In this document: positions 1 to 64,000 of the stretch, in pieces
How the letters are laid out: the number at the start of each line of letters is the position of its first letter
Position numbering within the stretch: the stretch's first letter is position 1
Assembly: GCA_024707015.1 (NCBI GenBank)
Contig: JANGFR010000002.1
Coordinates: 1 to 64,000 of the forward strand
Length of the DNA: 64,000 nt
Source of the DNA: Candidatus Culexarchaeum yellowstonense
GTDB taxonomy: Archaea > Thermoproteota > Methanomethylicia > Culexarchaeales > Culexarchaeaceae
Direction of reading: 5' to 3'
Notes under the pieces: model-generated
The model's database searches: none
What the model was told of the DNA's origin: nothing
Seen by the model: only the letters and a program-made list of their open reading frames with translations
Program-made: the position numbers and the translations under genes

Positions 1-20
1 CCTTGAATGAAAACCTTCAC

Positions 21-58
21 CGATATATATATATTGCTTTCCAAACAAAATTTTATAA
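21..58 (+). promoter_or_regulatory. AT-rich promoter region for the first gene
   Basis: Two TATA-like stretches are visible, a run of alternating TA at about 22-35 and TTTATAAT at about 51-58. The second lies roughly 34 bases before the ATG at 92, the normal distance for a leaderless or very short-leader archaeal transcript. This is a motif reading only. Confidence 0.4.
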
Positions 59-91
59 TGAGTTTGCTCATTTCCTCATGAAGTGATAATC

Positions 92-706
92 ATGAGGAAA
101 TATATAAACAAAAAATACATAACCATTTTTTTAATAATAATTTTAGCGTTTATTCTGTTAGGGAACTATTTCACATGTCCACAATACTTAAACCCAATTG
201 GGTTAGATTCATTCAATGCATCTTTAGGTTTGTATGAGCGTGCTAGGTTGAATAGCACAATAATTCATTACAGCAACCCCCTTTTAGGGGAGACGGAGTT
301 TGGATTAATTGCATATATTCGGGAACCCATATTAACTCCACAAGATATTGATAAGATAGACGTTGTAATCAAGAAGATAAGTGAAAGAGCTTATAGTCCA
401 TTAATAAAGGGATTCGCCGTAACAATTGAAAGAGTTAGCTTATCAACTTACCGTAATGAGGCTGAAATTAAACTGTTTACTGCCCTCTTTTATGTACACT
501 CCTCCCCTAATCTTTTACATCAATGTTTCATCATTGATTGCCCTTACGATTATATACCAAAGACATTATATGCACGTATTGATTATACAGTTTATGTAAT
601 CATAAATCCGTACGCTGAAATATGGTATAGCAACTACAACTACATAATCACTGGATTCTACATGAGAATCTACAGTGGAAGCATAACGATTCCAATAAAC
701 TTATGA
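92..706 (+). CDS. Membrane-anchored hypothetical protein, paralogue of the 50840-51502 gene
   Basis: I do not recognise a family. The 204-residue product starts with a short basic segment and one hydrophobic stretch (about residues 8-26), followed by an extracytoplasmic-looking domain rich in Tyr, Ile and Asn. It is clearly homologous to the protein at 50840-51502: both share KKY at the N-terminus, a Cys-Pro pair and YLN after the membrane segment, LDSFN, KISE near the middle, and INPYAEI and NYIITGF near the C-terminus. A GTG at 83 is possible, but GTGAT lies five bases before the ATG at 92 and fits a ribosome site; the paralogue has the same arrangement. Its stop is two bases from the stop of the convergent DHH gene. 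The function is unknown. Confidence 0.75.
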   Translation: MRKYINKKYITIFLIIILAFILLGNYFTCPQYLNPIGLDSFNASLGLYERARLNSTIIHYSNPLLGETEFGLIAYIREPILTPQDIDKIDVVIKKISERAYSPLIKGFAVTIERVSLSTYRNEAEIKLFTALFYVHSSPNLLHQCFIIDCPYDYIPKTLYARIDYTVYVIINPYAEIWYSNYNYIITGFYMRIYSGSITIPINL

Positions 707-708
707 CA

Positions 709-1677
709 CTAAGGATTCTTAGGTTGAATGTTCATTGACTCCTTAACCTTCTCATTGATTCCATGTATGAAATCCATGAATTTGGATTTCTCAACTCTTG
801 CACCGGCAGCATCTCTATGGCCTCCACCAACCCCTCCCAAGTTTTCAGCCACCATTGATACTATTTCATTTAAATTCTTTAAGCCAATGGATCTTATGCT
901 CATATCAATATATTCCCCTCTACTTTCACCAGCAACGCCAATTATGGTTTCACCGTAAACTCTAGCGTAGATTGCTGATTTACCTAGAGACCATGGTACA
1001 TCTAGGATGTAGGATACACAACCATGAACTTTAACGTTCCCTTTAACGTAGAGCCTCATTTCATCACTTCTGCTAGCTTCGTTTAAAGCATATTTTACTA
1101 ATTCATCATTTAAGCTTGGTTTAATGTTATTTGATAGTTTGGAAGATAGATTTCTTTTGAAATCGTAATTCCTCTTACCAGCACCCTCAATCCCCTCAAT
1201 TAGGATTCCAGCATCAAGGTATAATTCCCTCTTATCCCAACAATTCAAAACTATCTTTGAGAATTCAGTGTCATCACGGTAATCTCCAATACAACCGTAA
1301 AGCATAACTCTACCCATATCATGATGGATATCGCCAATGAAGTATCTGAAGACAAGTTCAGATGCACATGCATACTCATCTCTAAAAACCACGTTAACAG
1401 GGATATCCATCTCATTTAAACCGGGTGGTAGTGGGTGATGATCGAAATACATAACCATATTATTGGTGGAGATCCTCTTAAGTTCACCACAAATTTCATC
1501 TTTAAATCTAGATGTTATAGCAATGTCCACTATAATTAGATCTTCATTGGATATGTTCTTCAAATCGTTTAGTAAACCGGCAGGGCTTGTGAAAAATAGT
1601 TTTGCATCCCTAAACTTATGTAAGACTATTGCAGCTGAACATATACCATCACAATCACCATGAGCAAAAATAATCAT
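709..1677 (-). CDS. DHH/DHHA1-family phosphoesterase (RecJ/nanoRNase-like)
   Basis: This is a metal-dependent phosphodiesterase of the DHH superfamily, which includes RecJ-like exonucleases, oligoribonucleases and cyclic-dinucleotide hydrolases. Motif I is HGDCDG at residues 6-11, the DHH signature is at 79-81, and the DHHA1 substrate-binding loop GGGH is at 284-287. The 322-residue length fits archaeal stand-alone DHH-DHHA1 proteins with no extra OB or CBS domain. The start at 1677 is chosen because GGTGAT lies just before that ATG; an upstream ATG at 1695 would add six residues and has no such site. Which nucleic acid or nucleotide it cuts cannot be told from sequence. Confidence 0.88.
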   Translation of the reverse strand: MIIFAHGDCDGICSAAIVLHKFRDAKLFFTSPAGLLNDLKNISNEDLIIVDIAITSRFKDEICGELKRISTNNMVMYFDHHPLPPGLNEMDIPVNVVFRDEYACASELVFRYFIGDIHHDMGRVMLYGCIGDYRDDTEFSKIVLNCWDKRELYLDAGILIEGIEGAGKRNYDFKRNLSSKLSNNIKPSLNDELVKYALNEASRSDEMRLYVKGNVKVHGCVSYILDVPWSLGKSAIYARVYGETIIGVAGESRGEYIDMSIRSIGLKNLNEIVSMVAENLGGVGGGHRDAAGARVEKSKFMDFIHGINEKVKESMNIQPKNP

Positions 1678-1740
1678 AAAATCACCATAAAACAATAAAT
1701 TATTAATTTTAATGTATAAATAAACGTACCGTGGAAATTT

Positions 1741-2133
1741 ATGGGGAAAGCTAAGTTGATAATTGAATTTGAAGGGTTGGGTTGTGTTGAAGGTGAATTG
1801 TATAGTGAATTGAATCCAGAAACCTTTGAAGCATTAATTGGAAGTTTACCAATAGAGTCTACAGTTGAAACTTGGGGTAAGGAAGTATACTTTGAAGTGC
1901 CAGTATCGGTGGGGAGGGAGAACGCTAAGAGGGAGGTTTCCATTGGAGACATAGCATATTGGCCTGATGGTAGATGCCTATGCATATTCTTCGGACCAAC
2001 ACCAATAAGTGTAGATGAAAAGCCGATAGCGGCAAGTCCAGTGAATGTTGTTGGTAGGGTTATAAGTGGTTTGGATATTTTAAGTAGAGTTGAGGATGGA
2101 GTTAAGGTTAAGGTGAAACTGGCTTCGAATTAA
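1741..2133 (+). CDS. Cyclophilin-like fold protein (TM1367/DUF369 family)
   Basis: The 130-residue protein matches my memory of the small prokaryotic cyclophilin-like family (TM1367 type): an N-terminal beta strand ending in EFEG, ETFEALIGSLPIES, EVYFEVP, then IGDIAYWPDGRCLCIFFGP and a C-terminal VVGRVISGL. Members have a cyclophilin barrel, but prolyl isomerase activity is not established for the group. TATA-like TATAAATA lies about 25 bases upstream, suggesting a nearly leaderless transcript. It is divergent from the DHH gene and convergent with the ATPase that follows. Confidence 0.75.
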   Translation: MGKAKLIIEFEGLGCVEGELYSELNPETFEALIGSLPIESTVETWGKEVYFEVPVSVGRENAKREVSIGDIAYWPDGRCLCIFFGPTPISVDEKPIAASPVNVVGRVISGLDILSRVEDGVKVKVKLASN

Positions 2134-2147
2134 TGCTTAGGGTATAT

Positions 2148-3392
2148 TTAAATGTAGAAGTAGGGGATGTGGAATATTTTGGTGCCATAAATTTCTTCAG
2201 ATTTAAATGACCCCTCAGTGAAGATTAGAGCGTTCCTAGGCTTGTAGGATTTTATGAAGCTGATTAAACTCTTCCCAATAGATCCGCCACTCTTAACTTC
2301 AATGGGGATCACCTCATCACCCACTTTGATTATGAAGTCAACTTCAGCTTTACCAGTAGTTCTCCAATAATAGACCTCGAAGCCAAGGCTTCTTAACTCA
2401 TTTAGTATGAAGTTTTCCATTAGGAATCCTTTATCGGTTCTATTGTTTAGGGGGAGGAAGTTGTTTATTATGGAGTTTCTAAACCCGGTGTCGATGAAAT
2501 AGATTTTCCTAGCCTTCTTGAGCTCTGTGATTAAATTCTTGTGGAATGGTGGTATAAGGGAGATTATGTATGTGTTGATGAGTATTGATAGGTAATTTTC
2601 AATTGTCCTGTAATCCATATGGAATTCCCTCATGATGGAGGAGTATTCAAGGATTGAGCCTATGGATATAGCAATATACCTAATTATATTCCTAAATTTC
2701 TCAAGTTCCCTAACGTTTAGGAAGAAGAATACGTCCTTCTCAATATACAGTCTAACGAGATTCTTGAGTAGTTCAATTTTAATTTCACGATCATTCTCCT
2801 TGACTATTGCTGGGAATCCGCCGAAGAGGATGTATTCTTCAAGTAGGGTGTTGAATTCACGTTGGAAAACTGGTTTGGATTCTATTGGTTCCCCTTCAAG
2901 GATTAAGCGTTCAACTTGACGTTTATAATCAGTGAAGATTTTATGGATATCCCCAGCTTTCCAAATTAGGAATTCCTCGAAGCTTAGGGGTAGCAATTCA
3001 AAGCATACTGCTCTACCAACCAGGTATCTCCCAACCTCAACTTTAACATCAAAAGAACCTGAACCAGTAACGATGAACTTCAATTTGTCGGAGAAGTTGT
3101 CGAAGAGGAATTTCAGAAGCTTACCAACACTACTGCAATATTGAGCTTCATCAATAAACAATATATTCCTTTCACCTCGAATAAACCTCTTGGCAAATAA
3201 TTCTGGATTATCCTCAAAGGATCTAAGCATATTCTCATCCTCAAAAGTTATGTAATCACCGCCAAACTTATCCCTCAAATGCAATAGCAGAGTCGTCTTC
3301 CCACTCTGCCTAGGACCCCTAATCAATATGGCTTCTCTCCTACTCATCCACTCATCCAAATTTTCCTCTATTTTTCTTGGATAATACTCCAC
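2148..3392 (-). CDS. AAA-type ATPase with C-terminal DUF4143 domain
   Basis: This is a P-loop ATPase of the AAA_14/DUF4143 group that is frequent in archaea. Walker A GPRQSGKT is at residues 26-33, the Walker B acidic pair follows ILFI at 81-82 (DEAQ), and the sensor-like VTGSGS is near 110. The C-terminal part carries a winged-helix-like region and an EVDFI...IPIEVKSGG stretch typical of the nuclease-like fold of DUF4143. The start is GTG with no obvious ribosome site. Two further members occur at 41965-43245 (intact) and 43254-44546 (broken). The biological role of these ATPases is unsettled; some are considered mobile or toxin-like. Confidence 0.85.
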   Translation of the reverse strand: MEYYPRKIEENLDEWMSRREAILIRGPRQSGKTTLLLHLRDKFGGDYITFEDENMLRSFEDNPELFAKRFIRGERNILFIDEAQYCSSVGKLLKFLFDNFSDKLKFIVTGSGSFDVKVEVGRYLVGRAVCFELLPLSFEEFLIWKAGDIHKIFTDYKRQVERLILEGEPIESKPVFQREFNTLLEEYILFGGFPAIVKENDREIKIELLKNLVRLYIEKDVFFFLNVRELEKFRNIIRYIAISIGSILEYSSIMREFHMDYRTIENYLSILINTYIISLIPPFHKNLITELKKARKIYFIDTGFRNSIINNFLPLNNRTDKGFLMENFILNELRSLGFEVYYWRTTGKAEVDFIIKVGDEVIPIEVKSGGSIGKSLISFIKSYKPRNALIFTEGSFKSEEIYGTKIFHIPYFYI

Positions 3393-3430
3393 AAAAAATT
3401 CTACAATTCATGGACTAATAAATATAACTA

Positions 3431-4129
3431 TCAATCCGAAGACATCTTCCCCAATAATTTTATAATGTCATCTTCATTTAAATCCCTCCAAAACTTATAT
3501 GCATCGGCAACTGCAAACCATATGTCATCCCTCAAGTTTAGGCATAAGATTAAATCGACATACTGGGATAGCAGTTTCACAGATCTTGTGGAGCCTGTTG
3601 GAACTGCAATGTAAATTTTATTGGCACCTCTCTTCCTACAGAATTTGATTGCAGAATTCATGGTGTATCCGGCTGCAATTCCATCATCAACTAGAATTAC
3701 GGATTTACCTTTCAGATTTGGGTATGGTCTGCCACCTCGAAGCCTAACATTCCTCTTCTCAATTTCATTCAATTGTTCTTTGATGGTTGATTCCACATCA
3801 GATTCCGTTAATCCAAGCTCTCTGGCAAATTCCAAATCAACATAAACATTTCCATCTGGACCTATAGCTCCAAACCCAGCTTCCCTATTCCATGGAATTA
3901 GAAGCTTCCTACATATAAGCAGATCAAATTCAGCCTTCAAAGCTTTAGCAATCTCAACACCAATTGGAACTCCGCCCATTGGAATTGCAAATACATAATT
4001 CACATGGTCAAAAACTTCTCTACATGCATTTGAAAGTTTGATTCCAGCATCAAATCTATCATTGAAAACACCATGCCTATTATATAAATCCAAATCGTAA
4101 ACAATATTACCATTAAATCTAAGCTTCAA
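3431..4129 (-). CDS. Phosphoribosyltransferase-family protein
   Basis: This is a type I phosphoribosyltransferase fold. The PRPP-binding motif VILVDDGIAAGYTM is at residues 144-157, the hydrophobic strand followed by MGGVPIGVEIA at 51-61 is the expected first loop, and CRKLLIP at 73-79 is the flexible-loop region. At 232 residues it resembles archaeal and bacterial predicted phosphoribosyltransferases (COG1926-like) whose base substrate is unknown, rather than HPRT, APRT or OPRT. The start is TTG at 4129. It stands alone, with an unrelated ATPase downstream and a HEPN-MNT pair upstream. Confidence 0.8.
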   Translation of the reverse strand: MKLRFNGNIVYDLDLYNRHGVFNDRFDAGIKLSNACREVFDHVNYVFAIPMGGVPIGVEIAKALKAEFDLLICRKLLIPWNREAGFGAIGPDGNVYVDLEFARELGLTESDVESTIKEQLNEIEKRNVRLRGGRPYPNLKGKSVILVDDGIAAGYTMNSAIKFCRKRGANKIYIAVPTGSTRSVKLLSQYVDLILCLNLRDDIWFAVADAYKFWRDLNEDDIIKLLGKMSSD

Positions 4130-4212
4130 AGCGGAAACCCATAAACTATTAAGTATTCGTGGGAATTAATTGTTTACGCAGAGGAGCAAACGATTCTGCT
4201 TATATGGTGTGG

Positions 4213-4560
4213 TTAAATCTTTACTATGTCTCCCCCAATGAACTTTTTATACCATTCCTCAAATTCCACTTTCGACGCCACATGCAACTCTATTGGAGCA
4301 TCCACCATCCTATAAACTTCAGCTTTAACCATATACTCCTCCTCTCTGCTAGGTTTATCATCCAAGACTATTAATATGTCTATGTCGCTTGAAGCAGTAT
4401 ACTCCCCCCTAACTGTGGATCCAAAGAGGTATACTTCAGCCTTCGGCCAATACCTTAAAACCATATCCTTAACCTCCCCAGCTATCTCCATATAATTCCC
4501 CATCTTCTTGAAGTATTCATAGCATATCTTTATGAGTTTGTCAGATTCTTTCAATGACAT
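4213..4560 (-). CDS. MNT-type nucleotidyltransferase, antitoxin of a HEPN-MNT pair
   Basis: This is a minimal nucleotidyltransferase. The GS pair at residues 47-48 is followed by the DxD of SSDIDILIVLDD (Asp59 and Asp61), and a third acidic strand is in APIELHV. Proteins of this family neutralise HEPN toxins, in studied cases by AMPylating them. The start at 4560 is preferred because a strong GGAGGTG lies seven bases before that ATG; the longer ATG at 4581 lacks this. With this start it overlaps the upstream HEPN gene by 20 bases, which implies translational coupling. Confidence 0.85.
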   Translation of the reverse strand: MSLKESDKLIKICYEYFKKMGNYMEIAGEVKDMVLRYWPKAEVYLFGSTVRGEYTASSDIDILIVLDDKPSREEEYMVKAEVYRMVDAPIELHVASKVEFEEWYKKFIGGDIVKI

Positions 4561-4924
4561 TCTTGAACACCTCCAATACAAATTTCAACATCTCCTCAAC
4601 CTCCCCCTTCTCATATCTTCTAGCTAGATATCTAGCTCCAATATATGCATCTTCAATTTTCGTTAACATTACAATGTTTCTACCCTCAAATAGCATATCC
4701 AATCCACCTGAAATATTCGATAATAATCTTAAGAGCTTAATTAATGAGCATGTTCCCAGATACGCTCCAGTTTTCATAAGCAACTTATACTTCACAATCA
4801 ATTGACAATACTGTTCTATGTTGAAAGCTGCGAGATCATAAACTCCTTTAAGGAATAATTCTTCAGCATTCCTTAGGAAGGATTCTGCACGTTCCCTTAA
4901 AATTTCAGCTTCCTCAAAACTCAC
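4541..4924 (-). CDS. HEPN-domain protein, toxin partner of a HEPN-MNT pair
   Basis: The 127-residue all-alpha protein has the typical HEPN start (RERAESFLRNAEELFLKG.YDLAAFNIEQ) and the C-terminal AYIGARYLARRYEKGEVEE helix of the PF05168-like group. It is the first gene of a two-gene unit with the MNT protein. The RNase-type Arg-x4-6-His motif of ribonucleolytic HEPN toxins is not visible; the segment reads RYLARRYEK with no His. This variant may therefore be a non-nuclease member. The start is GTG at 4924. Confidence 0.8.
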   Translation of the reverse strand: MSFEEAEILRERAESFLRNAEELFLKGVYDLAAFNIEQYCQLIVKYKLLMKTGAYLGTCSLIKLLRLLSNISGGLDMLFEGRNIVMLTKIEDAYIGARYLARRYEKGEVEEMLKFVLEVFKNVIERI

Positions 4925-4989
4925 TTCAAATCAATAGAAAATCTTGAGGTCAAAATTAATAAATGCATTTCTTAATGATGTGGGAAGGT

Positions 4990-5715
4990 TTATTGAGCTT
5001 TCCTCAGCATTCTCTTATACCATACGAACCATGGGTTATCTATGAACCCTATAATGTTCTTGCTTACGATCTGCCCAATTATCAATGGTATTATTGGCAT
5101 TTCACCGTAAAATGCTAGTGTAACGAATATTACGCTATCGAGGGTTAGATCTACAATGTCGCTTACGCTGGAGCGAAGCCATATGTATGGATTTATGGAT
5201 GCATCATGCTTAAACTTATTCTCCCTATCAATAAACATGTTCTTCAACGTTGAGAATACTATTGCATCTATGTTTGAGCATATTAGGAATGATATCCATG
5301 ATGCTGCAGTTATCCTTATGCTTAGGCTGAATATGGATTTCCATGCATCTTCATATTGGAAGAATGGTGCTGGCGTTAATGTGTTCACCATTGCTATGAA
5401 TATTACCAGTAGAACTTGAGTTATGAAGGCTATCATTATTGCTATGTGTGTGCTCCTTCTACCATAAACTTCATTTATCATATCAATAACTTGAGCTATG
5501 AATGGATATATGAATACGGCTGCAGGAGCATAGAAGCCTGTGAATCCAAGATCGAAGTATATTGGTCTAGAGGCAAGGATCTGTGATGCTGCAAGGTATA
5601 TGACGTAGAAGCTTGTTAATGCTGAGAAGCCATGTTGGGGGTAGCGTTTAACAATCCATGTGGATGCATATGTAACTATAGTTAAACTAACAAACCAGTA
5701 GATCCAAACCAGCAT
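4990..5715 (-). CDS. VUT/YhhQ-family transporter, probable queuosine/archaeosine precursor importer
   Basis: This six-helix integral membrane protein belongs to the VUT family (PF02592, YhhQ), characterised in bacteria as an importer of queuosine precursors; archaeal members probably import 7-deazaguanine bases for archaeosine. Diagnostic stretches are YIPF-like AVFIYPFIAQVIDMINEVYGRR, the loop Ser-Ser-Val-Ser-Asp with LTLDSVIF, and QIVSKNIIGFIDNP. The ATG at 5715 is preceded by GGTGAT at optimal spacing; the longer reading from TTG at 5727 would begin inside that site. Fourteen bases separate it from the upstream RHH/zinc-ribbon gene, so the two are probably one operon. Confidence 0.85.
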   Translation of the reverse strand: MLVWIYWFVSLTIVTYASTWIVKRYPQHGFSALTSFYVIYLAASQILASRPIYFDLGFTGFYAPAAVFIYPFIAQVIDMINEVYGRRSTHIAIMIAFITQVLLVIFIAMVNTLTPAPFFQYEDAWKSIFSLSIRITAASWISFLICSNIDAIVFSTLKNMFIDRENKFKHDASINPYIWLRSSVSDIVDLTLDSVIFVTLAFYGEMPIIPLIIGQIVSKNIIGFIDNPWFVWYKRMLRKAQ

Positions 5716-5729
5716 GAAAATCACCAAGG

Positions 5730-6047
5730 CTACTTAATCCTACCACCAAGTAAATCCTCGTAAATCCTCCTCATATGGAATACAGCCACAGCAGTCTCCT
5801 CACTCAAACCACACCTACAAGCCCCACAATGTGGGCATATCATCCAACCGCACTTCGCACATACATCAGCATCCCTAGCCTTAAACTTCCCACCACACTT
5901 GAAACAGTAGAATTCAGGTTCGGAGAAGAATCTCAAAAAGTTCTCTATAACCCTAGACAATGGTATACCCCTCTCACGGGCAACATTCTTAGCATTAATT
6001 AAAACATCTCCATCAACAGTTATGGTCAACTTAACCTTACCAGACAT
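5730..6047 (-). CDS. Ribbon-helix-helix protein with C-terminal double zinc ribbon
   Basis: The N-terminal 42 residues read as a ribbon-helix-helix DNA-binding fold (VKLTITVDGDVLINAKNVA then GIPLSRVIENFLRFF). After a linker come eight Cys at about 48, 51, 63, 66, 71, 74, 77 and 79, enough for two zinc sites, and a short acidic/basic tail. The ATG at 6047 makes the RHH strand begin immediately; the upstream GTG/ATG options translate promoter-like DNA. A tandem AAATACGTAT element sits directly before the start. It is probably an autoregulated repressor of itself and the downstream VUT transporter gene. No specific orthologous family is recognised. Confidence 0.72.
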   Translation of the reverse strand: MSGKVKLTITVDGDVLINAKNVARERGIPLSRVIENFLRFFSEPEFYCFKCGGKFKARDADVCAKCGWMICPHCGACRCGLSEETAVAVFHMRRIYEDLLGGRIK

Positions 6048-6053
6048 ACATAC

Positions 6054-6076
6054 AAATACGTATAAATACGTATTTA
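6054..6076 (-). promoter_or_regulatory. Tandem AAATACGTAT operator overlapping the RHH gene promoter
   Basis: Two exact copies of AAATACGTAT lie head to tail at 6054-6063 and 6064-6073. Each contains the palindrome ATACGTAT and the array runs into TTTAAAT. It lies 7-30 bases before the ATG at 6047, where TATA box and transcription start should be. Ribbon-helix-helix repressors commonly bind tandem short palindromes cooperatively, so self-repression is the simplest reading. Confidence 0.6.
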
Positions 6077-6141
6077 AATCTAACCAAGACATAAACTATG
6101 GGGAAAATTTAAAGTAAAGGGGGAGACTAATGTAATATGCC

Positions 6142-6939
6142 ATGAAATCGAGGGTTATCATAGTTGAGGGGGAGGACATAATAAATAGAACTGTAAACAC
6201 ATTAAAGCATCTAAAACCGGAAATCCCAAAGAGTGGAGGTAGAATTCTAATAAAACCAAATCTAGTTGAACCCATGGGTAAAGATTCTGGAGCAGTAACT
6301 AGACCTGAAACCGTTGAGGGAGTAATAAGATTTCTCATGGAGATAGGAGATTATGAGATTATCGTGGGTGAGGGGTCTGCATACCCAGACACCATGCAAT
6401 GCTTCAAAATAGCGGGATACGAATACCTAACAGAGAAATATAATGTTAGACTTATGGATTTAAACCACGGGAATTACATTAAGGTTAATGGAGAATATTG
6501 GAGTTTTGAGGTAAATAGTGTTTTGAGTGAAGTGGATTACATAATTTCAGTGGCGGTTTTAAAGGAGCATGGACTCGCAGAAGTAACGTTGACACTTAAA
6601 AACATGATGGGCATACTTAAACCAGCACCAAAAATACCAGTAAAGGAGTACATACATGCAGAGGGGGATCCAGATATATGGGCATTAAGACTATGCGATC
6701 TAGTTAAAGCATTCAAACCAAACCTTGCAATAATAGATGGAACAACTGGAATGTTCGGCTCACATATACATGGGAAACTTAAGAAGTTAAACTTAACAAT
6801 TGCAAGTGAAGATCCAGTAGCCTGCGACTCAATTGGAGCTAAAATATTGGGACATGAGAAAGTTAAACACATCAGGTTAGCAGGTATGAAGGGGTTGGGG
6901 GATATAAATCCAGAAGTATTAAAGATAAAGATAGATTAG
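6142..6939 (+). CDS. DUF362-domain protein
   Basis: The 265-residue protein matches the DUF362 family: ILIKPNLVEP near residues 35-44, AVTRPETVEGVIRFL, a GEGSAYP segment, TLKNMMGI, and a C-terminal DPVACDSIGAKILG. DUF362 proteins are often fused to ferredoxin domains; this one has no Cys cluster, so it is the minimal form. The biochemical activity is not established. A purine-rich GGGGGAG precedes the ATG. It is not obviously linked to its neighbours, although rpiB follows on the same strand after 94 bases. Confidence 0.8.
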   Translation: MKSRVIIVEGEDIINRTVNTLKHLKPEIPKSGGRILIKPNLVEPMGKDSGAVTRPETVEGVIRFLMEIGDYEIIVGEGSAYPDTMQCFKIAGYEYLTEKYNVRLMDLNHGNYIKVNGEYWSFEVNSVLSEVDYIISVAVLKEHGLAEVTLTLKNMMGILKPAPKIPVKEYIHAEGDPDIWALRLCDLVKAFKPNLAIIDGTTGMFGSHIHGKLKKLNLTIASEDPVACDSIGAKILGHEKVKHIRLAGMKGLGDINPEVLKIKID

Positions 6940-7033
6940 CTAAACACATGCAAAAACACAGATGTAATTGAATATTTAAGGATGCATAAAACATAATTGT
7001 TCGCAATATAGGTAGATTCTAGTGTGATTCTAA

Positions 7034-7492
7034 ATGAGGATTTGCGTGGGAAGTGATCATGCTGGATTAAGTTTGAAGAGGGAGTTATTGAAGTCTTTGA
7101 AGGGGGAATTTGAAGTTATAGATGTGGGGACATATACTGAGGAGCCTGTGGATTACCCAGATATAGCAAAGGATGTTTGCATTAGGATAATTAATGGTGA
7201 AGCTGATTGTGGAGTACTGATATGTGGAACTGGTATAGGTATGAGTATAGCTGCAAACAAGTTTCCAGGGATAAGAGCTGCACTAGTATATTCAGATGAA
7301 ACAGCCATACTGGCTAAGAGGCATAATAATGCCAATGTAATATGCTTAGGTGGTAGAACCATGAAGAGTGAAGATGCAATAAGATATGTGAAGCTTTGGT
7401 TGAGGGAGAATTTTGAGGGAGGGAGACATGAGAGGAGGATAAATAAGATAAGTAAATTTGAAGGGGAAATATTTCGTGGTGTTAAACTATGA
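7034..7492 (+). CDS. rpiB: Ribose-5-phosphate isomerase B
   Basis: This is a RpiB/LacAB-family sugar-phosphate isomerase, interconverting ribose 5-phosphate and ribulose 5-phosphate. The hallmarks are GSDHAGL at residues 6-12, the catalytic Cys64 in LICGTGIGMSIAANK, and the phosphate-binding KRHNNANVICLGGR at 95-108. At 152 residues it is normal length. GTGAT precedes the ATG. Many archaea use RpiA instead, so RpiB may serve nucleoside-derived sugar metabolism together with deoC and the nucleoside phosphorylase near 29 kb. Its stop overlaps the next start by four bases (ATGA). Confidence 0.93.
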   Translation: MRICVGSDHAGLSLKRELLKSLKGEFEVIDVGTYTEEPVDYPDIAKDVCIRIINGEADCGVLICGTGIGMSIAANKFPGIRAALVYSDETAILAKRHNNANVICLGGRTMKSEDAIRYVKLWLRENFEGGRHERRINKISKFEGEIFRGVKL

Positions 7493-7854
7493 AGATTAGT
7501 AAGTCGAATATCATTGGGGCAGTAGTGTTTCTGTTATTGGGATTGCTGATGATTATAGCTGGATATTATGATAAAGATTTTGTGGGCATTATTATTGGAG
7601 GTCACATGTCGATGGTGGGATTCTACTATATAACAATACCATTTATGCCAATTGAGGATAAGAGGAGGCTAATTGTGGATATCTCAATCATAATGATAGT
7701 GGTTGTTTTGGATTTTTATGGTTACCTCCAAACTGGAAGTATAGTATTGCTATTTATAGCAGCATTAGTTGTGGGATTATTTGCATTTGCATTCACAGTT
7801 TCAATGAAACGTGGAATTCGATGCCCAATTAAAATGGGAAAAAGTTTGGTTTGA
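7489..7854 (+). CDS. Small four-helix membrane protein coupled to rpiB
   Basis: The 121-residue protein is almost entirely hydrophobic, with about four transmembrane helices (near residues 8-26, 32-50, 60-80 and 84-104) and a basic C-terminus. No family is recognised. The ATGA overlap with rpiB indicates translational coupling, but the functional link is unclear. It ends six bases from the convergent S9 peptidase gene. Confidence 0.7.
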   Translation: MKISKSNIIGAVVFLLLGLLMIIAGYYDKDFVGIIIGGHMSMVGFYYITIPFMPIEDKRRLIVDISIIMIVVVLDFYGYLQTGSIVLLFIAALVVGLFAFAFTVSMKRGIRCPIKMGKSLV

Positions 7855-7859
7855 TTGGT

Positions 7860-9716
7860 TTAAGCTTTCAACTTCTCCTTCAACCATTGAATCTTTAATT
7901 GATACCTCTTCCTCCTATGTCTTGGTTCTGCTCTCATGCTATGACCATGACTACCTTTACTGAAAACTATGAGCTTTGATTCCTTCCCCCTCAATGCTAA
8001 TGATACATGCATGGCTAGTGATTGATCTATGAAGCACCTGTAATCTTGTGCGCTATGGATGAATAGCATTGGGGTTTTAACTGAATCCACGTGGAAGGCT
8101 GGACTCTTCTCCAAATAGTTCTTCAAGTTTTCCTGTGGAGTTCCAATTATTTGGTCTGGGTCAAACCAGTATCCAATGTCGCTAGCCCAGTAATCGCATA
8201 TCCAATCTGCAATTCCATTTTCACTTACAGCAGCCTTAAACCTATCAGTCTTAGTTACAACGACATTGGTCATGTATCCACCATAACTTATCCCAGTAAC
8301 AGCCATCCTATTCCCATCTAATGGATACTTTGATAGTGCGTGATCAAGGAAGGCCATTATCTGCTTATAATCCACATCACCATACCTCCCCCTAATATCA
8401 GCGAACTCCTCACTATAACCATCACTTCCACGTGGATTGGAGTATACTACTGCAAACCCCTCTGAAACCATCAATTGCATTTCAGGTGAAAATGTGTATC
8501 CATACATCCCCTTAGGTCCACCATGAATATATAGGATTACTGGATGGGGACCTGAACCCCCACTTGGAAGCATAATCCACCCCTCAACCATTTCACCATC
8601 CACTGAAATAGCCTCCCTAACTGGGTTGCTGAAATTCACTTCACTGAGGATCCACTCATTGAATCTTGAAATCTTCCTATGCTCACCATCCACATACAAG
8701 TATAATTCTTGTGGGATTGTTGGCGTTGAGTATGTATATGCAATTGCATCAGCTTCAGCATACGCTGAATATACATATCCACCTTCACCAACAATCTTCT
8801 CAATACGTCCATCATCAATAGTTGCAAGTATAGATGAACCTGAATCAGCATATATGAAAGCCAACTTACCATCAATTGAACCAACAATGGAATATATGTT
8901 TCTATCGAGAATACCGCTTGTTAAGCATTTAGGTTTACCATCTTCAATAACCCAAAGCTTAGAATGACTTGCAATTCCAATCTCATTACGATGCATAAGG
9001 CCATACAATTTTCCATCCATGAACCTAATTGAGGATATTTGATATCCTTGCAGTATAGTCTTCTTAGAGCCACTCTTAATATCAACCTCCACAAGCCTAC
9101 TGAAAATTGGATTCCTCCAACTATCAACTGCCACATAATATATTACGCCATCACCAACTGCAAGATCAGTTATCCTCTCATCATCCTCAGCAATCTTCCT
9201 AGAATAACCTGAATCAACATCTAAAACGTGAACCTCATACTTTAAACCAGCAATGTAGCCAACGCCATCAGCCCATAGTGGAAGCCTATCAGTAGCATAG
9301 TAATCCTCATCAGAATCATATAAACCATCAATTGGGCTAGGCGTAACAATGGCAATCGATGAATCATCAATCCACTCTAAAGCTATAACGCCATACTTAA
9401 ACCATGCAACCCTCCTAGCATCACCAAAACCACTCCAAACGAAAACCCCAGCCCCCCTCTCACTTTCAGAAGCTCCACGCCTACTAACAAAAGCCAATAA
9501 ACATCCAGAAGGACTCCACCTAGGTCTAGAATCACCTTCACCAACCAAGAAGCTCCTCGAACCATCACATCTAACGATATGAACTTCACTCAAAACCTTA
9601 TTCTTCTCCAAATCATTCCTAGAAATCGTGAAGGCTAAATCACGTTTACATGAAACCCTAACTTCACCAATAGAAACCAGCTTCAAAACATCATCCACAG
9701 AAAACTTCCTAACCAT
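7860..9716 (-). CDS. S9-family prolyl oligopeptidase / acylaminoacyl peptidase
   Basis: This 618-residue serine peptidase has a beta-propeller N-terminal half and an alpha/beta-hydrolase C-terminal half. The nucleophile Ser lies in GISYGGY at about residue 476, the Asp in HSAQDYRC near 565, and the His in SKGSHGHS near 597. HPVILYIHGGPKG supplies the oxyanion region. These fit acylaminoacyl peptidases and related S9C enzymes of thermophilic archaea, which degrade peptides in the cytosol; no signal peptide is seen. A TATA-like AAAATATAATGG precedes the start, so it is probably monocistronic. Confidence 0.9.
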   Translation of the reverse strand: MVRKFSVDDVLKLVSIGEVRVSCKRDLAFTISRNDLEKNKVLSEVHIVRCDGSRSFLVGEGDSRPRWSPSGCLLAFVSRRGASESERGAGVFVWSGFGDARRVAWFKYGVIALEWIDDSSIAIVTPSPIDGLYDSDEDYYATDRLPLWADGVGYIAGLKYEVHVLDVDSGYSRKIAEDDERITDLAVGDGVIYYVAVDSWRNPIFSRLVEVDIKSGSKKTILQGYQISSIRFMDGKLYGLMHRNEIGIASHSKLWVIEDGKPKCLTSGILDRNIYSIVGSIDGKLAFIYADSGSSILATIDDGRIEKIVGEGGYVYSAYAEADAIAYTYSTPTIPQELYLYVDGEHRKISRFNEWILSEVNFSNPVREAISVDGEMVEGWIMLPSGGSGPHPVILYIHGGPKGMYGYTFSPEMQLMVSEGFAVVYSNPRGSDGYSEEFADIRGRYGDVDYKQIMAFLDHALSKYPLDGNRMAVTGISYGGYMTNVVVTKTDRFKAAVSENGIADWICDYWASDIGYWFDPDQIIGTPQENLKNYLEKSPAFHVDSVKTPMLFIHSAQDYRCFIDQSLAMHVSLALRGKESKLIVFSKGSHGHSMRAEPRHRRKRYQLKIQWLKEKLKA

Positions 9717-9782
9717 AACACATCAAAATATAATGGATTAGAGACAAAATAAAAAGTTAATTAATTATTGGAGAGCTTCAGA

Positions 9783-10910
9783 TCAATGTACAAATTTTGA
9801 GAACCATTCAACCCACATCAACCTAACAGTATGAATGAATACAATTAAACCCTCCAATACAAGTATAAGTATCGTTCCCACAAGCAGTACAAATGGATTC
9901 CCACCAGATAAATCAATGAATATACCACTCAACAGTGAATGTACAAGTGCAAGGGCAAGAATCCTAAGATATGAAACCGTATGGCTAAGGGATTCAATTG
10001 CAGTTTCAAATGTAACTATGAAGCCATCAACAGGATCGCCTGAAAGGAGGCCGCCAACACACATAATCATTAAAGGCAATACCACACCATAAGTTGTTAA
10101 TGGATTGTAAATCCAAGCTTGAATATCAAGTTTATTCATAAATATTGAAATTATAAATCCAATGTAAAACCATAATCTGGCAAATGAGAATGTGAATGCC
10201 TTCAAATATTCACCGCTCCAAACCTTATTCACGAAATCAATAAGCATCCCAGAAGATAGATGTATAGCTGCAATCAATATGCACAACTTAATCGCCGCCA
10301 TAATATTATCCATAAAGGAGAAGGGCAAAGTAACATTAATTAATGGGATGAAAAGCTTGATTGGTAAGATGTTAACGTGATAACCGAAGAATTCACCAAA
10401 AATCATTCCAATTATGGTGGAGGATAAACCACATGTGAATAGGACCCCACCATTATCAGTAATGTAGCTAAGCATACCATTAACCCTACCATTGAAAAGC
10501 ATCATAAGTAAACCGAATTCCATTAATATCAAACCGTGACCTATATCTGCAAACATAATACCAAAAATTAGTGGCAAGAAGAATGTTAACATTGGAACCG
10601 GATTAAACCCATGATAACCAAAATTAAGATAAGAAGATGAAAGCTTTAACGAGGGAGTGATAATCCATGTACGGAAGAAGGATGAAAACTTATAAGTGCC
10701 GGGGAATGCATGAATCTTATGATCATAAAGCTCAGCAACTCCATTACCATCATAGTAAGCGTAATGGGAATAATGATTAACGCATAAAAGTAAGATATAG
10801 ACTAGTAAGAGAGTGAACACTATCAAGTAATAGTAAACTGCAAAACTTGGTGCCTCATACTCTGATAATGATATCGGGTTAATCAGAGGCTTGGTGAGCA
10901 TAATATTCAC
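9783..10910 (-). CDS. Stand-alone membrane half of an A/V-type ATPase a-subunit (subunit I)
   Basis: The protein has about seven to eight transmembrane helices and matches only the C-terminal membrane domain of the A/V-ATPase a-subunit (NtpI/AtpI/Vph1). MFADIGHGL, MIFGEFFGYH and above all the proton-path segment SHTVSYLRILALALVHS near residue 315, including its essential Arg, are present. The roughly 300-residue N-terminal stalk-binding domain is absent: the 375-residue product begins with a short tail and one helix, and the upstream DNA is a promoter region, not a lost 5' half. No other ATPase genes are nearby. It could be a split subunit or a repurposed membrane channel. Confidence 0.82.
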   Translation of the reverse strand: MNIMLTKPLINPISLSEYEAPSFAVYYYLIVFTLLLVYILLLCVNHYSHYAYYDGNGVAELYDHKIHAFPGTYKFSSFFRTWIITPSLKLSSSYLNFGYHGFNPVPMLTFFLPLIFGIMFADIGHGLILMEFGLLMMLFNGRVNGMLSYITDNGGVLFTCGLSSTIIGMIFGEFFGYHVNILPIKLFIPLINVTLPFSFMDNIMAAIKLCILIAAIHLSSGMLIDFVNKVWSGEYLKAFTFSFARLWFYIGFIISIFMNKLDIQAWIYNPLTTYGVVLPLMIMCVGGLLSGDPVDGFIVTFETAIESLSHTVSYLRILALALVHSLLSGIFIDLSGGNPFVLLVGTILILVLEGLIVFIHTVRLMWVEWFSKFVH

Positions 10911-10914
10911 CCAA

Positions 10915-10966
10915 AATATTCCAGAATATTTTTAATATATAAATCTTATTATTTTAGAATATTCTA
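10915..10966. promoter_or_regulatory. Paired palindromes in the divergent promoter region
   Basis: Two inverted repeats sharing GAATATT flank an AT-rich TATA-like stretch (about 10931-10945) between the divergent a-subunit-like gene and the RHH-like gene. The first is AATATTC-CA-GAATATT at 10915-10930; the second is the perfect 12-bp palindrome TAGAATATTCTA at 10955-10966. Their centres are 38 bases apart. They look like operator sites for a dimeric regulator, plausibly the protein encoded at 11031-11552. Confidence 0.55.
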
Positions 10967-11030
10967 TAATAATAAACTGAGGAAAGCTTTAATATTATAA
11001 AATATGACATAAATATTATATTGATGAAAA

Positions 11031-11552
11031 ATGGGCAAACTAACAACTGTTGAATTAGATGATGATGTCGTGGAATACATTAACTTGTCAATTAAGAAGG
11101 GGAAGTTCAGGCATTTGAAGGAATTTGTAAACTACTGTTTAAAAGTGGCTACAATTTACACAATTGATGAATGGGATGTGAGCAAAGGGATGTTTTATAT
11201 TCATCCATGCAGAGTCACATTAATACCTTCAGATGCACTTTTAGTACTAATGAAATATATACCTGAAGGGTCAAGAAGAGAAGCTGTGGAAGCTATTACC
11301 TCATGCTTAAAGCCTAGACTGAGATTCTTCCGCCTCTCACCAAGGGATCCTGAACACTTACCTAAAATACTTGAATTATTGACGTTGCATGGATTGGGGA
11401 GATTCGCATTAAATGATAGTGAAACCATTGAAGTTGCATATGCAGTTCTACCAGTTGAAGTTGTGAAGGAACTTTTGGAGGCAATACTTGAGGTTAAGTT
11501 GGAGGTTTTGGAGACAACGAAGGTTGCATATATATTCAGAATAGTGAAGTAA
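11031..11552 (+). CDS. Hypothetical protein with RHH-like N-terminus
   Basis: Residues 4-36 (TTVELDDDVVEYINLSIKKG then FRHLKEFVNYCL) resemble a ribbon-helix-helix DNA-binding segment. The remaining 135 residues form a mixed domain with HPCRVTLIPSDALLVLMKYIPEG and a C-terminal EVVKELLEAILEVKLEVLET region; I do not recognise it. It is divergent from the ATPase a-subunit-like gene and convergent with rad50. The paired palindromes upstream suggest autoregulation and possibly control of the divergent gene, which is inference. Confidence 0.6.
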   Translation: MGKLTTVELDDDVVEYINLSIKKGKFRHLKEFVNYCLKVATIYTIDEWDVSKGMFYIHPCRVTLIPSDALLVLMKYIPEGSRREAVEAITSCLKPRLRFFRLSPRDPEHLPKILELLTLHGLGRFALNDSETIEVAYAVLPVEVVKELLEAILEVKLEVLETTKVAYIFRIVK

Positions 11553-11610
11553 ATGGGTTAAAGTTGTGTTAAAGTGTAATATGCAGAATTTGTTTAAATT
11601 TTTATAAAAT

Positions 11611-14085
11611 TCATTTAACTTCTGGTTCTGCTTCCATAACTCTTGAAATTCCACCGATCTTGCTAACTTGATAAATTGTGTCTGCAACTTCTTCAAGCTC
11701 TCTATCATGGGTTATTATTATCATCTGTTGCGTAATTGCTGATTCCCTGAAGTTTTTGAATACATCTATTAATACTCTTCTCCTCTCCTCGTCAAGGTGC
11801 ACTGTGGGTTCATCCATTATTACTGTTGAGAAGCGTTCAGCCAATGCTCTAGCCAGTGCAAGTCTCAAGGCTATTGCCACAGCAACCTTTTCCCCTCCAC
11901 TCAATAATTGTAGTGGCATGAAATCTCCACCCTTTGAAACATTAATTTCCAAATCTTCATCCATAGATATACCAGTTATGTCTAAATTGAATTGATCGAT
12001 GTAGTTTGTTGCCAGCTGTGAGATTAATGGTGTAATCCTCTGCCTTATAAGCTTCTGAATTCCATCCTTTGAAAATACTCCACGTATAATCTTTACTGTT
12101 TTTATTGCATTTTCAATTCTCCCAAGTTTTGCATCAATGCTTTCACGATCACTCCTCAATCTTTCAATTTCACTCTTCAAATTGTTTAGATCCCTATTGT
12201 AGCCATCAATAGCTTCCTCAATTTGCCTTATCTCCCCCTTCAATTCGCCGCAGATGCTTGTTAGCTTCGAAAACTTTTGATTAACTTCATCATACCTCTT
12301 GGCATCATAACCTAAATTTTTGATCTCATTTTCCACAGCATTATATTCATTTCTACGCTTTTCCAATTCCAAACTTAAGTTTTCGATTTGCTTTGAATAA
12401 TCATCATACCTCTCCGCTTCAACCCTCAAATTATTGTATTCATCAAGCCTCCTTTTTAGGAGTTCAAGTTCACGCTTAGGATCCTTCGGCTCGTATCCAA
12501 GACTTTTAACTATATCATTTAATTCAGATCCGCATGCATTTACCTTTGACCTGAGATCTTCCAGTTTGTTGGTGAGAATTGACTTTGCATCTTCAACCCT
12601 AAAGTTTAAGTCGCCCAATTCTGGAATTGAACCTACAAGTTCGCTTCTAACTCTATTTACGAATGATTTAAGGTTTTCAATATCCCTAACTTTACTTGTA
12701 ATTTCTGAGAAATTCTTAGTTTTGCTTTTAACTTCCTCAAGGTTCTTTGATAGTGATTGCAAACTTTCTTTGAGGCTATTCAATTCAAGCTCAATCTTTT
12801 GAAGCTCCATCGATATTTCTTCTTTAACACGCTCTTTATGCGTATCCGATAACTTTGTTTTGCATACTGGGCATACATCCAACTTTTCTATGTGATCAAT
12901 ATGCCCCTTCAACTCATTTATCTTTCCAATTCGTTCACCAATTTCACGTTGCTTCTCATTGATTTCATCTTGAATCATATTCTCCGAGTTTCGGAGTGTT
13001 TCCAGCATTTTCCTCAAAGCTTCCATGGAAGGCTCTGGCAAATACTTTAACACTTCATTGGATAAGTCGGCTAATCTTTTCTCATAATCCTCCAATTCCC
13101 TTAATTTATTGATATTTTCATTCAAGCTTTTCATATCGGAATTCAACTTCTCCATTTCATAGTAGATTTCAATATACCTCTCTAGTAGTGGAATTCTGGA
13201 AATCTCGTTTTTCATGACTTCAATCCTCTTCTTGGCATCCGCACATTTGGCTTGCTTACCCTTTAGCTCTTTAAGGGATTCCTCAATGCGTTTCATATTC
13301 TCCTCAATTCTCCCTCTCCTTTCACGCAGTTCATCATAACTCTTCTTCATGCCATCCAGCATCTCCTTCTCCATTTGTAGCGATTTAAGCTCCATCAACT
13401 TGGAGTTAAGTTCATCTCTACGTTTCGTCAGCTTTTCTTGGTGGGCTTTAATGTCCTGTGATAGCTTTTCTAGACGCTTCTTTAAAACTTCCATGGATCC
13501 ATCAATCCTCTTAGCTTCATTGGAATAAGTGTTCTTCATCTTTTCCAGGCTATCTATCACTTCACGCATCTTATCATATGCCTTCTCATATCTGTCCAAT
13601 CCCAGTATTCTACCTATAACCTCCTTCCTCCTACTTGGCTCTTCCTCTATTAGATTTGTAATTTCACCTTGACGTATGAATACTGAGCTTAGCAGCGTAT
13701 CCTTATCTATCCCAATTATCTTTAAGACTTCTTGAACAGTCTTAGTAGCTGAATCGGTTATTAGTCCAACGCCTTTGCATTGGAGTCTAGCATTAACTTC
13801 ACCACCCCTCTCCCTACGCCAATTCAAATTGTACTCCTTCCCATCAACTTCGAAGTTTAATTCCAATTCCATGGATTTAGCTCCAAATCTTATTAGATCG
13901 TCAACACTGCTGGCTCTACTCCTAACGCCTCTAAATCCAAGTAGTGAATGCATTATTGCATCCATTATTGCAGTTTTCCCAGAACCATTTGGACCCACTA
14001 GAACTATTACCCCTAAGGGGAAGTTCATCCTCGTATTTTCATGTGATAGGAAGTTTTTGATGGTGATATCCCTCAAAATAATCAT
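11611..14085 (-). CDS. rad50: Rad50 DNA double-strand-break repair ATPase
   Basis: This is an SMC-like ATPase of the Mre11-Rad50 complex. Walker A GPNGSGKT is at residues 31-38, the zinc-hook CPVC is near 403 at the apex of a long coiled coil, the ABC signature LSGGEKVAVAIALRLALA is near 726, and Walker B VIMDEPTVHLD follows. At 824 residues it is slightly short for the archaeal family because of a shorter coil. Its ATG overlaps the mre11 stop as TAATG, so translation is coupled. It is the last gene of the nurA-herA-mre11-rad50 operon for end resection. Confidence 0.96.
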   Translation of the reverse strand: MIILRDITIKNFLSHENTRMNFPLGVIVLVGPNGSGKTAIMDAIMHSLLGFRGVRSRASSVDDLIRFGAKSMELELNFEVDGKEYNLNWRRERGGEVNARLQCKGVGLITDSATKTVQEVLKIIGIDKDTLLSSVFIRQGEITNLIEEEPSRRKEVIGRILGLDRYEKAYDKMREVIDSLEKMKNTYSNEAKRIDGSMEVLKKRLEKLSQDIKAHQEKLTKRRDELNSKLMELKSLQMEKEMLDGMKKSYDELRERRGRIEENMKRIEESLKELKGKQAKCADAKKRIEVMKNEISRIPLLERYIEIYYEMEKLNSDMKSLNENINKLRELEDYEKRLADLSNEVLKYLPEPSMEALRKMLETLRNSENMIQDEINEKQREIGERIGKINELKGHIDHIEKLDVCPVCKTKLSDTHKERVKEEISMELQKIELELNSLKESLQSLSKNLEEVKSKTKNFSEITSKVRDIENLKSFVNRVRSELVGSIPELGDLNFRVEDAKSILTNKLEDLRSKVNACGSELNDIVKSLGYEPKDPKRELELLKRRLDEYNNLRVEAERYDDYSKQIENLSLELEKRRNEYNAVENEIKNLGYDAKRYDEVNQKFSKLTSICGELKGEIRQIEEAIDGYNRDLNNLKSEIERLRSDRESIDAKLGRIENAIKTVKIIRGVFSKDGIQKLIRQRITPLISQLATNYIDQFNLDITGISMDEDLEINVSKGGDFMPLQLLSGGEKVAVAIALRLALARALAERFSTVIMDEPTVHLDEERRRVLIDVFKNFRESAITQQMIIITHDRELEEVADTIYQVSKIGGISRVMEAEPEVK

Positions 14086-15206
14086 TACACATCAACCCCA
14101 AAGAACTTCCTCACAACATTTATGGCTTCATCCACCTCATCATTTACGAGGAGGTCTTGAAGCTCTAAAGCTAATCCAATAATTTTCTCATCACTTAAAC
14201 CATACCTCTTTAGGATCTCACCTATAAGCCCCCTCTGATCAATACCACCCTTAATTGCAGCTATTGATGGAAGCGATGCTTCCTCTACAAAACTTATCCT
14301 CGACGTTAGAATTCTACCCTTAATGGCATCATTAATCTTACCCATAACACTCTGCCTCTCCACATCCCTACATTTAATGTTAAGATGAATTATTGGAAGC
14401 TTATTTGAAAGCTTTGATGTGGAAGCCAAATTTTCATTTAAAGCCTTCAATGCATTACTCAGTCCACCCCTATCCATTACCTCCAGCTCCAAATCAATTT
14501 GTGGTCTAACATTCAAATCAACCTTCTGAACTTTAGGTTCATCACCATCGAAGTCTACGAGGAAGAAGCCCTTACCATCCTTGCGCCAAGAGGGGATATC
14601 ACTTTTACTATTTATCTCCGTTGAACCTGCATAAGCTAGGAATCCTCCGCCAAAGCGAACTAGGATTCTCGAGTGTATGTGTCCAAAAGCATAGTATGAA
14701 GCTGCCCTCGGAAGCTCATCCTCCCTAACCTCATAAGCCCCCTCGAAGGGGAGATATCTATCTATAGCTTGATGCATAACTAATATGGACTTCCTATATC
14801 CACTGGATATTTTATCAAACTTCCTTATCTCCTCCCTCAAGAGGTCAACCCCCCTCCCCCTAATATTAGATATTCCAGCTACCAGTAAACCATTGAAATC
14901 CATGTGCTCAAGGCAACCTAAACCCAAAACCCTAACATTATCAAAGAGGCTGTGGGGGTATAGTCCACGCCTCCTAGGCATATCATGATCCCCGAGAACA
15001 GATATGAATTTAGCCTTATCTGAAATCTTCCTAACAGCATCCCTAAATGTTTTGAGGGCTTTTATTGGTGGTAGTGGGGAGTCGAATAGGTCTCCTGAAT
15101 GAATAACTATGTCAACATCCTCCCTAAGAATAGCATCAACAGCTTCATTAAATACCTCATAGAAATCAGATTCCCTCTCATCAAGATTATACTGCCTATA
15201 CCCCAA
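14085..15206 (-). CDS. mre11: Mre11 nuclease; reading frame extends upstream to about 15236 without a canonical start
   Basis: This calcineurin-type phosphoesterase is the nuclease partner of Rad50. SGDLFD, LGDHD (usually GNHD), MHQAID and FGHIHSR provide metal ligands. The first ATG/GTG/TTG in frame is TTG at 15206, but the open frame continues upstream and encodes RIAHISDTHLG, the family's N-terminal motif with the metal-binding Asp and His. An in-frame TAA lies at 15241-15239. Where homologues have ATG this frame has TTT (15236-15234), five bases after a perfect GGTGAT. Real translation must begin at a non-standard codon (ATA at 15230 is the best candidate) or the base calls are wrong. Coordinates given are the conservative TTG start. 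Confidence 0.9.
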   Translation of the reverse strand: MGYRQYNLDERESDFYEVFNEAVDAILREDVDIVIHSGDLFDSPLPPIKALKTFRDAVRKISDKAKFISVLGDHDMPRRRGLYPHSLFDNVRVLGLGCLEHMDFNGLLVAGISNIRGRGVDLLREEIRKFDKISSGYRKSILVMHQAIDRYLPFEGAYEVREDELPRAASYYAFGHIHSRILVRFGGGFLAYAGSTEINSKSDIPSWRKDGKGFFLVDFDGDEPKVQKVDLNVRPQIDLELEVMDRGGLSNALKALNENLASTSKLSNKLPIIHLNIKCRDVERQSVMGKINDAIKGRILTSRISFVEEASLPSIAAIKGGIDQRGLIGEILKRYGLSDEKIIGLALELQDLLVNDEVDEAINVVRKFFGVDV

Positions 15207-15251
15207 ATGGGTATCAGAAATATGCGCTATCCTAAAGGTTTATCACCAAAA

Positions 15252-16847
15252 TTATCCTTCAATTAATTCCTTAATATGTTTACGCTCCTCATCCACCCTC
15301 TCCACCAACCTCTTCTCACTCTCCTCAGCCTCCCTTGAAGCTTCAGCAAGTTTTGAAACAACATCTATATCTGCACCACCCTCCATAGTCTCCCTAGGCC
15401 TAATCCTCACCATGACTGGAGCCTTAACAACCTCCCCAACTATCACCGCTTCACCAACATTTAATCCAGGGAGATCTCTAAGCAAGTCTTCACTCATCCT
15501 CTCAGAGCTAACCCTAACAGCCTCCTGATCCTCAGGATTCGTTATCCTCAAGATCATTTGACTATTACATTGACTTAAAACGTCTGGATCTATCTTTGAA
15601 GGTCTCTGACTTATGATTATGAGGAATAAGCCGAACTTTCTACCTTCAGCAGCTATGCGCTTAATAATGCTCTTTGAAAGGGTAGACTCCTTGTTTGGAA
15701 CAAATCTATGAGCCTCCTCAATAACTATGAAAACTGGATATGAATATCTTTGCGATCTAATGGCATTGAAAGTGTCGCTTAAAAGTTTAAATGCAATGTA
15801 ATCGGAAACTTCATCATCCAAACCTGACAAATCAATAATTGAGATATGCTTTGGTTTGAGTATGTTTAATATATTTGTGGTTGCATCGCCAAAAACCCTA
15901 ATTCTCTGAAGTTTCCTAACATACTTCAATGCCCTCATACAATCTTCATTATCACTGGATTCTAAAGCTTTGATTAAATCCCCCAAGCCATATGAATCCC
16001 CCATCCTATCCATAACTCTTTTAATGGTATTTTCTATGGCTGAAATTATGTTGGTCCACCTCTCCTCTATACCGCAAATTGTGGCTATATCGTCAACGCT
16101 TAAATCTGAAAACTTAATCTCATATGTGGAGATAGAACCTATATCAGCAGCATTATATCTCCCACTACTCTCAGGAGTTCTAAATACAGTAACCCTCTTG
16201 GAGTAAAAACCGCTACTCTTGCTACGTGAGAGGAAGACGTGATCTGCATGTGGATCTAGAACTATTGCAGTAGCCCCCTTCTTCAACAACTCCTCCAATA
16301 AAACCCCTGCTGCATAGCTCTTCCCAGCACCAGTCTGAGCCAATATTGCCATATGCCTCCTAAACCCCCTAATGGATATGCTTACTGGAACATCAACCCT
16401 ATTTATCAATGAACCAATATGTAGACTTTCTGAATCTGGATATGAGTAGAATTCCTTTAGGATACTTGATGGTGCCCTATAAACTTCATTTCCAGGGTGG
16501 ACAGCCCTCCTAGGCTGTAGGACTTCACCATTATAATTGAACCCCAAAACCCTAGCTTTAGCAAGGATCCTCCTATCCACAAGTCCAGCTTTAACAATTC
16601 TCTCAACAGCTTCATGCCTAGGTTTTGAAGAGAGATCCAAAGCTAAACTTGAGGACACTATCTCACATATCTGAGCTACAACCATAACATCAACATCATT
16701 GCCATCCACATTCTCCAAAGATCTCACAACAACATACTCCCACCTCGGGGGATACTTACCCTCATCAACTATGAAGTAAAAGTATGTGGGGCTAGCCTCA
16801 CCCACAACATATCCAAGTTTATCCAAACCTTCATGGATATCTGACAC
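15252..16847 (-). CDS. herA: HerA hexameric DNA translocase/helicase
   Basis: This FtsK-HerA family ATPase cooperates with NurA in DNA end resection. The N-terminal HAS-barrel spans about residues 1-150, Walker A AQTGAGKS is at 170-177, and Walker B VFIVIEEAHRF is near 365, followed by an arginine-rich RIAAEGRKFGLFLIIISQRP segment. The length of 531 is slightly above the archaeal norm, with a charged C-terminal tail. It overlaps nurA by 17 bases. Its stop lies seven bases before the ribosome site of mre11. The order nurA-herA-mre11-rad50 is a well-known archaeal arrangement. Confidence 0.95.
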   Translation of the reverse strand: MSDIHEGLDKLGYVVGEASPTYFYFIVDEGKYPPRWEYVVVRSLENVDGNDVDVMVVAQICEIVSSSLALDLSSKPRHEAVERIVKAGLVDRRILAKARVLGFNYNGEVLQPRRAVHPGNEVYRAPSSILKEFYSYPDSESLHIGSLINRVDVPVSISIRGFRRHMAILAQTGAGKSYAAGVLLEELLKKGATAIVLDPHADHVFLSRSKSSGFYSKRVTVFRTPESSGRYNAADIGSISTYEIKFSDLSVDDIATICGIEERWTNIISAIENTIKRVMDRMGDSYGLGDLIKALESSDNEDCMRALKYVRKLQRIRVFGDATTNILNILKPKHISIIDLSGLDDEVSDYIAFKLLSDTFNAIRSQRYSYPVFIVIEEAHRFVPNKESTLSKSIIKRIAAEGRKFGLFLIIISQRPSKIDPDVLSQCNSQMILRITNPEDQEAVRVSSERMSEDLLRDLPGLNVGEAVIVGEVVKAPVMVRIRPRETMEGGADIDVVSKLAEASREAEESEKRLVERVDEERKHIKELIEG

Positions 16848-18117
16848 GCCTATACCCCCTCGAAGTCACCCTAGCATTAACAATCTCCTCAAATTTAGAT
16901 AGATACATATCCTCAAAAACCCTCCTACCAAGCTTAACCATCCTATCAACACTCACAAGCCAAACATTATAGTTATCTAAACCACAATAACCAGCAGATA
17001 AAACTTTGAGTATGGGGCTAACATCAACGTCAACAGCTTCAGGCCACCTAAAATCAACGAATTTCTCATCAACACCGAAAAACCATGCGGGAACATCAAC
17101 CCTCATGGGAGTATCCCCCATAGATGGAAGAACGTGGAAGGATACTATGGCTGGAAGATCGTGAAGCTTAGAAACTACTCCAGAAGCCCAATCAACAAAA
17201 TCCCCTGAAATTGAGGAGTAGGGAAAAGCCGACCTCAAGAATTCAATTGGACTCATCTCAGCACGCTTGAATGCCCTAATAGTTCTAGGTGGAGGATTGA
17301 GCAATAATGGAAACGTGTAGCCAGTGGACTTGGCATATCTAAGTATAAGTTGGAAATCTGGTTTCCTATGGATCAATTCCATGAAAACCCTCTTCAAATC
17401 CTCTGGAAGCCCACTTAAAAGTTTTGCAGCATTCTTCCTATCATCAAAGACTTTGAAAATATAATTCTTAATTGAAAGGGCATCTAAACCAAGCTTAACA
17501 CCAACATCCACAGCCAACAATCCCAATATGAAGTCTCTAAAGAAGTGGGATGCACTACCCTTACTAACACCAATCAATGGAACATTAAACTTCATACATA
17601 AATCCATAAGCTTAATTAAATCATCAAAATATCTGATCATGAAATCCTTGTTGCTTGTTAAATTAAATTCCAATGGTACATGTGAAAGCCTACCATATAT
17701 TGATCCATCAAGGAGAATAACACCCCTAAAACCAGAATTCAAAGCATCTATGATTGTCAAATGCTCCAACCACTCCATAACTCTACCAACAAAATCACTG
17801 CCATCACCAGTAAAACAGAAATCAAATCCACAATCAACCCTACGATACGCATTCCCAGATCCAGTTAAACCCAAAGCCCTAGCCACATAGAAGAGCCCCC
17901 CATTCTCAGTACTCAAATGCCTCGAACTACTATCCACAGCCAAAACATTGAAATCCATACTTGAATCCCTGGAAAAACTGAATTTAACCCAATACCTATC
18001 AAAATAGTCCCCTAAAGCTCCACTTAAATCACGGTCTCCATGAATATCATATAGACTCCTAAAAGCATTGGCCTTCAAACATAAATCCTTAATATACATA
18101 TCTAGAAACTCAGGCAA
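16831..18117 (-). CDS. nurA: NurA 5'-3' nuclease
   Basis: NurA is a toroidal dimeric nuclease that is fed DNA by HerA. The catalytic region shows LAVDSSSRH with Asp62 and VILLDGSIYGRL with Asp137; the remaining conserved acids lie in later segments such as ISGDFVDW. At 428 residues it is near the upper range for the family. Translation probably starts at TTG 18117, behind GGTGTGAGG. It is the first gene of the repair operon; an AT-rich TATA-like TTTATTAAG lies about 50 bases upstream. Confidence 0.9.
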   Translation of the reverse strand: MPEFLDMYIKDLCLKANAFRSLYDIHGDRDLSGALGDYFDRYWVKFSFSRDSSMDFNVLAVDSSSRHLSTENGGLFYVARALGLTGSGNAYRRVDCGFDFCFTGDGSDFVGRVMEWLEHLTIIDALNSGFRGVILLDGSIYGRLSHVPLEFNLTSNKDFMIRYFDDLIKLMDLCMKFNVPLIGVSKGSASHFFRDFILGLLAVDVGVKLGLDALSIKNYIFKVFDDRKNAAKLLSGLPEDLKRVFMELIHRKPDFQLILRYAKSTGYTFPLLLNPPPRTIRAFKRAEMSPIEFLRSAFPYSSISGDFVDWASGVVSKLHDLPAIVSFHVLPSMGDTPMRVDVPAWFFGVDEKFVDFRWPEAVDVDVSPILKVLSAGYCGLDNYNVWLVSVDRMVKLGRRVFEDMYLSKFEEIVNARVTSRGYRRVRYP

Positions 18118-18250
18118 ACCTCACACCACTAAAACACATCCAATACACTATGAATAGAAAAAGCTTAATAAACTATGCTCAAAGAAGCTTCATTAACATT
18201 TATTAATTAAATTAAACTCTAATCTACATAAACAAGTGGTGACATAACCT

Positions 18251-18580
18251 TTGAGTGGAGTTTTGGACATTGAAGATTTCAAGAAGATCGATCTTAGAGT
18301 CGGTCTAGTTAAAAACGCTGAGAAGGTTAAGGGCTCTGAAAAACTCATTAAGTTAATAGTGGATCTAGGAGAGCTAGGCGAAAGACAAATTATAGCAGGA
18401 CTTGGAAAATGGTATACGCCAGAATACTTCATGGGAAAATATATTGTGGTGGTGGCAAACTTGAAACCAAAAAAACTTATGGGACTTGAAAGTCAAGGTA
18501 TGATCTTAGCGACCAACACAGATCCACCAGTGATAGTTACAGCGGCATCAGAGGTTAAACCAGGTTCAAAGCTTATTTAG
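18251..18580 (+). CDS. Stand-alone tRNA-binding (EMAPII/MetRS-beta-like) protein
   Basis: The 109-residue OB-fold protein matches the tRNA-binding domain found at the C-terminus of methionyl-tRNA synthetase and in CsaA-like proteins: IEDFKKIDLRVG, AEKVKGSEKLIKLIVDLG, RQIIAGLG, VVVANLKPKKLMGLESQGM and ILAT at the end. Free-standing forms in archaea act as a MetRS beta subunit or a tRNA chaperone. The TTG start is supported by GGTGAC seven bases upstream. It overlaps the convergent CoA-ligase gene by eight bases. Confidence 0.85.
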   Translation: MSGVLDIEDFKKIDLRVGLVKNAEKVKGSEKLIKLIVDLGELGERQIIAGLGKWYTPEYFMGKYIVVVANLKPKKLMGLESQGMILATNTDPPVIVTAASEVKPGSKLI

Positions 18581-19970
18581 CAACATTCACTCCCCTTAAA
18601 CGGAAACTCAAATATTTTTTGTACCATAACATTCTGCTTAAGGCATAGAGGGCTTCCTCAGGCGATGGATATGCTGGTATACTGTTTTTATTCATGTATT
18701 TTATAGCTTCATACACTTCAATCCCACCAACCCATGCCGTTACCGTTGTTTTAGATACATTATTTTCCCTATAAAACTCAGTTATCGATTTTGCAAGATC
18801 CCTTGGATCCAGAATTGCCGTTCTACAATATAATATCACAATATTATCTATTTCAGTGGAATCTACAGCTACCTTTAAAGCTTTAATGTAATTATCCACA
18901 ACAGCTTGGCCAGTTAAGTCCACGGGGTTTTTGGGGCTGCCGAACCATGGCATAGTCTCCTTAAACTTCTCCATTAATTGCTGACTTGGCTCAAGAAGCT
19001 TAACACCACTGAGCTCAGCGGCATCTGTAGCAAGAACACCCACACCACCACCATTGGTTATTATAACGGTGTTTTCACCTTTAGGTAGCGGTTGCTGTGC
19101 AAAGGCCCTTGCTATGTTGAAGAGCTCTTCCACTGTGCGAGCTCTAATTATCCCCGACTGTTTAAATGCAGCTTCATACATTGCATCTGCACCTGCAAGA
19201 CTACCAGTATGGCTGGCTACAGCTTTCATACCCCTCTCCGTCACCCCAGCCTTAATGACAACCACAGGTTTCTTTAACGTCACACGAGACATCCTATCAA
19301 TAAACTCTCTACCCTTACCCGGTTTTATCCCCTCCAAGTATATTGATATCACCTTCGTATTGGGGTCTTCAGCCAACAGCTCCGAAAGTTCCACAACATC
19401 TATATCAGCCATGTTACCAATACTGAAGAGGGCTGACAGGCCTATTTCATTCATTATTGTCCAGCCCATTAACGCTATCCCCAAAGCTCCACTTTGCGTG
19501 ATGAAGGCTATACCACCCTTAGCCACCTCAAGGGGGCCGAAGGTGGCATTTAAATTGAGTGGTGTGTAGGCGTAGCCAAAGATGTTGGGTCCAAGTATTC
19601 TCATACCATAATTCTTTGCTATCTTAACGATTCCCTCCTCCAATTCCACATTTCCAACTTCCGAAAAGCCAGCAGTTATAACTACAGCCACTTTAACACC
19701 CTTCTTACCGCACTCCTCAATAACTTTAGGAGTTTCAGGTGCAGGTACAACTACAATAGCCACATCAACTTCCCCAGGAATATCCAATACACTTGGATAA
19801 GACTTGTAGCCAAGTATCTCTGTTGCATTGGGATTTACGGGGTATATTCCACCCTTAAACCCATACTCAATAATATTCCTCAACACAGTATAACCTATTT
19901 TACCTGGACTCCTACTGGCACCTATCACTGCAATGCCTTTTGGCTCTATCAAAGCTTTAAGCGCATCCAT
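18573..19970 (-). CDS. ADP-forming acyl-CoA synthetase (acetate-CoA ligase), alpha subunit
   Basis: This is the CoA-binding and ligase-CoA half of an ADP-forming acyl-CoA synthetase, which converts acyl-CoA, ADP and phosphate to acid and ATP in peptide- and sugar-fermenting archaea. It has an N-terminal Rossmann CoA-binding domain (IAVIGASRSPGKIGY at 13-27), GPNIFGY at 127-133, ITQSGALG at 157-164, and the phospho-histidine loop ASHTGSLAG with His254. At 465 residues it is the separate alpha subunit; the ATP-grasp beta subunit is not in this window. The precise acyl substrate cannot be assigned. Confidence 0.9.
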   Translation of the reverse strand: MDALKALIEPKGIAVIGASRSPGKIGYTVLRNIIEYGFKGGIYPVNPNATEILGYKSYPSVLDIPGEVDVAIVVVPAPETPKVIEECGKKGVKVAVVITAGFSEVGNVELEEGIVKIAKNYGMRILGPNIFGYAYTPLNLNATFGPLEVAKGGIAFITQSGALGIALMGWTIMNEIGLSALFSIGNMADIDVVELSELLAEDPNTKVISIYLEGIKPGKGREFIDRMSRVTLKKPVVVIKAGVTERGMKAVASHTGSLAGADAMYEAAFKQSGIIRARTVEELFNIARAFAQQPLPKGENTVIITNGGGVGVLATDAAELSGVKLLEPSQQLMEKFKETMPWFGSPKNPVDLTGQAVVDNYIKALKVAVDSTEIDNIVILYCRTAILDPRDLAKSITEFYRENNVSKTTVTAWVGGIEVYEAIKYMNKNSIPAYPSPEEALYALSRMLWYKKYLSFRLRGVNVAK

Positions 19971-20158
19971 CCCATAATTACCTCCAGTTGAAGATAATTC
20001 AATTAATTTATAAACCTTATTTCCACTGTGAATAACGATTGAAATATATAAAGCAAATTTAATATTGGCAGTTAAACAGGACTTAAAGAAGAGTTTAGTG
20101 CGAAAAATATATTTTTAAATCTTATTGTAGACATATTGAAAACACGTTGTGATGTGTA

Positions 20159-21535
20159 ATGGTTGAGCATGAAAGAAGCACGAGAGTTCTAACTACCATA
20201 ATACTTCTAAACATAATAGTATACTTGATGACCTCATATGAAAACTTCTTCATGGAGACAAGCGATTACTGGGTTAACATGTTTGGATTTATACCATCAC
20301 TTATAGGGGACATTCAAAACATGTATAGAATTTTCACATCAATGTTCATACATGCAGACATATTCCACATATTCTTCAACATGTACTTCTTATACCTATT
20401 CGGTAAACCGGTAACTAGGGTTATTGGTGGGAAGAAGCTGCCGGCATTATATCTATTCTCGGGTATAGTGGCATCAATATTCCACACGGCCTTCAGCTAC
20501 ACAGGTGGATTAATATCATACATAATACCAGCAGTTGGAGCTTCAGGAGCTATAAGTGGAGTCCTTGGGGCATACTTGATAATGTATCCAGGAACATACT
20601 TGACCATGTACTCACCATACATCTTCTTCCCATTCCCATTGAGATTCAGAGTTAGAGCAGAATACTATCTAATATTCTGGTTTGCAACACAAGTATTATA
20701 TGGATATGCAAAGGTTGCTGGAACGACAGCCGTATTTGCACATGCAGGTGGATTCTTAGCTGGAATAGCAATACTACCAATAATACTATCAAATGTCATT
20801 GGGAGGGGGGAGGAGTATGAATATAGATTTGACTATACATATACAATGCCACCACCCATTGAACCAAGAGTGAGAAGGGGGATTGGAATGGCATCAAAAA
20901 TTATTCTAACAATCCTGATAGCAATCCTACTTGCTGGAAGCATATATGCAGTGGCAAACCCTATAACTGGAGATATAAAGGCTATGATGATACAATACAG
21001 TATAGATGGAGATCAATACATAGATTACACTGCAGTTCAACTACCAGGAATAGAATCATACATTAGGGAAGTCAGCACAGATGAGACGAGGATACTTCTA
21101 AGTAGACTCACAAGCATGAACATACTATATGACCCATCAAAGAGGGGGGCTGAGCTAAACATAAATAACGTAGATCTAAATGTCCCAGTAAAAATATCTG
21201 TAGGGGCCTCAACAAAGACGTATACTGTAAAAGTACATGTGGAAAAATTGCATGCAGTATACGATTATGATGGATTCATAAGGCACTGTGAAGGAACACT
21301 ATCAACACAAATACTAGTGATACAAAACTACATAATCTACGTTACAAGTGACATGATAAACTACGATTTCACAATAACATCACAAACAATAAACCTTGGA
21401 AACATAGATGAATACATGCAAATACCAGCATCCATAATATCCATAGCGGCACTAATCGTCATATTAAGGAAGAGCCAAGACCTATCACTAACAGTAGGGC
21501 AACCCAGAGAGCCAAGGCTACCAATACCAATATGA
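20159..21535 (+). CDS. Rhomboid-family intramembrane protease with large C-terminal extracytoplasmic domain
   Basis: The first 215 residues form a six-helix rhomboid core: HIFFNM at 70-75 gives the oxyanion His and Asn, GASGAISG gives the nucleophile Ser129, and FAHAGG gives the catalytic His195. A further helix near 240-262 leads to a roughly 160-residue beta-rich domain, and a last helix near 425-442 ends in a basic tail. This extra ectodomain bounded by two helices is not part of the basic fold and may present or bind substrates. GTGAT precedes the ATG. Confidence 0.88.
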   Translation: MVEHERSTRVLTTIILLNIIVYLMTSYENFFMETSDYWVNMFGFIPSLIGDIQNMYRIFTSMFIHADIFHIFFNMYFLYLFGKPVTRVIGGKKLPALYLFSGIVASIFHTAFSYTGGLISYIIPAVGASGAISGVLGAYLIMYPGTYLTMYSPYIFFPFPLRFRVRAEYYLIFWFATQVLYGYAKVAGTTAVFAHAGGFLAGIAILPIILSNVIGRGEEYEYRFDYTYTMPPPIEPRVRRGIGMASKIILTILIAILLAGSIYAVANPITGDIKAMMIQYSIDGDQYIDYTAVQLPGIESYIREVSTDETRILLSRLTSMNILYDPSKRGAELNINNVDLNVPVKISVGASTKTYTVKVHVEKLHAVYDYDGFIRHCEGTLSTQILVIQNYIIYVTSDMINYDFTITSQTINLGNIDEYMQIPASIISIAALIVILRKSQDLSLTVGQPREPRLPIPI

Positions 21536-21580
21536 GAAAAGTTTTCATATAGAAAGGCACATAAATATTTGCGATCACAA

Positions 21581-22231
21581 ATGGAAATAACCAAACACAT
21601 AGAACTAGTCGATGGCTCATTTTGCAATGTATACATAGTAAAAGTAATTGGGGGATACGTACTCATAGACGCTGGAGACGCAAACAATGCAATGAAAGTT
21701 CTTGGATACCTTAATGGGAGAGGAATGAGGAATGAAGATTGTAAAGGGATAATAGTTACACATCACCATCGTGACCACATAGGATGCCTAGCGGAATTAA
21801 AGGAAACACTTAAAACAAAGGTTATAGCCCACAAACTGGAAACACCATACATAGATGGTAGAGTGAAAAGCCAGAGAACTGCAGGAGTTAAATATGTGAA
21901 TGTAGACGTTGAAGTTGATGATGGAGACATCGTATATGGAATGAAAGTTATACATACTCCAGGGCATACCCCTGGAAGCATATGCCTCCACCATCAAGAG
22001 GATAAAGCTTTATTCGTGGGAGATTTAATGGTGAATGAAAATAACGTTTTAAAGGAGATACCAACACACTACTCCATGAACCCAGATCAAAACAGAGAAT
22101 CAATAGAAAAGATTTACAGGGAATTGAACTTTGAAATCGCATTACCAAGCCATGGACAACCAATAACATCAAAAGCTAGAGAAAGGATTGGAGAATTAAT
22201 CAAAACGTTTAAGCAAACTACCTCCTACTAA
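21581..22231 (+). CDS. MBL-fold metallo-hydrolase
   Basis: This is a metallo-beta-lactamase-fold hydrolase with the dinuclear metal motif THHHRDHIG (H61, H63, D65, H66), the HTPGHTPGS third-ligand loop, a FVGDL Asp and a final SHGQP His. At 216 residues it is a minimal glyoxalase II-like member; the substrate is unknown. The ATG at 21581 is chosen over the upstream TTG at 21569 because it sits at leaderless distance from an AT-rich element. The 3' end overlaps the convergent ECF-like gene by 14 bases. Confidence 0.87.
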   Translation: MEITKHIELVDGSFCNVYIVKVIGGYVLIDAGDANNAMKVLGYLNGRGMRNEDCKGIIVTHHHRDHIGCLAELKETLKTKVIAHKLETPYIDGRVKSQRTAGVKYVNVDVEVDDGDIVYGMKVIHTPGHTPGSICLHHQEDKALFVGDLMVNENNVLKEIPTHYSMNPDQNRESIEKIYRELNFEIALPSHGQPITSKARERIGELIKTFKQTTSY

Positions 22232-23057
22232 CAATATTCAAACTCAACACACCAAAACCAAGCAATGAAAGAACAATTCCACACAGGTATAAGAGGAGCT
22301 GAAATAAATCCATAACCAATGGTGGAAAGTAGCCTCTAAAAGTTGTGGATAGATAGATGCCCAATGGGGAGAAGGATATTAATATGCCAATTAACAATGC
22401 AAATACCCCAGAGGAAATTAATGCTAAGCCAAAACTCCTCCTTGGAAGAGCACTTTTAATGGAAGCCTCCCTAACATCCATGGGAACTATACTTGGGAAT
22501 GCTGTGGAAATTATTCGTATCAATGGAGGTGTAATTAGTAGAACGAATGGTAGCATAGTTATGAACCAGAAGAGAGTCAATCCAAGGGATAGAATCGTTA
22601 GAGATTCGAATGGCATTACAAGAGCTTGAGCAAAGAGGAACTTGTATGCAAATATATATAGGAAAGCCGTTATTAGGTTCCCAACGATCAAAGCAACATT
22701 TGAAGCCAAAATAAACTTCTCCCAACTAAACCTTCTATGGGTAATATAACCGAAAATAGAGAAACCTATGAAATTCCCGGGGACGGCGGCAATGAGGCTA
22801 CCAAGATAAAGGGTACCATGCTTAACGGAATCACATATAAGAGTGCCCACTGCTGCACCAACACCTGCAACCCAAGGGCCAAATAGAGTTGCAAACAATG
22901 CGGGGATTATAACTGCTGGACGAAACTGCCCCATCCCCCATGGAGACTGAATATAAGCTGTAAAGTAAGAGCCTATGGCGTAGAGGGCTGCGCAAAGCGA
23001 TGTCAAAACAATCTTCAATGAATATGGAATCCTTTGAGGAACACTAATTTCAGACAT
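22218..23057 (-). CDS. ECF-type transporter S-component-like membrane protein
   Basis: The protein has six or more transmembrane helices. The N-terminal block ALYAIGSYFTAYIQS, then GQFRPAVIIPALFATLFGPWVAGVGAAVGTL and AAVPGNFIGF, is characteristic of ECF S-components, which capture vitamins or related small molecules. A C-terminal pair of helices after residue 200 is extra for the family. The substrate is not predictable. GGTG lies before the ATG at 23057; the longer GTG start would add three residues. No ECF ATPase or T-component is visible nearby. Confidence 0.75.
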   Translation of the reverse strand: MSEISVPQRIPYSLKIVLTSLCAALYAIGSYFTAYIQSPWGMGQFRPAVIIPALFATLFGPWVAGVGAAVGTLICDSVKHGTLYLGSLIAAVPGNFIGFSIFGYITHRRFSWEKFILASNVALIVGNLITAFLYIFAYKFLFAQALVMPFESLTILSLGLTLFWFITMLPFVLLITPPLIRIISTAFPSIVPMDVREASIKSALPRRSFGLALISSGVFALLIGILISFSPLGIYLSTTFRGYFPPLVMDLFQLLLYLCGIVLSLLGFGVLSLNIVSRR

Positions 23058-23253
23058 GACCAACACCCAACCATCAGTTCAATCCAATTTAGAAAATTTT
23101 GAATTTCTATTTAAAAATTTCTCGAAGAAATGTGCAACAAACCCCAGTAACCATGATATATTATTTGTGGGTATTGAGTGACTTTAAAAAAATGAAAAAA
23201 CGTAACTTAACTAATTTAAGATTTTATAATAAAATATGTTTATTAAAAGTTAA

Positions 23254-23296
23254 AATTTATATATCACATCACACACTAATCAAATATTGAGGGGGA
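23254..23296 (+). promoter_or_regulatory. Strong promoter and ribosome site of the small winged-helix gene
   Basis: TTTATATAT at about 23256-23264 forms a good TATA box, and GAGGGGG at 23289-23295 forms an unusually strong ribosome site six bases before the ATG at 23302. Together they imply a short leader of roughly 15-20 bases and high expression. Confidence 0.55.
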
Positions 23297-23301
23297 ATAA
23301 G

Positions 23302-23472
23302 ATGTCTGTAAAAGCAAAGATATTGGAGAGCTTAAAGACAGGTCCCAAGACGGTGGAGGAGCTAGTAGCAGCCACCGGTGCAAAGCCCGGAATAGTTAAG
23401 GGGCAATTAACAAGACTAGTAAAAGCAGGAGCCGTTGAGAAGACTCCAGACGGAAAATACAAGGCAAAATAA
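23302..23472 (+). CDS. 56-residue winged-helix DNA-binding protein
   Basis: This small basic protein is one HTH unit: VKAKILESLKTG, PKTVEELVAATGAKPG (helix-turn-helix) and VKGQLTRLVKAGAVEKTPDGKYK (recognition helix and wing). The ATG at 23302 behind GAGGGGG is preferred over TTG at 23287. Because of its tiny size, high basic content and strong expression signals it may be an abundant chromatin-like or global regulator, rather than a gene-specific one. That is inference; similar small archaeal proteins are usually annotated only as winged-helix. Confidence 0.8.
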   Translation: MSVKAKILESLKTGPKTVEELVAATGAKPGIVKGQLTRLVKAGAVEKTPDGKYKAK

Positions 23473-23484
23473 AGGATTAAAATT

Positions 23485-23516
23485 AATTTATTTTTCTTTC
23501 AATTTTTATTTTCGTT
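23485..23516 (+). terminator. T-rich transcription terminator
   Basis: Immediately after the winged-helix gene comes a run dominated by T (ATTTATTTTTCTTTC followed by AATTTTTATTTTC). Archaeal RNA polymerase terminates at such T-tracts without a hairpin. It lies between two convergent genes. Confidence 0.5.
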
Positions 23517-23524
23517 TCAAACGT

Positions 23525-23818
23525 TTAGCGTTTCACTATACAATCATAGACGTATATTAAAATGTCATTGCCGCAATTGATCACGTTATGTTTGCAAGAG
23601 TTTATGTGTACAATCTCCCCCTCACCAAAATCTTTCTCAGAATTACCAATAACTGCCTTCCCCCTACCCCTCAAAACATATAGCTTCTCCTCAAAAACCC
23701 CCTCACCATGAAAACCAACATCTTCACCAGGTTTAAGTAATACAATGCCAATCCTCCTATCATTGGAATTCAATAGCACTATGGATTTACCATTGGAAAA
23801 CAGTTTTTCAACTCCCAT
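23525..23818 (-). CDS. Cupin-domain protein
   Basis: The 97-residue single-domain cupin shows VLLKPGEDVGFHGEG.EEKLYVLRGRGKAVIG as motif 1 and a short motif 2 with GEIVHINSCKHNV, whose Cys and His may bind metal. Its start overlaps the upstream membrane protein gene by eleven bases, so the two are probably translated together. The substrate or ligand is unknown. Confidence 0.75.
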   Translation of the reverse strand: MGVEKLFSNGKSIVLLNSNDRRIGIVLLKPGEDVGFHGEGVFEEKLYVLRGRGKAVIGNSEKDFGEGEIVHINSCKHNVINCGNDILIYVYDCIVKR

Positions 23819-24383
23819 GAGGTCTCACTCCAGCCCTTTCAATAGCCTTCAAAACTAGGAAAACAATTGGACCAGATATTATGCCGCCGATGGTGTGCAT
23901 GCCAGTCCAATATGATGTGAAAATCCATCCACCCATCTGAATAACCAATGGATTCCTAACACCTAAAGCTGGTTGAAGGAAAGCCATTATCAATCCAATA
24001 ATGAACCCTGAAAACGCCGTGAAAACTATTGATAATCCCTCAACAACTATGAAGGCACGCTTAAATCCACCCAGCCCCCTAAACTTCAATACCAAACTGA
24101 GTAGAAAGTCTATCAATAGTGCTCCTAGTACGAAGCCTAGGAAGTATATCCCAGATGCAAAGCCCCGTTGAAACAGTGTTACTATTAGAACTATTATGGC
24201 TGAGAGGGTTGCAATCCCAAATTCCATAGATGCATATGAAGTTGTGAAGACCATGATTGCATGTATAAAGTCGCATGCAAATGGCATGTTTGTCAATGAG
24301 AATATTATTGGAACAACACTAACATTCAATGCAACCCAAAGGGCAGACATCACTGCACAGATGGCAATGGACTTAGCCTTCAA
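23808..24383 (-). CDS. Second ECF S-component-like membrane protein
   Basis: The 191-residue protein has five to six transmembrane helices with the ECF-like N-terminal AICAVMSALWVALNVSV, and later GIYFLGFVLGALLIDF and GPIVFLVLKAIERAG. It is similar in organisation but not in sequence to the protein at 22218-23057. TTG at 24383 is supported by GGTGAA upstream; a TATA-like TTTATATAT lies near 24415. It is followed by the overlapping cupin gene. A vitamin or cofactor precursor uptake role is inferred from fold only. Confidence 0.65.
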   Translation of the reverse strand: MKAKSIAICAVMSALWVALNVSVVPIIFSLTNMPFACDFIHAIMVFTTSYASMEFGIATLSAIIVLIVTLFQRGFASGIYFLGFVLGALLIDFLLSLVLKFRGLGGFKRAFIVVEGLSIVFTAFSGFIIGLIMAFLQPALGVRNPLVIQMGGWIFTSYWTGMHTIGGIISGPIVFLVLKAIERAGVRPHGS

Positions 24384-24433
24384 ATAAATTCACCAAAAGA
24401 ATGTGTCACAAAGATATATAAAAGTGTTACTAT

Positions 24434-27001
24434 TCACATTATAGGTTTAAATGCAACATAATCCTCCTCACGAACCCTAGTCTTAGCACCGCTTAAAATT
24501 AGTTTAAAGACTTCAATGGCGCCAACCCTATTTAAAGGCTTATTATTATTTCCACACCTATATGAATATGTGCAGTTTGGACATCCATCAACACTATTAC
24601 AATCACAACCTCTAAGGATCTCATAGGATTTGGAGAAGGCGTCTGCAAGGTTCTTGAAGAGTAGTAGTGATGCACCAGACCCCCCTAAAACACCATCATA
24701 AACGAATATCACGCCGGAGGAACCCATGGATATCCCACCAATCTCCCCAGAACCACTACCAGTAAACATGTCACTACTCTCAATCAAAACATGCTCCACG
24801 GCATGGAATGATCCAGCCAAAAATTCTAGGTAATCTTTAGATGAATTTGAGTGGGTTGTGGGTTCAGGTGCTTTAAATACGAAGCCATAAGTCTCATATG
24901 AGTATTCCAATGGCTCAACCAAACTATTTTCACTAATGATTTCACCGCTAAAAATGTCTCTCAAATAGTATCCTTCAACCATCTCCCTAATCCTAAGTCT
25001 ACAATACAATGCTTCAACACCATAAGCTCCACCCCCCTCAACAACCTCAATAATTTCCGGGTATGCAGTTCGCTTAGCATCAGTTCTATACTGGAAGTCA
25101 TCTGGGAGGCGTTCAACCTCCACATACCCATAACCACCCCCACCAACCCTGAAACTCTTAGATCTAAACTTCAAACCAGCATGTAGATAGACGGCTCCAG
25201 GGAATAACTCACTTAAAGCTATTGGAAGTTCCCTCTCACCAATAATTTTACCATTAAAGTATATTTCCACCCTACCACCAGCACCCCTAATATTATACCT
25301 CCTCAGAATCCTCCTACCATCCATAGTTGCATGGTAACGTTTACCCCTAACGCTTAGAAGCCCTTCATCTGCAAGGGATTTCAAAACATCAGCCCAACCT
25401 TTAAACTCCTCGGAGGATAATGGTTTATCCATACATGCAGCTATGAGTTGATTTCTTGCAACCATCAAGTTTCTAGGTTCAACATATATTGGCTCAAGAT
25501 ATGTAAAGTACTTCTCAGGATTCCTCTTATAGTAAGCGCTTATGGGGTCACCGCCTCTAAGCATGAGTATTGCAATAGCCTCCTGCCCCCTCCTACCAGC
25601 CCTACCAATCCTATGCATAAATCTAGCCAAACCAATTGGGGAGGTTATGACGCAATCAACATCGCCAACATCTATTCCAAGCTCCAATGTTGGTGTTGCT
25701 GAAACAACCATTATCCTCCCACCCCTAAAATCCTCCTCAACCTTAACCCTATAACTCTTCGGTAAACCAGCCCTATGAACATAAGATTTAACATTCCTAT
25801 CATCAAGAACTTGCTTAACAACCTCAGCCTCCACATGGCTATTGGAGAAGACAATGGTTTTATAACCATACTTCACAAGCTTTGAAACAACATCCCCAAT
25901 TGCAGAGTAGAATGATCTAATTGATGGATACAACATTATGAAGTGGAATCCACCCCTCTTACCAGAACCCTCAACAACCCCAACACGCCTATCGAAAAGC
26001 ATACTGGCAAACTCCCCAGGATTGGATATTGTTGCAGAGCAACCTATCATCTGTGTGGAGCCGCAAACCCTCTGAAGCCTCTTCAAAATCCAATGAACAT
26101 TAGCCCCAAAGGCACCAACATAACTATGAAGTTCATCAACAACAATATACCTAACACTCTTAAAATGATTTGATAATGGAGTTCTATGGGAAAGGTGATG
26201 ATGAATTATGTCGAAATTAGTCATCAATATGTCTGGAGGCTCACTATATATCTCCTCCCTCTCAGAGGTGGATGTATCACCATCAAATATCCTAACAGTA
26301 ACACCCAATGGGGTTGCCAATCTCCTAATTTTGAAAAGCTGATCCCTACTCAAACTCTTAGTTGGATATATGAATAAAGCCCTAAGAGCCCTCGAACCTT
26401 CAGGGACTAGTGGATAGAATCGCCTATCCCTACTAGATGCAATTAAATGTATTATTGGAATTGCAAAACACTCAGTTTTACCAGAACCCGTAGGTGCAAC
26501 TATAACTACATCTTCACCATTCAATATTCGTTTAATAGCCTCCTCCTGAAACCTATACAACCTATAAATACCATAACTCTTCAAAGCATTCTTCAACCTA
26601 TCATTAACATTCAATTCATCAACACTACAACCATACTCAACCTTTGGGGGTTCAATAAACCTATATAAAGCAACATAATCGTTTGGGGAGAAGAGGATAT
26701 CCCTAACAACCTCGGGAAGAGACTCAACACTTAAACCACATTTAGAAATCATACCCCTAATCTCATTTGGATCTCTAAGCAAACCTAGAGAGATTAGCTC
26801 GGGAATTAAACCCTTAAAATCAGAGATTTTCCCAGCCCTATAATTATCTAGGAAAGTGTAGTATGCGAGAATCTTATCCCTAAACCCCGCATCAACCAAA
26901 CCAGATAAACCGCAGGAAACACATGAAATAAAGTATTTTGTGGAAGATTCAATATTGTGGAATCTAAGTTTACCATTGCAACGTGGACAAGTAAATGACA
27001 T
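24434..27001 (-). CDS. DEAD/DEAH-box helicase with C-terminal DUF1998 zinc-binding domain (MrfA-like)
   Basis: This is a superfamily 2 helicase of 855 residues. An N-terminal zinc ribbon (Cys5, Cys8, Cys27, Cys30) precedes the motor: Q-motif-like YRLYRFQEEAIKRI, Walker A APTGSGKT near 168, IVVDELHSYVG (DELH box), SATISNP (motif III), and HRIGRAGRRGQ (motif VI). The C-terminal DUF1998/MZB domain ends with a four-Cys cluster CDCNSVDGCPNC. The domain plan matches bacterial MrfA and related helicases implicated in repair of crosslinks or bulky lesions. It stands alone. Confidence 0.9.
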   Translation of the reverse strand: MSFTCPRCNGKLRFHNIESSTKYFISCVSCGLSGLVDAGFRDKILAYYTFLDNYRAGKISDFKGLIPELISLGLLRDPNEIRGMISKCGLSVESLPEVVRDILFSPNDYVALYRFIEPPKVEYGCSVDELNVNDRLKNALKSYGIYRLYRFQEEAIKRILNGEDVVIVAPTGSGKTECFAIPIIHLIASSRDRRFYPLVPEGSRALRALFIYPTKSLSRDQLFKIRRLATPLGVTVRIFDGDTSTSEREEIYSEPPDILMTNFDIIHHHLSHRTPLSNHFKSVRYIVVDELHSYVGAFGANVHWILKRLQRVCGSTQMIGCSATISNPGEFASMLFDRRVGVVEGSGKRGGFHFIMLYPSIRSFYSAIGDVVSKLVKYGYKTIVFSNSHVEAEVVKQVLDDRNVKSYVHRAGLPKSYRVKVEEDFRGGRIMVVSATPTLELGIDVGDVDCVITSPIGLARFMHRIGRAGRRGQEAIAILMLRGGDPISAYYKRNPEKYFTYLEPIYVEPRNLMVARNQLIAACMDKPLSSEEFKGWADVLKSLADEGLLSVRGKRYHATMDGRRILRRYNIRGAGGRVEIYFNGKIIGERELPIALSELFPGAVYLHAGLKFRSKSFRVGGGGYGYVEVERLPDDFQYRTDAKRTAYPEIIEVVEGGGAYGVEALYCRLRIREMVEGYYLRDIFSGEIISENSLVEPLEYSYETYGFVFKAPEPTTHSNSSKDYLEFLAGSFHAVEHVLIESSDMFTGSGSGEIGGISMGSSGVIFVYDGVLGGSGASLLLFKNLADAFSKSYEILRGCDCNSVDGCPNCTYSYRCGNNNKPLNRVGAIEVFKLILSGAKTRVREEDYVAFKPIM

Positions 27002-27366
27002 CCAAGAAGAAAGATTAACCTAGACAAACATATTAACGTTTACCAATTCATGAGGATTCAAAACACAACCTCATCTCCAAAACCCTCCTCCACCACCTAT
27101 CCCTCAAACCCTCTAAAATATCATCCCCACCAATCATAACACTCAAACAACAATATAATACGACAAACATAAATTAATGCATCCATTTAATATGTAGGCT
27201 TCCAAATATATGGGTAAAACTAATATATAATTTTATTTAAATAAATTGAGCGCCGATCATAATGTAACCTAAAATATTCCCATAAAAATGATGGGTAAAC
27301 TTTATGGAATAGGTTAAATATATTCCCAGAGAAGCTCAGATTAGAAAGCTGATAAAGTGAATATTC
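27002..27366. other. Intergenic region with divergent promoters
   Basis: This 365-base gap lies between the divergent helicase and glycosyltransferase genes. It contains a possible 29-codon minus-strand reading frame (27048-27137), AT-rich TATA-like stretches around 27225-27245 and 27310-27325, and no recognisable RNA gene. A coding-like GGTGGGGA purine-rich bias on the minus strand is limited to the small frame. Confidence 0.5.
27048..27137 (-). CDS. Possible 29-residue small protein upstream of the helicase gene
   Basis: An ATG-initiated frame of 29 codons encodes a strongly amphipathic, Arg/Trp-rich peptide (MIGGDDILEGLRDRWWRRVL at its start, ending in a Cys-Phe-Glu-Ser-Ser tail). It lies 46 bases before the helicase start, and an AT-rich TATTATATTG box is about 25-30 bases before its ATG, fitting a leaderless transcript. 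Neither homology nor expression can be judged here; it could equally be the leftover end of a lost gene. Confidence 0.3.
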   Translation of the reverse strand: MIGGDDILEGLRDRWWRRVLEMRLCFESS

Positions 27367-28560
27367 ATGCTCACATTAATCCTAATAGCACTCCTAGCCA
27401 TCCCCTTCTCATCACACACACTGGGAACCATAAGCCTAATATTGAAACTTAAGGATAAAGTTTGGCTTAAACCAAAACCAAAATTCAATTCAAGAATAGC
27501 AATACTAATACCATTGTATAGAGAGCGGGGGGAAAGTATAGAGAAAACCCTTAGAAGCATTACCAACCAAGTTTATGATAGGGAAAAGATGAGGGTTCTC
27601 ATCATAGTGGAGAAGGGGGATGATGAAACCATGAAAAGCGTTGTGGATAAATGTAGAATTCTAGATGAAAGCAAAATTAAGTATGAGATAATAGTGCACC
27701 CAGAATCCAGAAGCTCCAAAGCCAAAAGCCTAAATTATGCATTGAAATTCGTAGATGAACCATTCATAGTGGTTTACGATGCAGACGATGACATACTAGA
27801 CACATACCAGATAGCAAGGGGAGTTTCCCTAATGAATGACGAGAAATACGACTCAGTGGGAGTGAAGGTTTTGAGGAGTGGAAATAAGCTACCACAATTA
27901 TTCTCATATGTGGAGACATGCCTATGGGTTAACATAGCTCTACCAGCATTAAAATACATAACAAGTTACCCAATGTATAGTGGTGAAGGACTATTCGTAT
28001 CAACAGAAGCAATCAGAGGAATCGGGGGATTCCCAGAAACTTTAACTGAAGACTCAATGCTAACCGTGGAATTCGCAAAGAGGGGGTTAAGGATGGCTCT
28101 AATGGACAGCACAATAATTGAGAGAGGACCATACACTGTGAAATCATTAATAAAGCAGAGGATGAGGTGGAATAGGGGGTTAATGCAATGCTTCACAAAA
28201 GTAGTGAAAGAAGATGTGCCATTGAAAGTTAAGATCGTCAATGGACTATACTACCTATCACCAATCTCATACCTAATAATATCCATATCAACAATATACA
28301 CGCTACTAATAGCCCCCATATCAGAAATTATTGGATTAGACCCAGACCCCATACCACTCTACATATGCATATACCTAATAATATCCGTAATGATATCACC
28401 ACTCTTCCTAATAATCACTGGGGAAAAGATAAAGGATAAACGCGCCTTCATAATACCATTCCCAATATGGATTATAATAGGCTTAACAACACTATACTCA
28501 CTAATAAAACCAAGAGTTGAATGGTATAGGACTGAGAGGCACCCAGCAAAACAGCTTTAA
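27367..28560 (+). CDS. Membrane-bound family 2 glycosyltransferase
   Basis: This processive-type GT2 enzyme (cellulose synthase/hyaluronan synthase-like) has an N-terminal helix, IAILIPLYRERGESIEKTL, the metal-binding VYDADDDI, GGFPETLTEDSML for the acceptor Asp, and QRMRWNRG as the QxxRW motif. Three to four C-terminal membrane helices follow (about residues 290-385). It likely makes or extends a cell-surface polysaccharide or glycolipid on the cytoplasmic face; the sugar is unknown. The gene is followed 25 bases later by deoC, but a link is not evident. Confidence 0.88.
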   Translation: MLTLILIALLAIPFSSHTLGTISLILKLKDKVWLKPKPKFNSRIAILIPLYRERGESIEKTLRSITNQVYDREKMRVLIIVEKGDDETMKSVVDKCRILDESKIKYEIIVHPESRSSKAKSLNYALKFVDEPFIVVYDADDDILDTYQIARGVSLMNDEKYDSVGVKVLRSGNKLPQLFSYVETCLWVNIALPALKYITSYPMYSGEGLFVSTEAIRGIGGFPETLTEDSMLTVEFAKRGLRMALMDSTIIERGPYTVKSLIKQRMRWNRGLMQCFTKVVKEDVPLKVKIVNGLYYLSPISYLIISISTIYTLLIAPISEIIGLDPDPIPLYICIYLIISVMISPLFLIITGEKIKDKRAFIIPFPIWIIIGLTTLYSLIKPRVEWYRTERHPAKQL

Positions 28561-28585
28561 GCTAGATTAAAGACATATTTAATCA

Positions 28586-29344
28586 ATGAGGATCATAAGA
28601 GATTACATAAGCAAAATGAGCATTGAAGAATTATCCAAACACATAGATAACACCATGCTAAAACCAGAAGTGGGCGTAAAGGGGGTTATGGAATTCATTG
28701 AGAAAAGTTTAAACTACAATTTCGCATGCCTAGTAATACCACCATGCTACATAAGTGAAGCCAAGGAAAAGGCTTATGGAAAGGTGAGATTGGCAACAGT
28801 AATATCATTCCCACTTGGATACCAAAACATTGAAGTAAAGAAGGCTGAAGTGGAAAGGGCATTGGCTGATGGTGCAGATGAAATAGATTACGTGATAAAT
28901 ATATCATACGTTAAAAGTGGGAGATATGATAAGGTGAAAAGTGAAGCTGAAACACTATCAAAGATAGTTAAGAGGGGTGGAGGGGTTATCAAGGCAATAA
29001 TAGAAACACCATACCTAACCAATGAAGAAATAGCATTAACATCAAAAACACTAAATGAAACTGAAGTGGATTACATAAAGACATGCACTGGATTCGGACC
29101 TAGAGGAGTAGTTCCAAGCGACATAATGATAATAAAGGAGAACTCCGACAAGAAGATTAAAGCATCAGGTGGAATTAGGACGTTGATAGACGCAATCCAC
29201 TATATTATGCTTGGAGCAGATAGGATAGGGACAAGTTCAGGGATAGAAATAGTTAAAGAATTTATGAAAATTAAGGGTTTAACGGATGAAGCTACTTCGA
29301 CAACAAGCTCGGATAGAAGTACCGTTTACCGCTATAATCCTTAA
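28586..29344 (+). CDS. deoC: Deoxyribose-phosphate aldolase
   Basis: This class I aldolase splits 2-deoxyribose 5-phosphate into glyceraldehyde 3-phosphate and acetaldehyde. The Schiff-base Lys165 lies in DYIKTCTGFGPRG, the proton-relay Lys192 in KIKASGGIRT, and the conserved Asp pair in ADEIDYVINI. The core family begins near HIDNTMLKP. ATG 28586 gives 252 residues; ATG 28616 would start closer to the family start and sits at TATA-leaderless distance, so it is a credible alternative. Its last 53 bases overlap the convergent nucleoside phosphorylase gene, the natural upstream step in nucleoside breakdown. Confidence 0.93.
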   Translation: MRIIRDYISKMSIEELSKHIDNTMLKPEVGVKGVMEFIEKSLNYNFACLVIPPCYISEAKEKAYGKVRLATVISFPLGYQNIEVKKAEVERALADGADEIDYVINISYVKSGRYDKVKSEAETLSKIVKRGGGVIKAIIETPYLTNEEIALTSKTLNETEVDYIKTCTGFGPRGVVPSDIMIIKENSDKKIKASGGIRTLIDAIHYIMLGADRIGTSSGIEIVKEFMKIKGLTDEATSTTSSDRSTVYRYNP

Positions 29345-30131
29345 GGGAATCCCAATCACCCAATATTTTTACAGCTTCATTGGCAACTTTAATGCAATCC
29401 TCAACCCCAGCATCCTCCACAAATTCATTGGTAACCCTATTGGCCAAAACAGCGCAAACAGCGCCAGCCCTAACACCATAAATGCTGGATAAAGTGAATA
29501 TTGTGGAAGCCTCCATCTCAAAATTCAAAACACCACAAGCCTGCAGATCAGAAATTATATTCCTAGAGAAGCTTGGAAGATAATCGTTAAATCCAGGTCT
29601 AGCTTGACCAACATAGAAACTATCGGTGCTGGCAGTTAAACCAACATGATACCTAACCCCAAGAGACTCAGCAGCCTCAATCAATGCTAAAACAACCTCA
29701 TAACTTGCAATTGCAGGATACTCCACCATAACATACTGCCTACTAGTACCCTCAAGCCTAACAGCACCACAACTAATAACCAAATCCCCAACCCTAACCT
29801 CTGAACGTATGGAACCAGTAGTTCCAACCCTAATGAAGGTTTTAGCTCCAATCCTCAAAAGCTCCTCCAAAGCTATTGCCGTAGATGGGCAACCTATACC
29901 AGTGGAAGTTGCAGATATGGGTTTACCCTTATAAGTTCCAGTATAAGTTACATAGCATCTATTCCTAGCAACCTCCCTAGCTTCATCCCAATACTTAGCT
30001 ATCCTAGGAACCCTATCAGGATCCCCAGGGAGCAACACGTACTTAGCCACATCACCAGGCTTACACTTAATGTGATACTGAACCCCCTCAACAGTATGTG
30101 GATGTTCAGCTGAAACAATTCTGCTAGTCAT
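29292..30131 (-). CDS. udp: Nucleoside phosphorylase (uridine phosphorylase type)
   Basis: This NP-I family hexameric phosphorylase cleaves nucleosides with phosphate to base and (deoxy)ribose 1-phosphate. VLLPGDPDRVPRIAKYWDEA supplies the phosphate site, FIRVGTTGSIRSEVRVGDLVI the central fold, FEMEASTIF the ribose-binding Glu-Met-Glu, and ALEELLRIG the adjoining helix. The overall pattern fits uridine phosphorylase better than adenosine-specific types, but specificity is not certain. ATG 30131 is preferred over TTG 30149. The gene ends tail-to-tail with deoC with a 53-base overlap. Confidence 0.85.
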   Translation of the reverse strand: MTSRIVSAEHPHTVEGVQYHIKCKPGDVAKYVLLPGDPDRVPRIAKYWDEAREVARNRCYVTYTGTYKGKPISATSTGIGCPSTAIALEELLRIGAKTFIRVGTTGSIRSEVRVGDLVISCGAVRLEGTSRQYVMVEYPAIASYEVVLALIEAAESLGVRYHVGLTASTDSFYVGQARPGFNDYLPSFSRNIISDLQACGVLNFEMEASTIFTLSSIYGVRAGAVCAVLANRVTNEFVEDAGVEDCIKVANEAVKILGDWDSLKDYSGKRYFYPSLLSK

Positions 30132-30185
30132 AGAAGACCACAATAACAAGTTGAAAACATAATAATATATTAATGTTATAATATA

Positions 30186-31517
30186 CTACTTAGCTAACTC
30201 CTCCAGTGTCCTCCCCTTAGTTTCAAATCCAAGGATTAATGTGGCCAATGCGCCAAGGAAATGTATTGATGCAAAAACTGTGAATGCAGCATTTAAACCC
30301 CAATACGTGTATATGAGTGGAGTGGCTGTGGGGGCTATTATCCCGGCAATCCTACCAATACTTGCAGCTGCACCGGAACCAGTCCCCCTAATCTCAGTTG
30401 GATATAGTTCAGGTGTGTATGCATATAGTGCAGACCATGCCCCCAAATTGAAGAATGATATTATGATGCTACATATCAGGATTGATGTTGGATCCCTAGA
30501 TATGCTTAGCATGAAACTTCCAAATCCAGCTGCAAGGAGGTAGAGAACTTCTATGGGCTTCCTACCCACATGATCAAGCATTAAGGCAGCACTATAATAG
30601 CCTGGAACTTGGGCGAGGGTGACTATCAAAGTCCATTCAAGGGATTTAACAACTGTGAAGCCGAATTCTCTAACATAGATTGCTGGGAGCCATATGAATA
30701 TTCCATGATAAGTATATACTAGGGATGCCCATAAAATCCATAGCATCAAAGTCCTCTTCCAATAATTCCTAGACCAAAGCCTCCTCAAAGCCTCTGAAAC
30801 CCTATAACTCTTGGCAACATAACCTTCAAATGCACCCTTAAACTCAACATCCTTAGGTATCAAGTTATACTTCTTCAATATGTTTAAAGCTGTATTGAAG
30901 TCACCTTTAAGTTGGAGGTATCTGAGGGATTCTGGAACGAACAAGATTATTGGTGGAATCAATATCAATGGTATTAGGGAAACTAGGAATGTAGTCCTCC
31001 AACCATATTTTGGGAGCAATATGTATGGGAATAGTAGTGAGAGTAGAGCCCCATAAACCCATGAAGTTTCCACAAGACCTAGGAATCTCCCCCTATACTT
31101 CGATGGAATATACTCTGAAATGTATATTCCGGGTTGTGGTAGAGATCCTCCTAAACCAATACCAGCCACAAATCTAAGTATCGCTATGCTCAATGGGTCT
31201 CTGGCAATGGAATTTAAAGCCGTAAACACACTCATCATCGATGTAGTTATTATCAAACTCCTCCTCCTACCAATCCTATCAGCAAGAATACCGCAACTCA
31301 ACGCCCCCACAAACATTCCAAGATAACCAGCACTAACGAGAAGCCCTGAAAGGAGGGGGTTTGATTCTAAACCAAACTCACTAATTATTGGAACTAGAAC
31401 TGCAGCTATAAGCATTGTGTTCATGGCTGTAAGGCAATATATGAGGCTACATATCAATAGGAGCATGTAATGGAAACGTGAGAGTTTAGCTTCCTCAAGA
31501 AATTTAGCTATGGACAT
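30186..31517 (-). CDS. Major facilitator superfamily transporter (sugar/organic-acid type)
   Basis: The carrier has twelve transmembrane helices and the MFS signatures GILADRIGRRRSL after helix 2, RFVAGIGLGGSLP in helix 4, ESLRYLQLKGDFNTALNIL in the middle loop, DHVGRKPIEV, and ELYPTEIRGTGSG before helix 11. This layout fits the SV2/sugar-porter and aromatic-acid branches. The substrate is unknown; its position 37 bases downstream of the nucleoside phosphorylase start region, on the same strand but as the upstream gene, makes a nucleoside or sugar substrate possible. GAGGGAT supports the ATG at 31517. Confidence 0.87.
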   Translation of the reverse strand: MSIAKFLEEAKLSRFHYMLLLICSLIYCLTAMNTMLIAAVLVPIISEFGLESNPLLSGLLVSAGYLGMFVGALSCGILADRIGRRRSLIITTSMMSVFTALNSIARDPLSIAILRFVAGIGLGGSLPQPGIYISEYIPSKYRGRFLGLVETSWVYGALLSLLFPYILLPKYGWRTTFLVSLIPLILIPPIILFVPESLRYLQLKGDFNTALNILKKYNLIPKDVEFKGAFEGYVAKSYRVSEALRRLWSRNYWKRTLMLWILWASLVYTYHGIFIWLPAIYVREFGFTVVKSLEWTLIVTLAQVPGYYSAALMLDHVGRKPIEVLYLLAAGFGSFMLSISRDPTSILICSIIISFFNLGAWSALYAYTPELYPTEIRGTGSGAAASIGRIAGIIAPTATPLIYTYWGLNAAFTVFASIHFLGALATLILGFETKGRTLEELAK

Positions 31518-31666
31518 ATCGTACAATCCCTCAAATTTAAAGTGAGTTTATGGAATATATTAAGATGATGAATCCATGACCATCAACATCCTATACTTTT
31601 AAAATTATAAAACGGGTATTTATTCATCAAAAATGATGGGAGTTAAATATGTAAAGGCGTTGAATT

Positions 31667-32605
31667 TTACTCGAACTCTATGGTTGATGGGGGTTTTGGC
31701 GTCAACTCATATAATACTCTAACAACATCATTTATCTCAGAAGTTATTCTATCAGTAATCCTTTTGAGTTTGCTAAATGGGATTTCCAATGGGTTGGCCG
31801 TTATAGCATCCTCAGATGCCACAACTCTAATGGCGATCATGTAACCATACTTCCTCCTACCATCCCTAATTCCAGTGGCTCTACCTGGAAGTAGCACTGC
31901 AAATTTCTGGAATGCATCCACATCCCTAAGCTCTTCCTCAACTATTTTGGTGGCTTTCCTAACGATCTCAACCCTCTTCGGATTAACTTCACCCACAACT
32001 CTAATCATTAGTCCTGGACCTGGAAATGGCATCTTCTCGGATATCTCCTTTGGTAAGCCTAGGTATCTAGCAACCTCCCTAACTTGAGGTTTATACAATT
32101 CCTTCAATGGTTCAACAACTTTAAACCCATAATCAACACCTATCTGCTCCAGAACGTTGTGTTGAGTTTTTATTCCACCCTTAGTTTCAACTATATCTGC
32201 AGCTATAGTCCCCTGAACTAGAAACCTTATACCATTAGATTTCATGAAATCTCCAATCACGTTGTAGAATGTTTCCCTGAATATCTTCCTCTTCCTCTCA
32301 GCATCAATTACACCTTTAAGGTTTCTATAGAATAGGCTTTTCTTATCCAATAGTATTGGATTTAACCCTAAATTCCCCAGCATTTTAATTGTTTCTTCAA
32401 CTTCACCTTCACGTCTAAATCCATCATCAATATAGACTGTTTTAAGCCTATCACCCAAAGCCATTTTGGCAATGTAAGCTGAAACAGTGCTATCCACACC
32501 ACCAGAACATGCTGCAACAGCCATCTCTCCACCAACAATTCTCCTAACATCCTCCACAGCTCTAGCAACGAATTCGGAGGGTTTGAAAGAGGGGCCTATC
32601 GACAT
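31667..32605 (-). CDS. guaAB: GMP synthase, ATP pyrophosphatase subunit
   Basis: This is the synthetase subunit of a two-subunit archaeal GMP synthase: XMP plus ATP plus ammonia gives GMP. The PP-loop SGGVDST is at residues 34-40, followed by VYIDDGFRREGE, FLVQGTIAADIVE, the KTQHNV segment and the C-terminal dimerisation domain ending in PPSTIEFE, the XMP-binding tail. The glutaminase subunit is encoded separately and is not in this window. GTGATC lies before the ATG. Confidence 0.93.
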   Translation of the reverse strand: MSIGPSFKPSEFVARAVEDVRRIVGGEMAVAACSGGVDSTVSAYIAKMALGDRLKTVYIDDGFRREGEVEETIKMLGNLGLNPILLDKKSLFYRNLKGVIDAERKRKIFRETFYNVIGDFMKSNGIRFLVQGTIAADIVETKGGIKTQHNVLEQIGVDYGFKVVEPLKELYKPQVREVARYLGLPKEISEKMPFPGPGLMIRVVGEVNPKRVEIVRKATKIVEEELRDVDAFQKFAVLLPGRATGIRDGRRKYGYMIAIRVVASEDAITANPLEIPFSKLKRITDRITSEINDVVRVLYELTPKPPSTIEFE

Positions 32606-32720
32606 TAACGATCACTGAGCATTATATTATACATGTTTAATATAAAGAATTCGTTTCATTTATGTTTAAAATTTAATTAAATATTGAAAAATTGAGCGTT
32701 GTATACTATTCATGATGGAA

Positions 32721-32761
32721 AAGTTTAAATTTAGGTTCAGCCTAACTTAGGTTCGACCTAA
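32721..32761 (+). promoter_or_regulatory. Promoter with two tandem DtxR/MntR-type operator boxes
   Basis: AAGTTTAAAT (32721-32730) forms the TATA region. It is followed at once by two inverted repeats in tandem: TTAGGTTCAGCCTAA (32731-32745) and TTAGGTTCGACCTAA (32747-32761), 16 bases apart. The half-site TTAGG(T)..(A)CCTAA is the classical core of DtxR/IdeR/MntR-family operators. They cover the expected transcription start of the regulator gene beginning at 32769, so the regulator very probably represses its own metal-uptake operon. Confidence 0.85.
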
Positions 32762-32768
32762 ATTGTCC

Positions 32769-33197
32769 ATGGAGATATCAGCCAGAGAAGCCACATACAT
32801 AAAGGTGATAGGGAAACTAACCAATGGTGGAGAGAAACCCACATCAAGCATAGAGATAGCTAAGGAATTGGGGGTTAAAGCACCATCAGCAGTCGATATG
32901 ATAAAGAAGCTTGAGAGCATGGGCATAGTGGAGCATACACCATGGAAAGGCGTAAAACTCACAGATAAGGGAATCATGGAATACAAGATGCTAATTAGGA
33001 AGTATAAGATAATTGAAACATACCTCCACAGAATATGCAACATGAATTTAGATGAGGCATGTGAATGCGCCTCCAAATTCGATGTATACGTGCCGAAGAA
33101 GGTTATAGACACCATGTGTGCATGTATGGGTCATCCGAAGAGATGCCCCCATGGAGATGAAATACCAAGTGATAGGGAGTGTTGCGGGGTGAGTTGA
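32769..33197 (+). CDS. DtxR/MntR-family metal-dependent repressor
   Basis: The N-terminal winged helix (SSIEIAKELGVKAPSAVDMIKKLESMGIVEH then a wing with GVKLTDKG) is followed by the metal-binding dimerisation domain, whose end CMGHPKRCPHGDEIP is a family signature. The many Cys in the second half (CECASKF and DTMCACMGH) are unusual and might be metal ligands. There is no C-terminal SH3-like domain, as in MntR. ATG 32769 is chosen over TTG 32763. It heads an operon with a metal ABC transporter and overlaps its first gene by one base (TGATG). Confidence 0.9.
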   Translation: MEISAREATYIKVIGKLTNGGEKPTSSIEIAKELGVKAPSAVDMIKKLESMGIVEHTPWKGVKLTDKGIMEYKMLIRKYKIIETYLHRICNMNLDEACECASKFDVYVPKKVIDTMCACMGHPKRCPHGDEIPSDRECCGVS

Positions 33198-34222
33198 TGA
33201 AGAAGTGGGTAAATGCAATACTACTATTAATCATGATAACCACATTAACAGCATTCAATGTTAATGGGGATTATGGGAAAATTAAGGTTGCCGTAAGTAT
33301 TGGAGCATTGAAGGATATAGTTGAAGAGATTGGTGGAAGCAGAGTTGAAGTTTTCAGCATAGTTCCACCCAACGTTGAACCACACACATTCACAATAACA
33401 CCACAAGTAATATATCAGGCATCCACAGCCAATCTGATAGTAATTGATGGACATATGGATTGGGAAATGAAACTTTTGGAGCAAATTGCCAATGTGAAGG
33501 GTGTAAAGCAAAGTGACATATCATTAAATCTCATGGATTACAAGGATAAAATGACAATATTGGAAATGCCACCATGGACAGGGATTTCAGGCGAGAATTA
33601 CCATGGATACTGGATACTCCCAGAAAACGTGATGGTGATGGCGGAAGCCATAAAGAACAAGCTATCAGAAATAGATCCAGATGGAAGGGGGTACTACGAG
33701 GAAAACTTCGCAAAACTTAGTGAAGAGATAAATGCCTTGAAAAATGAGATAATGGATTTAAGGGGGAAGACTAGCGGTGTTAAAGCAGTATTGGCATTCC
33801 CAGCGGAGCAATATGTAGCATACATGTTCGGCTTAGAAGTAGCATCAATATTGACGGTTGAGGAAGGAACTTCACCAACACCTAAAACCATGGAAACCGC
33901 ATACAATACACTGAAGGAGGGAGGGATAATACTAGCTTCAGATGTATCATCAAAAATGCCAGTATACAACACAATACAGGAATTATCTAAACAAACAGGG
34001 GCTCCGATAATAGAGGTCATGATTTCCATGGAGGGGAGGTATACGTCCATAATGATGTACAATATTGGCGTCATCAGTGGTACACTACTAAATAGAAACA
34101 TAGCATATACGCCTACACAGACAAACCAAGAAACATCATGGATAATAACGGCGATACTTGGAATAGTGGTAGCCATGGAATCAGCGTACATATACAAGAT
34201 TAGGAGGGGGATGCGAAGATGA
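33197..34222 (+). CDS. Metal ABC transporter substrate-binding protein (ZnuA/TroA type)
   Basis: This is a cluster A-I solute-binding protein for zinc or manganese. It has a signal peptide (about residues 1-24), the first metal ligand in VEPHTFTITP (His63), a second His in NYHGYWILPENV, and a long connecting helix. A C-terminal hydrophobic segment with a basic tail (SWIITAILGIVVAMESAYIYK) anchors it in the membrane, common in archaea in place of a lipid anchor. GGTGAG just before the ATG fixes the start. It lies directly after the regulator gene. Confidence 0.88.
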   Translation: MKKWVNAILLLIMITTLTAFNVNGDYGKIKVAVSIGALKDIVEEIGGSRVEVFSIVPPNVEPHTFTITPQVIYQASTANLIVIDGHMDWEMKLLEQIANVKGVKQSDISLNLMDYKDKMTILEMPPWTGISGENYHGYWILPENVMVMAEAIKNKLSEIDPDGRGYYEENFAKLSEEINALKNEIMDLRGKTSGVKAVLAFPAEQYVAYMFGLEVASILTVEEGTSPTPKTMETAYNTLKEGGIILASDVSSKMPVYNTIQELSKQTGAPIIEVMISMEGRYTSIMMYNIGVISGTLLNRNIAYTPTQTNQETSWIITAILGIVVAMESAYIYKIRRGMRR

Positions 34223-34998
34223 ATATAATAAACGTGGAAAACCTAACAGTGGCCTATGATAAAATGAGGGTGCTTGAAGATGTAACATTCAAAATAGATG
34301 CTCCATCAATAAACGTTATAATAGGACCTAACGGTGCTGGAAAAACCACACTACTAAAAGTCATAATGGGACTAGTGAAACCCATGAAGGGGAGAATAGA
34401 GGTTTTAGGGTTGAATCCAGTGGAGAAATCCTTCGAAGTTAGGAGGCTAATGGGGTACATACCACAAAGGGATAAAGTTATGGAGGGAATACCAATGAAA
34501 GTTCTAGACGTAATATTGATGGGTATTGCAACTAAGAGGGAGTGGCCTAGAGTAATATCTAAGGAAGATTTAGAGGCTGCGGAGAATACGGCTGAATTTC
34601 TTGGGATAAAGGATTTAATGAATAAAACGTTCAATCAGCTTAGTGGGGGACAGAAGCAGAAGGTTTTACTGGCAAGGGCACTAATATCAAAACCGAAAAT
34701 ATTGATGCTCGATGAACCATTCAATGGAGTAGACGTCATAAGCCAATACTCAATAATGGAGAAGCTTAAGGAGCTTAGGAAAATGAATGGGACAACAATA
34801 CTACTAGTAACACACGACATAAATCCAATGATGGAATTAGCTGAAAACGTTATGATAATAAATAGGAGGATCATAGCCTTCGGGAGGATTAATGAAGCTC
34901 TAAATGAAGAATCCCTATCAAAAGCTTATGGTGGAGGGAGAATAATATTCGCTGAAGGGAGATGCTACTCAATAATTGGAGATACACATCACAGGTGA
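34219..34998 (+). CDS. Metal ABC transporter ATP-binding protein (ZnuC type)
   Basis: This ABC ATPase shows Walker A GPNGAGKTT from residue 36, Q-loop YIPQRDKV, signature LSGGQKQKVLLARAL and Walker B ILMLDEPFNGVD. The sequence, including the VLDVILMG segment, fits the Zn/Mn branch. It overlaps the binding-protein gene by four bases (ATGA) and energises the permease encoded immediately downstream. Confidence 0.93.
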   Translation: MNIINVENLTVAYDKMRVLEDVTFKIDAPSINVIIGPNGAGKTTLLKVIMGLVKPMKGRIEVLGLNPVEKSFEVRRLMGYIPQRDKVMEGIPMKVLDVILMGIATKREWPRVISKEDLEAAENTAEFLGIKDLMNKTFNQLSGGQKQKVLLARALISKPKILMLDEPFNGVDVISQYSIMEKLKELRKMNGTTILLVTHDINPMMELAENVMIINRRIIAFGRINEALNEESLSKAYGGGRIIFAEGRCYSIIGDTHHR

Positions 34999-35004
34999 GG
35001 TTGA

Positions 35005-35826
35005 ATGAGCCTAATATACAGCCCATTCATAATGAATGCATTAATAGGGATAGTTCTTGGAGGGGTAACTGCAATGATTGCTGGAGCACTATCAATGCTG
35101 AGAAACGTCCACTACCTATCAGCGGAAGTAGCACACTCAGCTCTAGGTGGAGCAGCCATAGGGGCACTAATATACAGCCAAATAGGATATGAACCAATAA
35201 TATTCATTGCAGCCACAACCTTCAGCATAATATCATCAATCATAACTGGATACATAGTCAGAGAGAGGGGAGGGGAAGCTGCTGGATTAGCCATAGGAGT
35301 AGCCTTAGCAATAAGCTTATCCACATACTCAATAGTGATAGGTATGCTTAAAGCCGAATTAATAATAAAGGTTAACAGCTACCTACTCTCAGACATACTA
35401 CTAATAACCTACAGCGACCTAATAGGCATGACACTCATATCATTCATAGGATTAATAGTTCTAATAGCATTCTATAAGGAGATGCTATACATATGCTTCG
35501 ACGTTGAGGGGGCTGAAGCCTTAGGATTAAAAACAAAAATATATGATTACATGGCATTCGCACTCATTGGAGCTGCAGGGGCTGTACTGGCAAGAGCCAT
35601 GGGTGCACTATTAATATATGCATTGGCAATACTTCCAGCAGCATCCTCCATAGAAATATCAAACAACACATCAAAAATCTTCATATACACATTCACAATA
35701 TCACTAACATCAGGGATAACTGGACTACTAATATCCCTAACACTAAATCTACCAACAAGCGGAACAATAGCCGCAACAGCCACAACAATATATATACTAA
35801 TAAAGGTGGCTAGAAAGATAATTTAA
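35005..35826 (+). CDS. Metal ABC transporter permease (ZnuB type)
   Basis: This ABC-3 family permease has about eight transmembrane helices: AMIAGALSMLRNVHYLSAEVAHSALGGAAIG near the N-terminus, EGAEALGLKTKIYDY as the coupling region with the ATPase, and MGALLIYALAILPAA typical of the family. The ribosome site GGTGAGG overlaps the end of the ATPase gene. The transporter lacks a clue that separates zinc from manganese; the DtxR-type regulator slightly favours manganese or iron. Confidence 0.92.
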   Translation: MSLIYSPFIMNALIGIVLGGVTAMIAGALSMLRNVHYLSAEVAHSALGGAAIGALIYSQIGYEPIIFIAATTFSIISSIITGYIVRERGGEAAGLAIGVALAISLSTYSIVIGMLKAELIIKVNSYLLSDILLITYSDLIGMTLISFIGLIVLIAFYKEMLYICFDVEGAEALGLKTKIYDYMAFALIGAAGAVLARAMGALLIYALAILPAASSIEISNNTSKIFIYTFTISLTSGITGLLISLTLNLPTSGTIAATATTIYILIKVARKII

Positions 35827-35835
35827 TGAGGAATA

Positions 35836-36432
35836 ATGGATGGGAAGATCATAATCCTAGTAAGCTCATCTCCAAGAAGGAGTGAGATACTCAAAAAGTT
35901 CAAATTCAAATACAAAACAATAACGCCAAGAGTAGAGGAGGAATCTGAGGGTGACCCAATAGAAGTAGTTAAAAGGAATGCGAAGAGGAAGGTTCTAGAC
36001 AATTTAAATGCAGATCTATTGGGATTATATGTTGGAGTAGATACCATAGTGTACATTGATGGCAAGATAATAGGGAAACCGAAAAATTTGGAGGAAGCAC
36101 GTGAAATATTGAGGAAGCTTTCTGGGAGAAGACATAAAGTGATTAGTGGAATATACATATATGACAACATTAGGAGCGTTGAAGCCTTTAGACACGTTGA
36201 AACTGAAGTGAAATTCAAAGAGCTATCGGAGGAAGAGGTGGAATGGTATATATCAACGGGGGAACCCATGGATGCAGCTGGAGGATACAAGATACAGGGT
36301 CGTGGAGGGTTATTCATAGAATGGATTAATGGAGACTACTACAATGTAGTTGGCCTCCCAATAAACACATTATACGAAATGATTAAGGAGCTTGAATTAA
36401 ACCCAATGGAATTCATGGAAAACCATTTATAA
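35836..36432 (+). CDS. maf: Maf-family nucleotide pyrophosphatase
   Basis: This Maf/HAM1-like house-cleaning enzyme hydrolyses non-canonical or certain canonical nucleoside triphosphates. The phosphate-binding SSSPRRSEILKKF is at residues 9-21, followed by EEESEGDP, GVDTIVYIDGKIIGKP and VEWYISTGEPMDAAGGYKIQG. The 198-residue length is normal. Only nine bases separate it from the permease, so it is probably in the metal-uptake transcript; divalent cations are Maf cofactors, but a regulatory reason for linkage is speculative. Confidence 0.9.
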   Translation: MDGKIIILVSSSPRRSEILKKFKFKYKTITPRVEEESEGDPIEVVKRNAKRKVLDNLNADLLGLYVGVDTIVYIDGKIIGKPKNLEEAREILRKLSGRRHKVISGIYIYDNIRSVEAFRHVETEVKFKELSEEEVEWYISTGEPMDAAGGYKIQGRGGLFIEWINGDYYNVVGLPINTLYEMIKELELNPMEFMENHL

Positions 36433-36471
36433 CCATAACACATAATCATCAAAAGCACCAAGTGAACTTAA

Positions 36472-37599
36472 TTGAAGAGGGTATTGGCAATATCATTCAT
36501 AACAAACTTCATATCCAGTGGAATTGGAATAGCAGTACCACTAGCCCTACTGAATAGAGGGGTAAGTTTAGTGGAGGTTGGAGCAATACTCTCAATAATG
36601 CCAGCAGTATTCCTAGTTGTTAGGGTAATATTTGCGGCAATAGCGGACCAGATAGGTTGGTCTCCAATATTCCTAGTAAACACAATAAGCATGACCACAG
36701 CCACAATTATATATAGTATTGCAAAATCCCCACTGGAATTCGCCATTGGAAAAATATTTGAAGGAATAACAATGTCAGCATACTGGGCCGTAAGTAGAAC
36801 AGCAACATACGAGCTATCCCCAGGGAGGGAGGCCAGTGAAGCCACAAGAGTTATAGCAACAGTATCCATAGGTGGAGCTATAGGTGGAGCAACAACTGGA
36901 CTTTTAATGAACATGATAAATGTGGATGCAGCCTTCCCAATACTGACAGCAATATCGACAATCCAATTATACCCAACAATACTATTATGGAAAACTGGAT
37001 TGAAAAGTGGAAGATTAAACATATTGAAGGCGCTGAAAGCATTGGATTTGAGGGGGAGGAACCTAAAATTCTGGTACACATCAATAATAATGGCCATAAA
37101 CAGCCTATCAAGATACCCATTATTCAACATGATACTGCCAGTATACATGGCTAAAATTCTTGGATACGATTATATGGGGATAGGATTTATGGCTGCAATT
37201 TACAATCTCACATCATCACTCACAATATATTTAACCCTCAAGAAACCATTAAACGTTGCCAGAGCAGTAACGCAAAGCACAGTATACTTCCTAGCATGCA
37301 TAGGAATAGCCAAATATACAAACCTCCTACCAATACTAATGATCGTAATGGCATTTGCAGATGGTTTAGGAGCAAAATTCTATGAAGCAATAATAGTGAA
37401 AGCCGCTGGGAATAGGCATGAAACCATATCAGTAGATATAGGTGTACTACACATCCCAATGAGGATATTTGAATCCACAGCACTCATAATATTTGGATTA
37501 ATAGTGGAAATATTGGGGTATGATGCAGCATTCATAATATCAGGATTAGCATACATATCCTTCTCAATACTATCATACATTGAAACAAGAAAGGAATAA
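36472..37599 (+). CDS. Major facilitator superfamily transporter
   Basis: This twelve-helix MFS protein of 375 residues is compact, with short loops. It shows ALLNRGVSLVEVGAIL after helix 1, RVIFAAIADQIGW in the conserved loop between helices 2 and 3, and SRTATYELSPGREASEATRV in the central part. The start is TTG; nothing else near fits. It follows maf by 39 bases and may be the last gene of the metal operon. The substrate is unknown; efflux of drugs or metabolites is as likely as uptake. Confidence 0.8.
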   Translation: MKRVLAISFITNFISSGIGIAVPLALLNRGVSLVEVGAILSIMPAVFLVVRVIFAAIADQIGWSPIFLVNTISMTTATIIYSIAKSPLEFAIGKIFEGITMSAYWAVSRTATYELSPGREASEATRVIATVSIGGAIGGATTGLLMNMINVDAAFPILTAISTIQLYPTILLWKTGLKSGRLNILKALKALDLRGRNLKFWYTSIIMAINSLSRYPLFNMILPVYMAKILGYDYMGIGFMAAIYNLTSSLTIYLTLKKPLNVARAVTQSTVYFLACIGIAKYTNLLPILMIVMAFADGLGAKFYEAIIVKAAGNRHETISVDIGVLHIPMRIFESTALIIFGLIVEILGYDAAFIISGLAYISFSILSYIETRKE

Positions 37600-37653
37600 A
37601 AAATACTTAAATTTCAAACTTGATTAATAGTTTATACTGCAAGAGGGATTACG

Positions 37654-38787
37654 ATGAAGAAGAGTACAGCAATACTCTTAATTTTAATGCTTTTCACAAT
37701 AACTTTAACATCGAAAACCATTGCACAACAAACATATAGCATTAAGGATGCAACCCTAACCGTGTATAAGGATGGCTTAGTACATGTGAAAATAAGCGTA
37801 AACGTCAATGAAACAACACCACTAATAACCATGCCACTACTCTCAAGGAACGTGAAAAACATATTAACATACGATGAAAATAAGACTCCACTAAACTATG
37901 AAATAAACAATACAAACATAATAGTATACACACTTGGAGCAATCTTCACAACCATAGAATACGACACCACAGAGTTAACCTCAAAAACAGCTGGGCTATG
38001 GACCCTCACATTAAATTCCACCTTCCCAATAAATATAGTACTACCGGAGAATTCCACAATAATCTACGTTAACACGCCACCAACACAAATATCAACCACA
38101 GATGGAAGAATTAAGGTTACAATGCCAACCGGATACTGCGAGATAAGCTATGAAGTAACTGTTTCACCACCAATGGATTACACAATAACATTAGTGCAAT
38201 CATCTGCAACCATAATTCAAGGTGAAAGCATATCCTCAACCATAACCATAACCCTAACCTCAGGAGTTGCAAGCCAAATAACACTATCAGCAATAGGGCA
38301 ACCTCCAGGCGTGGAGATATCCTTCAACCCACCCATGGGGATACCGCCATTCAATAGCGTAATGAATATAAAGGTTTCACAAAACACTCCACCAGGAATA
38401 TACACCATAACAATAATAGCAAAGGGTGGAGGCATAACAAAAACTATACCATACACGTTAACTGTAAGAGAGTATAGAGCTCCATTAATAACGCCAATAA
38501 CCATAGTTGCAACTGTAGGAATAGCTGTGATTGCAGCCTACCTAATATGGAAATACCCAATAAAAAGCCTCAGGAGCAGAGGGAAAATGGGGGAGCTAAC
38601 CGAGGAAGAGGCTGAGATAATTAAATTCCTAAAGGAGAGGGGTGGAAAAGCTTTGGAAGTGGAGCTTAGGGAGAGATTCCCAAACATACCAAGAACAACA
38701 TTATGGCGAATGGTGAGAAGACTGGAAAGTAAAGGGATTGTGAAAGTTAAAAAGGTTGGATTACAAAACATGATAGAACTAAAATAA
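37654..38787 (+). CDS. Membrane-spanning protein with ectodomain and cytoplasmic winged-helix domain
   Basis: The 377-residue protein has a signal peptide (1-24), two beta-rich extracytoplasmic domains (the second near 170-280 resembles an NPCBM/CARDB-like Ig fold: QGESISSTITITLTSG and PGIYTITIIAKGG), one transmembrane helix near 285-303, and a cytoplasmic winged helix (EEEAEIIKFLKERGGKALEV, then PRTTLWRMVRRLESKGIVKV). It therefore looks like a one-component membrane-bound transcriptional sensor or a protein released by proteolysis. GAGGGAT precedes the ATG. The target genes are unknown. Confidence 0.78.
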   Translation: MKKSTAILLILMLFTITLTSKTIAQQTYSIKDATLTVYKDGLVHVKISVNVNETTPLITMPLLSRNVKNILTYDENKTPLNYEINNTNIIVYTLGAIFTTIEYDTTELTSKTAGLWTLTLNSTFPINIVLPENSTIIYVNTPPTQISTTDGRIKVTMPTGYCEISYEVTVSPPMDYTITLVQSSATIIQGESISSTITITLTSGVASQITLSAIGQPPGVEISFNPPMGIPPFNSVMNIKVSQNTPPGIYTITIIAKGGGITKTIPYTLTVREYRAPLITPITIVATVGIAVIAAYLIWKYPIKSLRSRGKMGELTEEEAEIIKFLKERGGKALEVELRERFPNIPRTTLWRMVRRLESKGIVKVKKVGLQNMIELK

Positions 38788-38820
38788 AAAAGTAAGGTTA
38801 TTTAATTTTACATTAACCTT

Positions 38821-40104
38821 CTATGGTATCGTAAATTCAGCATAGGCAGTGACTGGAGTGAAAATCTTCTCACACATGGCATGAACTACAACCCTATATG
38901 TGCCTGCAGGAAGTTCAACCCTCACCGTTATATGCCTAGACTCTCCAGGTCTAAGCATCATTAGAACTTGAGCGGATATAGGCGTATAAACTGGCTTCCA
39001 AGAACCATCAACACTCCTCTCAATGGTTAATCCGAATGCTGAATTGGGGAATATTAGCGTAGCATTCCCAGTATTGGTTATTGTTATATCGAGTATTATG
39101 AAGGGCTTCTTAACATTCTTCTCAACCTTAACTTCAAGTTCAGCATTAAAGTGGTATTGAGCTATATAGCGAACCCTCTCCATCTCCATATTCATATTCC
39201 TAATCTTCTCCATAGCCTTATCCATCTCTTTTACAGCTTGAGTTATATTCCCAAACTTAATATAACTCCTCACCTTTCCAATTAGGTTGTTCTTCATTTC
39301 CTGAATTTCACTTAAGTTTTTGAATCCAAACATCTTCAAAACTTCACTGGCATTAACTCCAAGAGATCTAGCTTTTTCAACAATCTTATCAAAGGTTTCA
39401 TTAACCATAGCAATGAACTTATCCATTCTTTCAGCACACTTCTCCTCAGCCTTAGACTTAATGATCTTAAGAGCATCTGCAACCAGCTTTTCAGCATCAG
39501 CAATCCTATGAGCCACTTCACTCACATTACCCTTAGTGAGGAGACTTCTAAGTTCAGCTGTATTTAGAAGAGCTTCCGCTTCAGATAGCTTCTCATCAGC
39601 CTCCGAAGGAATGTTGCCAAGTTCACGTATACTCTTAATGCGCTCCAATGTGCGGTTTGCAGCCACAATCAAACCTTCAGCTACAACTACACTCTCTTTC
39701 TCCAAGCATCCACCAGCCTTACACACTATCAAATGAATATTCCTAAACACATCCCTAAATATGTCGAATGCTTGGAAAGTGTAATTCAAAGCCATAATGT
39801 AATCTCCAGCAGAATATGTCTCATTAGCTTTATCCAGTAAGTTTTCACCATTCTTTAGGAGTGTTACATTACCATCAAATGCACCCATCAACTCAGCAGC
39901 TGAAATCAACTTCATAAGTGTCTGATTTGCCTTAACATTATTCACCAAGGCTTCAACCCTATCCCTAGATTTGTAGGCAACGTTCAGCATGTTCTCAACA
40001 CGTTTGGCCTCAGGGTTTATTGGAGTTGCTGAGATAGCTAGAGTGGGGAATAGCATTGGGAGTAGCATTAGCAACACTATGATGGATGAGTAAACCCTCC
40101 TCAC
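38821..40104 (-). CDS. Secreted coiled-coil protein with C-terminal Ig-like (BsuPI-like) domain
   Basis: I recognise no full-length family. A signal peptide (about residues 1-25) is followed by roughly 270 residues of Ala/Glu/Lys-rich helices typical of a coiled coil, then a beta-sandwich whose core (DITITNTGNATLIFPN, LRPGESRHITVRVELPAGTY) resembles BsuPI/Ig-like domains. GTG at 40104 is preferred over the longer ATG at 40191 because GGTGG lies six bases before it and the signal peptide then begins normally. It probably lies outside the membrane; there is no C-terminal anchor. Confidence 0.72.
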   Translation of the reverse strand: MRRVYSSIIVLLMLLPMLFPTLAISATPINPEAKRVENMLNVAYKSRDRVEALVNNVKANQTLMKLISAAELMGAFDGNVTLLKNGENLLDKANETYSAGDYIMALNYTFQAFDIFRDVFRNIHLIVCKAGGCLEKESVVVAEGLIVAANRTLERIKSIRELGNIPSEADEKLSEAEALLNTAELRSLLTKGNVSEVAHRIADAEKLVADALKIIKSKAEEKCAERMDKFIAMVNETFDKIVEKARSLGVNASEVLKMFGFKNLSEIQEMKNNLIGKVRSYIKFGNITQAVKEMDKAMEKIRNMNMEMERVRYIAQYHFNAELEVKVEKNVKKPFIILDITITNTGNATLIFPNSAFGLTIERSVDGSWKPVYTPISAQVLMMLRPGESRHITVRVELPAGTYRVVVHAMCEKIFTPVTAYAEFTIP

Positions 40105-40257
40105 ACAAAACCACCAAATAAATTTAACATAAAGTATAAGATAAGGAATACCTTGAAATAATGTTTCCAATGAATGGAAAACGTATACCACTGCATTGAA
40201 ATCTATAGTTTATGGAATTGAATAGAGGTAATTGTTATGTTTAATCTCTATTGAAGG

Positions 40258-41157
40258 TTAGAGGCTGTGTATAATTAGGGGAGTGTATTCTTGTCTTATG
40301 CTCAATACCCATATGCCATTCTCCCTTGCGAATTCTATGGCTTGAGGTGTTACCACCAATGCATATATCACTTTAATTAGCTTCGGCCTTAATAGGGTGG
40401 GCTTCTTCTCCCTTGCCAATCTAATCTTCTCCTCCAATTCGTAAATAAGGGAGGAACCAAGCCTAACAACCGTTTCTCCAAAAACACATGTATCGTCACT
40501 AGCGCCATAAATGTTTATTTCCGCAGTATCAATGAAGACTCTATCCAGCTTCACATTGATCCCAAGTTCCCTCAACCTATAACCCACAACTTCCCAAGCC
40601 TCCTCCTCTTCACTAACAGCAAACCTATCCAACGTCACTTTAATACTTCGCACTTCACTCCACAACCTCTCTTGCCCCAACCTTAAAGCCCTAACTTCCT
40701 CCCAAAGTCTATTCTGACTCTCCCAAAGTTTATTTTGACCTTCCCTTAAAGCTTTAACTTCTTCCCATAGTTTATTTTGCTCTTCTTTTAGATTTCTAAT
40801 TTCTTCCCATATTTTGTTTTGTCCTTCTCTCAATGACTTTACCTCTTCCCAGAGTTTGTTCTGGTTTTCCCACAACCTATTTTGCCCTTCTCTTAATGCT
40901 TTGATTTCTTCCCACATTCTATTTTGGTTTTCCCAAAGTTTATTTTGATTCTCCCATAACTTCCTCTGCTCTTCCCTCAATTCTTTAATTTCTCTCCAAA
41001 GCTTATTCTGCTCTTCCCTTAGATTTTTAAGCTCCACGTATATTCCGTCTATCTTTTTAATTATCTCTGAGAATCCTAGGTAGCCTGCCACCATATAGCG
41101 GAATTCAACATCCCTCTCCAGTAAATTTAGGAATTCCTTCTTTAAATCTACGCTCAT
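40258..41157 (-). CDS. DUF3782-like coiled-coil protein with degenerate nuclease-like C-terminus
   Basis: Residues about 45-180 are a long coiled coil made of near-identical heptad blocks of 14 or 21 residues with the consensus LREGQNKLWEEVKA; the DNA is correspondingly repetitive. The C-terminal 110 residues resemble the restriction-endonuclease-like domain of archaeal DUF3782 proteins (EAWEVVGYRLRELGINV then VFIDTAEINIYGAS). The expected catalytic E-x-K after the acidic strand reads GETVVRL here, so catalysis may be lost. It stands alone, with its own promoter, beside the accessory block. The function is unknown. Confidence 0.75.
   Translation of the reverse strand: MSVDLKKEFLNLLERDVEFRYMVAGYLGFSEIIKKIDGIYVELKNLREEQNKLWREIKELREEQRKLWENQNKLWENQNRMWEEIKALREGQNRLWENQNKLWEEVKSLREGQNKIWEEIRNLKEEQNKLWEEVKALREGQNKLWESQNRLWEEVRALRLGQERLWSEVRSIKVTLDRFAVSEEEEAWEVVGYRLRELGINVKLDRVFIDTAEINIYGASDDTCVFGETVVRLGSSLIYELEEKIRLAREKKPTLLRPKLIKVIYALVVTPQAIEFARENGIWVLSIRQEYTPLIIHSL
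40665..41025 (-). repeat. In-gene tandem heptad-coding repeats
   Basis: Degenerate DNA repeats in units of 21, 42 or 63 bases encode the blocks RE(G/E)QNKLWE(E/N). The units vary in length and in third bases, as expected from slippage followed by drift. They are coding, not intergenic. Confidence 0.7.
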
Positions 41158-41294
41158 CACATTATGTTAATGTTGAATATCATATATAAGTGCATCGTGA
41201 ACACACAGTGAATCAAATGTTTTCATGTTACGAATGAAAATGTTTTCAAGGAATCTTTTAGAGTCTTTTCAACAAATATTTTAATGGTGACTCT

Positions 41295-41618
41295 ATGGGA
41301 AGGATGAATTACCTGAAAATTATGGGTATAATGCTGGTACTGTTGACTACAATTATAGCGGCAATATCTACAATAAACCCAACACTATCCTCACTCACAA
41401 ACCAAAACCACCCAAAAGAAGACGAAGTTAAAGAGGTAATTGAAAGGTTGGGTATTAATGGGAGAGGATCATGGCCTGAAGGATACACTGGATTTGAATT
41501 TGAAGTAATTGGGTATAGAGATGGATACATAATTGCCAGAATAATAGCAGTACATGGGATCAGTGACTATAGCGTTGGGGAAATCATTTACATGAAACCA
41601 CCAAAAATTCCAAATTAA
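41295..41618 (+). CDS. Small secreted or anchored hypothetical protein
   Basis: The 107-residue protein has an N-terminal signal/anchor (residues 7-25) and a compact domain with IERLGINGRGSWPEGYTGFE and GYRDGYIIARIIAVHG. No family is recognised. GGTGAC supports the start at 41295. A broken second copy of the same gene lies at 46853-47002, in the same orientation, so the gene was once duplicated around the intervening block. Confidence 0.65.
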   Translation: MGRMNYLKIMGIMLVLLTTIIAAISTINPTLSSLTNQNHPKEDEVKEVIERLGINGRGSWPEGYTGFEFEVIGYRDGYIIARIIAVHGISDYSVGEIIYMKPPKIPN

Positions 41619-41964
41619 ACATACCTTCCTTCTCCACATTTTTTAAATTATGCCTAAATTCTGGCTCATTGCAAACTAGAATTTAATGAAAAGACTAGTC
41701 TTTTAAATCTGGCGTTTGTTTGCAGCTGATTGGAAGATAATATTTGTACAAAGTTAAATTAGATCAATGTTGGAGATTATGTTAAAGATATCCCAATTTT
41801 GAGAGAGTTGGATTGCCAATAGCTTTCAATGCAATGAAGCAAAATGTTATCGAAGTAGCAAAGGTTGTTGTAAAGGGAATACTTTAAATTTGAAGATGAG
41901 TAGTATAGAAATTGAATATCTATAATAGAAAACTTTTTATAAAAGTATTCTAATATAATTATTA
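41619..41964. other. Gap with a HAD-family gene remnant
   Basis: This 346-base region has no intact gene. Its only recognisable content is the frameshifted HAD-phosphatase tail at 41764-41887. The last 35 bases hold a clear TATA-like TTTTATAAAA about 30 bases before the ATPase start at 41965. Confidence 0.6.
41764..41887 (+). pseudogene. Remnant of a HAD-family phosphatase (SerB-like) C-terminus, frameshifted
   Basis: In one frame the DNA reads INVGDYVKDIPILREL, then a one-base shift leads to LPIAFNAMKQNVIEVAKVV. Together these align well with the conserved end of phosphoserine-phosphatase-like HAD proteins, where GDG.ND.PML is the magnesium-binding motif and L.IAFNAK..... follows. The Asp of the motif is preserved in part, but the frame is broken and no N-terminal half exists upstream. 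It is a dead fragment. Confidence 0.6.
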
Positions 41965-43245
41965 ATGTTTAGCAAGGAAAGGATTAAAGAAGTTATTTTA
42001 GAACAAAGGGAAGATGTAGAAGAGATATTCAAGAGGGAAAAAATAGTAGAGAGGGAGCTACTGCCAAACCTGCCAAAGTTTTTGAGTTATCCAAATGTTT
42101 TAGCTATTCTTGGAGTTAGAAGATGTGGAAAATCTATACTTTCATGGCAAGTTTTTAAAGATCAAAAGTTTGGATACATAAATTTCGATGATGAAAGGTT
42201 GAGAGGTTTAAAAGCGGAAGATTTGAATAGTGTTCTTCAAGCTTTTTACGAGTTGTATGGAAGCGATTTGGAAAACATAGTCTTGGATGAAATTCAAAAT
42301 GTTGAAGCTTGGGAGCTATTTGTGAATAGGTTAAGGAGAAGTAAAAGGGTGATAATTACTGGTAGTAACTCAAAACTCCTCTCAGGGGAGCTGGCAACCC
42401 ATCTTACTGGAAGACATGTGGACTTCACCTTAATGCCATTCAGCTTTAGGGAATATCTAGCTTACAATGAGATAAATTTGGGAGCAATAACAACTCCGAA
42501 AAGAGCACAAATTTTTGAGAAACTTCAAAGCTATTTGAAGGATGGAGGATTCCCTGAATTCCCAAAATTCGGAAGGAAGATTCTCAGAACAATCTATGAA
42601 GATATAGTAATAAAGGATGTTATTGGAAGGAAGAAAGTTAAAAAGGAGGGGGAGCTGAGGAAAGTGGCAAGATTTTTGATTAGCAACTTCTCAAAGGAAT
42701 TCACATATTCTTCCCTTAAAGAGATTACCACAGCAAAACATCTTTCCACAATTTCCGATTGGGTTCATGGATTGGAAGAAGCTTATCTAATAGCAAAATT
42801 AGAAAGATTCTCATTTAAGCTAAAACAAAGCTTCATTGCACCAAAGAAGATTTATTGCATTGATAATGGATTAATCAATGTCGTGGGATTTTCAACAAGC
42901 GAAAATATGGGAAGATCGATGGAAAACCTAGTAGCCATAGAGCTTCTAAGAAGGAGAAATTACTGGTTTGACGATTGGGAAATATACTATTGGAAAGATT
43001 ACCAACAAAACGAAGTAGATTTTGTTGTCAAGGAGAAATTAACTATAAAACAATTAATACAGGTAACTTATGCTTCAAGCAAAGATGAAATTGGAAAAAG
43101 GGAGATTAAAGCTTTGATGAAAGCAAGCGAGCTTTTGAAATGCAAGAATTTGCTTGTAATAACTTGGGATTATGAGGATAAGATAAAAATTGAAAATAAA
43201 GAAGTAGTTTTCAAGCCATTATGGAAATGGTTGTTGGAAATTTAA
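41965..43245 (+). CDS. AAA-type ATPase with DUF4143 domain (intact copy)
   Basis: This P-loop ATPase has 426 residues. Walker A GVRRCGKS is at 50-57, Walker B NIVLDEIQN is near 110, the sensor TGSNSKLLSG is near 130, and LTGRHVDFTLMPFSFREYL is the family hallmark. The C-terminal nuclease-like segment has YYWKDYQQNEVDFVVK. Transcription is probably leaderless, since the TATA box sits 30 bases before the ATG. The terminal segment VFKPLWKWLLEI recurs as an isolated fragment at 44611-44673. The function of the family is not settled. Confidence 0.87.
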   Translation: MFSKERIKEVILEQREDVEEIFKREKIVERELLPNLPKFLSYPNVLAILGVRRCGKSILSWQVFKDQKFGYINFDDERLRGLKAEDLNSVLQAFYELYGSDLENIVLDEIQNVEAWELFVNRLRRSKRVIITGSNSKLLSGELATHLTGRHVDFTLMPFSFREYLAYNEINLGAITTPKRAQIFEKLQSYLKDGGFPEFPKFGRKILRTIYEDIVIKDVIGRKKVKKEGELRKVARFLISNFSKEFTYSSLKEITTAKHLSTISDWVHGLEEAYLIAKLERFSFKLKQSFIAPKKIYCIDNGLINVVGFSTSENMGRSMENLVAIELLRRRNYWFDDWEIYYWKDYQQNEVDFVVKEKLTIKQLIQVTYASSKDEIGKREIKALMKASELLKCKNLLVITWDYEDKIKIENKEVVFKPLWKWLLEI

Positions 43246-43253
43246 TAAGCATT

Positions 43254-44546
43254 TTATTCTTCTTTTAAGATTTCAGAATATTTAAGCAAAAATTTAATTA
43301 TTGGAACATAATGCACTGTCATGCCATTAATTCTTTCCTCTTTTTCCAAATCCTTTGTTATTAAAATTGCTTTCTTGCTTTTAAATTTCCTCCCAAATCT
43401 TAAGATATTTCTTAAATCTTTTTTCTCTATTTTCTCCTTAAATTTTATTTCTATAGGGATTTTTCTATAAAGAATGTTTATCTCACCCAAACTATCTTTC
43501 CAGAAGAAATTCGCATTCAATTGATTAATTACAATATTTTCAACTAAAAAACTTAAAGAAGAAAGAAACTCTTCCTCCGTTTCAAATGATGGTAAGAGTA
43601 AGGAGTGAGAAGTGAAATATGCCTTTTTTGCTTTTCTAGCAATTGCAAATTCACTTCCCCTATAGTTTCCAAGCAATTTAATTAGAAAAGCTTTTTCTAA
43701 ATATTTCATATACTTTGAAACAGTTTGCCTCGAAATTTTTAGTGTTGATGCCAAACTACCAAAATCTACAAGCATACCAGGATTTTTAGCTAAAAGATCA
43801 ACAATTTCCTTTAAGATGAAAGGATCTTTGACATCAAACGTTTTTGGTATGTCAAAGAAAATTATTTTCTCAATTATGCTATTCACATATTTCTTCAGTT
43901 TTTCAAAATCCCTTTCAAAAATCATTTCGGGTAATCCACCATGAATAACATATTCATAAAACAATTTTTCCAATTCAAATTTTTGAAGTAACATATCTTT
44001 TACTTCAAACCCTCTTAAATAAAGAAATTCTTCAAAAGTCAGAGGTTTAATTTCAAATTCATAAATCCTACCAGCTAAACTTTCTTTTGCTTTTCTCATG
44101 AAAAGTGATGCAGATCCGCTAACCACAAATTTTATTCCCTTTATGGAGTCATAATATCTTTTGAGAATTACTTGCCAATCTGGAACATGTTGAATTTCAT
44201 CAAAGAAAATGTAAGTATTTTTCAGTTCCCCTCTCAATATTTCGCTTTCATAAGTTGAAAGGATCTGCTCTATTATTTACGGCTCTTTTGCTAAAATTTC
44301 ATCAAATGAAAAATAAAGTATGTTTTTTGGTTCAACCCCCTCTTTTAATAACTTATCTATAAGTTGGAGCATTAACACAGTTTTCCCCGTTCTCCTCAAA
44401 CCAATTATTGCTATTATTTGTCTTACTTTAAGGTATTTTTCTAACTCTTTGAATTGGAATCTTGGTTTAAGCCCCTCTATTTCCTCTATTTTCCTCCCTC
44501 TCCACCAAGGATTCATCCGCAAAAGCAAATCTATAATTTCTGGCAT
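43254..44546 (-). pseudogene. DUF4143-type ATPase interrupted by one in-frame stop
   Basis: The N-terminal part (44546-44277, 89 codons) has Walker A GLRRTGKT near residues 49-56 and ends at a TAA (44279-44277). The next codon continues in the same frame through IIEQILSTYESEILRGEL and on to Walker B TYIFFDEIQHV, the sensor VSGSASLFMRKA and a complete DUF4143 C-terminus ending at 43254. A single base change (probably from CAA or GAA) would restore a roughly 430-residue protein. Either the gene is freshly inactivated, the stop is read through, or it is a sequence error. The rest of the frame is intact, so decay is recent. Confidence 0.85.
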
Positions 44547-44610
44547 ACTAATTTAACATATCTTTTAATAATATAAATATTTTGATTAACATATTATTGA
44601 TTTGTCATGA

Positions 44611-44673
44611 GATAAAATTAAAAATAAAGGAATAATTTTCAAGCCCTCATGGAAATGGCTATTAGAAATTTAA
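44611..44673 (+). pseudogene. Orphan C-terminal tail of a DUF4143 ATPase
   Basis: Twenty codons plus a stop encode DKIKNKGIIFKPSWKWLLEI, nearly the same as the end of the intact ATPase at 41965-43245. The DNA just before it also resembles that gene but has lost at least one base. No other part of the gene survives. It shows that a third ATPase copy once stood here on the plus strand. Confidence 0.75.
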
Positions 44674-44732
44674 AAAGAAATTGCAATCTATTATTCATGG
44701 AAATCCCCTGTTTAAAATAGAAGGGAGGGAAT

Positions 44733-45473
44733 TTGAAAAAAGCTGAGGAAATCTTTATCAAAGAGGTTTACAAGGGGCTAGAAAAAGGGGATACCCAGCA
44801 TGTCATGTCCATAATTAACGCATATCTCGAAAGGGAAAAGACGGACAAATTGAAATTAACACCAACCCCCCTACTTAATTCTATAGGTGATGGGCTGGGG
44901 GAAATGCTAATTGGGAAAGAATGGAGCTTTGACAGGCTGATGAATCTATGGAGGGAGGGAAAGAGGGATGAAAGATTGATCGTAGTGAATGCCTTAGGGA
45001 GGCTGAGCAGGGTAGATTATAAAAATTCGAAATCATTTGTTTTAAATATTCTTAACGATCTCTCTGACTGGGAAATCTGTGATCAATTAGCCTTGAGGGT
45101 AGTTGTAAATTTGGCGGTTCAGAACGAAAATGAGATGTTCTCCTTAATGGAAGAGTGGATAAAATCAAGGAACAAATGGGTTAGGAGGTTAGCAATAGCA
45201 ACAATTCCTCCTTATATAAGGAGGAAAAAGAGAGGATCAAAGATGTGTCTTCAGATTTTGAACAAAGTAATGAAAGAGGAGGATGAGGATGTTAAAAAGG
45301 CTATTGGCTGGGCCTTAAGAGAGGTTACAAAGAAGTATCCCGAATCAGTTTTTAAGTTTCTACAGAAGTGGGCTAAGGTCAAGGATAAAAATGTAAGGGC
45401 TATAATAAAAGCTGGAATGAAAAAATTACAAAAGGAAGAGCAAGAGGAAATAAAATCTTTGTTGGGTGAATAA
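44733..45473 (+). CDS. AlkD-like DNA alkylation repair protein (HEAT-like repeats)
   Basis: This all-helical 246-residue protein matches the AlkC/AlkD DNA glycosylase superfamily: the DWEICDQLALRVV helix holds the aromatic-Asp pair that flanks the lesion, and NKWVRRLAIATIPPYI is the conserved arginine helix. Its base substrate (alkylated purine) is presumed from AlkD; it could instead be a non-catalytic relative. The TTG start is supported by GGGAGGG upstream. One base separates its stop from the start of the radical-SAM gene, so the two are one operon. Confidence 0.78.
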   Translation: MKKAEEIFIKEVYKGLEKGDTQHVMSIINAYLEREKTDKLKLTPTPLLNSIGDGLGEMLIGKEWSFDRLMNLWREGKRDERLIVVNALGRLSRVDYKNSKSFVLNILNDLSDWEICDQLALRVVVNLAVQNENEMFSLMEEWIKSRNKWVRRLAIATIPPYIRRKKRGSKMCLQILNKVMKEEDEDVKKAIGWALREVTKKYPESVFKFLQKWAKVKDKNVRAIIKAGMKKLQKEEQEEIKSLLGE

Positions 45474-45474
45474 T

Positions 45475-46365
45475 ATGGTGAATGAAATCCGAGTGAAATC
45501 AATTCTGAATAAGCATAAAAGGAGGGATGACTGGTTTCTAGATGATTATTCGGTAAATCCATATGAGGGATGCTCCTTCAACTGTATCTACTGCTATATA
45601 AGGGGGAGCAAATATGGGGAGAATATGGCGAAGACTTTATCAGCAAAAGTAAATTCGCCACAACTTCTGGGAAAACAACTTTCAAGGAGAGCGAGGAAAG
45701 GAGAATATGGAATAATTGCTTTCTCATCATCAACCGAACCCTACATGCCAATTGAAGAAAAACTAAAACTGACGAGAAAATTGCTTGAAATAATTCTAAA
45801 ATACAAATTTCCTGTTCACATTTTAACAAAATCAAAACTTGTATTGAGAGATCTAGACTTATTGAAAGAGATTGATAAGAACGCGGTTCTACCTTCTGAT
45901 TTAAAGCCGAAACTGAAGCATGGAGCTATTATCTCCTTTTCTATCTCGACTCTCGACGAGAAGTTGGCAAAAATTCTTGAGCCAGGGGCACCTGCACCAA
46001 GAGAAAGATTAGAAACTATGAAAAAGTGCAGAGAAGAAGGATTTCTCACCGGAGTTTGTTATATTCCCACCTTGCCCTTTATTTCAGATGCAGAAGAACA
46101 ACTTGATGAAATGATAAAAACTGCTAAAGATTACGGGGCAGATTATGTTCTTGTCGGTGCCTTAACCTTATTTGGAAATGGACCAGCAGACTGCAAAACA
46201 CTCTACTACAAATTCCTAGAAAGATATTTCCCCGAACTTATACCAAAATATAAAAGCTTGTTCAAGAATTCCTTCCAGCCAACAAAGGAATACCAAAAGG
46301 AACTCCAAGAAAGGTCAATTAGAATTTGCAATAAGTATAAAATAAAACATAGAATTATACTGTGA
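45475..46365 (+). CDS. Radical SAM protein, SplB-like / COG1533 family
   Basis: This is a radical S-adenosylmethionine enzyme of 296 residues. The [4Fe-4S] motif is Cys33-x3-Cys37-x2-Cys40 within YEGCSFNCIYCY, followed by FSSSTEPYMPIEEKLKLTR, HILTKSKL and SISTLDEKLAKILEPGAPAP. This is the pattern of SplB-related 'DNA repair photolyase' proteins (COG1533); true spore photolyase residues are not confirmed. GGTGA, located at the end of the AlkD-like gene, is its ribosome site, which favours ATG 45475 over GTG 45466. The pairing with an alkylation-repair protein supports a role in nucleic-acid repair or modification. Confidence 0.88.
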   Translation: MVNEIRVKSILNKHKRRDDWFLDDYSVNPYEGCSFNCIYCYIRGSKYGENMAKTLSAKVNSPQLLGKQLSRRARKGEYGIIAFSSSTEPYMPIEEKLKLTRKLLEIILKYKFPVHILTKSKLVLRDLDLLKEIDKNAVLPSDLKPKLKHGAIISFSISTLDEKLAKILEPGAPAPRERLETMKKCREEGFLTGVCYIPTLPFISDAEEQLDEMIKTAKDYGADYVLVGALTLFGNGPADCKTLYYKFLERYFPELIPKYKSLFKNSFQPTKEYQKELQERSIRICNKYKIKHRIIL

Positions 46366-46852
46366 AAAGAGTGGGAAAAATAGGTTAGAACGAGCAAAAC
46401 TGCCCTTTAAACACCACCGAATACTTCTACCAATACTAGCCTGAGAAAGGCTACTATACCTTTAACGATAAAGCGAAAGATACCATAATTGCCCGACTTC
46501 TAGAAACAGAGAAACTACATCTTTCACCCTCGTCTATAGTGATAAAAATGTCAAAATATGTAGAGTAAGTCAGTTTTAAGTAATTTCTTAGTTTTCAATA
46601 GCTTTTGAGAGTTTTGAAACTTCCATACCTGACTTTAAAGAATTTGTCAGCTCAAGCCCATCATAAAACAACTTCATCTTCTCAAGTAAGAATTGTAGCT
46701 GGATTAAAATCAAGAAGGAAAATCGTTGAAGTAATTGAGGTTTAACACATTAAGCATGCAATCGAAATAGTCTAATCCTTCACAGATAATGCCTCCGATG
46801 AACCTCTCCATAAGAGGTTTCGCGCTCAAAAGGGGGAGTAGATTAAGTAGGT
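46366..46852. other. Degenerate region without an intact gene
   Basis: Short coding-like stretches occur on both strands but none is complete. On the plus strand a frame from about 46449 reads GYYTFNDKAKDTIIARLLET and continues about 20 codons to a stop near 46568. On the minus strand (about 46598-46745) a frame includes MKLFYDGLELTNSLKSGME and ends with SKAIEN. I cannot assign either to a family. This is probably the debris of several genes. Confidence 0.5.
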
Positions 46853-47002
46853 TCATGGCCTGGAGGATATAATAGATTTGATTTTTAAGTTATTGGATAT
46901 AGAGATGAATGCTTAATTGTTGGAGTAGTAGCGGTGCATGAGATCAATTATTATAGTGTTGGAGGAATTATTTGCGTAGAAACATTAAAAAATCTAAATT
47001 GA
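46853..47002 (+). pseudogene. Decayed copy of the 41295-41618 gene
   Basis: Forty-nine codons align with the C-terminal half of the secreted protein at 41295: SWPGGYNRFDF, then a TAA where the intact copy has GAA, then VIGYRDECLIVGVVAVHEIN, YYSVGGII and a final stop. About half the residues are identical and the DNA similarity is obvious. No 5' half remains. It is in direct orientation relative to the intact copy about 5.4 kb upstream. Confidence 0.8.
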
Positions 47003-47104
47003 ATATCTTTTCTCTCCACATATTTTTAATCAAACTTGTATAATTCTTAGTGGTAAATCTTTTATGTTAATGGTTTGGGTTAAATTTTTAATGGGGGTTC
47101 GGGT

Positions 47105-47677
47105 TTGAAGGTTCACCATAAAACATTAATACTTATATTGGTATCCATGCTGACAAGCTTTGTATATGCTTCGGTATTCACATATAACCCGCTAACCATC
47201 AATATTTCGCCAGTAGCACCCCCAATAATATTCAAATATGGCGCAAATACTGGTAAGGCTGACTTGCGTGGAACGACGATAACTGCAAATATTAGTAATA
47301 CAAGTACAAGTTTAACATTGACACTGCATCCAACATATCAAGAAGTGTATTATAAGGATGTTGCGAGAATAAACAACACTGATACTAATGTATACTATAT
47401 AATGATCAGAGTTGAACGTTCATTAACAAATACGAAAATCACTAATGCAACATTATATTTGTATGATGTTAGTACAAATCGAGCCATGCTTAAAGTAAAT
47501 TTACTTACAACTGAATCTACGAATTGGTTTCCAATGAATGGTAAAGCTGAGTGGAGAATTGATGTTGTAATTAAGATAGATGAAACTGGTGGAAGTTACA
47601 ATACTGCACCATTCACAAGTGATTCAGCGACATTAAAGCTAATCTACAGTACACAGAACGTTGAGAGTCCACCATGA
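47105..47677 (+). CDS. Secreted beta-rich protein, first subunit candidate of a fibre module
   Basis: The 190-residue protein has a signal peptide (about 1-22) followed at once by VFTYNPLTINISPVAPPIIF and then a Thr/Asn-rich beta-sandwich-like domain ending in SATLKLIY. The mature N-terminus with a YNPL..N.SPV.PPIIF motif is shared with the next protein. Size, secretion and linkage to a dedicated signal peptidase recall TasA/camelysin and the archaeal bundling pilus subunit AbpA, but sequence similarity to these is not demonstrable here. The start is TTG. It overlaps the next gene by four bases. Confidence 0.7.
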   Translation: MKVHHKTLILILVSMLTSFVYASVFTYNPLTINISPVAPPIIFKYGANTGKADLRGTTITANISNTSTSLTLTLHPTYQEVYYKDVARINNTDTNVYYIMIRVERSLTNTKITNATLYLYDVSTNRAMLKVNLLTTESTNWFPMNGKAEWRIDVVIKIDETGGSYNTAPFTSDSATLKLIYSTQNVESPP

Positions 47678-48870
47678 GGACATTTAAGAGTTGTTATACT
47701 AGGAAATGGGGATTATTTGCAATAATATTGTTGATGCTTTCAATTTGGCATTTGAGGGTGTTTTCATCAACATATGTTTATAATCCATTGAATTCAACTT
47801 TTAATCCTGTTCAGCCGCCAATAATATTCTCGAATCCAAATAATCCAAATGCAACTGTAATTTTGGGTGAAGCATATACATCGGCAAACGTAACTTTAAC
47901 GAGGAATTTGGCTTTAAACGTGTATGATGAGGATGAGAATGGAACTATATATCTTGAGGGGCCAGCGCCAAACATCGAGCTACCTCCGGGAGGATACTAT
48001 AATGTTTCATGGAGCGTACATATGGCAAGCTTTGAAGACCCTAAGGGAAATGGCACTATGATTATTGACTTAAGATTCTACAATGGAAGTGACTATTGTT
48101 TGGCAAGTATAATATACTATGGAAATTATGTTAAAGCAGCTTTAGGATTATTATGGGGGATAAATCCGGCCTCTGAAGGACAGAGCTCACCGTATACGAT
48201 AAACCCATATCAGAAGCATGAATTTAAAATTAGGGTGGAGAGGTCTATTGATGGATGCCTATTGACTTTAAAGTGGTTTGTTGATGGAGTAAACATTTAC
48301 AGCTACCAATACAATATTACGGAGATAACATATGTATTTATTTGGGAATCATATTTTGGATGGCTTAATAAAGAGAAGCCAGAATTGAAGTTTGAAGCTT
48401 ATTTGGATGATGTACATGCTGAGGGGGTGTATAATGCTTCAGAAAACTTTGAGGATGGTGTGGATGACGTATTCATAATAGGTGAATCCACAGGATATAC
48501 TGGCAAGAGGATATCGTACTATACGTACCCACAAAAATTCTTATTGGCATTAAATAATTATGGGGTTTACAATGTGAGTTTGGAGTTTGAATCGATCAAT
48601 GGTGTAATACCATCAGGGTTTAATGCATCCATATGGATAAACTTGAATAGTCAATACAGTAGGTCAGCGAAGGTGGTTAATGGGTTGATTGTGGAAAATC
48701 GGACATCAAAGATTCTTTTGCAGCAAAACTCGATATTAAATCTGTACGTGAATGTTACGGCGACATATCCAGCCAGTTGGAATGTGACGTTGAGGATATT
48801 ATTCAAGTATGAAGTTGAAGATTACATTACGGTAAGTTACCCATTGAGGGTTGAGGCGGGTTATGGATGA
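47674..48870 (+). CDS. Larger secreted protein sharing the N-terminal YNPL motif
   Basis: The 398-residue protein has an N-terminal signal/anchor (about 10-30), then TYVYNPLNSTFNPVQPPIIF, the same motif as in the preceding protein. The middle (about residues 90-280) looks like a concanavalin/LamG-like sandwich (DGCLLTLKWFVDGV, YNASENFEDGVDD), and the end is another beta domain. No membrane anchor is seen at the C-terminus. Coupling by ATGA overlaps on both sides places it in one operon with the 190-residue protein and the signal peptidase; it may be a tip or accessory fibre subunit. Confidence 0.7.
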   Translation: MRTFKSCYTRKWGLFAIILLMLSIWHLRVFSSTYVYNPLNSTFNPVQPPIIFSNPNNPNATVILGEAYTSANVTLTRNLALNVYDEDENGTIYLEGPAPNIELPPGGYYNVSWSVHMASFEDPKGNGTMIIDLRFYNGSDYCLASIIYYGNYVKAALGLLWGINPASEGQSSPYTINPYQKHEFKIRVERSIDGCLLTLKWFVDGVNIYSYQYNITEITYVFIWESYFGWLNKEKPELKFEAYLDDVHAEGVYNASENFEDGVDDVFIIGESTGYTGKRISYYTYPQKFLLALNNYGVYNVSLEFESINGVIPSGFNASIWINLNSQYSRSAKVVNGLIVENRTSKILLQQNSILNLYVNVTATYPASWNVTLRILFKYEVEDYITVSYPLRVEAGYG

Positions 48871-49979
48871 AGCGGATGACATTAAAGATGCTCTTGGCAA
48901 TCATATTGCTCATGCCATTGATTGGTAGAGTGTTGACTTTACCGGTAACAATAATGTTGTATACTGGTTCAAGTATGAAGCCAACAATGAATTGTGGAGA
49001 CCTCATAATATGCGTATCAAGGGATTATTTGAAATATGATGTTGGGGATATAGTGGTATGCATAATTGAACCCATGCAGTATATTGCGCATAGAATTGTG
49101 GAGTTGAAGGGAGACTCCGTAATAATGAAGGGTGATAACATGCAACTACTAGATCCACCGATGGATAGGGATTACATTAAATATGTGGTTATAGCAGTAA
49201 TACCGTTGGAATTATGGTTTCCAATAGTTGTGGCTATTGCAATGGTATACATGGCTTTAAGGGGGAGGAGGGTTATTGCAAATGTGAGGGGGGGTAAGGG
49301 TTTTGAGGTAATGGTGTTTGAGGTGTCAATATTGATTAGTATAGCAGCAGTATCGCTTACGCCTATAAATAGCACTCCAATACAATCAGCAATAGCTAAA
49401 CCATCAGTAAATTTGATGGAGGTGAAAATTCTAAGTGTATCGGAGGTTATGGTTAGGTATAGCGTGCAGTATGCTTATCCAATAAATGTTGAGGAATGCG
49501 TATTCAAGATAGCGAACAAAACAATATATTCAAAGGCGCACATAAGTGACGATCACACAGTAATAGTTGAAACGCCATTGGAAATCTATCAATTGGCATA
49601 TGGGAATAGGGTTGATGATATAAATTTCAAATTGAAGGTGAGGTTTGATAAGGGGGTTTTGGAGGGGAACTATACCTATAAAATAAACTGGAGGAAATTG
49701 AACATATACGTTGAGGGTGAAGAGCTTGTAATTGAAAATCCAAATTATGTGAGTATGAATGTAAGCTTGATAAAGGTGATATATATGATGATGGATAATG
49801 CTGGATTCACGAGAATAATGAAAACGGATTACATGGAACCGATAACTGTGAATGCATTATCAAAACAAGTTTTGAAGATTGGGAGGGAGGGTGAAGCCAT
49901 CGGTGCGTATGTGGAGTTGAAATATGAGTTTCTGGGGGGAGAGGTGTTTGAGAGGAAATACATCAAATTCACAGGATAA
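48867..49979 (+). CDS. Archaeal type I signal peptidase (S26B) with C-terminal ectodomain
   Basis: The catalytic region has GSSMKPTM with nucleophile Ser36, IAHRIVE with His75 (Ser-His type, as in ER and archaeal peptidases), and MKGDN. A first helix lies at 8-26 and further hydrophobic segments near 110-130 and 150-170. The remaining 190 residues are beta-rich and appear to be extracytoplasmic, an addition not present in ordinary archaeal Sec11-like enzymes of about 150-200 residues. It overlaps the preceding gene (ATGA). It probably processes the two secreted proteins encoded before it, like SipW with TasA. Confidence 0.85.
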   Translation: MKRMTLKMLLAIILLMPLIGRVLTLPVTIMLYTGSSMKPTMNCGDLIICVSRDYLKYDVGDIVVCIIEPMQYIAHRIVELKGDSVIMKGDNMQLLDPPMDRDYIKYVVIAVIPLELWFPIVVAIAMVYMALRGRRVIANVRGGKGFEVMVFEVSILISIAAVSLTPINSTPIQSAIAKPSVNLMEVKILSVSEVMVRYSVQYAYPINVEECVFKIANKTIYSKAHISDDHTVIVETPLEIYQLAYGNRVDDINFKLKVRFDKGVLEGNYTYKINWRKLNIYVEGEELVIENPNYVSMNVSLIKVIYMMMDNAGFTRIMKTDYMEPITVNALSKQVLKIGREGEAIGAYVELKYEFLGGEVFERKYIKFTG

Positions 49980-50532
49980 AACACTAAGAAAACTTACGCT
50001 ATTATCTCTAGTGATCATGGTATTGAACGCCATATACAAGCTAACTTTAACTTTAATCCCAAAATACACTTTTAGTGGACCATTGAGTGAAATCATAGCA
50101 ATAGCATACAGTAGACTAGAGTATTATGGATCTCCAATAGAGGTAGACCAATTAAAATCCATAGCAACACTCTCAATCCCACCAATAACACTATACACAT
50201 TTGAATTGATAGCATCATCAACTATGATTGTGATGCTGTATAGGGGGAGGGAAGCTTCAACAATCATAAAATTGATGTTCGGGTTAAGTTTAGCCTCAAT
50301 GATCATGTGTGGATTGATAATTGGATTGACGAGGAGCCTAGACATTATAGCACAGCAACTTATCATAAACAATAATTATGTATCAAATGCTGGAATCATA
50401 AAGTTTGGAGAAACAAGAATGGAGATAGCAACGATTGCAATTATGCTTGCAAATCCAACCATTATGATATTCAGTGAAACAATTCAAATGGTAAGTTCAG
50501 CAATAAATTATGTCAAAATCCATGAGCAATAA
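49924..50532 (+). CDS. Four-helix membrane protein at the end of the peptidase operon
   Basis: The 202-residue protein has about four transmembrane segments (near residues 25-43, 85-103, 113-133 and 165-188). It overlaps the signal peptidase gene by 56 bases if ATG 49924 is used; the first 20 residues are polar, so a later start is possible but no better site is visible. No family is recognised. Its position suggests a role in assembling or anchoring the secreted proteins of this operon. Confidence 0.6.
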   Translation: MSFWGERCLRGNTSNSQDKTLRKLTLLSLVIMVLNAIYKLTLTLIPKYTFSGPLSEIIAIAYSRLEYYGSPIEVDQLKSIATLSIPPITLYTFELIASSTMIVMLYRGREASTIIKLMFGLSLASMIMCGLIIGLTRSLDIIAQQLIINNNYVSNAGIIKFGETRMEIATIAIMLANPTIMIFSETIQMVSSAINYVKIHEQ

Positions 50533-50839
50533 ATTGGAAATAATTGCAACATGTGAAATTTAATGGGCAGTTTCCCAAATGTAATGTTACTTAAACCCAG
50601 TAGGAGGATACAATTACATACCTTTTCGAATCCACCAATCCCTCATCACTCTTACAATAAATTCATCAAGATCTTCAGGCCACTTCTCCACCTTAAAGAC
50701 TCCAAAATACTTCTGGGCAACTGATTTCATAGGCTTAATAACAACCCCAATTCCATAAAGAATATAATTCTAAAACATAAATTTTCCCATAAAAATTAGT
50801 ATTAGACTCACGGCAGGTAATGGTCTAGTGTAAAACTAG
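50533..50839. other. Gap with a minus-strand coding remnant
   Basis: The 307-base gap lies between two convergent transcription units. Apart from the small minus-strand open stretch at 50614-50769 I see nothing recognisable, no RNA gene and no clear palindrome. Confidence 0.5.
50614..50769 (-). pseudogene. Probable remnant of a small gene
   Basis: An open stretch of 51 codons with good coding character reads YGIGVVIKPMKSVAQKYFGV and, after about six residues, EDLDEFIVRVMRDWWIRKG, then stop. Upstream an in-frame TAG cuts it off, and only an internal ATG (MKSVAQ...) could start it. It looks like the end of a short DNA-binding or antitoxin-type protein that lost its N-terminus. The family is not assigned. 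Confidence 0.4.
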
Positions 50840-51502
50840 TTATCCTGGTGTTATGGTTATTGGGATTATTATTTTTCCACTATATACTTGCATATGGAAT
50901 CCAGTGATTATGTAATTGTATTTATCGTATTGTATTTCGGCATATGGGTTTATGATTGCATGGATGGTGTAATCGATATTTAAGTATAGTATGCTTGGAA
51001 ATTTATCTTCCATGAAGGAAATGTAGTGATGGAATTCTGAGAGATCTGGTAGAAATCGCTTATAATGGGGGTCAACATAAGCGTATATGTATATGACGGT
51101 TTCATTTTTGTAAAAGATTCTGTAATTGAATATGTAAGCGTTTTCGATTAATATGATGAACCCCTTTACTAATGGATTATATGTTTTCTCGCTTATCTTC
51201 CTAACCACAACAGTCATCCGTAAAAGATCATGTGGAGTTGTTATTGGGTGAAGTAGGGGTGTGGAAATATATGTGATTAATCTGAAATCAGCCTCTCCAA
51301 GAAAGCCACTATAATGAATTGCTGTGACGTTAAGAAACTTATAATACTTATACCAGTCTAGAGATGAGTTGAATGAGTCTAATTCAATTGTGTTTAGGTA
51401 GCGTGGGCATGTTAGGTAGTTGTCTAATAGGATTATTGTTGTTATTGCCGTAATTATGAGTAAGATGGTGGATAAGTATTTCTTGTTTATATGTATCTTC
51501 AT
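50840..51502 (-). CDS. Membrane-anchored hypothetical protein, paralogue of the 92-706 gene
   Basis: The 220-residue protein has an N-terminal helix (about 10-30), then NYLTCPRYLN, an Ile/Tyr-rich extracytoplasmic domain and NPYAEIQYDKYNYIITGFHM near the end. It aligns over its whole length with the first protein of the window. The ATG at 51502 is preferred over ATG 51511 because GGTGAG is at suitable distance from the inner codon. It follows the secreted protein gene at 51513-52307 by a few bases and is probably cotranscribed with it. The function is unknown. Confidence 0.75.
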   Translation of the reverse strand: MKIHINKKYLSTILLIITAITTIILLDNYLTCPRYLNTIELDSFNSSLDWYKYYKFLNVTAIHYSGFLGEADFRLITYISTPLLHPITTPHDLLRMTVVVRKISEKTYNPLVKGFIILIENAYIFNYRIFYKNETVIYIYAYVDPHYKRFLPDLSEFHHYISFMEDKFPSILYLNIDYTIHAIINPYAEIQYDKYNYIITGFHMQVYSGKIIIPITITPG

Positions 51503-51512
51503 GTTTATCATC

Positions 51513-52307
51513 TCACCATGGTTTAATTATGAATGTTATATCTGTTGTAGCATACTCGTATACCGTGTCTATTGCCCTATTATATTGTGGTGATATTTCC
51601 TGGTCGATGGAGCTTATAACCCTAGGATCCCTCTCAACCCATATGGAAATTATGGCACACCAAGTCAACCTACAAGTAACCTCATAAGTATGCGTAGGAT
51701 CTAAACCACCAAAATATGAAAACTCAAAATCAATTGAAAATTCACTCTTATTTCCAATGATACTATAGGCGGTAACTTCACCCCACGCAGTACGAGTATC
51801 AGTAAACCTCGATAACCCCGTTATTGACTGAAAAACACCCCATAACAAATTATTAAGTTCATTTAAAAACCATGAACCTCTAGGTCTTATGTAACTATCG
51901 TAGAGACATAGGTTATTACGTATTAAATTTGGGTCTGTATATTCTGTTTGATTCGTCAAATCCTTTATCTTTATAATCTCTACCTTATACACCATTCTAT
52001 TTAATCTCGAATAAAACAATTGATCCCCACAATACCATGTTTTCGCGCTCACACTTCCAACCATGTATATGTATCCATGAAAGCCAATACCAGGGAGAGC
52101 ATCATCCCACCAAACAGACCATGCGAAATAACCTACTACGTGAGGATGATATATTCCTCCAGTTTGGGGGTATACGTGACTCCATGTGACTTCCGCACTG
52201 CCACCATCCGATTCCCGAGCGTAAACGTTCCCGCAAAGTACTGGTATAGTGAGGAATGCTATTAGGGGTATTATGTATAATAGTGAGGTGTTTTTAACCC
52301 CTCCCAT
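51513..52307 (-). CDS. Secreted hypothetical protein
   Basis: The 264-residue protein has a signal peptide (about residues 8-29, ending GNVYA) and a Trp/Tyr-rich mature part with YPQTGGIYHPHVVGYFAWSV, WYCGDQLFYSRLN and YEVTCRLTWCAIISIWV. Cys pairs suggest disulfides. No transmembrane segment follows. I recognise no family. A TATA-like ATATATAT lies about 40 bases upstream. It is the first gene of a probable two-gene unit with the membrane-anchored protein. Confidence 0.68.
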   Translation of the reverse strand: MGGVKNTSLLYIIPLIAFLTIPVLCGNVYARESDGGSAEVTWSHVYPQTGGIYHPHVVGYFAWSVWWDDALPGIGFHGYIYMVGSVSAKTWYCGDQLFYSRLNRMVYKVEIIKIKDLTNQTEYTDPNLIRNNLCLYDSYIRPRGSWFLNELNNLLWGVFQSITGLSRFTDTRTAWGEVTAYSIIGNKSEFSIDFEFSYFGGLDPTHTYEVTCRLTWCAIISIWVERDPRVISSIDQEISPQYNRAIDTVYEYATTDITFIIKPW

Positions 52308-52568
52308 CTAATGGGGACACCTCAAAAACATTATGTAAAAAGTAACATATATATTGGCAAGAAAGCCGCCTTCAATACTCAAGTAAAGGGACGCTTTAAC
52401 TTCATTTGAAGAATTATTGTGAAGTTTGTGTACTATTACTCGGAGATCACAGGGCTTATTCCCTGATTTATGGGAATCAGTGTTATCTTGAATTTTGCTT
52501 CAGTAGTTATGCTTAATAGTAATGTAGTAATTCACATGGATACATGATAAATATTTGAATAAAAGTGG
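52308..52568. other. Intergenic region upstream of the secreted protein gene
   Basis: The region holds the minus-strand promoter of the 52307 gene near 52340-52355. It also contains a short hairpin (ATTCCC, eight-base loop, GGGAAT) near 52459-52478. No gene or RNA is recognised. Confidence 0.4.
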
Positions 52569-52868
52569 TTAAGCATCATTTATTCTAAATGTTACTAGGA
52601 ATTCGTCGGCATCAATTTGCTCTATACTATAAATTTTGGAGTTTATTCCATTTTCCTCCAATAATAGTCTGAAATCTTCAAACCACTCATTTAATCCGCA
52701 TGTGAAGCAGAAGCTACCTTTGAAGCTTATTTGTATGGTTTCTTCATCAACTTTAACTAGTGATGCCACAGCTTCAGGACTTCTAAACTTGTTATATAGG
52801 TCGATGGCATACATAACTTTACTGGACTCTATCATGAGTCGACCATACGCCCCCTTCAAACCCATCAT
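52569..52868 (-). CDS. 99-residue hypothetical protein, coupled to a YHS-domain gene
   Basis: No family is recognised. The small protein starts with a helical segment (KVMYAIDLYNKFRSPEAVAS), has an ISFKGSFCFTCGLNEWFEDF motif whose CxxC could bind metal or be redox-active, and ends in a beta strand (EFLVTFRIN). Its ATG overlaps the stop of the 47-residue YHS gene (AAATGATGG), so translation is coupled. The pairing with a YHS protein, a domain often seen with copper or heavy-metal systems, suggests metal handling, but that is inference. Confidence 0.65.
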   Translation of the reverse strand: MMGLKGAYGRLMIESSKVMYAIDLYNKFRSPEAVASLVKVDEETIQISFKGSFCFTCGLNEWFEDFRLLLEENGINSKIYSIEQIDADEFLVTFRINDA

Positions 52869-53008
52869 TTAATATACTTATTTGGATTTGATTTAAACTT
52901 CTCCATACATATAGCGCTACAGAAGTAGTATGTTTTACCATTGTAATCCAGTTTAAATTTAGTTTTACCTTCATCAACCATCATACCGCAAACTGGATCC
53001 TTAGCCAA
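52865..53008 (-). CDS. 47-residue YHS-domain protein
   Basis: This is a minimal YHS domain: KDPVCGMMVDEGKT at the start, then YNGKTYYFCSAICMEKFKSN. The CGM and FCS..C motifs match the metal-binding pattern found in copper P-ATPases, mercury and copper resistance proteins and stand-alone YHS proteins. Translation starts at TTG 53008, with GGTGAT just before it. It is the first gene of a two-gene unit with the 99-residue protein. It is easily missed because of its size. Confidence 0.85.
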   Translation of the reverse strand: MAKDPVCGMMVDEGKTKFKLDYNGKTYYFCSAICMEKFKSNPNKYIK

Positions 53009-53068
53009 AATATCACCAAAACAATTATACATCACCAATATATAACTATTGTCATTTTTGAGCGGGGT

Positions 53069-53896
53069 TTAAACGGTAACTTTTGATCTAACGATTATCC
53101 CCCTATAATCTGTGACGGTAATGAGGATGGTGTATGGTGGGGGTGGAGGGTTTCTTATGGTGGCATTATATGTGCCCATGCCACAGTATGTTAAGCTCCA
53201 AACATTCCTTTGAATACCATTAATGGTTATGTTTAAATTGTTTGTTGATAGGTTGTTTACTGGGCCCATTTCACTATTCAATATGAATATTATTGACATT
53301 TCATTTAGGTTTCCATCTACGATTATCTTTGTTATGTTGAGTGATAGGAGTGCGGTGTAGGAGTTGTTCCAGCCATAAACTTTACTTCCAATTATGTCTA
53401 GGGATATTGATGCATGGGAGGCTGATATGCTGTATGGTTTATCCCAACTGCAATTAAATATTGAGCCACGTTGTATAGTGAAGCTTGAAACGTAGATATT
53501 GTAAAATGTGGTTGAGCTTCCATATTTGAATTGAAGTGTATATGTGGATGCAGGGGATATTAACGATCCGGATGGGGATATGGATATTTTCAAGCTTAGT
53601 GGGGCATATGCTAAGGAGAATGCAAATTTCCATGTTTCAATATTAATTTTCGCATTGTCCTCAGAATCATCATGATCTCCAGTTTTAAGGTAGCTGGCTG
53701 TGAAATTTGCCAAGGAAGCTTGAAGAATACGTTTGAAATCTCTATCAACATTAATTATTAAGTGCGTCCAATCTGAATCCTCAACTGTTTTTGGGAATAT
53801 TGAGACTTTATAGGAGGTTATAGCTGAAAGTATTATTATGCCACTTAAAATTACTGCAACTATTATGGGGAGCTGCCCCTTAGAATTCAAATACAT
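53069..53896 (-). CDS. Pilin-like secreted protein of the type IV pilus operon
   Basis: The N-terminus carries a class III (PibD-type) signal: NSKG cut before QLPIIVAVILSGIIILSAIT, then a hydrophobic pilin helix. About 240 residues of beta-rich, Ser/Asn-rich domain follow, much larger than a normal major pilin, with an Ig-like C-terminal part (YNATIRNPPPPPYTILITVT). It is the last gene of the operon, coupled directly to the preceding gene (stop and start separated by no spacer). It is a probable minor pilin or adhesin. Confidence 0.75.
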   Translation of the reverse strand: MYLNSKGQLPIIVAVILSGIIILSAITSYKVSIFPKTVEDSDWTHLIINVDRDFKRILQASLANFTASYLKTGDHDDSEDNAKINIETWKFAFSLAYAPLSLKISISPSGSLISPASTYTLQFKYGSSTTFYNIYVSSFTIQRGSIFNCSWDKPYSISASHASISLDIIGSKVYGWNNSYTALLSLNITKIIVDGNLNEMSIIFILNSEMGPVNNLSTNNLNITINGIQRNVWSLTYCGMGTYNATIRNPPPPPYTILITVTDYRGIIVRSKVTV

Positions 53897-54361
53897 TCAC
53901 CCCTTAACCCTAATTAACGTTAACACCAACATGTATATTCGACCATTACTTGACGTGAAAATATAAACTGCAGAGCCGGATTCAGATATATCCCTAGCGA
54001 AGTTTCCTGGAATATTGGTTATTGCAAAACGATTGAGTATCCTCATGGCTAATGTTGATTCATTTATTGGGGTAAACTCGTATATGGTCATGTTAAAGTA
54101 AACTGTTTTAGGCAGTAGAGTTCCAAGTAGTAGGGAGATATCGGATTCCCATTTACCAGTTTGATTTGAAAGTATGTTGGAGATTGTTGGAACAGATATT
54201 TCGTCCAGTAAATTGAAGGCCATATCATCAAGCTCCTCATGGCTATATATAATACAAGAACTTGGAATCCTCTGAATATTTATGGCGATGGTCATGGAGC
54301 CTATCACGAGAATCGCAGTGATTAAAGCTTCGATAATTCTAAATTGCCCAGAGCAATTCAA
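53897..54361 (-). CDS. Minor pilin-like protein
   Basis: With the TTG at 54361 the protein starts MNCSGQFRIIEALITAILV: a short leader, a G-Q processing site and a hydrophobic helix, fitting the archaeal prepilin pattern. GGAGGG lies six bases before that TTG, at the end of the preceding gene. The longer ATG start at 54385 would add eight residues. The 120-residue remainder is a beta-rich domain (YFNMTIYEFTPINESTLAMR). It overlaps or abuts both neighbours in the pilus operon. Confidence 0.68.
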   Translation of the reverse strand: MNCSGQFRIIEALITAILVIGSMTIAINIQRIPSSCIIYSHEELDDMAFNLLDEISVPTISNILSNQTGKWESDISLLLGTLLPKTVYFNMTIYEFTPINESTLAMRILNRFAITNIPGNFARDISESGSAVYIFTSSNGRIYMLVLTLIRVKG

Positions 54362-54363
54362 AT

Positions 54364-55527
54364 TCAACCCTCCACAAGCCGCCATAATGTTAAATCAAAA
54401 TAGTATAGGTAGCCGGAAACAGATACGATCCTCCTAAGATGTACCCCCCTAGCCGCAACCCCTCCAGTAGACCCCTGATTCCATCCAATCTCAACCCCAT
54501 TATAAGACCTTCTAGCCACGCAGAGCTTATATGAACCCCTATTCTTAACCACAAAGAACAATGCCACCGTATCATCATCTAAACCGTCAAGTTCAAACTT
54601 ATAGTATGGTCTAGCTCCACCTTGAGGTGTTATGGGTAGAAGTTTACCATCAAAGAGTACTGTGGATTCTAAAGCCTTCGGCGTAACCGCTAAAGCTGCT
54701 GGACATAGATGTATAGCTCCACCACCAGGATTATTCGGCTTACCCTTCTTGGTGGTTATGTTTTGGGGGTTGAAATCGTCATCCAAATGTCCAACGTAGA
54801 GAGTATCCCCAATAATCACCCCAAAATTGGTTTCACCTTCAAAGGAACTGTATACTGTGGACATGCCATAGAAGTCAACATACACCACCAAGAAACCTCC
54901 AATGGCACCATTGGAATCCACTGGTGTGAAATTCAAAACAGCCTTCCCATTATAATCGGTATAAACGTTTTCCACAACATCCTCCAAATAGGTTATCTCA
55001 GTACTCCCACTAACATATACAGTTACATGCACTGCCCTAATCCTAGCATTAATTACTGGTAGATTATCATAGGTTTTAACATAAACTTCATAGGTGAAGC
55101 TTGAAGATTCCTGAATTGAAACATTCAATACTGGAGTAAGCTTAATGGATAAACCATAAACCCCACGTAAACCCAAAACATTCAATATATCATTCAAACC
55201 TATACTTGTAAGATTTGTGTATTCACTTAAATTTGGCTCGAAAACCCTCACCAACTTATTTATATCCAAACTATATGGGTTAGCACCTTTAAGTGCAAAA
55301 CCAAAACTCTTCAAAGAATCTATTGAAGTGGCTGAAACACCCCAATCTGGAGGATCCCCTGTATTTAAAAGCAATTGATTCATGATCTTCTCAGCTTCAA
55401 TCTGCAACTGACCCTCAGATAGATATGTAGCCCTATTCAATGATACTGGAATGAAGTATGTTAATGTTGAAGATACAAGTAAAACAATTATTAGAGCGGA
55501 AAACACGTATTCCATCCACTCATTCAA
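54364..55527 (-). CDS. Membrane-anchored accessory protein of the pilus operon
   Basis: The 387-residue protein has one N-terminal helix (residues 8-26, EYVFSALIIVLLVSSTLTYF) without a clear Gly processing site, then an amphipathic stretch with NQLLLNTGDPPDWG, a motif often seen in archaeal class III-signal-bearing proteins, and a large beta-rich ectodomain including a Gly-rich loop near 278-285. Its start overlaps the preceding gene by four bases. It is probably an extracellular or pseudoperiplasmic component that helps pilus assembly or adhesion. Confidence 0.7.
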   Translation of the reverse strand: MNEWMEYVFSALIIVLLVSSTLTYFIPVSLNRATYLSEGQLQIEAEKIMNQLLLNTGDPPDWGVSATSIDSLKSFGFALKGANPYSLDINKLVRVFEPNLSEYTNLTSIGLNDILNVLGLRGVYGLSIKLTPVLNVSIQESSSFTYEVYVKTYDNLPVINARIRAVHVTVYVSGSTEITYLEDVVENVYTDYNGKAVLNFTPVDSNGAIGGFLVVYVDFYGMSTVYSSFEGETNFGVIIGDTLYVGHLDDDFNPQNITTKKGKPNNPGGGAIHLCPAALAVTPKALESTVLFDGKLLPITPQGGARPYYKFELDGLDDDTVALFFVVKNRGSYKLCVARRSYNGVEIGWNQGSTGGVAARGVHLRRIVSVSGYLYYFDLTLWRLVEG

Positions 55528-56039
55528 CCCCCCATCACCCCCAAACTAACCTTAACAACCCCTCCATCCTTAACAACCCATACAACCAAATCCTTAGCAC
55601 CACAAAGAACCTTCGGGGAATAGTATATCTTAACACCATTAAAATTCAAAATTCCACTACCAAACTCAAAAACCACTTTACATGAAGATGTCTGTATTGG
55701 AATCAGTGAAGAGGAGTTAAACCAACTCCAACCAATAATATCAACCTCAACATAATAGAATTTACCAGAAGCAGTTAAGCTAATGGTATAACTTTTACCA
55801 AGAATATTTGATGGAATATCCAACCCCTTAACCATAATCATATGCTCAGAACCCGTACTTGAAGCAACACTGATAAGATCTGATATATCCATGGCAATTC
55901 TATGCGATATTTCAGATGCAAGTATCCTTGCAGTATCCCTAAGGCTAATTAACTGCATATTCTGAGCAAAACCAATGGAGATGAATATCAATATTAGTAG
56001 GGAGGAGAAGGAGATTACATGCATAACAGCAGACGACAT
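55524..56039 (-). CDS. Pilus-operon protein with single N-terminal helix
   Basis: With the ATG at 56039, preceded by GGGGTGAT at four bases, the 171-residue protein starts MSSAVMHVISFSSLLILIFI, a membrane helix, then a helical segment (LRDTARILASEISHRIAMDI) and a beta domain. The longer reading from 56093 would translate the end of the previous gene region and its ribosome site. No named family, but the layout repeats that of the other pilin-like genes of the operon. Confidence 0.68.
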   Translation of the reverse strand: MSSAVMHVISFSSLLILIFISIGFAQNMQLISLRDTARILASEISHRIAMDISDLISVASSTGSEHMIMVKGLDIPSNILGKSYTISLTASGKFYYVEVDIIGWSWFNSSSLIPIQTSSCKVVFEFGSGILNFNGVKIYYSPKVLCGAKDLVVWVVKDGGVVKVSLGVMGG

Positions 56040-56055
56040 TACAATCACCCCACAA

Positions 56056-56832
56056 CTAGACTGTTGATATTTCCACCTCCACAATAGCAACATTCAATAC
56101 TGCTGGAGCAGTTATGCTTTTACAATCCACCTTCAAACCATCAATGAATAATTCAATGCTAGATGGCTTTTCAATGAATAATGTGTTCAATGTTACCCCC
56201 TTACCATAAGCCTTAACATTAATACTATCAGAACCCACCGTTAAGCCAACTCTAACCCTAACCAAAACAAGCTCATAAACAGTGACGGTAAACCCCCTAC
56301 TCCTCAAATACAATTCACCCTTATCCACAACCCTAACACAACCACCACGGAGTATTATGGATGGAAAACCAGATGTGGAAGCCAATTTAACAGTTACAAG
56401 ATGGGAGAATTCATCCATAAATATGCCGGAACCTTCACCCCTAACATACTCCTCAGACACAGAAAACCTAACACCACAAGTATACCTCAAACTTGAAGTA
56501 TAAACATCAACAATCTTAGAGGAATTTAAGAAAACCTCAATATGGGTATCATCTTTGAGGAAATCAACTCGCCCATACCTACAATTAAACTTCACATAAC
56601 CGGAAGAATAAACTCTACTACCAACCTCCTCAATAATATCAGCTAATATTAGCATAGAATCCTTAATACCCTCGAATTCAGCTTGAGCAGCTTGAATCTC
56701 CATAAAATTCATAGCCACACTGGTGGAGATTATGGTGATTAAGATTATGGTTGAAGCGATAACCAGATTTCCAATAACCTCAGAAACCCCCTCAGAAACA
56801 TGACTCCCAAAATGCGCCTTCAAATCCCTCAA
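56056..56832 (-). CDS. Type IV pilin/FlaG-like protein
   Basis: A class III-like N-terminus with EGVSEVIGNLVIASTIILITIIST matches the archaeal pilin/FlaG-type hydrophobic helix (G-V-S-E-V-I-G is a common archaeal pilin start). The rest (about 220 residues) is beta-rich with VRVGLTVGSDSINVKAYGKG. It is immediately after the platform gene (four-base ATGA overlap). It may be a minor pilin or stator-like protein of the system. Confidence 0.72.
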   Translation of the reverse strand: MRDLKAHFGSHVSEGVSEVIGNLVIASTIILITIISTSVAMNFMEIQAAQAEFEGIKDSMLILADIIEEVGSRVYSSGYVKFNCRYGRVDFLKDDTHIEVFLNSSKIVDVYTSSLRYTCGVRFSVSEEYVRGEGSGIFMDEFSHLVTVKLASTSGFPSIILRGGCVRVVDKGELYLRSRGFTVTVYELVLVRVRVGLTVGSDSINVKAYGKGVTLNTLFIEKPSSIELFIDGLKVDCKSITAPAVLNVAIVEVEISTV

Positions 56833-58643
56833 CCCCCCATCAGAATACTACTCAAATTAATTGATGAGGAGAATAGGATTGCAAGTAGATCCACTAGAGT
56901 TAAGAGTATGGCGTGTATGAATCCTCCAGAAACCCTACCACCACCAATCTTCCCAGCAGCTAAACCAAGAGTATATGTTTGCAGGGGTATTGGCGTCATG
57001 AGTATTTTGATCATTGAAACCATGGGGAGGGAAGTTCCAGCAACAGCCATCATACCATTCATGAAGGATAAGAAGGTTAAACCAACCAATATCAACAATA
57101 TAGCGCCAAAATATGGGACAAGCATCAGCGGCTTCAATAGAGAACGCTTCTCACTCTCAATTAAAAGTGAAGTTTCAGAAAACCTAGCCATAGACTCAAG
57201 GGTTTCCACAGACCCCCCACCAATCTCTATGGTATCAACTAATAGGAATAGATTAACGGATACAAGCCAATCATCTAAACTGGCGCAAATTTCATCAAAA
57301 ACCTTACGTAGGGGGAGCCCCCAAACAATCCCCCTCCTAACCCTATCCAAAATCCTATTAAGCCTCCCATACCTCCTATATGAAAGCATAACTAAACACT
57401 TCTCAGGGGGTAAACCACTCTTCCTAGTTTCAACAAGATCTCTAAGGAAACTTGCCAATCCAGACTCGTAGGAAGTCTCCACCCTGGAAAGATAGAGGTC
57501 ATATATTGCCCCTGGAATGCTGACTACAATTAGAGATAGGCATAACATTATTGCTGGGGTAAAACCAATATTTCCAGCCCTATATTCAGCAAACCACTCA
57601 ACAAACTTCACTATTGGGATTAGTGGTTCAATTATAGACATATTGAAGACGTAGGGGAGAATTATTAGGGAGAGGGATAGCAGGAGTATTGGGAGGGAGG
57701 CTATGAAGGGGATATATCTCTTCAAAACCTTCTCAGGATAACTTATCTGACTGGAATCTGCCAAGTATATGAATATGACGTTTATGAGGGGGAGCAAAAT
57801 GAAGGAGAAGAGGAAGAAGGTTTCACCACTAATAGCAGGCATCCCCATAACGTCACTCATGGATACTGAGGCTATGAAGAAGAGGTATAATCCAATACCA
57901 CCAAGACATACAACCGTGATGAGAGCCTCCATTAGAATTCCAAGCCTCTCAGCAACAGATTTAACCCTAGAAAGCATCTCTTGGAAAAGCATTTCAGTTC
58001 TACGATAAACATAATTGGCAACATCGCCACCACTCCTTAAGGTGGAAACATAACCTGAAATAAGCTCCTTAAACCCCTTAACATTAAGCTTACCAGCAAA
58101 ATCCTCAACAATAAATATGGGGGTGTCACTTCCAACCATAGATGAAACTTCAATCCTATTAACATACATACTGGTCCTATGGAAAAGTTTAGATCCAATA
58201 AGCCTCTTAAGACCATTATACAAAGGCAAACCACTAGAGACTATGACCGTTAAGTATGCTGAGACGTAGGGCAATTCAAGTTCAAAATCATAAACCCTAT
58301 TCTTAGAAGTTATTATGGGGAGAATCAAACCAAATATGAATACAATTAATGGTAGAAGGGTGAAGGATATTATTAATGGTATTGGGAGGAAGGATAATGG
58401 GTAAAGCAAATGCATAATATATTGTGGAAGATCAATACCTGAAACTGCAACAAAAATTAGTAGGATAAATGGAATTGATGCTGATAGGGATAGGATTGAT
58501 GCAAAAAATATTATTGAACCATAAACTGACGGGTGAAGCTTGAAAACTGAAACCTCAATCCATTTATCAAGCCAAGGAAATGCAGATGCAATTCTATCAC
58601 CAATAAACCCAAAATGATCATAGCAGAAACTCTTAAAATCCAC
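56829..58643 (-). CDS. Type II/IV secretion platform protein with two T2SF domains (TadC/FlaJ-like)
   Basis: This 604-residue integral membrane protein is the platform of an archaeal type IV pilus. It has two T2SSF-type halves: first near residues 90-230 (YVSAYLTVIVSSGLPLYNGL, YVSTLRSGGDVANYV) and second near 390-540 (LASFLRDLVETRKSGLPPEKCL, LFLLVDTIEIGGGSVETLESMA), each followed by hydrophobic helices. It starts directly after the ATPase stop. The double-domain design is typical of archaeal pilus systems. Confidence 0.88.
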   Translation of the reverse strand: MDFKSFCYDHFGFIGDRIASAFPWLDKWIEVSVFKLHPSVYGSIIFFASILSLSASIPFILLIFVAVSGIDLPQYIMHLLYPLSFLPIPLIISFTLLPLIVFIFGLILPIITSKNRVYDFELELPYVSAYLTVIVSSGLPLYNGLKRLIGSKLFHRTSMYVNRIEVSSMVGSDTPIFIVEDFAGKLNVKGFKELISGYVSTLRSGGDVANYVYRRTEMLFQEMLSRVKSVAERLGILMEALITVVCLGGIGLYLFFIASVSMSDVMGMPAISGETFFLFSFILLPLINVIFIYLADSSQISYPEKVLKRYIPFIASLPILLLSLSLIILPYVFNMSIIEPLIPIVKFVEWFAEYRAGNIGFTPAIMLCLSLIVVSIPGAIYDLYLSRVETSYESGLASFLRDLVETRKSGLPPEKCLVMLSYRRYGRLNRILDRVRRGIVWGLPLRKVFDEICASLDDWLVSVNLFLLVDTIEIGGGSVETLESMARFSETSLLIESEKRSLLKPLMLVPYFGAILLILVGLTFLSFMNGMMAVAGTSLPMVSMIKILMTPIPLQTYTLGLAAGKIGGGRVSGGFIHAILLTLVDLLAILFSSSINLSSILMGG

Positions 58644-60248
58644 TTAAATACCACCCCCACCCTTGGATTCAGCCTTCAAAAGACGTAAGCCCCCAACATA
58701 AGACTTATAGTAATTGCGAATAGCCTCCGCAACACTCTTATGTGAAAGAACACCCCTACCCAAAAGATCCCTCAAATATCTTGCCCTAACATCAATCTCT
58801 GAGATCAATTCATCCATGGAAAACCCTGTTTTACGACTTATCCTACCAAGAATGAAGCTATCCTCAAAATTAACGTTGAAGAATCCTTCAGGAACCCACT
58901 CAGCCACCACAACCTCCTCACCATCAGAATTCAACTCCCAAATAGACCTAACCCTCCTCACACTCTTATGACCACCAATCTTAACATCAGTCATACGTTC
59001 AATGTGAAGCCAAACATTCATAAGTGGAAGGTAAACTTTAGAGATATTCATTGGGGGAGAGGTAAGCCTCTTAACAGCATAATCCAAACTATCAGCATGC
59101 ATAGTGGACATACCACCATGACCAGTGGCCAAAGCTTGAAACAATACATAAGCCTCCTCACCCCTAATCTCACCCACAATAAGATAGTCAGGCCTATACC
59201 TAAGTGAAGTCTTAACCAAATCAAATAAACGTATAGACCTAGCCCTAACACCGGAAAACTCAAGCTCCTCCCTACTAACAAAGGAAACCCAATTCTCATG
59301 TGGAATATTTATCTCAGCAGTCTCCTCCACAGTGACCAGCTTAAGCTCAGGTCTAACAAGACTTAAAATGGCATTGAGCATAGTGGTCTTACCAGCACCA
59401 GTACCACCAAGAACCATAACACTCATCTTATTCTCAACAACAAGCCAAAGATAAGCTGCAATCCACTCATTAACAGTACCCATGGAAATCAATTCCACAA
59501 TAGAAAATGGATTCTCCCTAAACTTCCTAATACAGAAGGAACTACCAAAATTGGACACCTCACGCATAAAGGTTGCTGCAAGCCTATGCTTACCTGGAAG
59601 AGTGGCATCAACAACTGGATTAGCACTGGAAACATGCTTACCAGCAAGATGGGAAAGCCTAATTATGAAATCATCAAGAGCATCCTCATCCAAGAAAACA
59701 ATATTAGTGGGCAAACTCTCAAAATCCCTATGATAAACATAAACAGGGACACCAACACCATTACAAGATATATCCTCAATATTGGGATCCAACATCAAAG
59801 GATGAATAACACCAAACCCTGCAAGCTCCCTAGCAACATAATAAAGAATTTTACGCTTAGAATCCTCAGATGGGGGGCGAAGCCTCCTATACCTAGACAT
59901 CAAAGCCTCAGCCTCAGAAACAACAAACTTCACCTTATCAACATCACCCCTAGGGGGATCCCTCTCCCTAACAATAAATGAGATAATCCTATCAAGAACC
60001 CCCCTCTCAAGGAAGGTTAAAGGCTCCTCCAAAGCATAATACTTAACCTCACCAGAAACATCCTCAGCCACCACAACCCTAGCATAAGGCTCACAAACCC
60101 AATAATCCCTCAAAACATGGGAATCCTCAGGCAAAGGATAAACCATAACATCCCTAACAGGAGAAATACTGGATAATCTACGCTTAAATCCAGAAAAGAC
60201 ACCACTAAACTTAAACCTACCAATATTCAAAGCAGCCACCCCACACAA
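58644..60248 (-). CDS. Type II/IV secretion system ATPase of the pilus (TadA/FlaI/VirB11-like)
   Basis: This assembly ATPase has 534 residues. Walker A GGTGAGKTT is near 279-288, the Asp box VTVEETAEI, Walker B YLIVGEIRGEEAYVLFQAL and the His box ATGHGGMSTMHADS follow. The N-terminal region has IHPLMLDPNIEDISCNGVG as in TadA/FlaI proteins. The annotated TTG start at 60248 is uncertain; TTG 60230 behind GGGGTGG is a credible alternative. It powers extension, and perhaps retraction, of the pilus encoded in this operon. Confidence 0.93.
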   Translation of the reverse strand: MCGVAALNIGRFKFSGVFSGFKRRLSSISPVRDVMVYPLPEDSHVLRDYWVCEPYARVVVAEDVSGEVKYYALEEPLTFLERGVLDRIISFIVRERDPPRGDVDKVKFVVSEAEALMSRYRRLRPPSEDSKRKILYYVARELAGFGVIHPLMLDPNIEDISCNGVGVPVYVYHRDFESLPTNIVFLDEDALDDFIIRLSHLAGKHVSSANPVVDATLPGKHRLAATFMREVSNFGSSFCIRKFRENPFSIVELISMGTVNEWIAAYLWLVVENKMSVMVLGGTGAGKTTMLNAILSLVRPELKLVTVEETAEINIPHENWVSFVSREELEFSGVRARSIRLFDLVKTSLRYRPDYLIVGEIRGEEAYVLFQALATGHGGMSTMHADSLDYAVKRLTSPPMNISKVYLPLMNVWLHIERMTDVKIGGHKSVRRVRSIWELNSDGEEVVVAEWVPEGFFNVNFEDSFILGRISRKTGFSMDELISEIDVRARYLRDLLGRGVLSHKSVAEAIRNYYKSYVGGLRLLKAESKGGGGI

Positions 60249-60289
60249 AAAAAGGGGAAGTGATTTATTATGGGTAAAGACCTAAACAT

Positions 60290-60763
60290 CTATGGCAAAG
60301 TCAATATCTTCGGATACTCCTTACCACCAGAAGTATGCAACTTCAACTCAAGACTCAAACCAGAAGTAGCAGTACTAGAACCCATCTTAGCATTTTCAGG
60401 AATAAAGACAGTGATAGTAGCCTCACTACCACTATTCAAAGAAATAGAAATAGACCCTGTAACATTATTACCATTTAACTTCGCACCAGACACATCTCGT
60501 ATCGTTACCCCGTTTAGTAGTATGTCATCTATTTTTGTGTCTGCAGATCCAGTGTTTTTAACTTTTAATGTTATAGTCCAGCCGTTAGTATCTGAAGAAA
60601 CTGTGGCGTATGTTATTTCAAGCTTTTCGAATCTAGTGTATAGGCTTGCAACTCCACCCATCCAGAAGGATATGGCGACAGCCACTGTTATCGTAACAGC
60701 TACTATGATCACTGTGGCTATCACAGGGCTTATACCCTTCCTATTAACATGTGTTTTACACAT
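60290..60763 (-). CDS. Archaeal type IV pilin (major subunit candidate)
   Basis: This is a pilin with a class III signal: NRKG followed by ISPVIATVIIVAVTITVAVAI, matching the archaeal Pilin_N (DUF1628-like) family. The 110-residue head is a beta-sandwich with VKNTGSADTKIDDILLNG and Thr/Ser-rich strands. GGAGGT lies nine bases before the ATG and a TATA box is at about 60800-60812, so this first gene of the operon has strong expression signals and is probably the main filament subunit. It ends 41 bases before the ATPase gene. Confidence 0.88.
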   Translation of the reverse strand: MCKTHVNRKGISPVIATVIIVAVTITVAVAISFWMGGVASLYTRFEKLEITYATVSSDTNGWTITLKVKNTGSADTKIDDILLNGVTIRDVSGAKLNGNNVTGSISISLNSGSEATITVFIPENAKMGSSTATSGLSLELKLHTSGGKEYPKILTLP

Positions 60764-60769
60764 TTTTAA

Positions 60770-60812
60770 TTAACCTCCAATACAAATTTTTGGAATCCTT
60801 ATATATAAATAT
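60770..60812 (-). promoter_or_regulatory. Pilin promoter and ribosome site
   Basis: TTTATATATAAGG (about 60800-60812) is a good TATA box on the minus strand. GGAGGT at about 60773-60778 forms a strong ribosome site before the pilin ATG at 60763. The leader is thus about 10-15 bases. Confidence 0.6.
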
Positions 60813-60908
60813 TTCCATTTTTTTGCAATATAATGCAAATAATATCTATCACTTAAATTGTTATGTGGATTAATCTTGCATTAAATATAATTGTTTGTTA
60901 GGGAAAAA

Positions 60909-61301
60909 TTAGATTTGTTTGAAAATTTTTGGGCATATGTTGCATTTAGTTGGATCTATTTGGGGGTCTATTTCTGCGTGGAAGTTGCATAGATATTTTT
61001 TGCTTAGTATGTGTAGAGTTATTTTTATGAGTTCCATTTCTATGCTGTATTCATCTAGCTTTTCTTCTAGGATTTTTGAGGCTAATTTCTCCATTATTTC
61101 ATTGATGTCGCTGAATTTTGATAGGTCTATTTTTGATCCTCTTTCCATGGATATGTATCTTGAAACTGTGGATTTCGATATTTTTAGGGTTTTTGATGTT
61201 TCTATTTGGTTTAAGTTGAATTTTGTTGTGAGTATTTTTGTTAATTGGCTTTTTAGTGATGGTAGGATGTATCTGTATCCTATTTCTAGAGGTGTCTTCA
61301 T
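60909..61301 (-). CDS. COG2522-type transcriptional regulator
   Basis: The N-terminal HTH (LNQIETSKTLKISKSTVSRYIS) is preceded by a conserved PSLKSQLTKIL helix, and the C-terminus ends in a Cys-rich HAEIDPQIDPTKCNICPKIF segment. This is the layout of the archaeal predicted regulators COG2522, in which the terminal Cys may bind metal or a cluster. It starts four bases after the stop of the DUF438/PAS sensor gene (GTGAT as ribosome site), so the two are cotranscribed and probably functionally linked. Confidence 0.8.
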   Translation of the reverse strand: MKTPLEIGYRYILPSLKSQLTKILTTKFNLNQIETSKTLKISKSTVSRYISMERGSKIDLSKFSDINEIMEKLASKILEEKLDEYSIEMELIKITLHILSKKYLCNFHAEIDPQIDPTKCNICPKIFKQI

Positions 61302-61304
61302 AGC

Positions 61305-62600
61305 CTATATCACTAGTATCTTCTTCTTTACTTCTTCAGGGTTTTCCACAATTTCAGTTAAGTCTTCAACTATTTCTAGAGCCCCAAGATATTTACCTTC
61401 ATCATTTCTCAGTGCAACCACCATGACTCTAATTATTCTATCGCCCATTTTAGTCCAGAATACTTCATAATCCTTAGCGCCACTTTTAAGTTCATTTAAA
61501 ACCTTCTTTATGAATGCTTCCAGTCTTGGTGGATGGCAGTATTCCACCCTCCTGCCTAGAATATTCTTTGATCTAGCAAACCCCTTATGGAATTTCCCTT
61601 CAGAGAAGAATCTAACTCTATCATTGACGTCAGCGAAGGTAACTTCCAATGGTAAGCTTTTGATTAGGCTTTTCAATTCATCTAGATTTATGAATCCAGT
61701 TTCAAGGTTTAAGTCCCCTGACCTAATCAATTCATACTCGTCTGGTTTTATGCCTCCAGCTAAAGCCATGATCTTCATTTCTTGTGGAAGCTTCTCCAAA
61801 ACTTCCCCACTAACAACCCCCTTAACTTCATAGGGCATTGTAGGCTTTTCCCTAGGAGTCCACTTAACATCCAAATTAACAAGCCATCCAATTTTATTGG
61901 CTTCATCACTTATTGCAGCCCATTCACCTTCGGAAAGCAAAACCCATACTGCTGGGAACAATATCTTATTCTCCCTGAATATTATCTCTGAAATTCCATT
62001 GGCAATCTCTGAAGCCTTACTAGCTATTTGTGCATAATCATTGGATTCAAGTAGTTTAACCATACCCCTCAATTTAACAATTATTTCATCTTCACGAGCC
62101 CATAGAACTCTTGGGACAGCAGATATACCCCGCTTCTCCAAGTACGGGAAAATTAACATTTGAATCTTCCTATAATGAACTCTAATCTTCCTCAAATCGT
62201 TAATTAAGTCTCTAATATTGTTGATTAAAGCCTTCTTCTCATCTTCAGAGGTAACTCTAGATAAGCTTAAAGCATAAATGTTTAAAACTTCAGCTTTCTT
62301 CAATAAATATTCATTCTCCATCAATAGTAAGTTCAATGGATGCCCCCTTGGAACATCTTCAAGCTCCCTTGAAATAAGGAAATCTCTAAATAAAGCTACA
62401 TGTAAATCACATAATTTAATGATTTCTTGAATTGGAACCCCCTCCCTAACGAGCTCTTGCTCTATTAATGGTATCTCCATTGGAGAAACATCCTTAAGAA
62501 ATTCCTTAAACCTCTCCTTTAAAACCTCTAAACTAACACCACTATGCAACTCCCTCAAAACTGCTTTAATGACCTCCTTCTTCTCATTTAAAGTTGACAT
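61305..62600 (-). CDS. DUF438/hemerythrin/PAS-domain sensor protein
   Basis: The 431-residue protein has an N-terminal DUF438 domain (HSGVSLEVLKERFKEFLKDV, PMEIPLIEQELVREGVPI), a hemerythrin-like helical domain with His/Glu candidates (GHPLNLLLMENEYLL; FRENKILFPAV), and a C-terminal PAS/PAC domain (GRRVEYCHPPRLEAFIKKVL...ALRNDEGKYLGALEIVEDLTE). This COG2461 architecture suggests a soluble sensor for oxygen, redox state or nitric oxide. It has no kinase domain. A 16-bp palindrome lies right before the ATG, and the regulator gene follows. Confidence 0.87.
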   Translation of the reverse strand: MSTLNEKKEVIKAVLRELHSGVSLEVLKERFKEFLKDVSPMEIPLIEQELVREGVPIQEIIKLCDLHVALFRDFLISRELEDVPRGHPLNLLLMENEYLLKKAEVLNIYALSLSRVTSEDEKKALINNIRDLINDLRKIRVHYRKIQMLIFPYLEKRGISAVPRVLWAREDEIIVKLRGMVKLLESNDYAQIASKASEIANGISEIIFRENKILFPAVWVLLSEGEWAAISDEANKIGWLVNLDVKWTPREKPTMPYEVKGVVSGEVLEKLPQEMKIMALAGGIKPDEYELIRSGDLNLETGFINLDELKSLIKSLPLEVTFADVNDRVRFFSEGKFHKGFARSKNILGRRVEYCHPPRLEAFIKKVLNELKSGAKDYEVFWTKMGDRIIRVMVVALRNDEGKYLGALEIVEDLTEIVENPEEVKKKILVI

Positions 62601-62614
62601 GAGTCAACCACCAA

Positions 62615-62630
62615 TATAACAATTGTTATA
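62615..62630 (-). promoter_or_regulatory. 16-bp perfect palindrome at the sensor promoter
   Basis: TATAACAATTGTTATA is a perfect inverted repeat located just downstream of the TATA box TTTATATA (about 62634-62643) and 15 bases before the ATG at 62600. A second weaker repeat (GTTGAC-ATGA-GTCAAC, 62593-62608) covers the start codon. These are good candidates for a repressor operator, probably of the downstream COG2522 regulator. Confidence 0.6.
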
Positions 62631-62661
62631 GGAGTATATAAATATTTCCATTTAATGGGGT

Positions 62662-63903
62662 TTAGAATCGTGGTTTAGCTTCATATGGACCTATATGCCC
62701 ACGCTCAGTTTGACATATCACTGTTTTCAATCCAGTTGACTTTAGAATCTCCCAAACCTTAACCATTTCATGGAAACTTGGCCTAGATATATTCCTCCTC
62801 CTAAATTCAGGTCTATAATCGAGTACGCATACTTGAACTTCTGGGCATATTTTGTATATTTCTTCACCGATCTCCGCTATCTCTTCAAGTGATATTAGGT
62901 CTTTATTGTATGGTATTCCAACTCCTATGAATACCTTCCCAAGATAATTGTCAACTAAGTATTTGAAGGCATTCCAAGAGGTTTTAAGGTACTTTTCAGC
63001 TAAGCTTCTATCACTTATTCCAGTTATATGCATGAATGTTTCAACTTTAATCCCCTTTAAATCTGGACCTATATCTGTCATTCCAGCTTCAACTAGATCG
63101 TCAATGTAATCCTTTGTTAGTATTGTGGCGTTTGTGTCCACGTGAAATCTGGCTTTATCATCTGGGTTAAGCTTTTTAAGTTCAGTAATATATTGAACTA
63201 ACCAATGTCTATTTAGTGTACATTCACCACCTGAAATTGCCATTCTATCCACATTGTAAATCCTCCTAGTATCGGTCATTATTAACGCAGCTTCCCTAGG
63301 AGTATATGGGATTTCGGAGCCACAGTATGTTGTAGTCCAATTTTGGCATTGTGGGCATCTTAGATTGCAACCGCAAGCGAAAACTGCAGCTTCAACATAC
63401 CCTCTCCCCTTAATCCACCATGGAGTACCAACACCACCCACAGGGTGACCCATCCAGCCATGAACAAGCCTCTTTGGAACATAATTTTCTGGTAGATTTG
63501 TTTCAATACTCATCCCATCTTTAACTGGAGTTATACAGTTAGGTTTTAGAGAGCCATCAATAATTACAGCGCAACTCCAACATCCACCAACACGGCATGG
63601 AGCGTAAATATCACCTTCACCGGGGAAATTTGAAACTTGAAAGCCGATGAATTCCAGAGCATTAAGAACTGTAATCTTATTTGGAACGCTAAACTTCTCA
63701 CCATTAACCACTATGGATACATGTTTAACCCTATCAGCATCAACCATGTATATGGCTTCATATGGACATGCCAAGTAGCATGCACCACAACCAACACAAT
63801 TCCTAGTATCACCAACCCTATTAACTGGGCATGCCACTATGAGATCACATGTACCACAATCCATACATTTCTTAGGATCCCTAATGGCAACCTTAAACAT
63901 CAA
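62662..63903 (-). CDS. Radical SAM enzyme with two [4Fe-4S] sites and a [2Fe-2S] domain
   Basis: The 413-residue protein has an N-terminal ferredoxin part with Cys13, 16, 19, 25 and Cys36, 39, 42, 46, then a 2Fe-2S-type domain with Cys103, 108, 111 and 123 (APCRVGGCWSC...PNC), and a radical-SAM core with CNLRCPQC (Cys179, 183, 186), MAISGGECTL and a C-terminal DYRPEFRRRNISRP. It resembles pyruvate-formate-lyase-activating enzymes fused to a ferredoxin-like electron supply. The target is unknown. It has no same-strand partner within the window apart from the sensor unit downstream. Confidence 0.85.
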   Translation of the reverse strand: MMFKVAIRDPKKCMDCGTCDLIVACPVNRVGDTRNCVGCGACYLACPYEAIYMVDADRVKHVSIVVNGEKFSVPNKITVLNALEFIGFQVSNFPGEGDIYAPCRVGGCWSCAVIIDGSLKPNCITPVKDGMSIETNLPENYVPKRLVHGWMGHPVGGVGTPWWIKGRGYVEAAVFACGCNLRCPQCQNWTTTYCGSEIPYTPREAALIMTDTRRIYNVDRMAISGGECTLNRHWLVQYITELKKLNPDDKARFHVDTNATILTKDYIDDLVEAGMTDIGPDLKGIKVETFMHITGISDRSLAEKYLKTSWNAFKYLVDNYLGKVFIGVGIPYNKDLISLEEIAEIGEEIYKICPEVQVCVLDYRPEFRRRNISRPSFHEMVKVWEILKSTGLKTVICQTERGHIGPYEAKPRF

Positions 63904-63944
63904 ATTAATTTGTGATTAAAGAGTTTAATAATTGTTTGGAAAAT

Positions 63945-64000
63945 CTATGAGGATAAGATATCTTCATAAACTTCTTCAATCATCCTGGCTATAATTTTCC
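63945..64000 (-). CDS. C-terminal end of a gene running off the window
   Basis: At the right edge, a minus-strand frame of 17 codons and a stop encodes KIIARMIEEVYEDILSS, a plausible helical C-terminus. Only this end is visible, so neither start nor family can be given. The distance of 41 bases to the radical-SAM start would suit an operon. Confidence 0.35.
   Translation of the reverse strand, partial: KIIARMIEEVYEDILSS

Follow-up and report, generated by a model that had tools for sequence, protein, structure and literature searches.

A probable UUU start codon for mre11 in the archaeal genus Culexarchaeum and non-canonical nusA starts across its class

In Culexarchaeum, a genus of hot-spring archaea, the key DNA-repair protein Mre11 is probably translated from a UUU codon that is anchored by a Shine-Dalgarno (SD) sequence, as judged from sequence comparison. 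The mre11 frame contains no ATG, GTG or TTG ahead of its metal-binding motif in any of three species, and the TTT at the position of the expected start is kept in all of them. The relaxed choice of start codon looks real, and a sequence error does not look like its cause.

The mre11 frame and its product

The window, which is the whole 64,000-nt stretch of DNA analysed, originates from a MAG of the genus Culexarchaeum, and Ca. Culexarchaeum nevadense (L002) is the nearest named relative found, with 87% amino-acid identity in Mre11. Two other members of the genus also have the gene, G001 (90% identity) and G002 (87%), the latter of which carries the same contig as L002. The three-species comparison comprises the own genome, G001 and G002, all three of which are MAGs. 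The gene order nurA-herA-mre11-rad50 is intact on the minus strand according to the ORF map and Pfam matches, in agreement with a preliminary description of this DNA that considered rad50, herA and nurA intact around mre11. No Rfam family was found in the window, and no further copies of the mre11 leader were found in viral contigs. The features are as follows.

14085-15236, minus strand: proposed mre11 coding sequence of 383 aa, running from the TTT start to a TAA stop
15234-15236, minus strand: TTT, the codon proposed for initiation, unchanged across three species, 5 nt after GGTGAT, with GTG at the same position in G006
15242-15247, minus strand: GGTGAT Shine-Dalgarno sequence, complementary to the 16S 3' end GGATCACCTCCT
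15252-15254, minus strand: herA stop codon TAA, 15 nt before TTT, in the same frame as mre11
15244-15246, minus strand: GTG of an overlapping frame (GTG ATA AAC CTT TAG), the start in the rival +1 frameshift model
15232-15237, minus strand: CTT TAG, prfB-like potential +1 slip site of the rival model, conserved in three species
15204-15206, minus strand: TTG, first in-frame canonical start, rejected; TTA in G001; its use would remove D8 and H10
15252-16847, minus strand: herA, upstream cistron (Pfam DUF87/HerA central domain, E 9e-37)
16831-18117, minus strand: nurA (Pfam NurA, E 1e-9)
11611-14085, minus strand: rad50, the next cistron downstream, which starts at the stop of mre11 (TAATG); Pfam SMC_N, AAA_23 and Rad50 zinc hook

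By homology, the product is an archaeal Mre11. It matches NCBIfam Mre11_Sulfo (E 9e-77, residues 3-380) and the Mre11 chains of PDB entries 3auz and 4tug (E 1e-54, from residue 3), and its Metallophos Pfam match begins at residue 1. The protein combines a metallophosphoesterase core with an N-terminal DxH (D8 and H10 in HISDTHLG), and its gene has rad50, herA and nurA as operon partners. In the motif LGDHDMPRR, encoded at about 14995-14970 of the window, GDHD replaces the usual metal-ligand motif GNHD/GNHE (Asn to Asp); Methanocaldococcus has GNHEMPRR.

The open mre11 frame spans 15239 to 14085, and its codons from the herA stop onward read TAA TTT TGG TGA TAA ACC TTT AGG ATA GCG CAT. The preliminary description had rightly noticed an in-frame TAA here, and its position is 15242-15240, one base from the 15241-15239 given there; the other coordinates of that description check. 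Only ACC and TTT remain between this stop and AGG, and therefore no codon upstream of TTT/ACC can be the mre11 start in that frame. Read-through from herA, which shares the frame, was rejected because TAA, TGA and TAA stand between. The first in-frame ATG, GTG or TTG is the TTG at 15206-15204, downstream of D8 and H10, which confirms the earlier placement of this codon beyond the metal ligands. The claim that mre11 lacks a canonical start at its conserved N-terminus (RIAHISDTHLG) is thus borne out, and both other species have the same layout, with TTT in answer to the suggestion that relatives be inspected for a non-ATG codon. The three species have GGTGAT[A/C]AACCTTTAG[G/A]AT in common, and the motif GGTGATMAACCTTTAGRAT was found in three separate genomes. 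At the mre11 start, TTT was seen solely in this genus, and the G006 homologue has GTG at exactly the TTT position (GTG CTA GTA GCG CAC).

The selection acting on the gene bears directly on where translation begins. Over the whole gene, the three species pairs give dS of 0.41-0.67, dN of 0.06-0.07 and dN/dS of 0.09-0.15 (quoted as 0.11), and codons 2-12 contain 2, 3 and 5 synonymous changes and 0 non-synonymous changes in the three pairwise comparisons. mre11 is under strong purifying selection, including codons 2-12. The synonymous changes include Arg2 (AGG/AGA) and Ile3 (ATA/ATC); therefore, the protein should include both residues, and translation should begin before codon 2.

Shine-Dalgarno register and initiation at UUU

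How could a UUU codon be selected as a start? The 16S 3' end of the own genome reads GGATCACCTCCT, and a spacing scan covered the in-frame codons that follow GGTGAT near the 5' ends of 1500 long ORFs. At a distance of 5 nt, 24 of 39 such codons are ATG, GTG or TTG, at 4 nt 24 of 50 are, and at spacings of at least 7 nt the canonical share is approximately 3-12%, which is at or near background. Registers 14-15 hold 135 of the 257 SD-anchored canonical starts. The TTT lies exactly 5 nt after a perfect GGTGAT, as the preliminary description had reported with coordinates that check, and ATA 15230 lies 11 nt after it. TTG is the commonest start at the 5-nt spacing (14 of 24), and a change from TTG to TTT is therefore a plausible single-step origin. 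Genome-wide, 52 SD motifs point at a non-canonical codon lying ahead of the first canonical start, against 18-107 for shuffled motifs. Given this lack of excess, such starts are rare, and single genes have to be judged by conservation. mre11 shows what is expected of a non-canonical start: no in-frame ATG, GTG or TTG gives the conserved N-terminus, the SD register is correct and the codon is kept in relatives. The earlier suggestion that translation starts at a non-standard codon is thereby supported by both the three-species conservation and the SD register.

We propose that the GGUGAU sequence would put UUU into the ribosomal P site, where the initiator Met-tRNA may pair with it chiefly via the central U. 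The ancestral mre11 start was probably UUG, from which one third-base change gives UUU. The same SD sequence may also recapture ribosomes that terminate on herA 15 nt upstream, which would then reinitiate. A poor UUU codon would still yield enough Mre11, although expression is probably reduced relative to HerA and Rad50. Two points count against UUU, namely its two mismatches with the CAU anticodon and the reported discrimination of aIF1 against non-canonical starts in Sulfolobus (cited in a passage of PMC6237735). Furthermore, the TTT, its preceding C and the GTG/CTT/TAG frame do not vary among the three species, a pattern that a frameshift model predicts likewise.

Two other candidates at this site were tried and rejected. 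For a special initiator tRNA, ARAGORN gave two CAT tRNAs among the matches listed for the parts scanned, none of them unusual. For a stable RNA structure at the mre11 start, the z-score is -0.11.

Non-canonical starts in other genes of the class

Loci were sought in which an SD sequence in optimal register points at the same non-canonical codon in the own and sister genomes. Several were returned, and mre11, folD, nusA and truA were picked as convincing by their known N-termini. The preliminary description had not noticed this recurrence in further genes of the genome and class. The folD start is ATT in all three species (own, G001 and G002), the corresponding codon of G005 is ATG, and the nusA start is ATC in those three species. 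A TTG at codon 6 of the own nusA is TTA in G002, which has no ATG, GTG or TTG in its first 20 codons. truA starts with CTG in two species (own and G002). The family matches begin at residue 3 in FolD, 3 in NusA and 7 in TruA. An upstream stop lies 1 nt before the folD ATT, and an upstream ORF overlaps the starts of nusA, mnt and truA, so that the close coupling seen at herA-mre11 recurs at these genes. Among the starts of this genome, the mre11 UUU would be the most extreme instance of a broader third-base relaxation in the class, with folD AUU, nusA AUC and truA CUG in this genome and nusA UUU, UUC, UUA, GUU, AUA and AUU in relatives.

Several further loci of this genome are recorded as observations. 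An amidohydrolase with ATA ahead of its HxH motif and an MNT nucleotidyltransferase with ATC are candidates judged from the own genome. A YchF/Obg-like GTPase (G000:C1:423961-425181, minus strand) is another candidate from the own genome, with no in-frame ATG, GTG or TTG ahead of Walker A; its upstream GGAGGAG is absent in the sister genome G002. A second GTPase paralogue (G000:C2:153888-155105 and G001:C6:54332-55549) has one internal TAG in the match in both species. At about 790180-790230 of G000:C1 (plus strand), a HAD-like LDFDGV motif is out of frame with the following long ORF, a possible frameshift.

The nusA start varies across the class. At the codon position where M-P-x-I-[KR] has its initiator Met, 25 class genomes have ATG (4), GTG (5), TTG (4), ATC (4), ATA (5), TTT (2) or GTT (1). 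Eight further class genomes, a non-random sample found by a pattern with the start codon free and other bases fixed, have TTT (2), TTA (2), TTC, ATA, ATT and ATC in the matched strings. nusA is thus non-canonical in 20 of the 33 class genomes examined, or in 19 should G004 start at a GTG that lies two codons further upstream. These codons are usually in SD register. Further downstream, the first canonical codon is in most cases the ATG of DEMR, and starting there would remove a conserved stretch. In nusA, folD, truA and mre11, every non-canonical start seen keeps T as its middle base and differs from ATG, GTG or TTG by third- or first-base changes, as would be expected if Met-tRNAi decoded these codons with relaxed reading of the third base. 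Outside the class, within the same phylum, the same search pattern gave nusA strings that appear to start with ATT in G219 and with CTG in G256 and G392, and non-canonical nusA starts may reach beyond the class.

Ribosomal-protein genes are the usual operon neighbours of nusA, and a weak nusA start would there lower one product. The chances are about even that start selection in this class, which holds Culexarchaeum and its methanomethylicial relatives, no longer needs a third-base G. Where a strong SD sequence, often by an upstream stop, sets the register, translation would start at any NUN codon, UUU, UUC, UUA and GUU among them, and nusA, mre11, folD and others would have drifted through NUN, possibly for low output within an operon. 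Gene callers rely on the assumption that archaeal genes start with AUG, GUG or UUG. If NUN starts serve essential genes class-wide, gene starts in the class are misannotated, and the Mre11 called there would lack its metal ligands. If so, the SD sequence can dominate archaeal start selection with mainly the middle base being read, and the roles of aIF1 and reinitiation become directly testable. Non-canonical starts may then also be a general way to lower one cistron within an operon.

Alternative readings and comparison with known systems

Could the three-species pattern arise from a programmed +1 frameshift instead of initiation at UUU? Translation would start at GTG 15246 (or TTG 15249) and run through GTG ATA AAC CTT until UAG is met, where Leu-tRNA would slip from CUU to UUU to give the product MINLRIAHISDTHLG. 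We regard this reading, the main rival, as unlikely, although it has several points in its favor. Its product has a typical Mre11 N-terminus, all three species preserve GTG ATM AAC CTT TAG, in which the ATA/ATC difference is synonymous, and the CUU-stop, missed in the preliminary description, is the slip site of prfB. However, the proposed GTG is itself part of the SD sequence and has a weak AGGA 8 nt upstream as its possible SD sequence. The GGT core is 7 nt from CTT, and GGTGAT lies approximately 5 nt farther from CTT than the prfB stimulator does but at the initiation optimum for TTT. The other genes point both ways. The nusA UUU starts also lie within CTTT, with ATG in the slip frame in G010, G025 and G028, but the alternative frame of nusA in G012, G026, G032 and G033 has no ATG, GTG or TTG before the slip point in the strings seen, and folD and the nusA of the own genus, which have no slip site, are left unexplained. 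A C stands at -1 of all UUN and GUU starts found (mre11 and eight nusA), with -2 and -3 varying; of the SD-anchored TTG starts in this genome, just 7 of 80 are preceded by C. This shared C speaks slightly for slippage, and it may be explained by common descent. Conservation of the 22-nt leader did not separate UUU from a frameshift, the divergence (about 4% and 13%) being too low. A single programmed frameshift has been reported in archaea, a -1 event, and no other (PMC8211752).

Initiation at AUA/AUC 15230, the codon that the preliminary description considered best placed, would give the product MAHISDTHLG and is very unlikely. These codons have a single mismatch, and both occur as nusA starts in the class. 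However, the codon, which is ATC in C. nevadense, follows GGTGAT at 11 nt, where starts are not enriched; the preceding Arg2 codon changes synonymously only and so appears translated; and part of the first beta strand would be lost. The best-placed codon is TTT, which was noted at the time but passed over. A sequencing or assembly error, also raised earlier, or a pseudogene is hardly credible: all three genomes are MAGs, but they agree on the same feature despite dS of 0.41-0.67 with dN/dS of about 0.1, rad50, herA and nurA are intact, and a genome search found no second Mre11 in the own genome. The internal TTG 15206, the first in-frame canonical codon, can be dismissed almost outright as the start of a truncated protein without the first metal ligands, since it is TTA in G001 and the residues upstream of it, including D8 and H10, are under purifying selection; G001 keeps its DTH motif, contrary to the pattern of relatives starting at TTG and lacking DTH that had been named as evidence against a non-standard start.

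Initiation at UUU, our preferred reading, can be set against characterized systems. The protein shares nuclease-core homology, the HISDTHLGYRQYN motif and the mre11-rad50-herA-nurA cluster with the archaeal Mre11 of Methanocaldococcus (3auz and 4tug) and Pyrococcus (1ii7), and differs from them in its start codon and in GDHD for GNHD/E. The stimulating SD sequence of prfB (RF2) lies approximately 3 nt from the slip codon. mre11 shares with the prfB +1 frameshift a slippery CUU, an in-frame stop and an upstream SD-like motif; however, its SD spacing is of the initiation type, its stop is UAG instead of UGA and the other affected genes are without a slip site. With archaeal SD-leadered initiation, for which a review lists AUG, GUG and UUG as starts (PMC7531240), mre11 shares the GGUGAU/16S pairing and the optimal spacing seen at other genes of this genome, and its P-site codon lies outside that set. 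The literature searched, mainly open-access papers, contained no mention of UUU, UUC, UUA or GUU as natural starts, in archaea or elsewhere.

Natural non-canonical starts have been proven elsewhere, including infC AUU in E. coli and AUC in Streptomyces, and Streptomyces sigR GUC (PMC5472188). These genes likewise have a conserved start other than AUG, GUG or UUG after a ribosome-binding site. The sigR GUC differs from AUG at two positions, as UUU does, and is experimentally proven (PMC5472188), whereas the mre11 UUU start is predicted from sequence. Furthermore, infC and sigR are bacterial, archaeal initiation depends on aIF1, aIF1A and aIF2 instead of IF3, and the starts described here occur in several genes and many genera.

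Follow-up and report, generated by a model that had tools for sequence, protein, structure and literature searches.

Gene content of the locus

Within the window, the 64,000-nucleotide stretch of DNA analysed here, the plus strand carries four ORFs between 47105 and 50532, in the order P0001-P0002-P0003-P0004 (Table 1). Both secreted proteins named in the initial annotation, of 190 and 398 residues, are present as ORFs, and they are followed by a signal peptidase fused to an extracytoplasmic region, hereafter the ectodomain, and by a membrane protein. All four genes had also been described as coupled by ATGA overlaps, which is only partly right, because P0003 and P0004 overlap by 56 bases (49924-49979, as they do in two congeneric genomes); the other two of the three junctions, P0001/P0002 (47674-47677) and P0002/P0003 (48867-48870), are of the ATGA type. 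A scan for bacterial-type promoters is uninformative for archaeal DNA. The host genome is archaeal and comprises 1.7 Mb in 42 contigs; a diverged second set of the four genes lies on another of these (contig C4, L039:4982-8738).

Table 1. Genes and features of the four-gene locus, in coordinates of the window
Feature	Coordinates	Strand	Details
P0001, major secreted subunit, assigned by profile to the thread (Saci_0406) superfamily	47105..47677	+	190 aa, TTG start
P0001 putative signal peptide			codons 1-22
P0001 mature N-terminal tail, SVFTYNPLTINISPVAPPIIF	47171..47233	+	residues 23-43
P0001 head domain			from about residue 46
P0002, large secreted subunit, family-level paralogue of P0001 with insert	47674..48870	+	398 aa
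P0002 N-terminal tail, STYVYNPLNSTFNPVQPPIIF	47767..47829	+	residues 32-52
P0002 insert, candidate binding (adhesin) module	47905..48528	+	residues 78-285, low-confidence prediction
P0002 C-terminal head part	48529..48867	+	residues 286-398, family-level homology to P0001 head
P0003, S26B signal peptidase fused to ectodomain	48867..49979	+	370 aa
P0003 first helix and catalytic domain	48867..49202	+	
P0003 catalytic Ser36	48972-48974	+	
P0003 catalytic His75	49089-49091	+	
P0003 catalytic Asp96	49152-49154	+	
P0003 two further transmembrane helices	49206..49355	+	residues 114-142 and 145-163, K/R-rich loop between
P0003 extracytoplasmic tandem Ig/FnIII-like beta-sandwich domains	49389..49976	+	residues 175-370
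P0004, four-helix membrane protein	49924..50532	+	202 aa; fused to large subunit or ectodomain in relatives

The small subunit and archaeal threads

P0001 contains a hydrophobic segment (residues 7-25) and five N-glycosylation sequons. The segment, together with an ungapped alignment of the tail after an A/S site, points to a putative Sec/SPI signal peptide that is followed directly by a tail strand. No Pfam family matched P0001 at E<=1, NCBIfam yielded nothing beyond weak chance matches, and as a lone query against the named genomes the protein found no relatives, such that an alignment-based search was needed. For a profile of 11 P0001 relatives, the whole PDB held one meaningful chain, 7pnb, which is Saci_0406, the thread subunit of Sulfolobus acidocaldarius, and was matched over its full length at E 0.032. 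As this value is weak alone, the relation was tested further. Specifically, an hhalign comparison of the P0001 family with thread subunits, including Saci_0406, gave a probability of 97.8% and an E of 1e-12 over 190 columns, with the two alignments kept separate and most control pairs from the same loci scoring 0.4-8%. Further, an HMM made from threads only (eight subunits from Saci_0406-related genomes) recovered P0001 at E 2.8e-8 along with nearly all of its relatives, and in three genomes Saci_0406 and the P0001 profile matched the same genes. Judged by these profiles, P0001 is a distant homologue of Saci_0406 and a member of the thread superfamily, and by this homology it would have an open groove.

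Threads are thin fibres of about 4 nm. In them, the N-terminal tail strand completes the sheet of the neighbouring subunit (PMC9715654). The thread donor strand and the P0001 tail align gap-free over the first 21 mature residues, each directly after an Ala (A before SVFTYNPLTINISPVAPPIIF in P0001, A before DVIYYYQGQITVGNVAPPMYF in the thread). The initial annotation had proposed that the YNPL..PPIIF motif common to both secreted proteins may be a donor-strand or processing signal; in this alignment, the motif pairs without gaps with the tail strand of the thread and so corresponds to the donor strand of a known fibre. P0001 and Saci_0406 are also alike in their homology over the full length, a Sec signal, a tail-then-head layout, and several N-glycosylation sequons. 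They differ at mature position 1, which is Ser in P0001 (Ser, Ala, or Thr in near relatives) rather than Asp, and in the YYY motif of threads, which is replaced by F-x-Y-N/Y-P. Since neither the Asp start, nor the YYY motif, nor the proposed Asp24-Asn57 isopeptide pair of the Sulfolobales and Vulcanisaeta threads is conserved in P0001, we place it in a wider thread superfamily and not among the threads in the narrow, published sense.

The large subunit

The mature N-terminal motif that the two secreted proteins had been said to share is borne out: the tail regions of P0001 and P0002 are identical at 13 of 24 residues, ungapped, and the N-terminal 44 columns of the small- and large-subunit families match at E 9e-9. 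Over its C-terminal 125 columns, the large family matches the small-subunit head (E 8e-9). With both ends matching the small family, the large family reads as a tail and a thread-type head separated by an insert of variable length, and at the family level P0002 is, by these alignments, a paralogue of P0001. The large second subunit, listed earlier among the new elements, is not unrelated: its family shows the thread-type design, with a module inserted between tail and head.

P0002 itself is a shortened copy relative to its family and carries 14 N-glycosylation sequons. In its structural model, confidence is limited to parts of residues 50-77 and 286-398, and pLDDT is 21-37 in the middle. The model matches the PDB weakly (best E 1.6e-3); AbpA (7ueg) ranks second at E 2.9e-3, and there are weak matches also to several donor-strand pilins and fimbrial adhesins. 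At E<=1, no Pfam family matched P0002, the insert included, and NCBIfam gave nothing beyond weak chance matches; profile matches to influenza haemagglutinin and other PDB entries were likewise judged to be chance. Relatives suggested a lectin identity for the insert, which we keep as a guess because it has no supporting Pfam family and falls where the model is not confident. A binding (adhesive) role for the insert is similarly a guess.

The peptidase, its ectodomain, and the four-helix protein

The assignment of P0003 to the S26B peptidases was upheld by PF10502 (E 8.7e-7, over the cut-off), TIGR02228 (E 1e-11, just under the cut-off), a profile match to SEC11C at 1e-10, and a Ser-His-Asp set that is nearly invariant among 38 distinct relatives (His75 and Asp96 occur in every one, Ser36 in 37, with a gap in the other). 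The host genome also encodes a short, ordinary signal peptidase elsewhere, which makes P0003 an extra one. Adjacency suggests P0001 as the substrate of P0003. Subunits from peptidase-bearing loci start their mature part with Ser, Ala, or Thr, and those from loci that lack the peptidase mostly with Asp, Glu, or Gly, a difference that may reflect the cutting enzyme or merely lineage.

The extra extracytoplasmic residues noted initially amount to about 195 (175-370) and follow two further helices. The P0003 model has a mean pLDDT of 86.5, rising to about 94 in the two beta-sandwich domains (175-370). Structural matches of the ectodomain in the PDB are generic tandem Ig/FnIII domains (Robo3, RbmA, the basal pilin EbpB) and not PapD in particular, which gives no support to a PapD-chaperone identity; no sequence relative of the ectodomain was found in the PDB. 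P0004 shows roughly four hydrophobic stretches, not all of them strong, in agreement with its earlier description as a four-helix membrane protein. For the three proteins other than the peptidase, Pfam and NCBIfam gave no more than weak chance matches (SpoIIGA).

Conservation, gene order, and fusions

The arrangement of genes recurs in dozens of genomes, far beyond chance. Co-occurrence of subunit homologues with the peptidase had been put forward as a check on the system, and a long peptidase indeed lies beside the small subunit in 28 of 33 loci from many families of Thermoproteota, the 33 being those that have a clear small subunit and do not lie at a contig edge (manual tally from the table of loci); three of the five exceptions keep the ectodomain without the peptidase. 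Among the named genome records, the peptidase adjoins the small subunit in 16 of 19, and of the other three, two end just after the subunit gene and one was matched through the large-subunit gene. A reverse search with the ectodomain alone reached 43 of 398 genomes; most of the places had been found before and had gone into the profile. At the seven new flanked places, a subunit gene was recognised by profile in five, a similar secreted gene in one, and none in one. By profile, thread-type subunits also occur in Nezhaarchaeota, Brockarchaeota, Desulfurococcales, Fervidicoccus, and others.

Some lineages have the order small subunit, large subunit, peptidase, four-helix protein, and in nine loci the small subunit and the peptidase are followed by a fusion of the four-helix protein with the large subunit (one of the nine, L046, has its large-subunit part divided between two ORFs). 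Two small-subunit genes adjoin in L047. L139 encodes a fusion of the four-helix protein with the ectodomain. Between the subunit and the four-helix protein, L140 and L141 have a membrane-anchored ectodomain that lacks a peptidase; the ectodomains of L139-L141 match the ectodomain family at E 1e-14 (hhalign). L181, L182, and L185 retain a peptidase domain from which Ser, His, and Asp have been lost. As the ectodomain and the four-helix protein persist in some loci where the peptidase domain is inactive or absent, these two appear to be the fixed part of the system, with the ectodomain looking like its conserved core. The same loci point to a catalytic part that is dispensable where another signal peptidase can serve.

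A probable thread-type fibre operon and its alternatives

We interpret the locus as most likely an operon for a stiff, thread-type extracellular filament with its own processing and assembly or anchoring module, a reading to which we assign a probability of roughly 0.78. Under this reading, P0001 would be exported by Sec, and P0003 would cut its signal peptide after Ala22. The freed N-terminal strand (SVFTYNPL...) would then fill the groove of a neighbouring subunit, and donor-strand complementation would build the filament. P0002, as a less abundant subunit of the same tail-and-head type with an added binding module, would sit at one end, either as a tip adhesin or at the membrane-proximal base. 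The P0003 ectodomain and P0004 would make up a platform in the membrane on which newly cut subunits are held and the fibre is anchored or assembled. Filament formation, and with it polymerisation, the coupling of cleavage to assembly, and the adhesive and platform roles, are what we infer from this gene set.

Three alternatives can be weighed against the thread-type operon. First, P0003 could be an ordinary signal peptidase that came to lie in the operon by chance, with an ectodomain unrelated to fibre assembly. Sulfolobus threads form without a co-encoded peptidase, general signal peptidase I being assumed to act there (PMC9715654), and the peptidase is missing from some subunit loci. Nevertheless, this is unlikely in light of the co-occurrence in 28 of 33 loci, the short signal peptidase already available in the genome, and the persistence of the ectodomain both in L139-L141, where the peptidase is gone, and in L181, L182, and L185, where the catalytic residues are lost. 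Second, the products might form an adhesin or an S-layer-associated complex, secreted or cell-bound, in which strand exchange makes hetero-oligomers only and no long filament. The fusion of the four-helix protein to the large subunit in several genomes would suit such a membrane-tethered complex, yet we rate it less likely still, as the homology of the small subunit to a protein that is known to form polymers spans its entire length, and L047 carries two neighbouring small-subunit genes. Third, and least likely, P0001 and P0002 could belong to the TasA family in a SipW-dependent operon of the TasA/AbpA type, with P0003 in the place of SipW, a view that draws on a layout like that of tapA-sipW-tasA (PMC9674648), a weak match of P0003 to SipW (NF046067, E 1.9e-4), and the second rank of AbpA among matches to the P0002 model, and that runs against the missing Pfam match of both subunits (TasA/camelysin included), a host genome without a PF12389 match, a subunit profile that retrieves the thread and no TasA or AbpA chain from the PDB, and the separate layout of other class members, in which secreted beta-rich proteins surround a different S26 fusion.

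The earlier proposal of a donor-strand fibre with its own peptidase is well supported as an inference, with the amendment that its nearest relative by sequence is the thread and not TasA or AbpA; the remark that neither of the latter shows clear sequence similarity agrees with the profile results. The thread-type operon does resemble TasA-TapA-SipW of Bacillus subtilis in having two secreted subunits, one of them minor, a dedicated signal peptidase, and a donor-strand fibre (PMC9674648), and differs from it in the tandem Ig/FnIII-like ectodomain on P0003, the added four-helix protein, and the absence of a detected sequence relation to TasA. With AbpA of Pyrobaculum calidifontis (7ueg), it has in common the donor-strand principle and the weak fold match of the P0002 model, whereas the small-subunit profile finds no AbpA chain. 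Chaperone-usher pili (type 1, Csu, EcpA) likewise combine an N-terminal donor strand with an incomplete Ig-like head, but no usher or PapD-type chaperone was recognised in the operon.

Relation to Sulfolobus threads and implications

Published threads are confined to certain Crenarchaea (Sulfolobales, Vulcanisaeta), and the literature gives the machinery of their assembly as unknown (PMC9715654; PMC11607397). The cluster around Saci_0406 (saci_0404, 0405, 0407, and 0408) encodes further secreted and membrane proteins at positions matching those described here (PMC9715654; PMC11607397); the full S26B peptidase fused to an accessory ectodomain and the insert in the large subunit set the present operon apart. 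In thread-bearing Sulfolobales and related genomes, we found a two-beta-domain membrane protein of ~255 residues, encoded either fused or split (Saci_0407/0408; Saci locus tags were given to the ORFs of our locus L110 by gene order), which has the position of the ectodomain and its layout of a transmembrane segment plus two domains. A four-helix protein also lies beside thread subunits, with a large secreted protein in some cases. Because one such locus (L148) has the order small subunit, ectodomain-like protein, four-helix protein, large subunit, the same as in Nezhaarchaeota-type loci, we hypothesize that the Sulfolobales accessory proteins are counterparts of the P0003 ectodomain, P0004, and P0002. 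Homology of the ectodomain and the four-helix protein to these accessory proteins, tried in three ways by sequence, was not significant (for the ectodomain against the Saci_0407/0408-like family, the best probability was 37%, with a non-significant E of 2.5e-4 in global alignment), and as these tests do not confirm homology, we advance the idea of counterparts as a hypothesis.

A more far-reaching reading, which we hold tentatively and at odds short of even, is that the P0003 ectodomain and P0004 constitute the assembly and anchoring machine of threads, and that Sulfolobales possess a strongly diverged, peptidase-less version of it (Saci_0407/0408 and the neighbouring four-helix protein). In such a machine, cleavage would drive polymerisation, since the donor strand would be freed where the growing fibre is held.

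The thread-type fibre operon is new in its composition and spread. Where the open-licence literature names Saci_0406, the peptidase-bearing module is not described, and a description elsewhere is possible. The recurring four-part module provides candidate assembly and anchor proteins for threads, open to testing in archaea that can be cultured. It also suggests that, in cells lacking an outer membrane, a signal peptidase could govern the growth of fibres in a simple way.

Candidate subunits beyond the four-gene set

The 442-residue secreted protein of one thread cluster (the thread being the surface filament of Sulfolobus acidocaldarius) fits as a candidate large subunit, because its gene has an ATGA overlap with the next gene of that cluster and because it begins with a thread-like tail (ASVYYFFQ); no significant homology was detectable between it and P0002, the large subunit of the four-gene set.

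The window's own genome holds another complete, diverged four-gene set, with a gene resembling serine recombinases on one side and pst/PhoU-like genes for phosphate transport on the other. At two further loci, L144 and L147, diverged subunit-like genes are accompanied by different large partner proteins, secreted or membrane-bound, and perhaps represent an additional branch of the family. In genome G001, 30 codons at an extreme contig end match the 5' end of the small-subunit gene P0001 with 97% identity, reflecting either an additional gene copy or an assembly break.

Peptidase relatives and neighboring systems

In three relatives of the S26B peptidase P0003, none of the catalytic residues Ser, His, and Asp remains, but the membrane helices and ectodomain are retained. 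A short way downstream of the four-gene set lies a type IV pilus-like locus, and two unrelated fibre systems thus seem to neighbour each other here. In other members of the class (L022, L023, L024, L025, and L028), an S26 fusion of a different type, with about eight N-terminal helices, adjoins or is flanked by secreted beta-rich proteins, some with DUF11; these loci may encode a separate fibre system that has a peptidase of its own.

Coordinates of the loci discussed
Feature	Position	Strand	Remark
Second four-gene set	L039:4982-8738 (G000:C4:40981-44738)		
Secreted protein, 442 residues	L110:4825-6153	-	Saci_0404 by gene order
Subunit-like genes	L144:5941-10086		
Subunit-like genes	L147:2826-6118		
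P0001 match	G001:C32:16466-16555		
Type IV pilus-like locus	window 53069-60763	-	secretion ATPase, platform protein, several pilin-like proteins
Noncatalytic P0003 relative	L181:5185-6294		
Noncatalytic P0003 relative	L182:4917-6140		
Noncatalytic P0003 relative	L185:4454-5686
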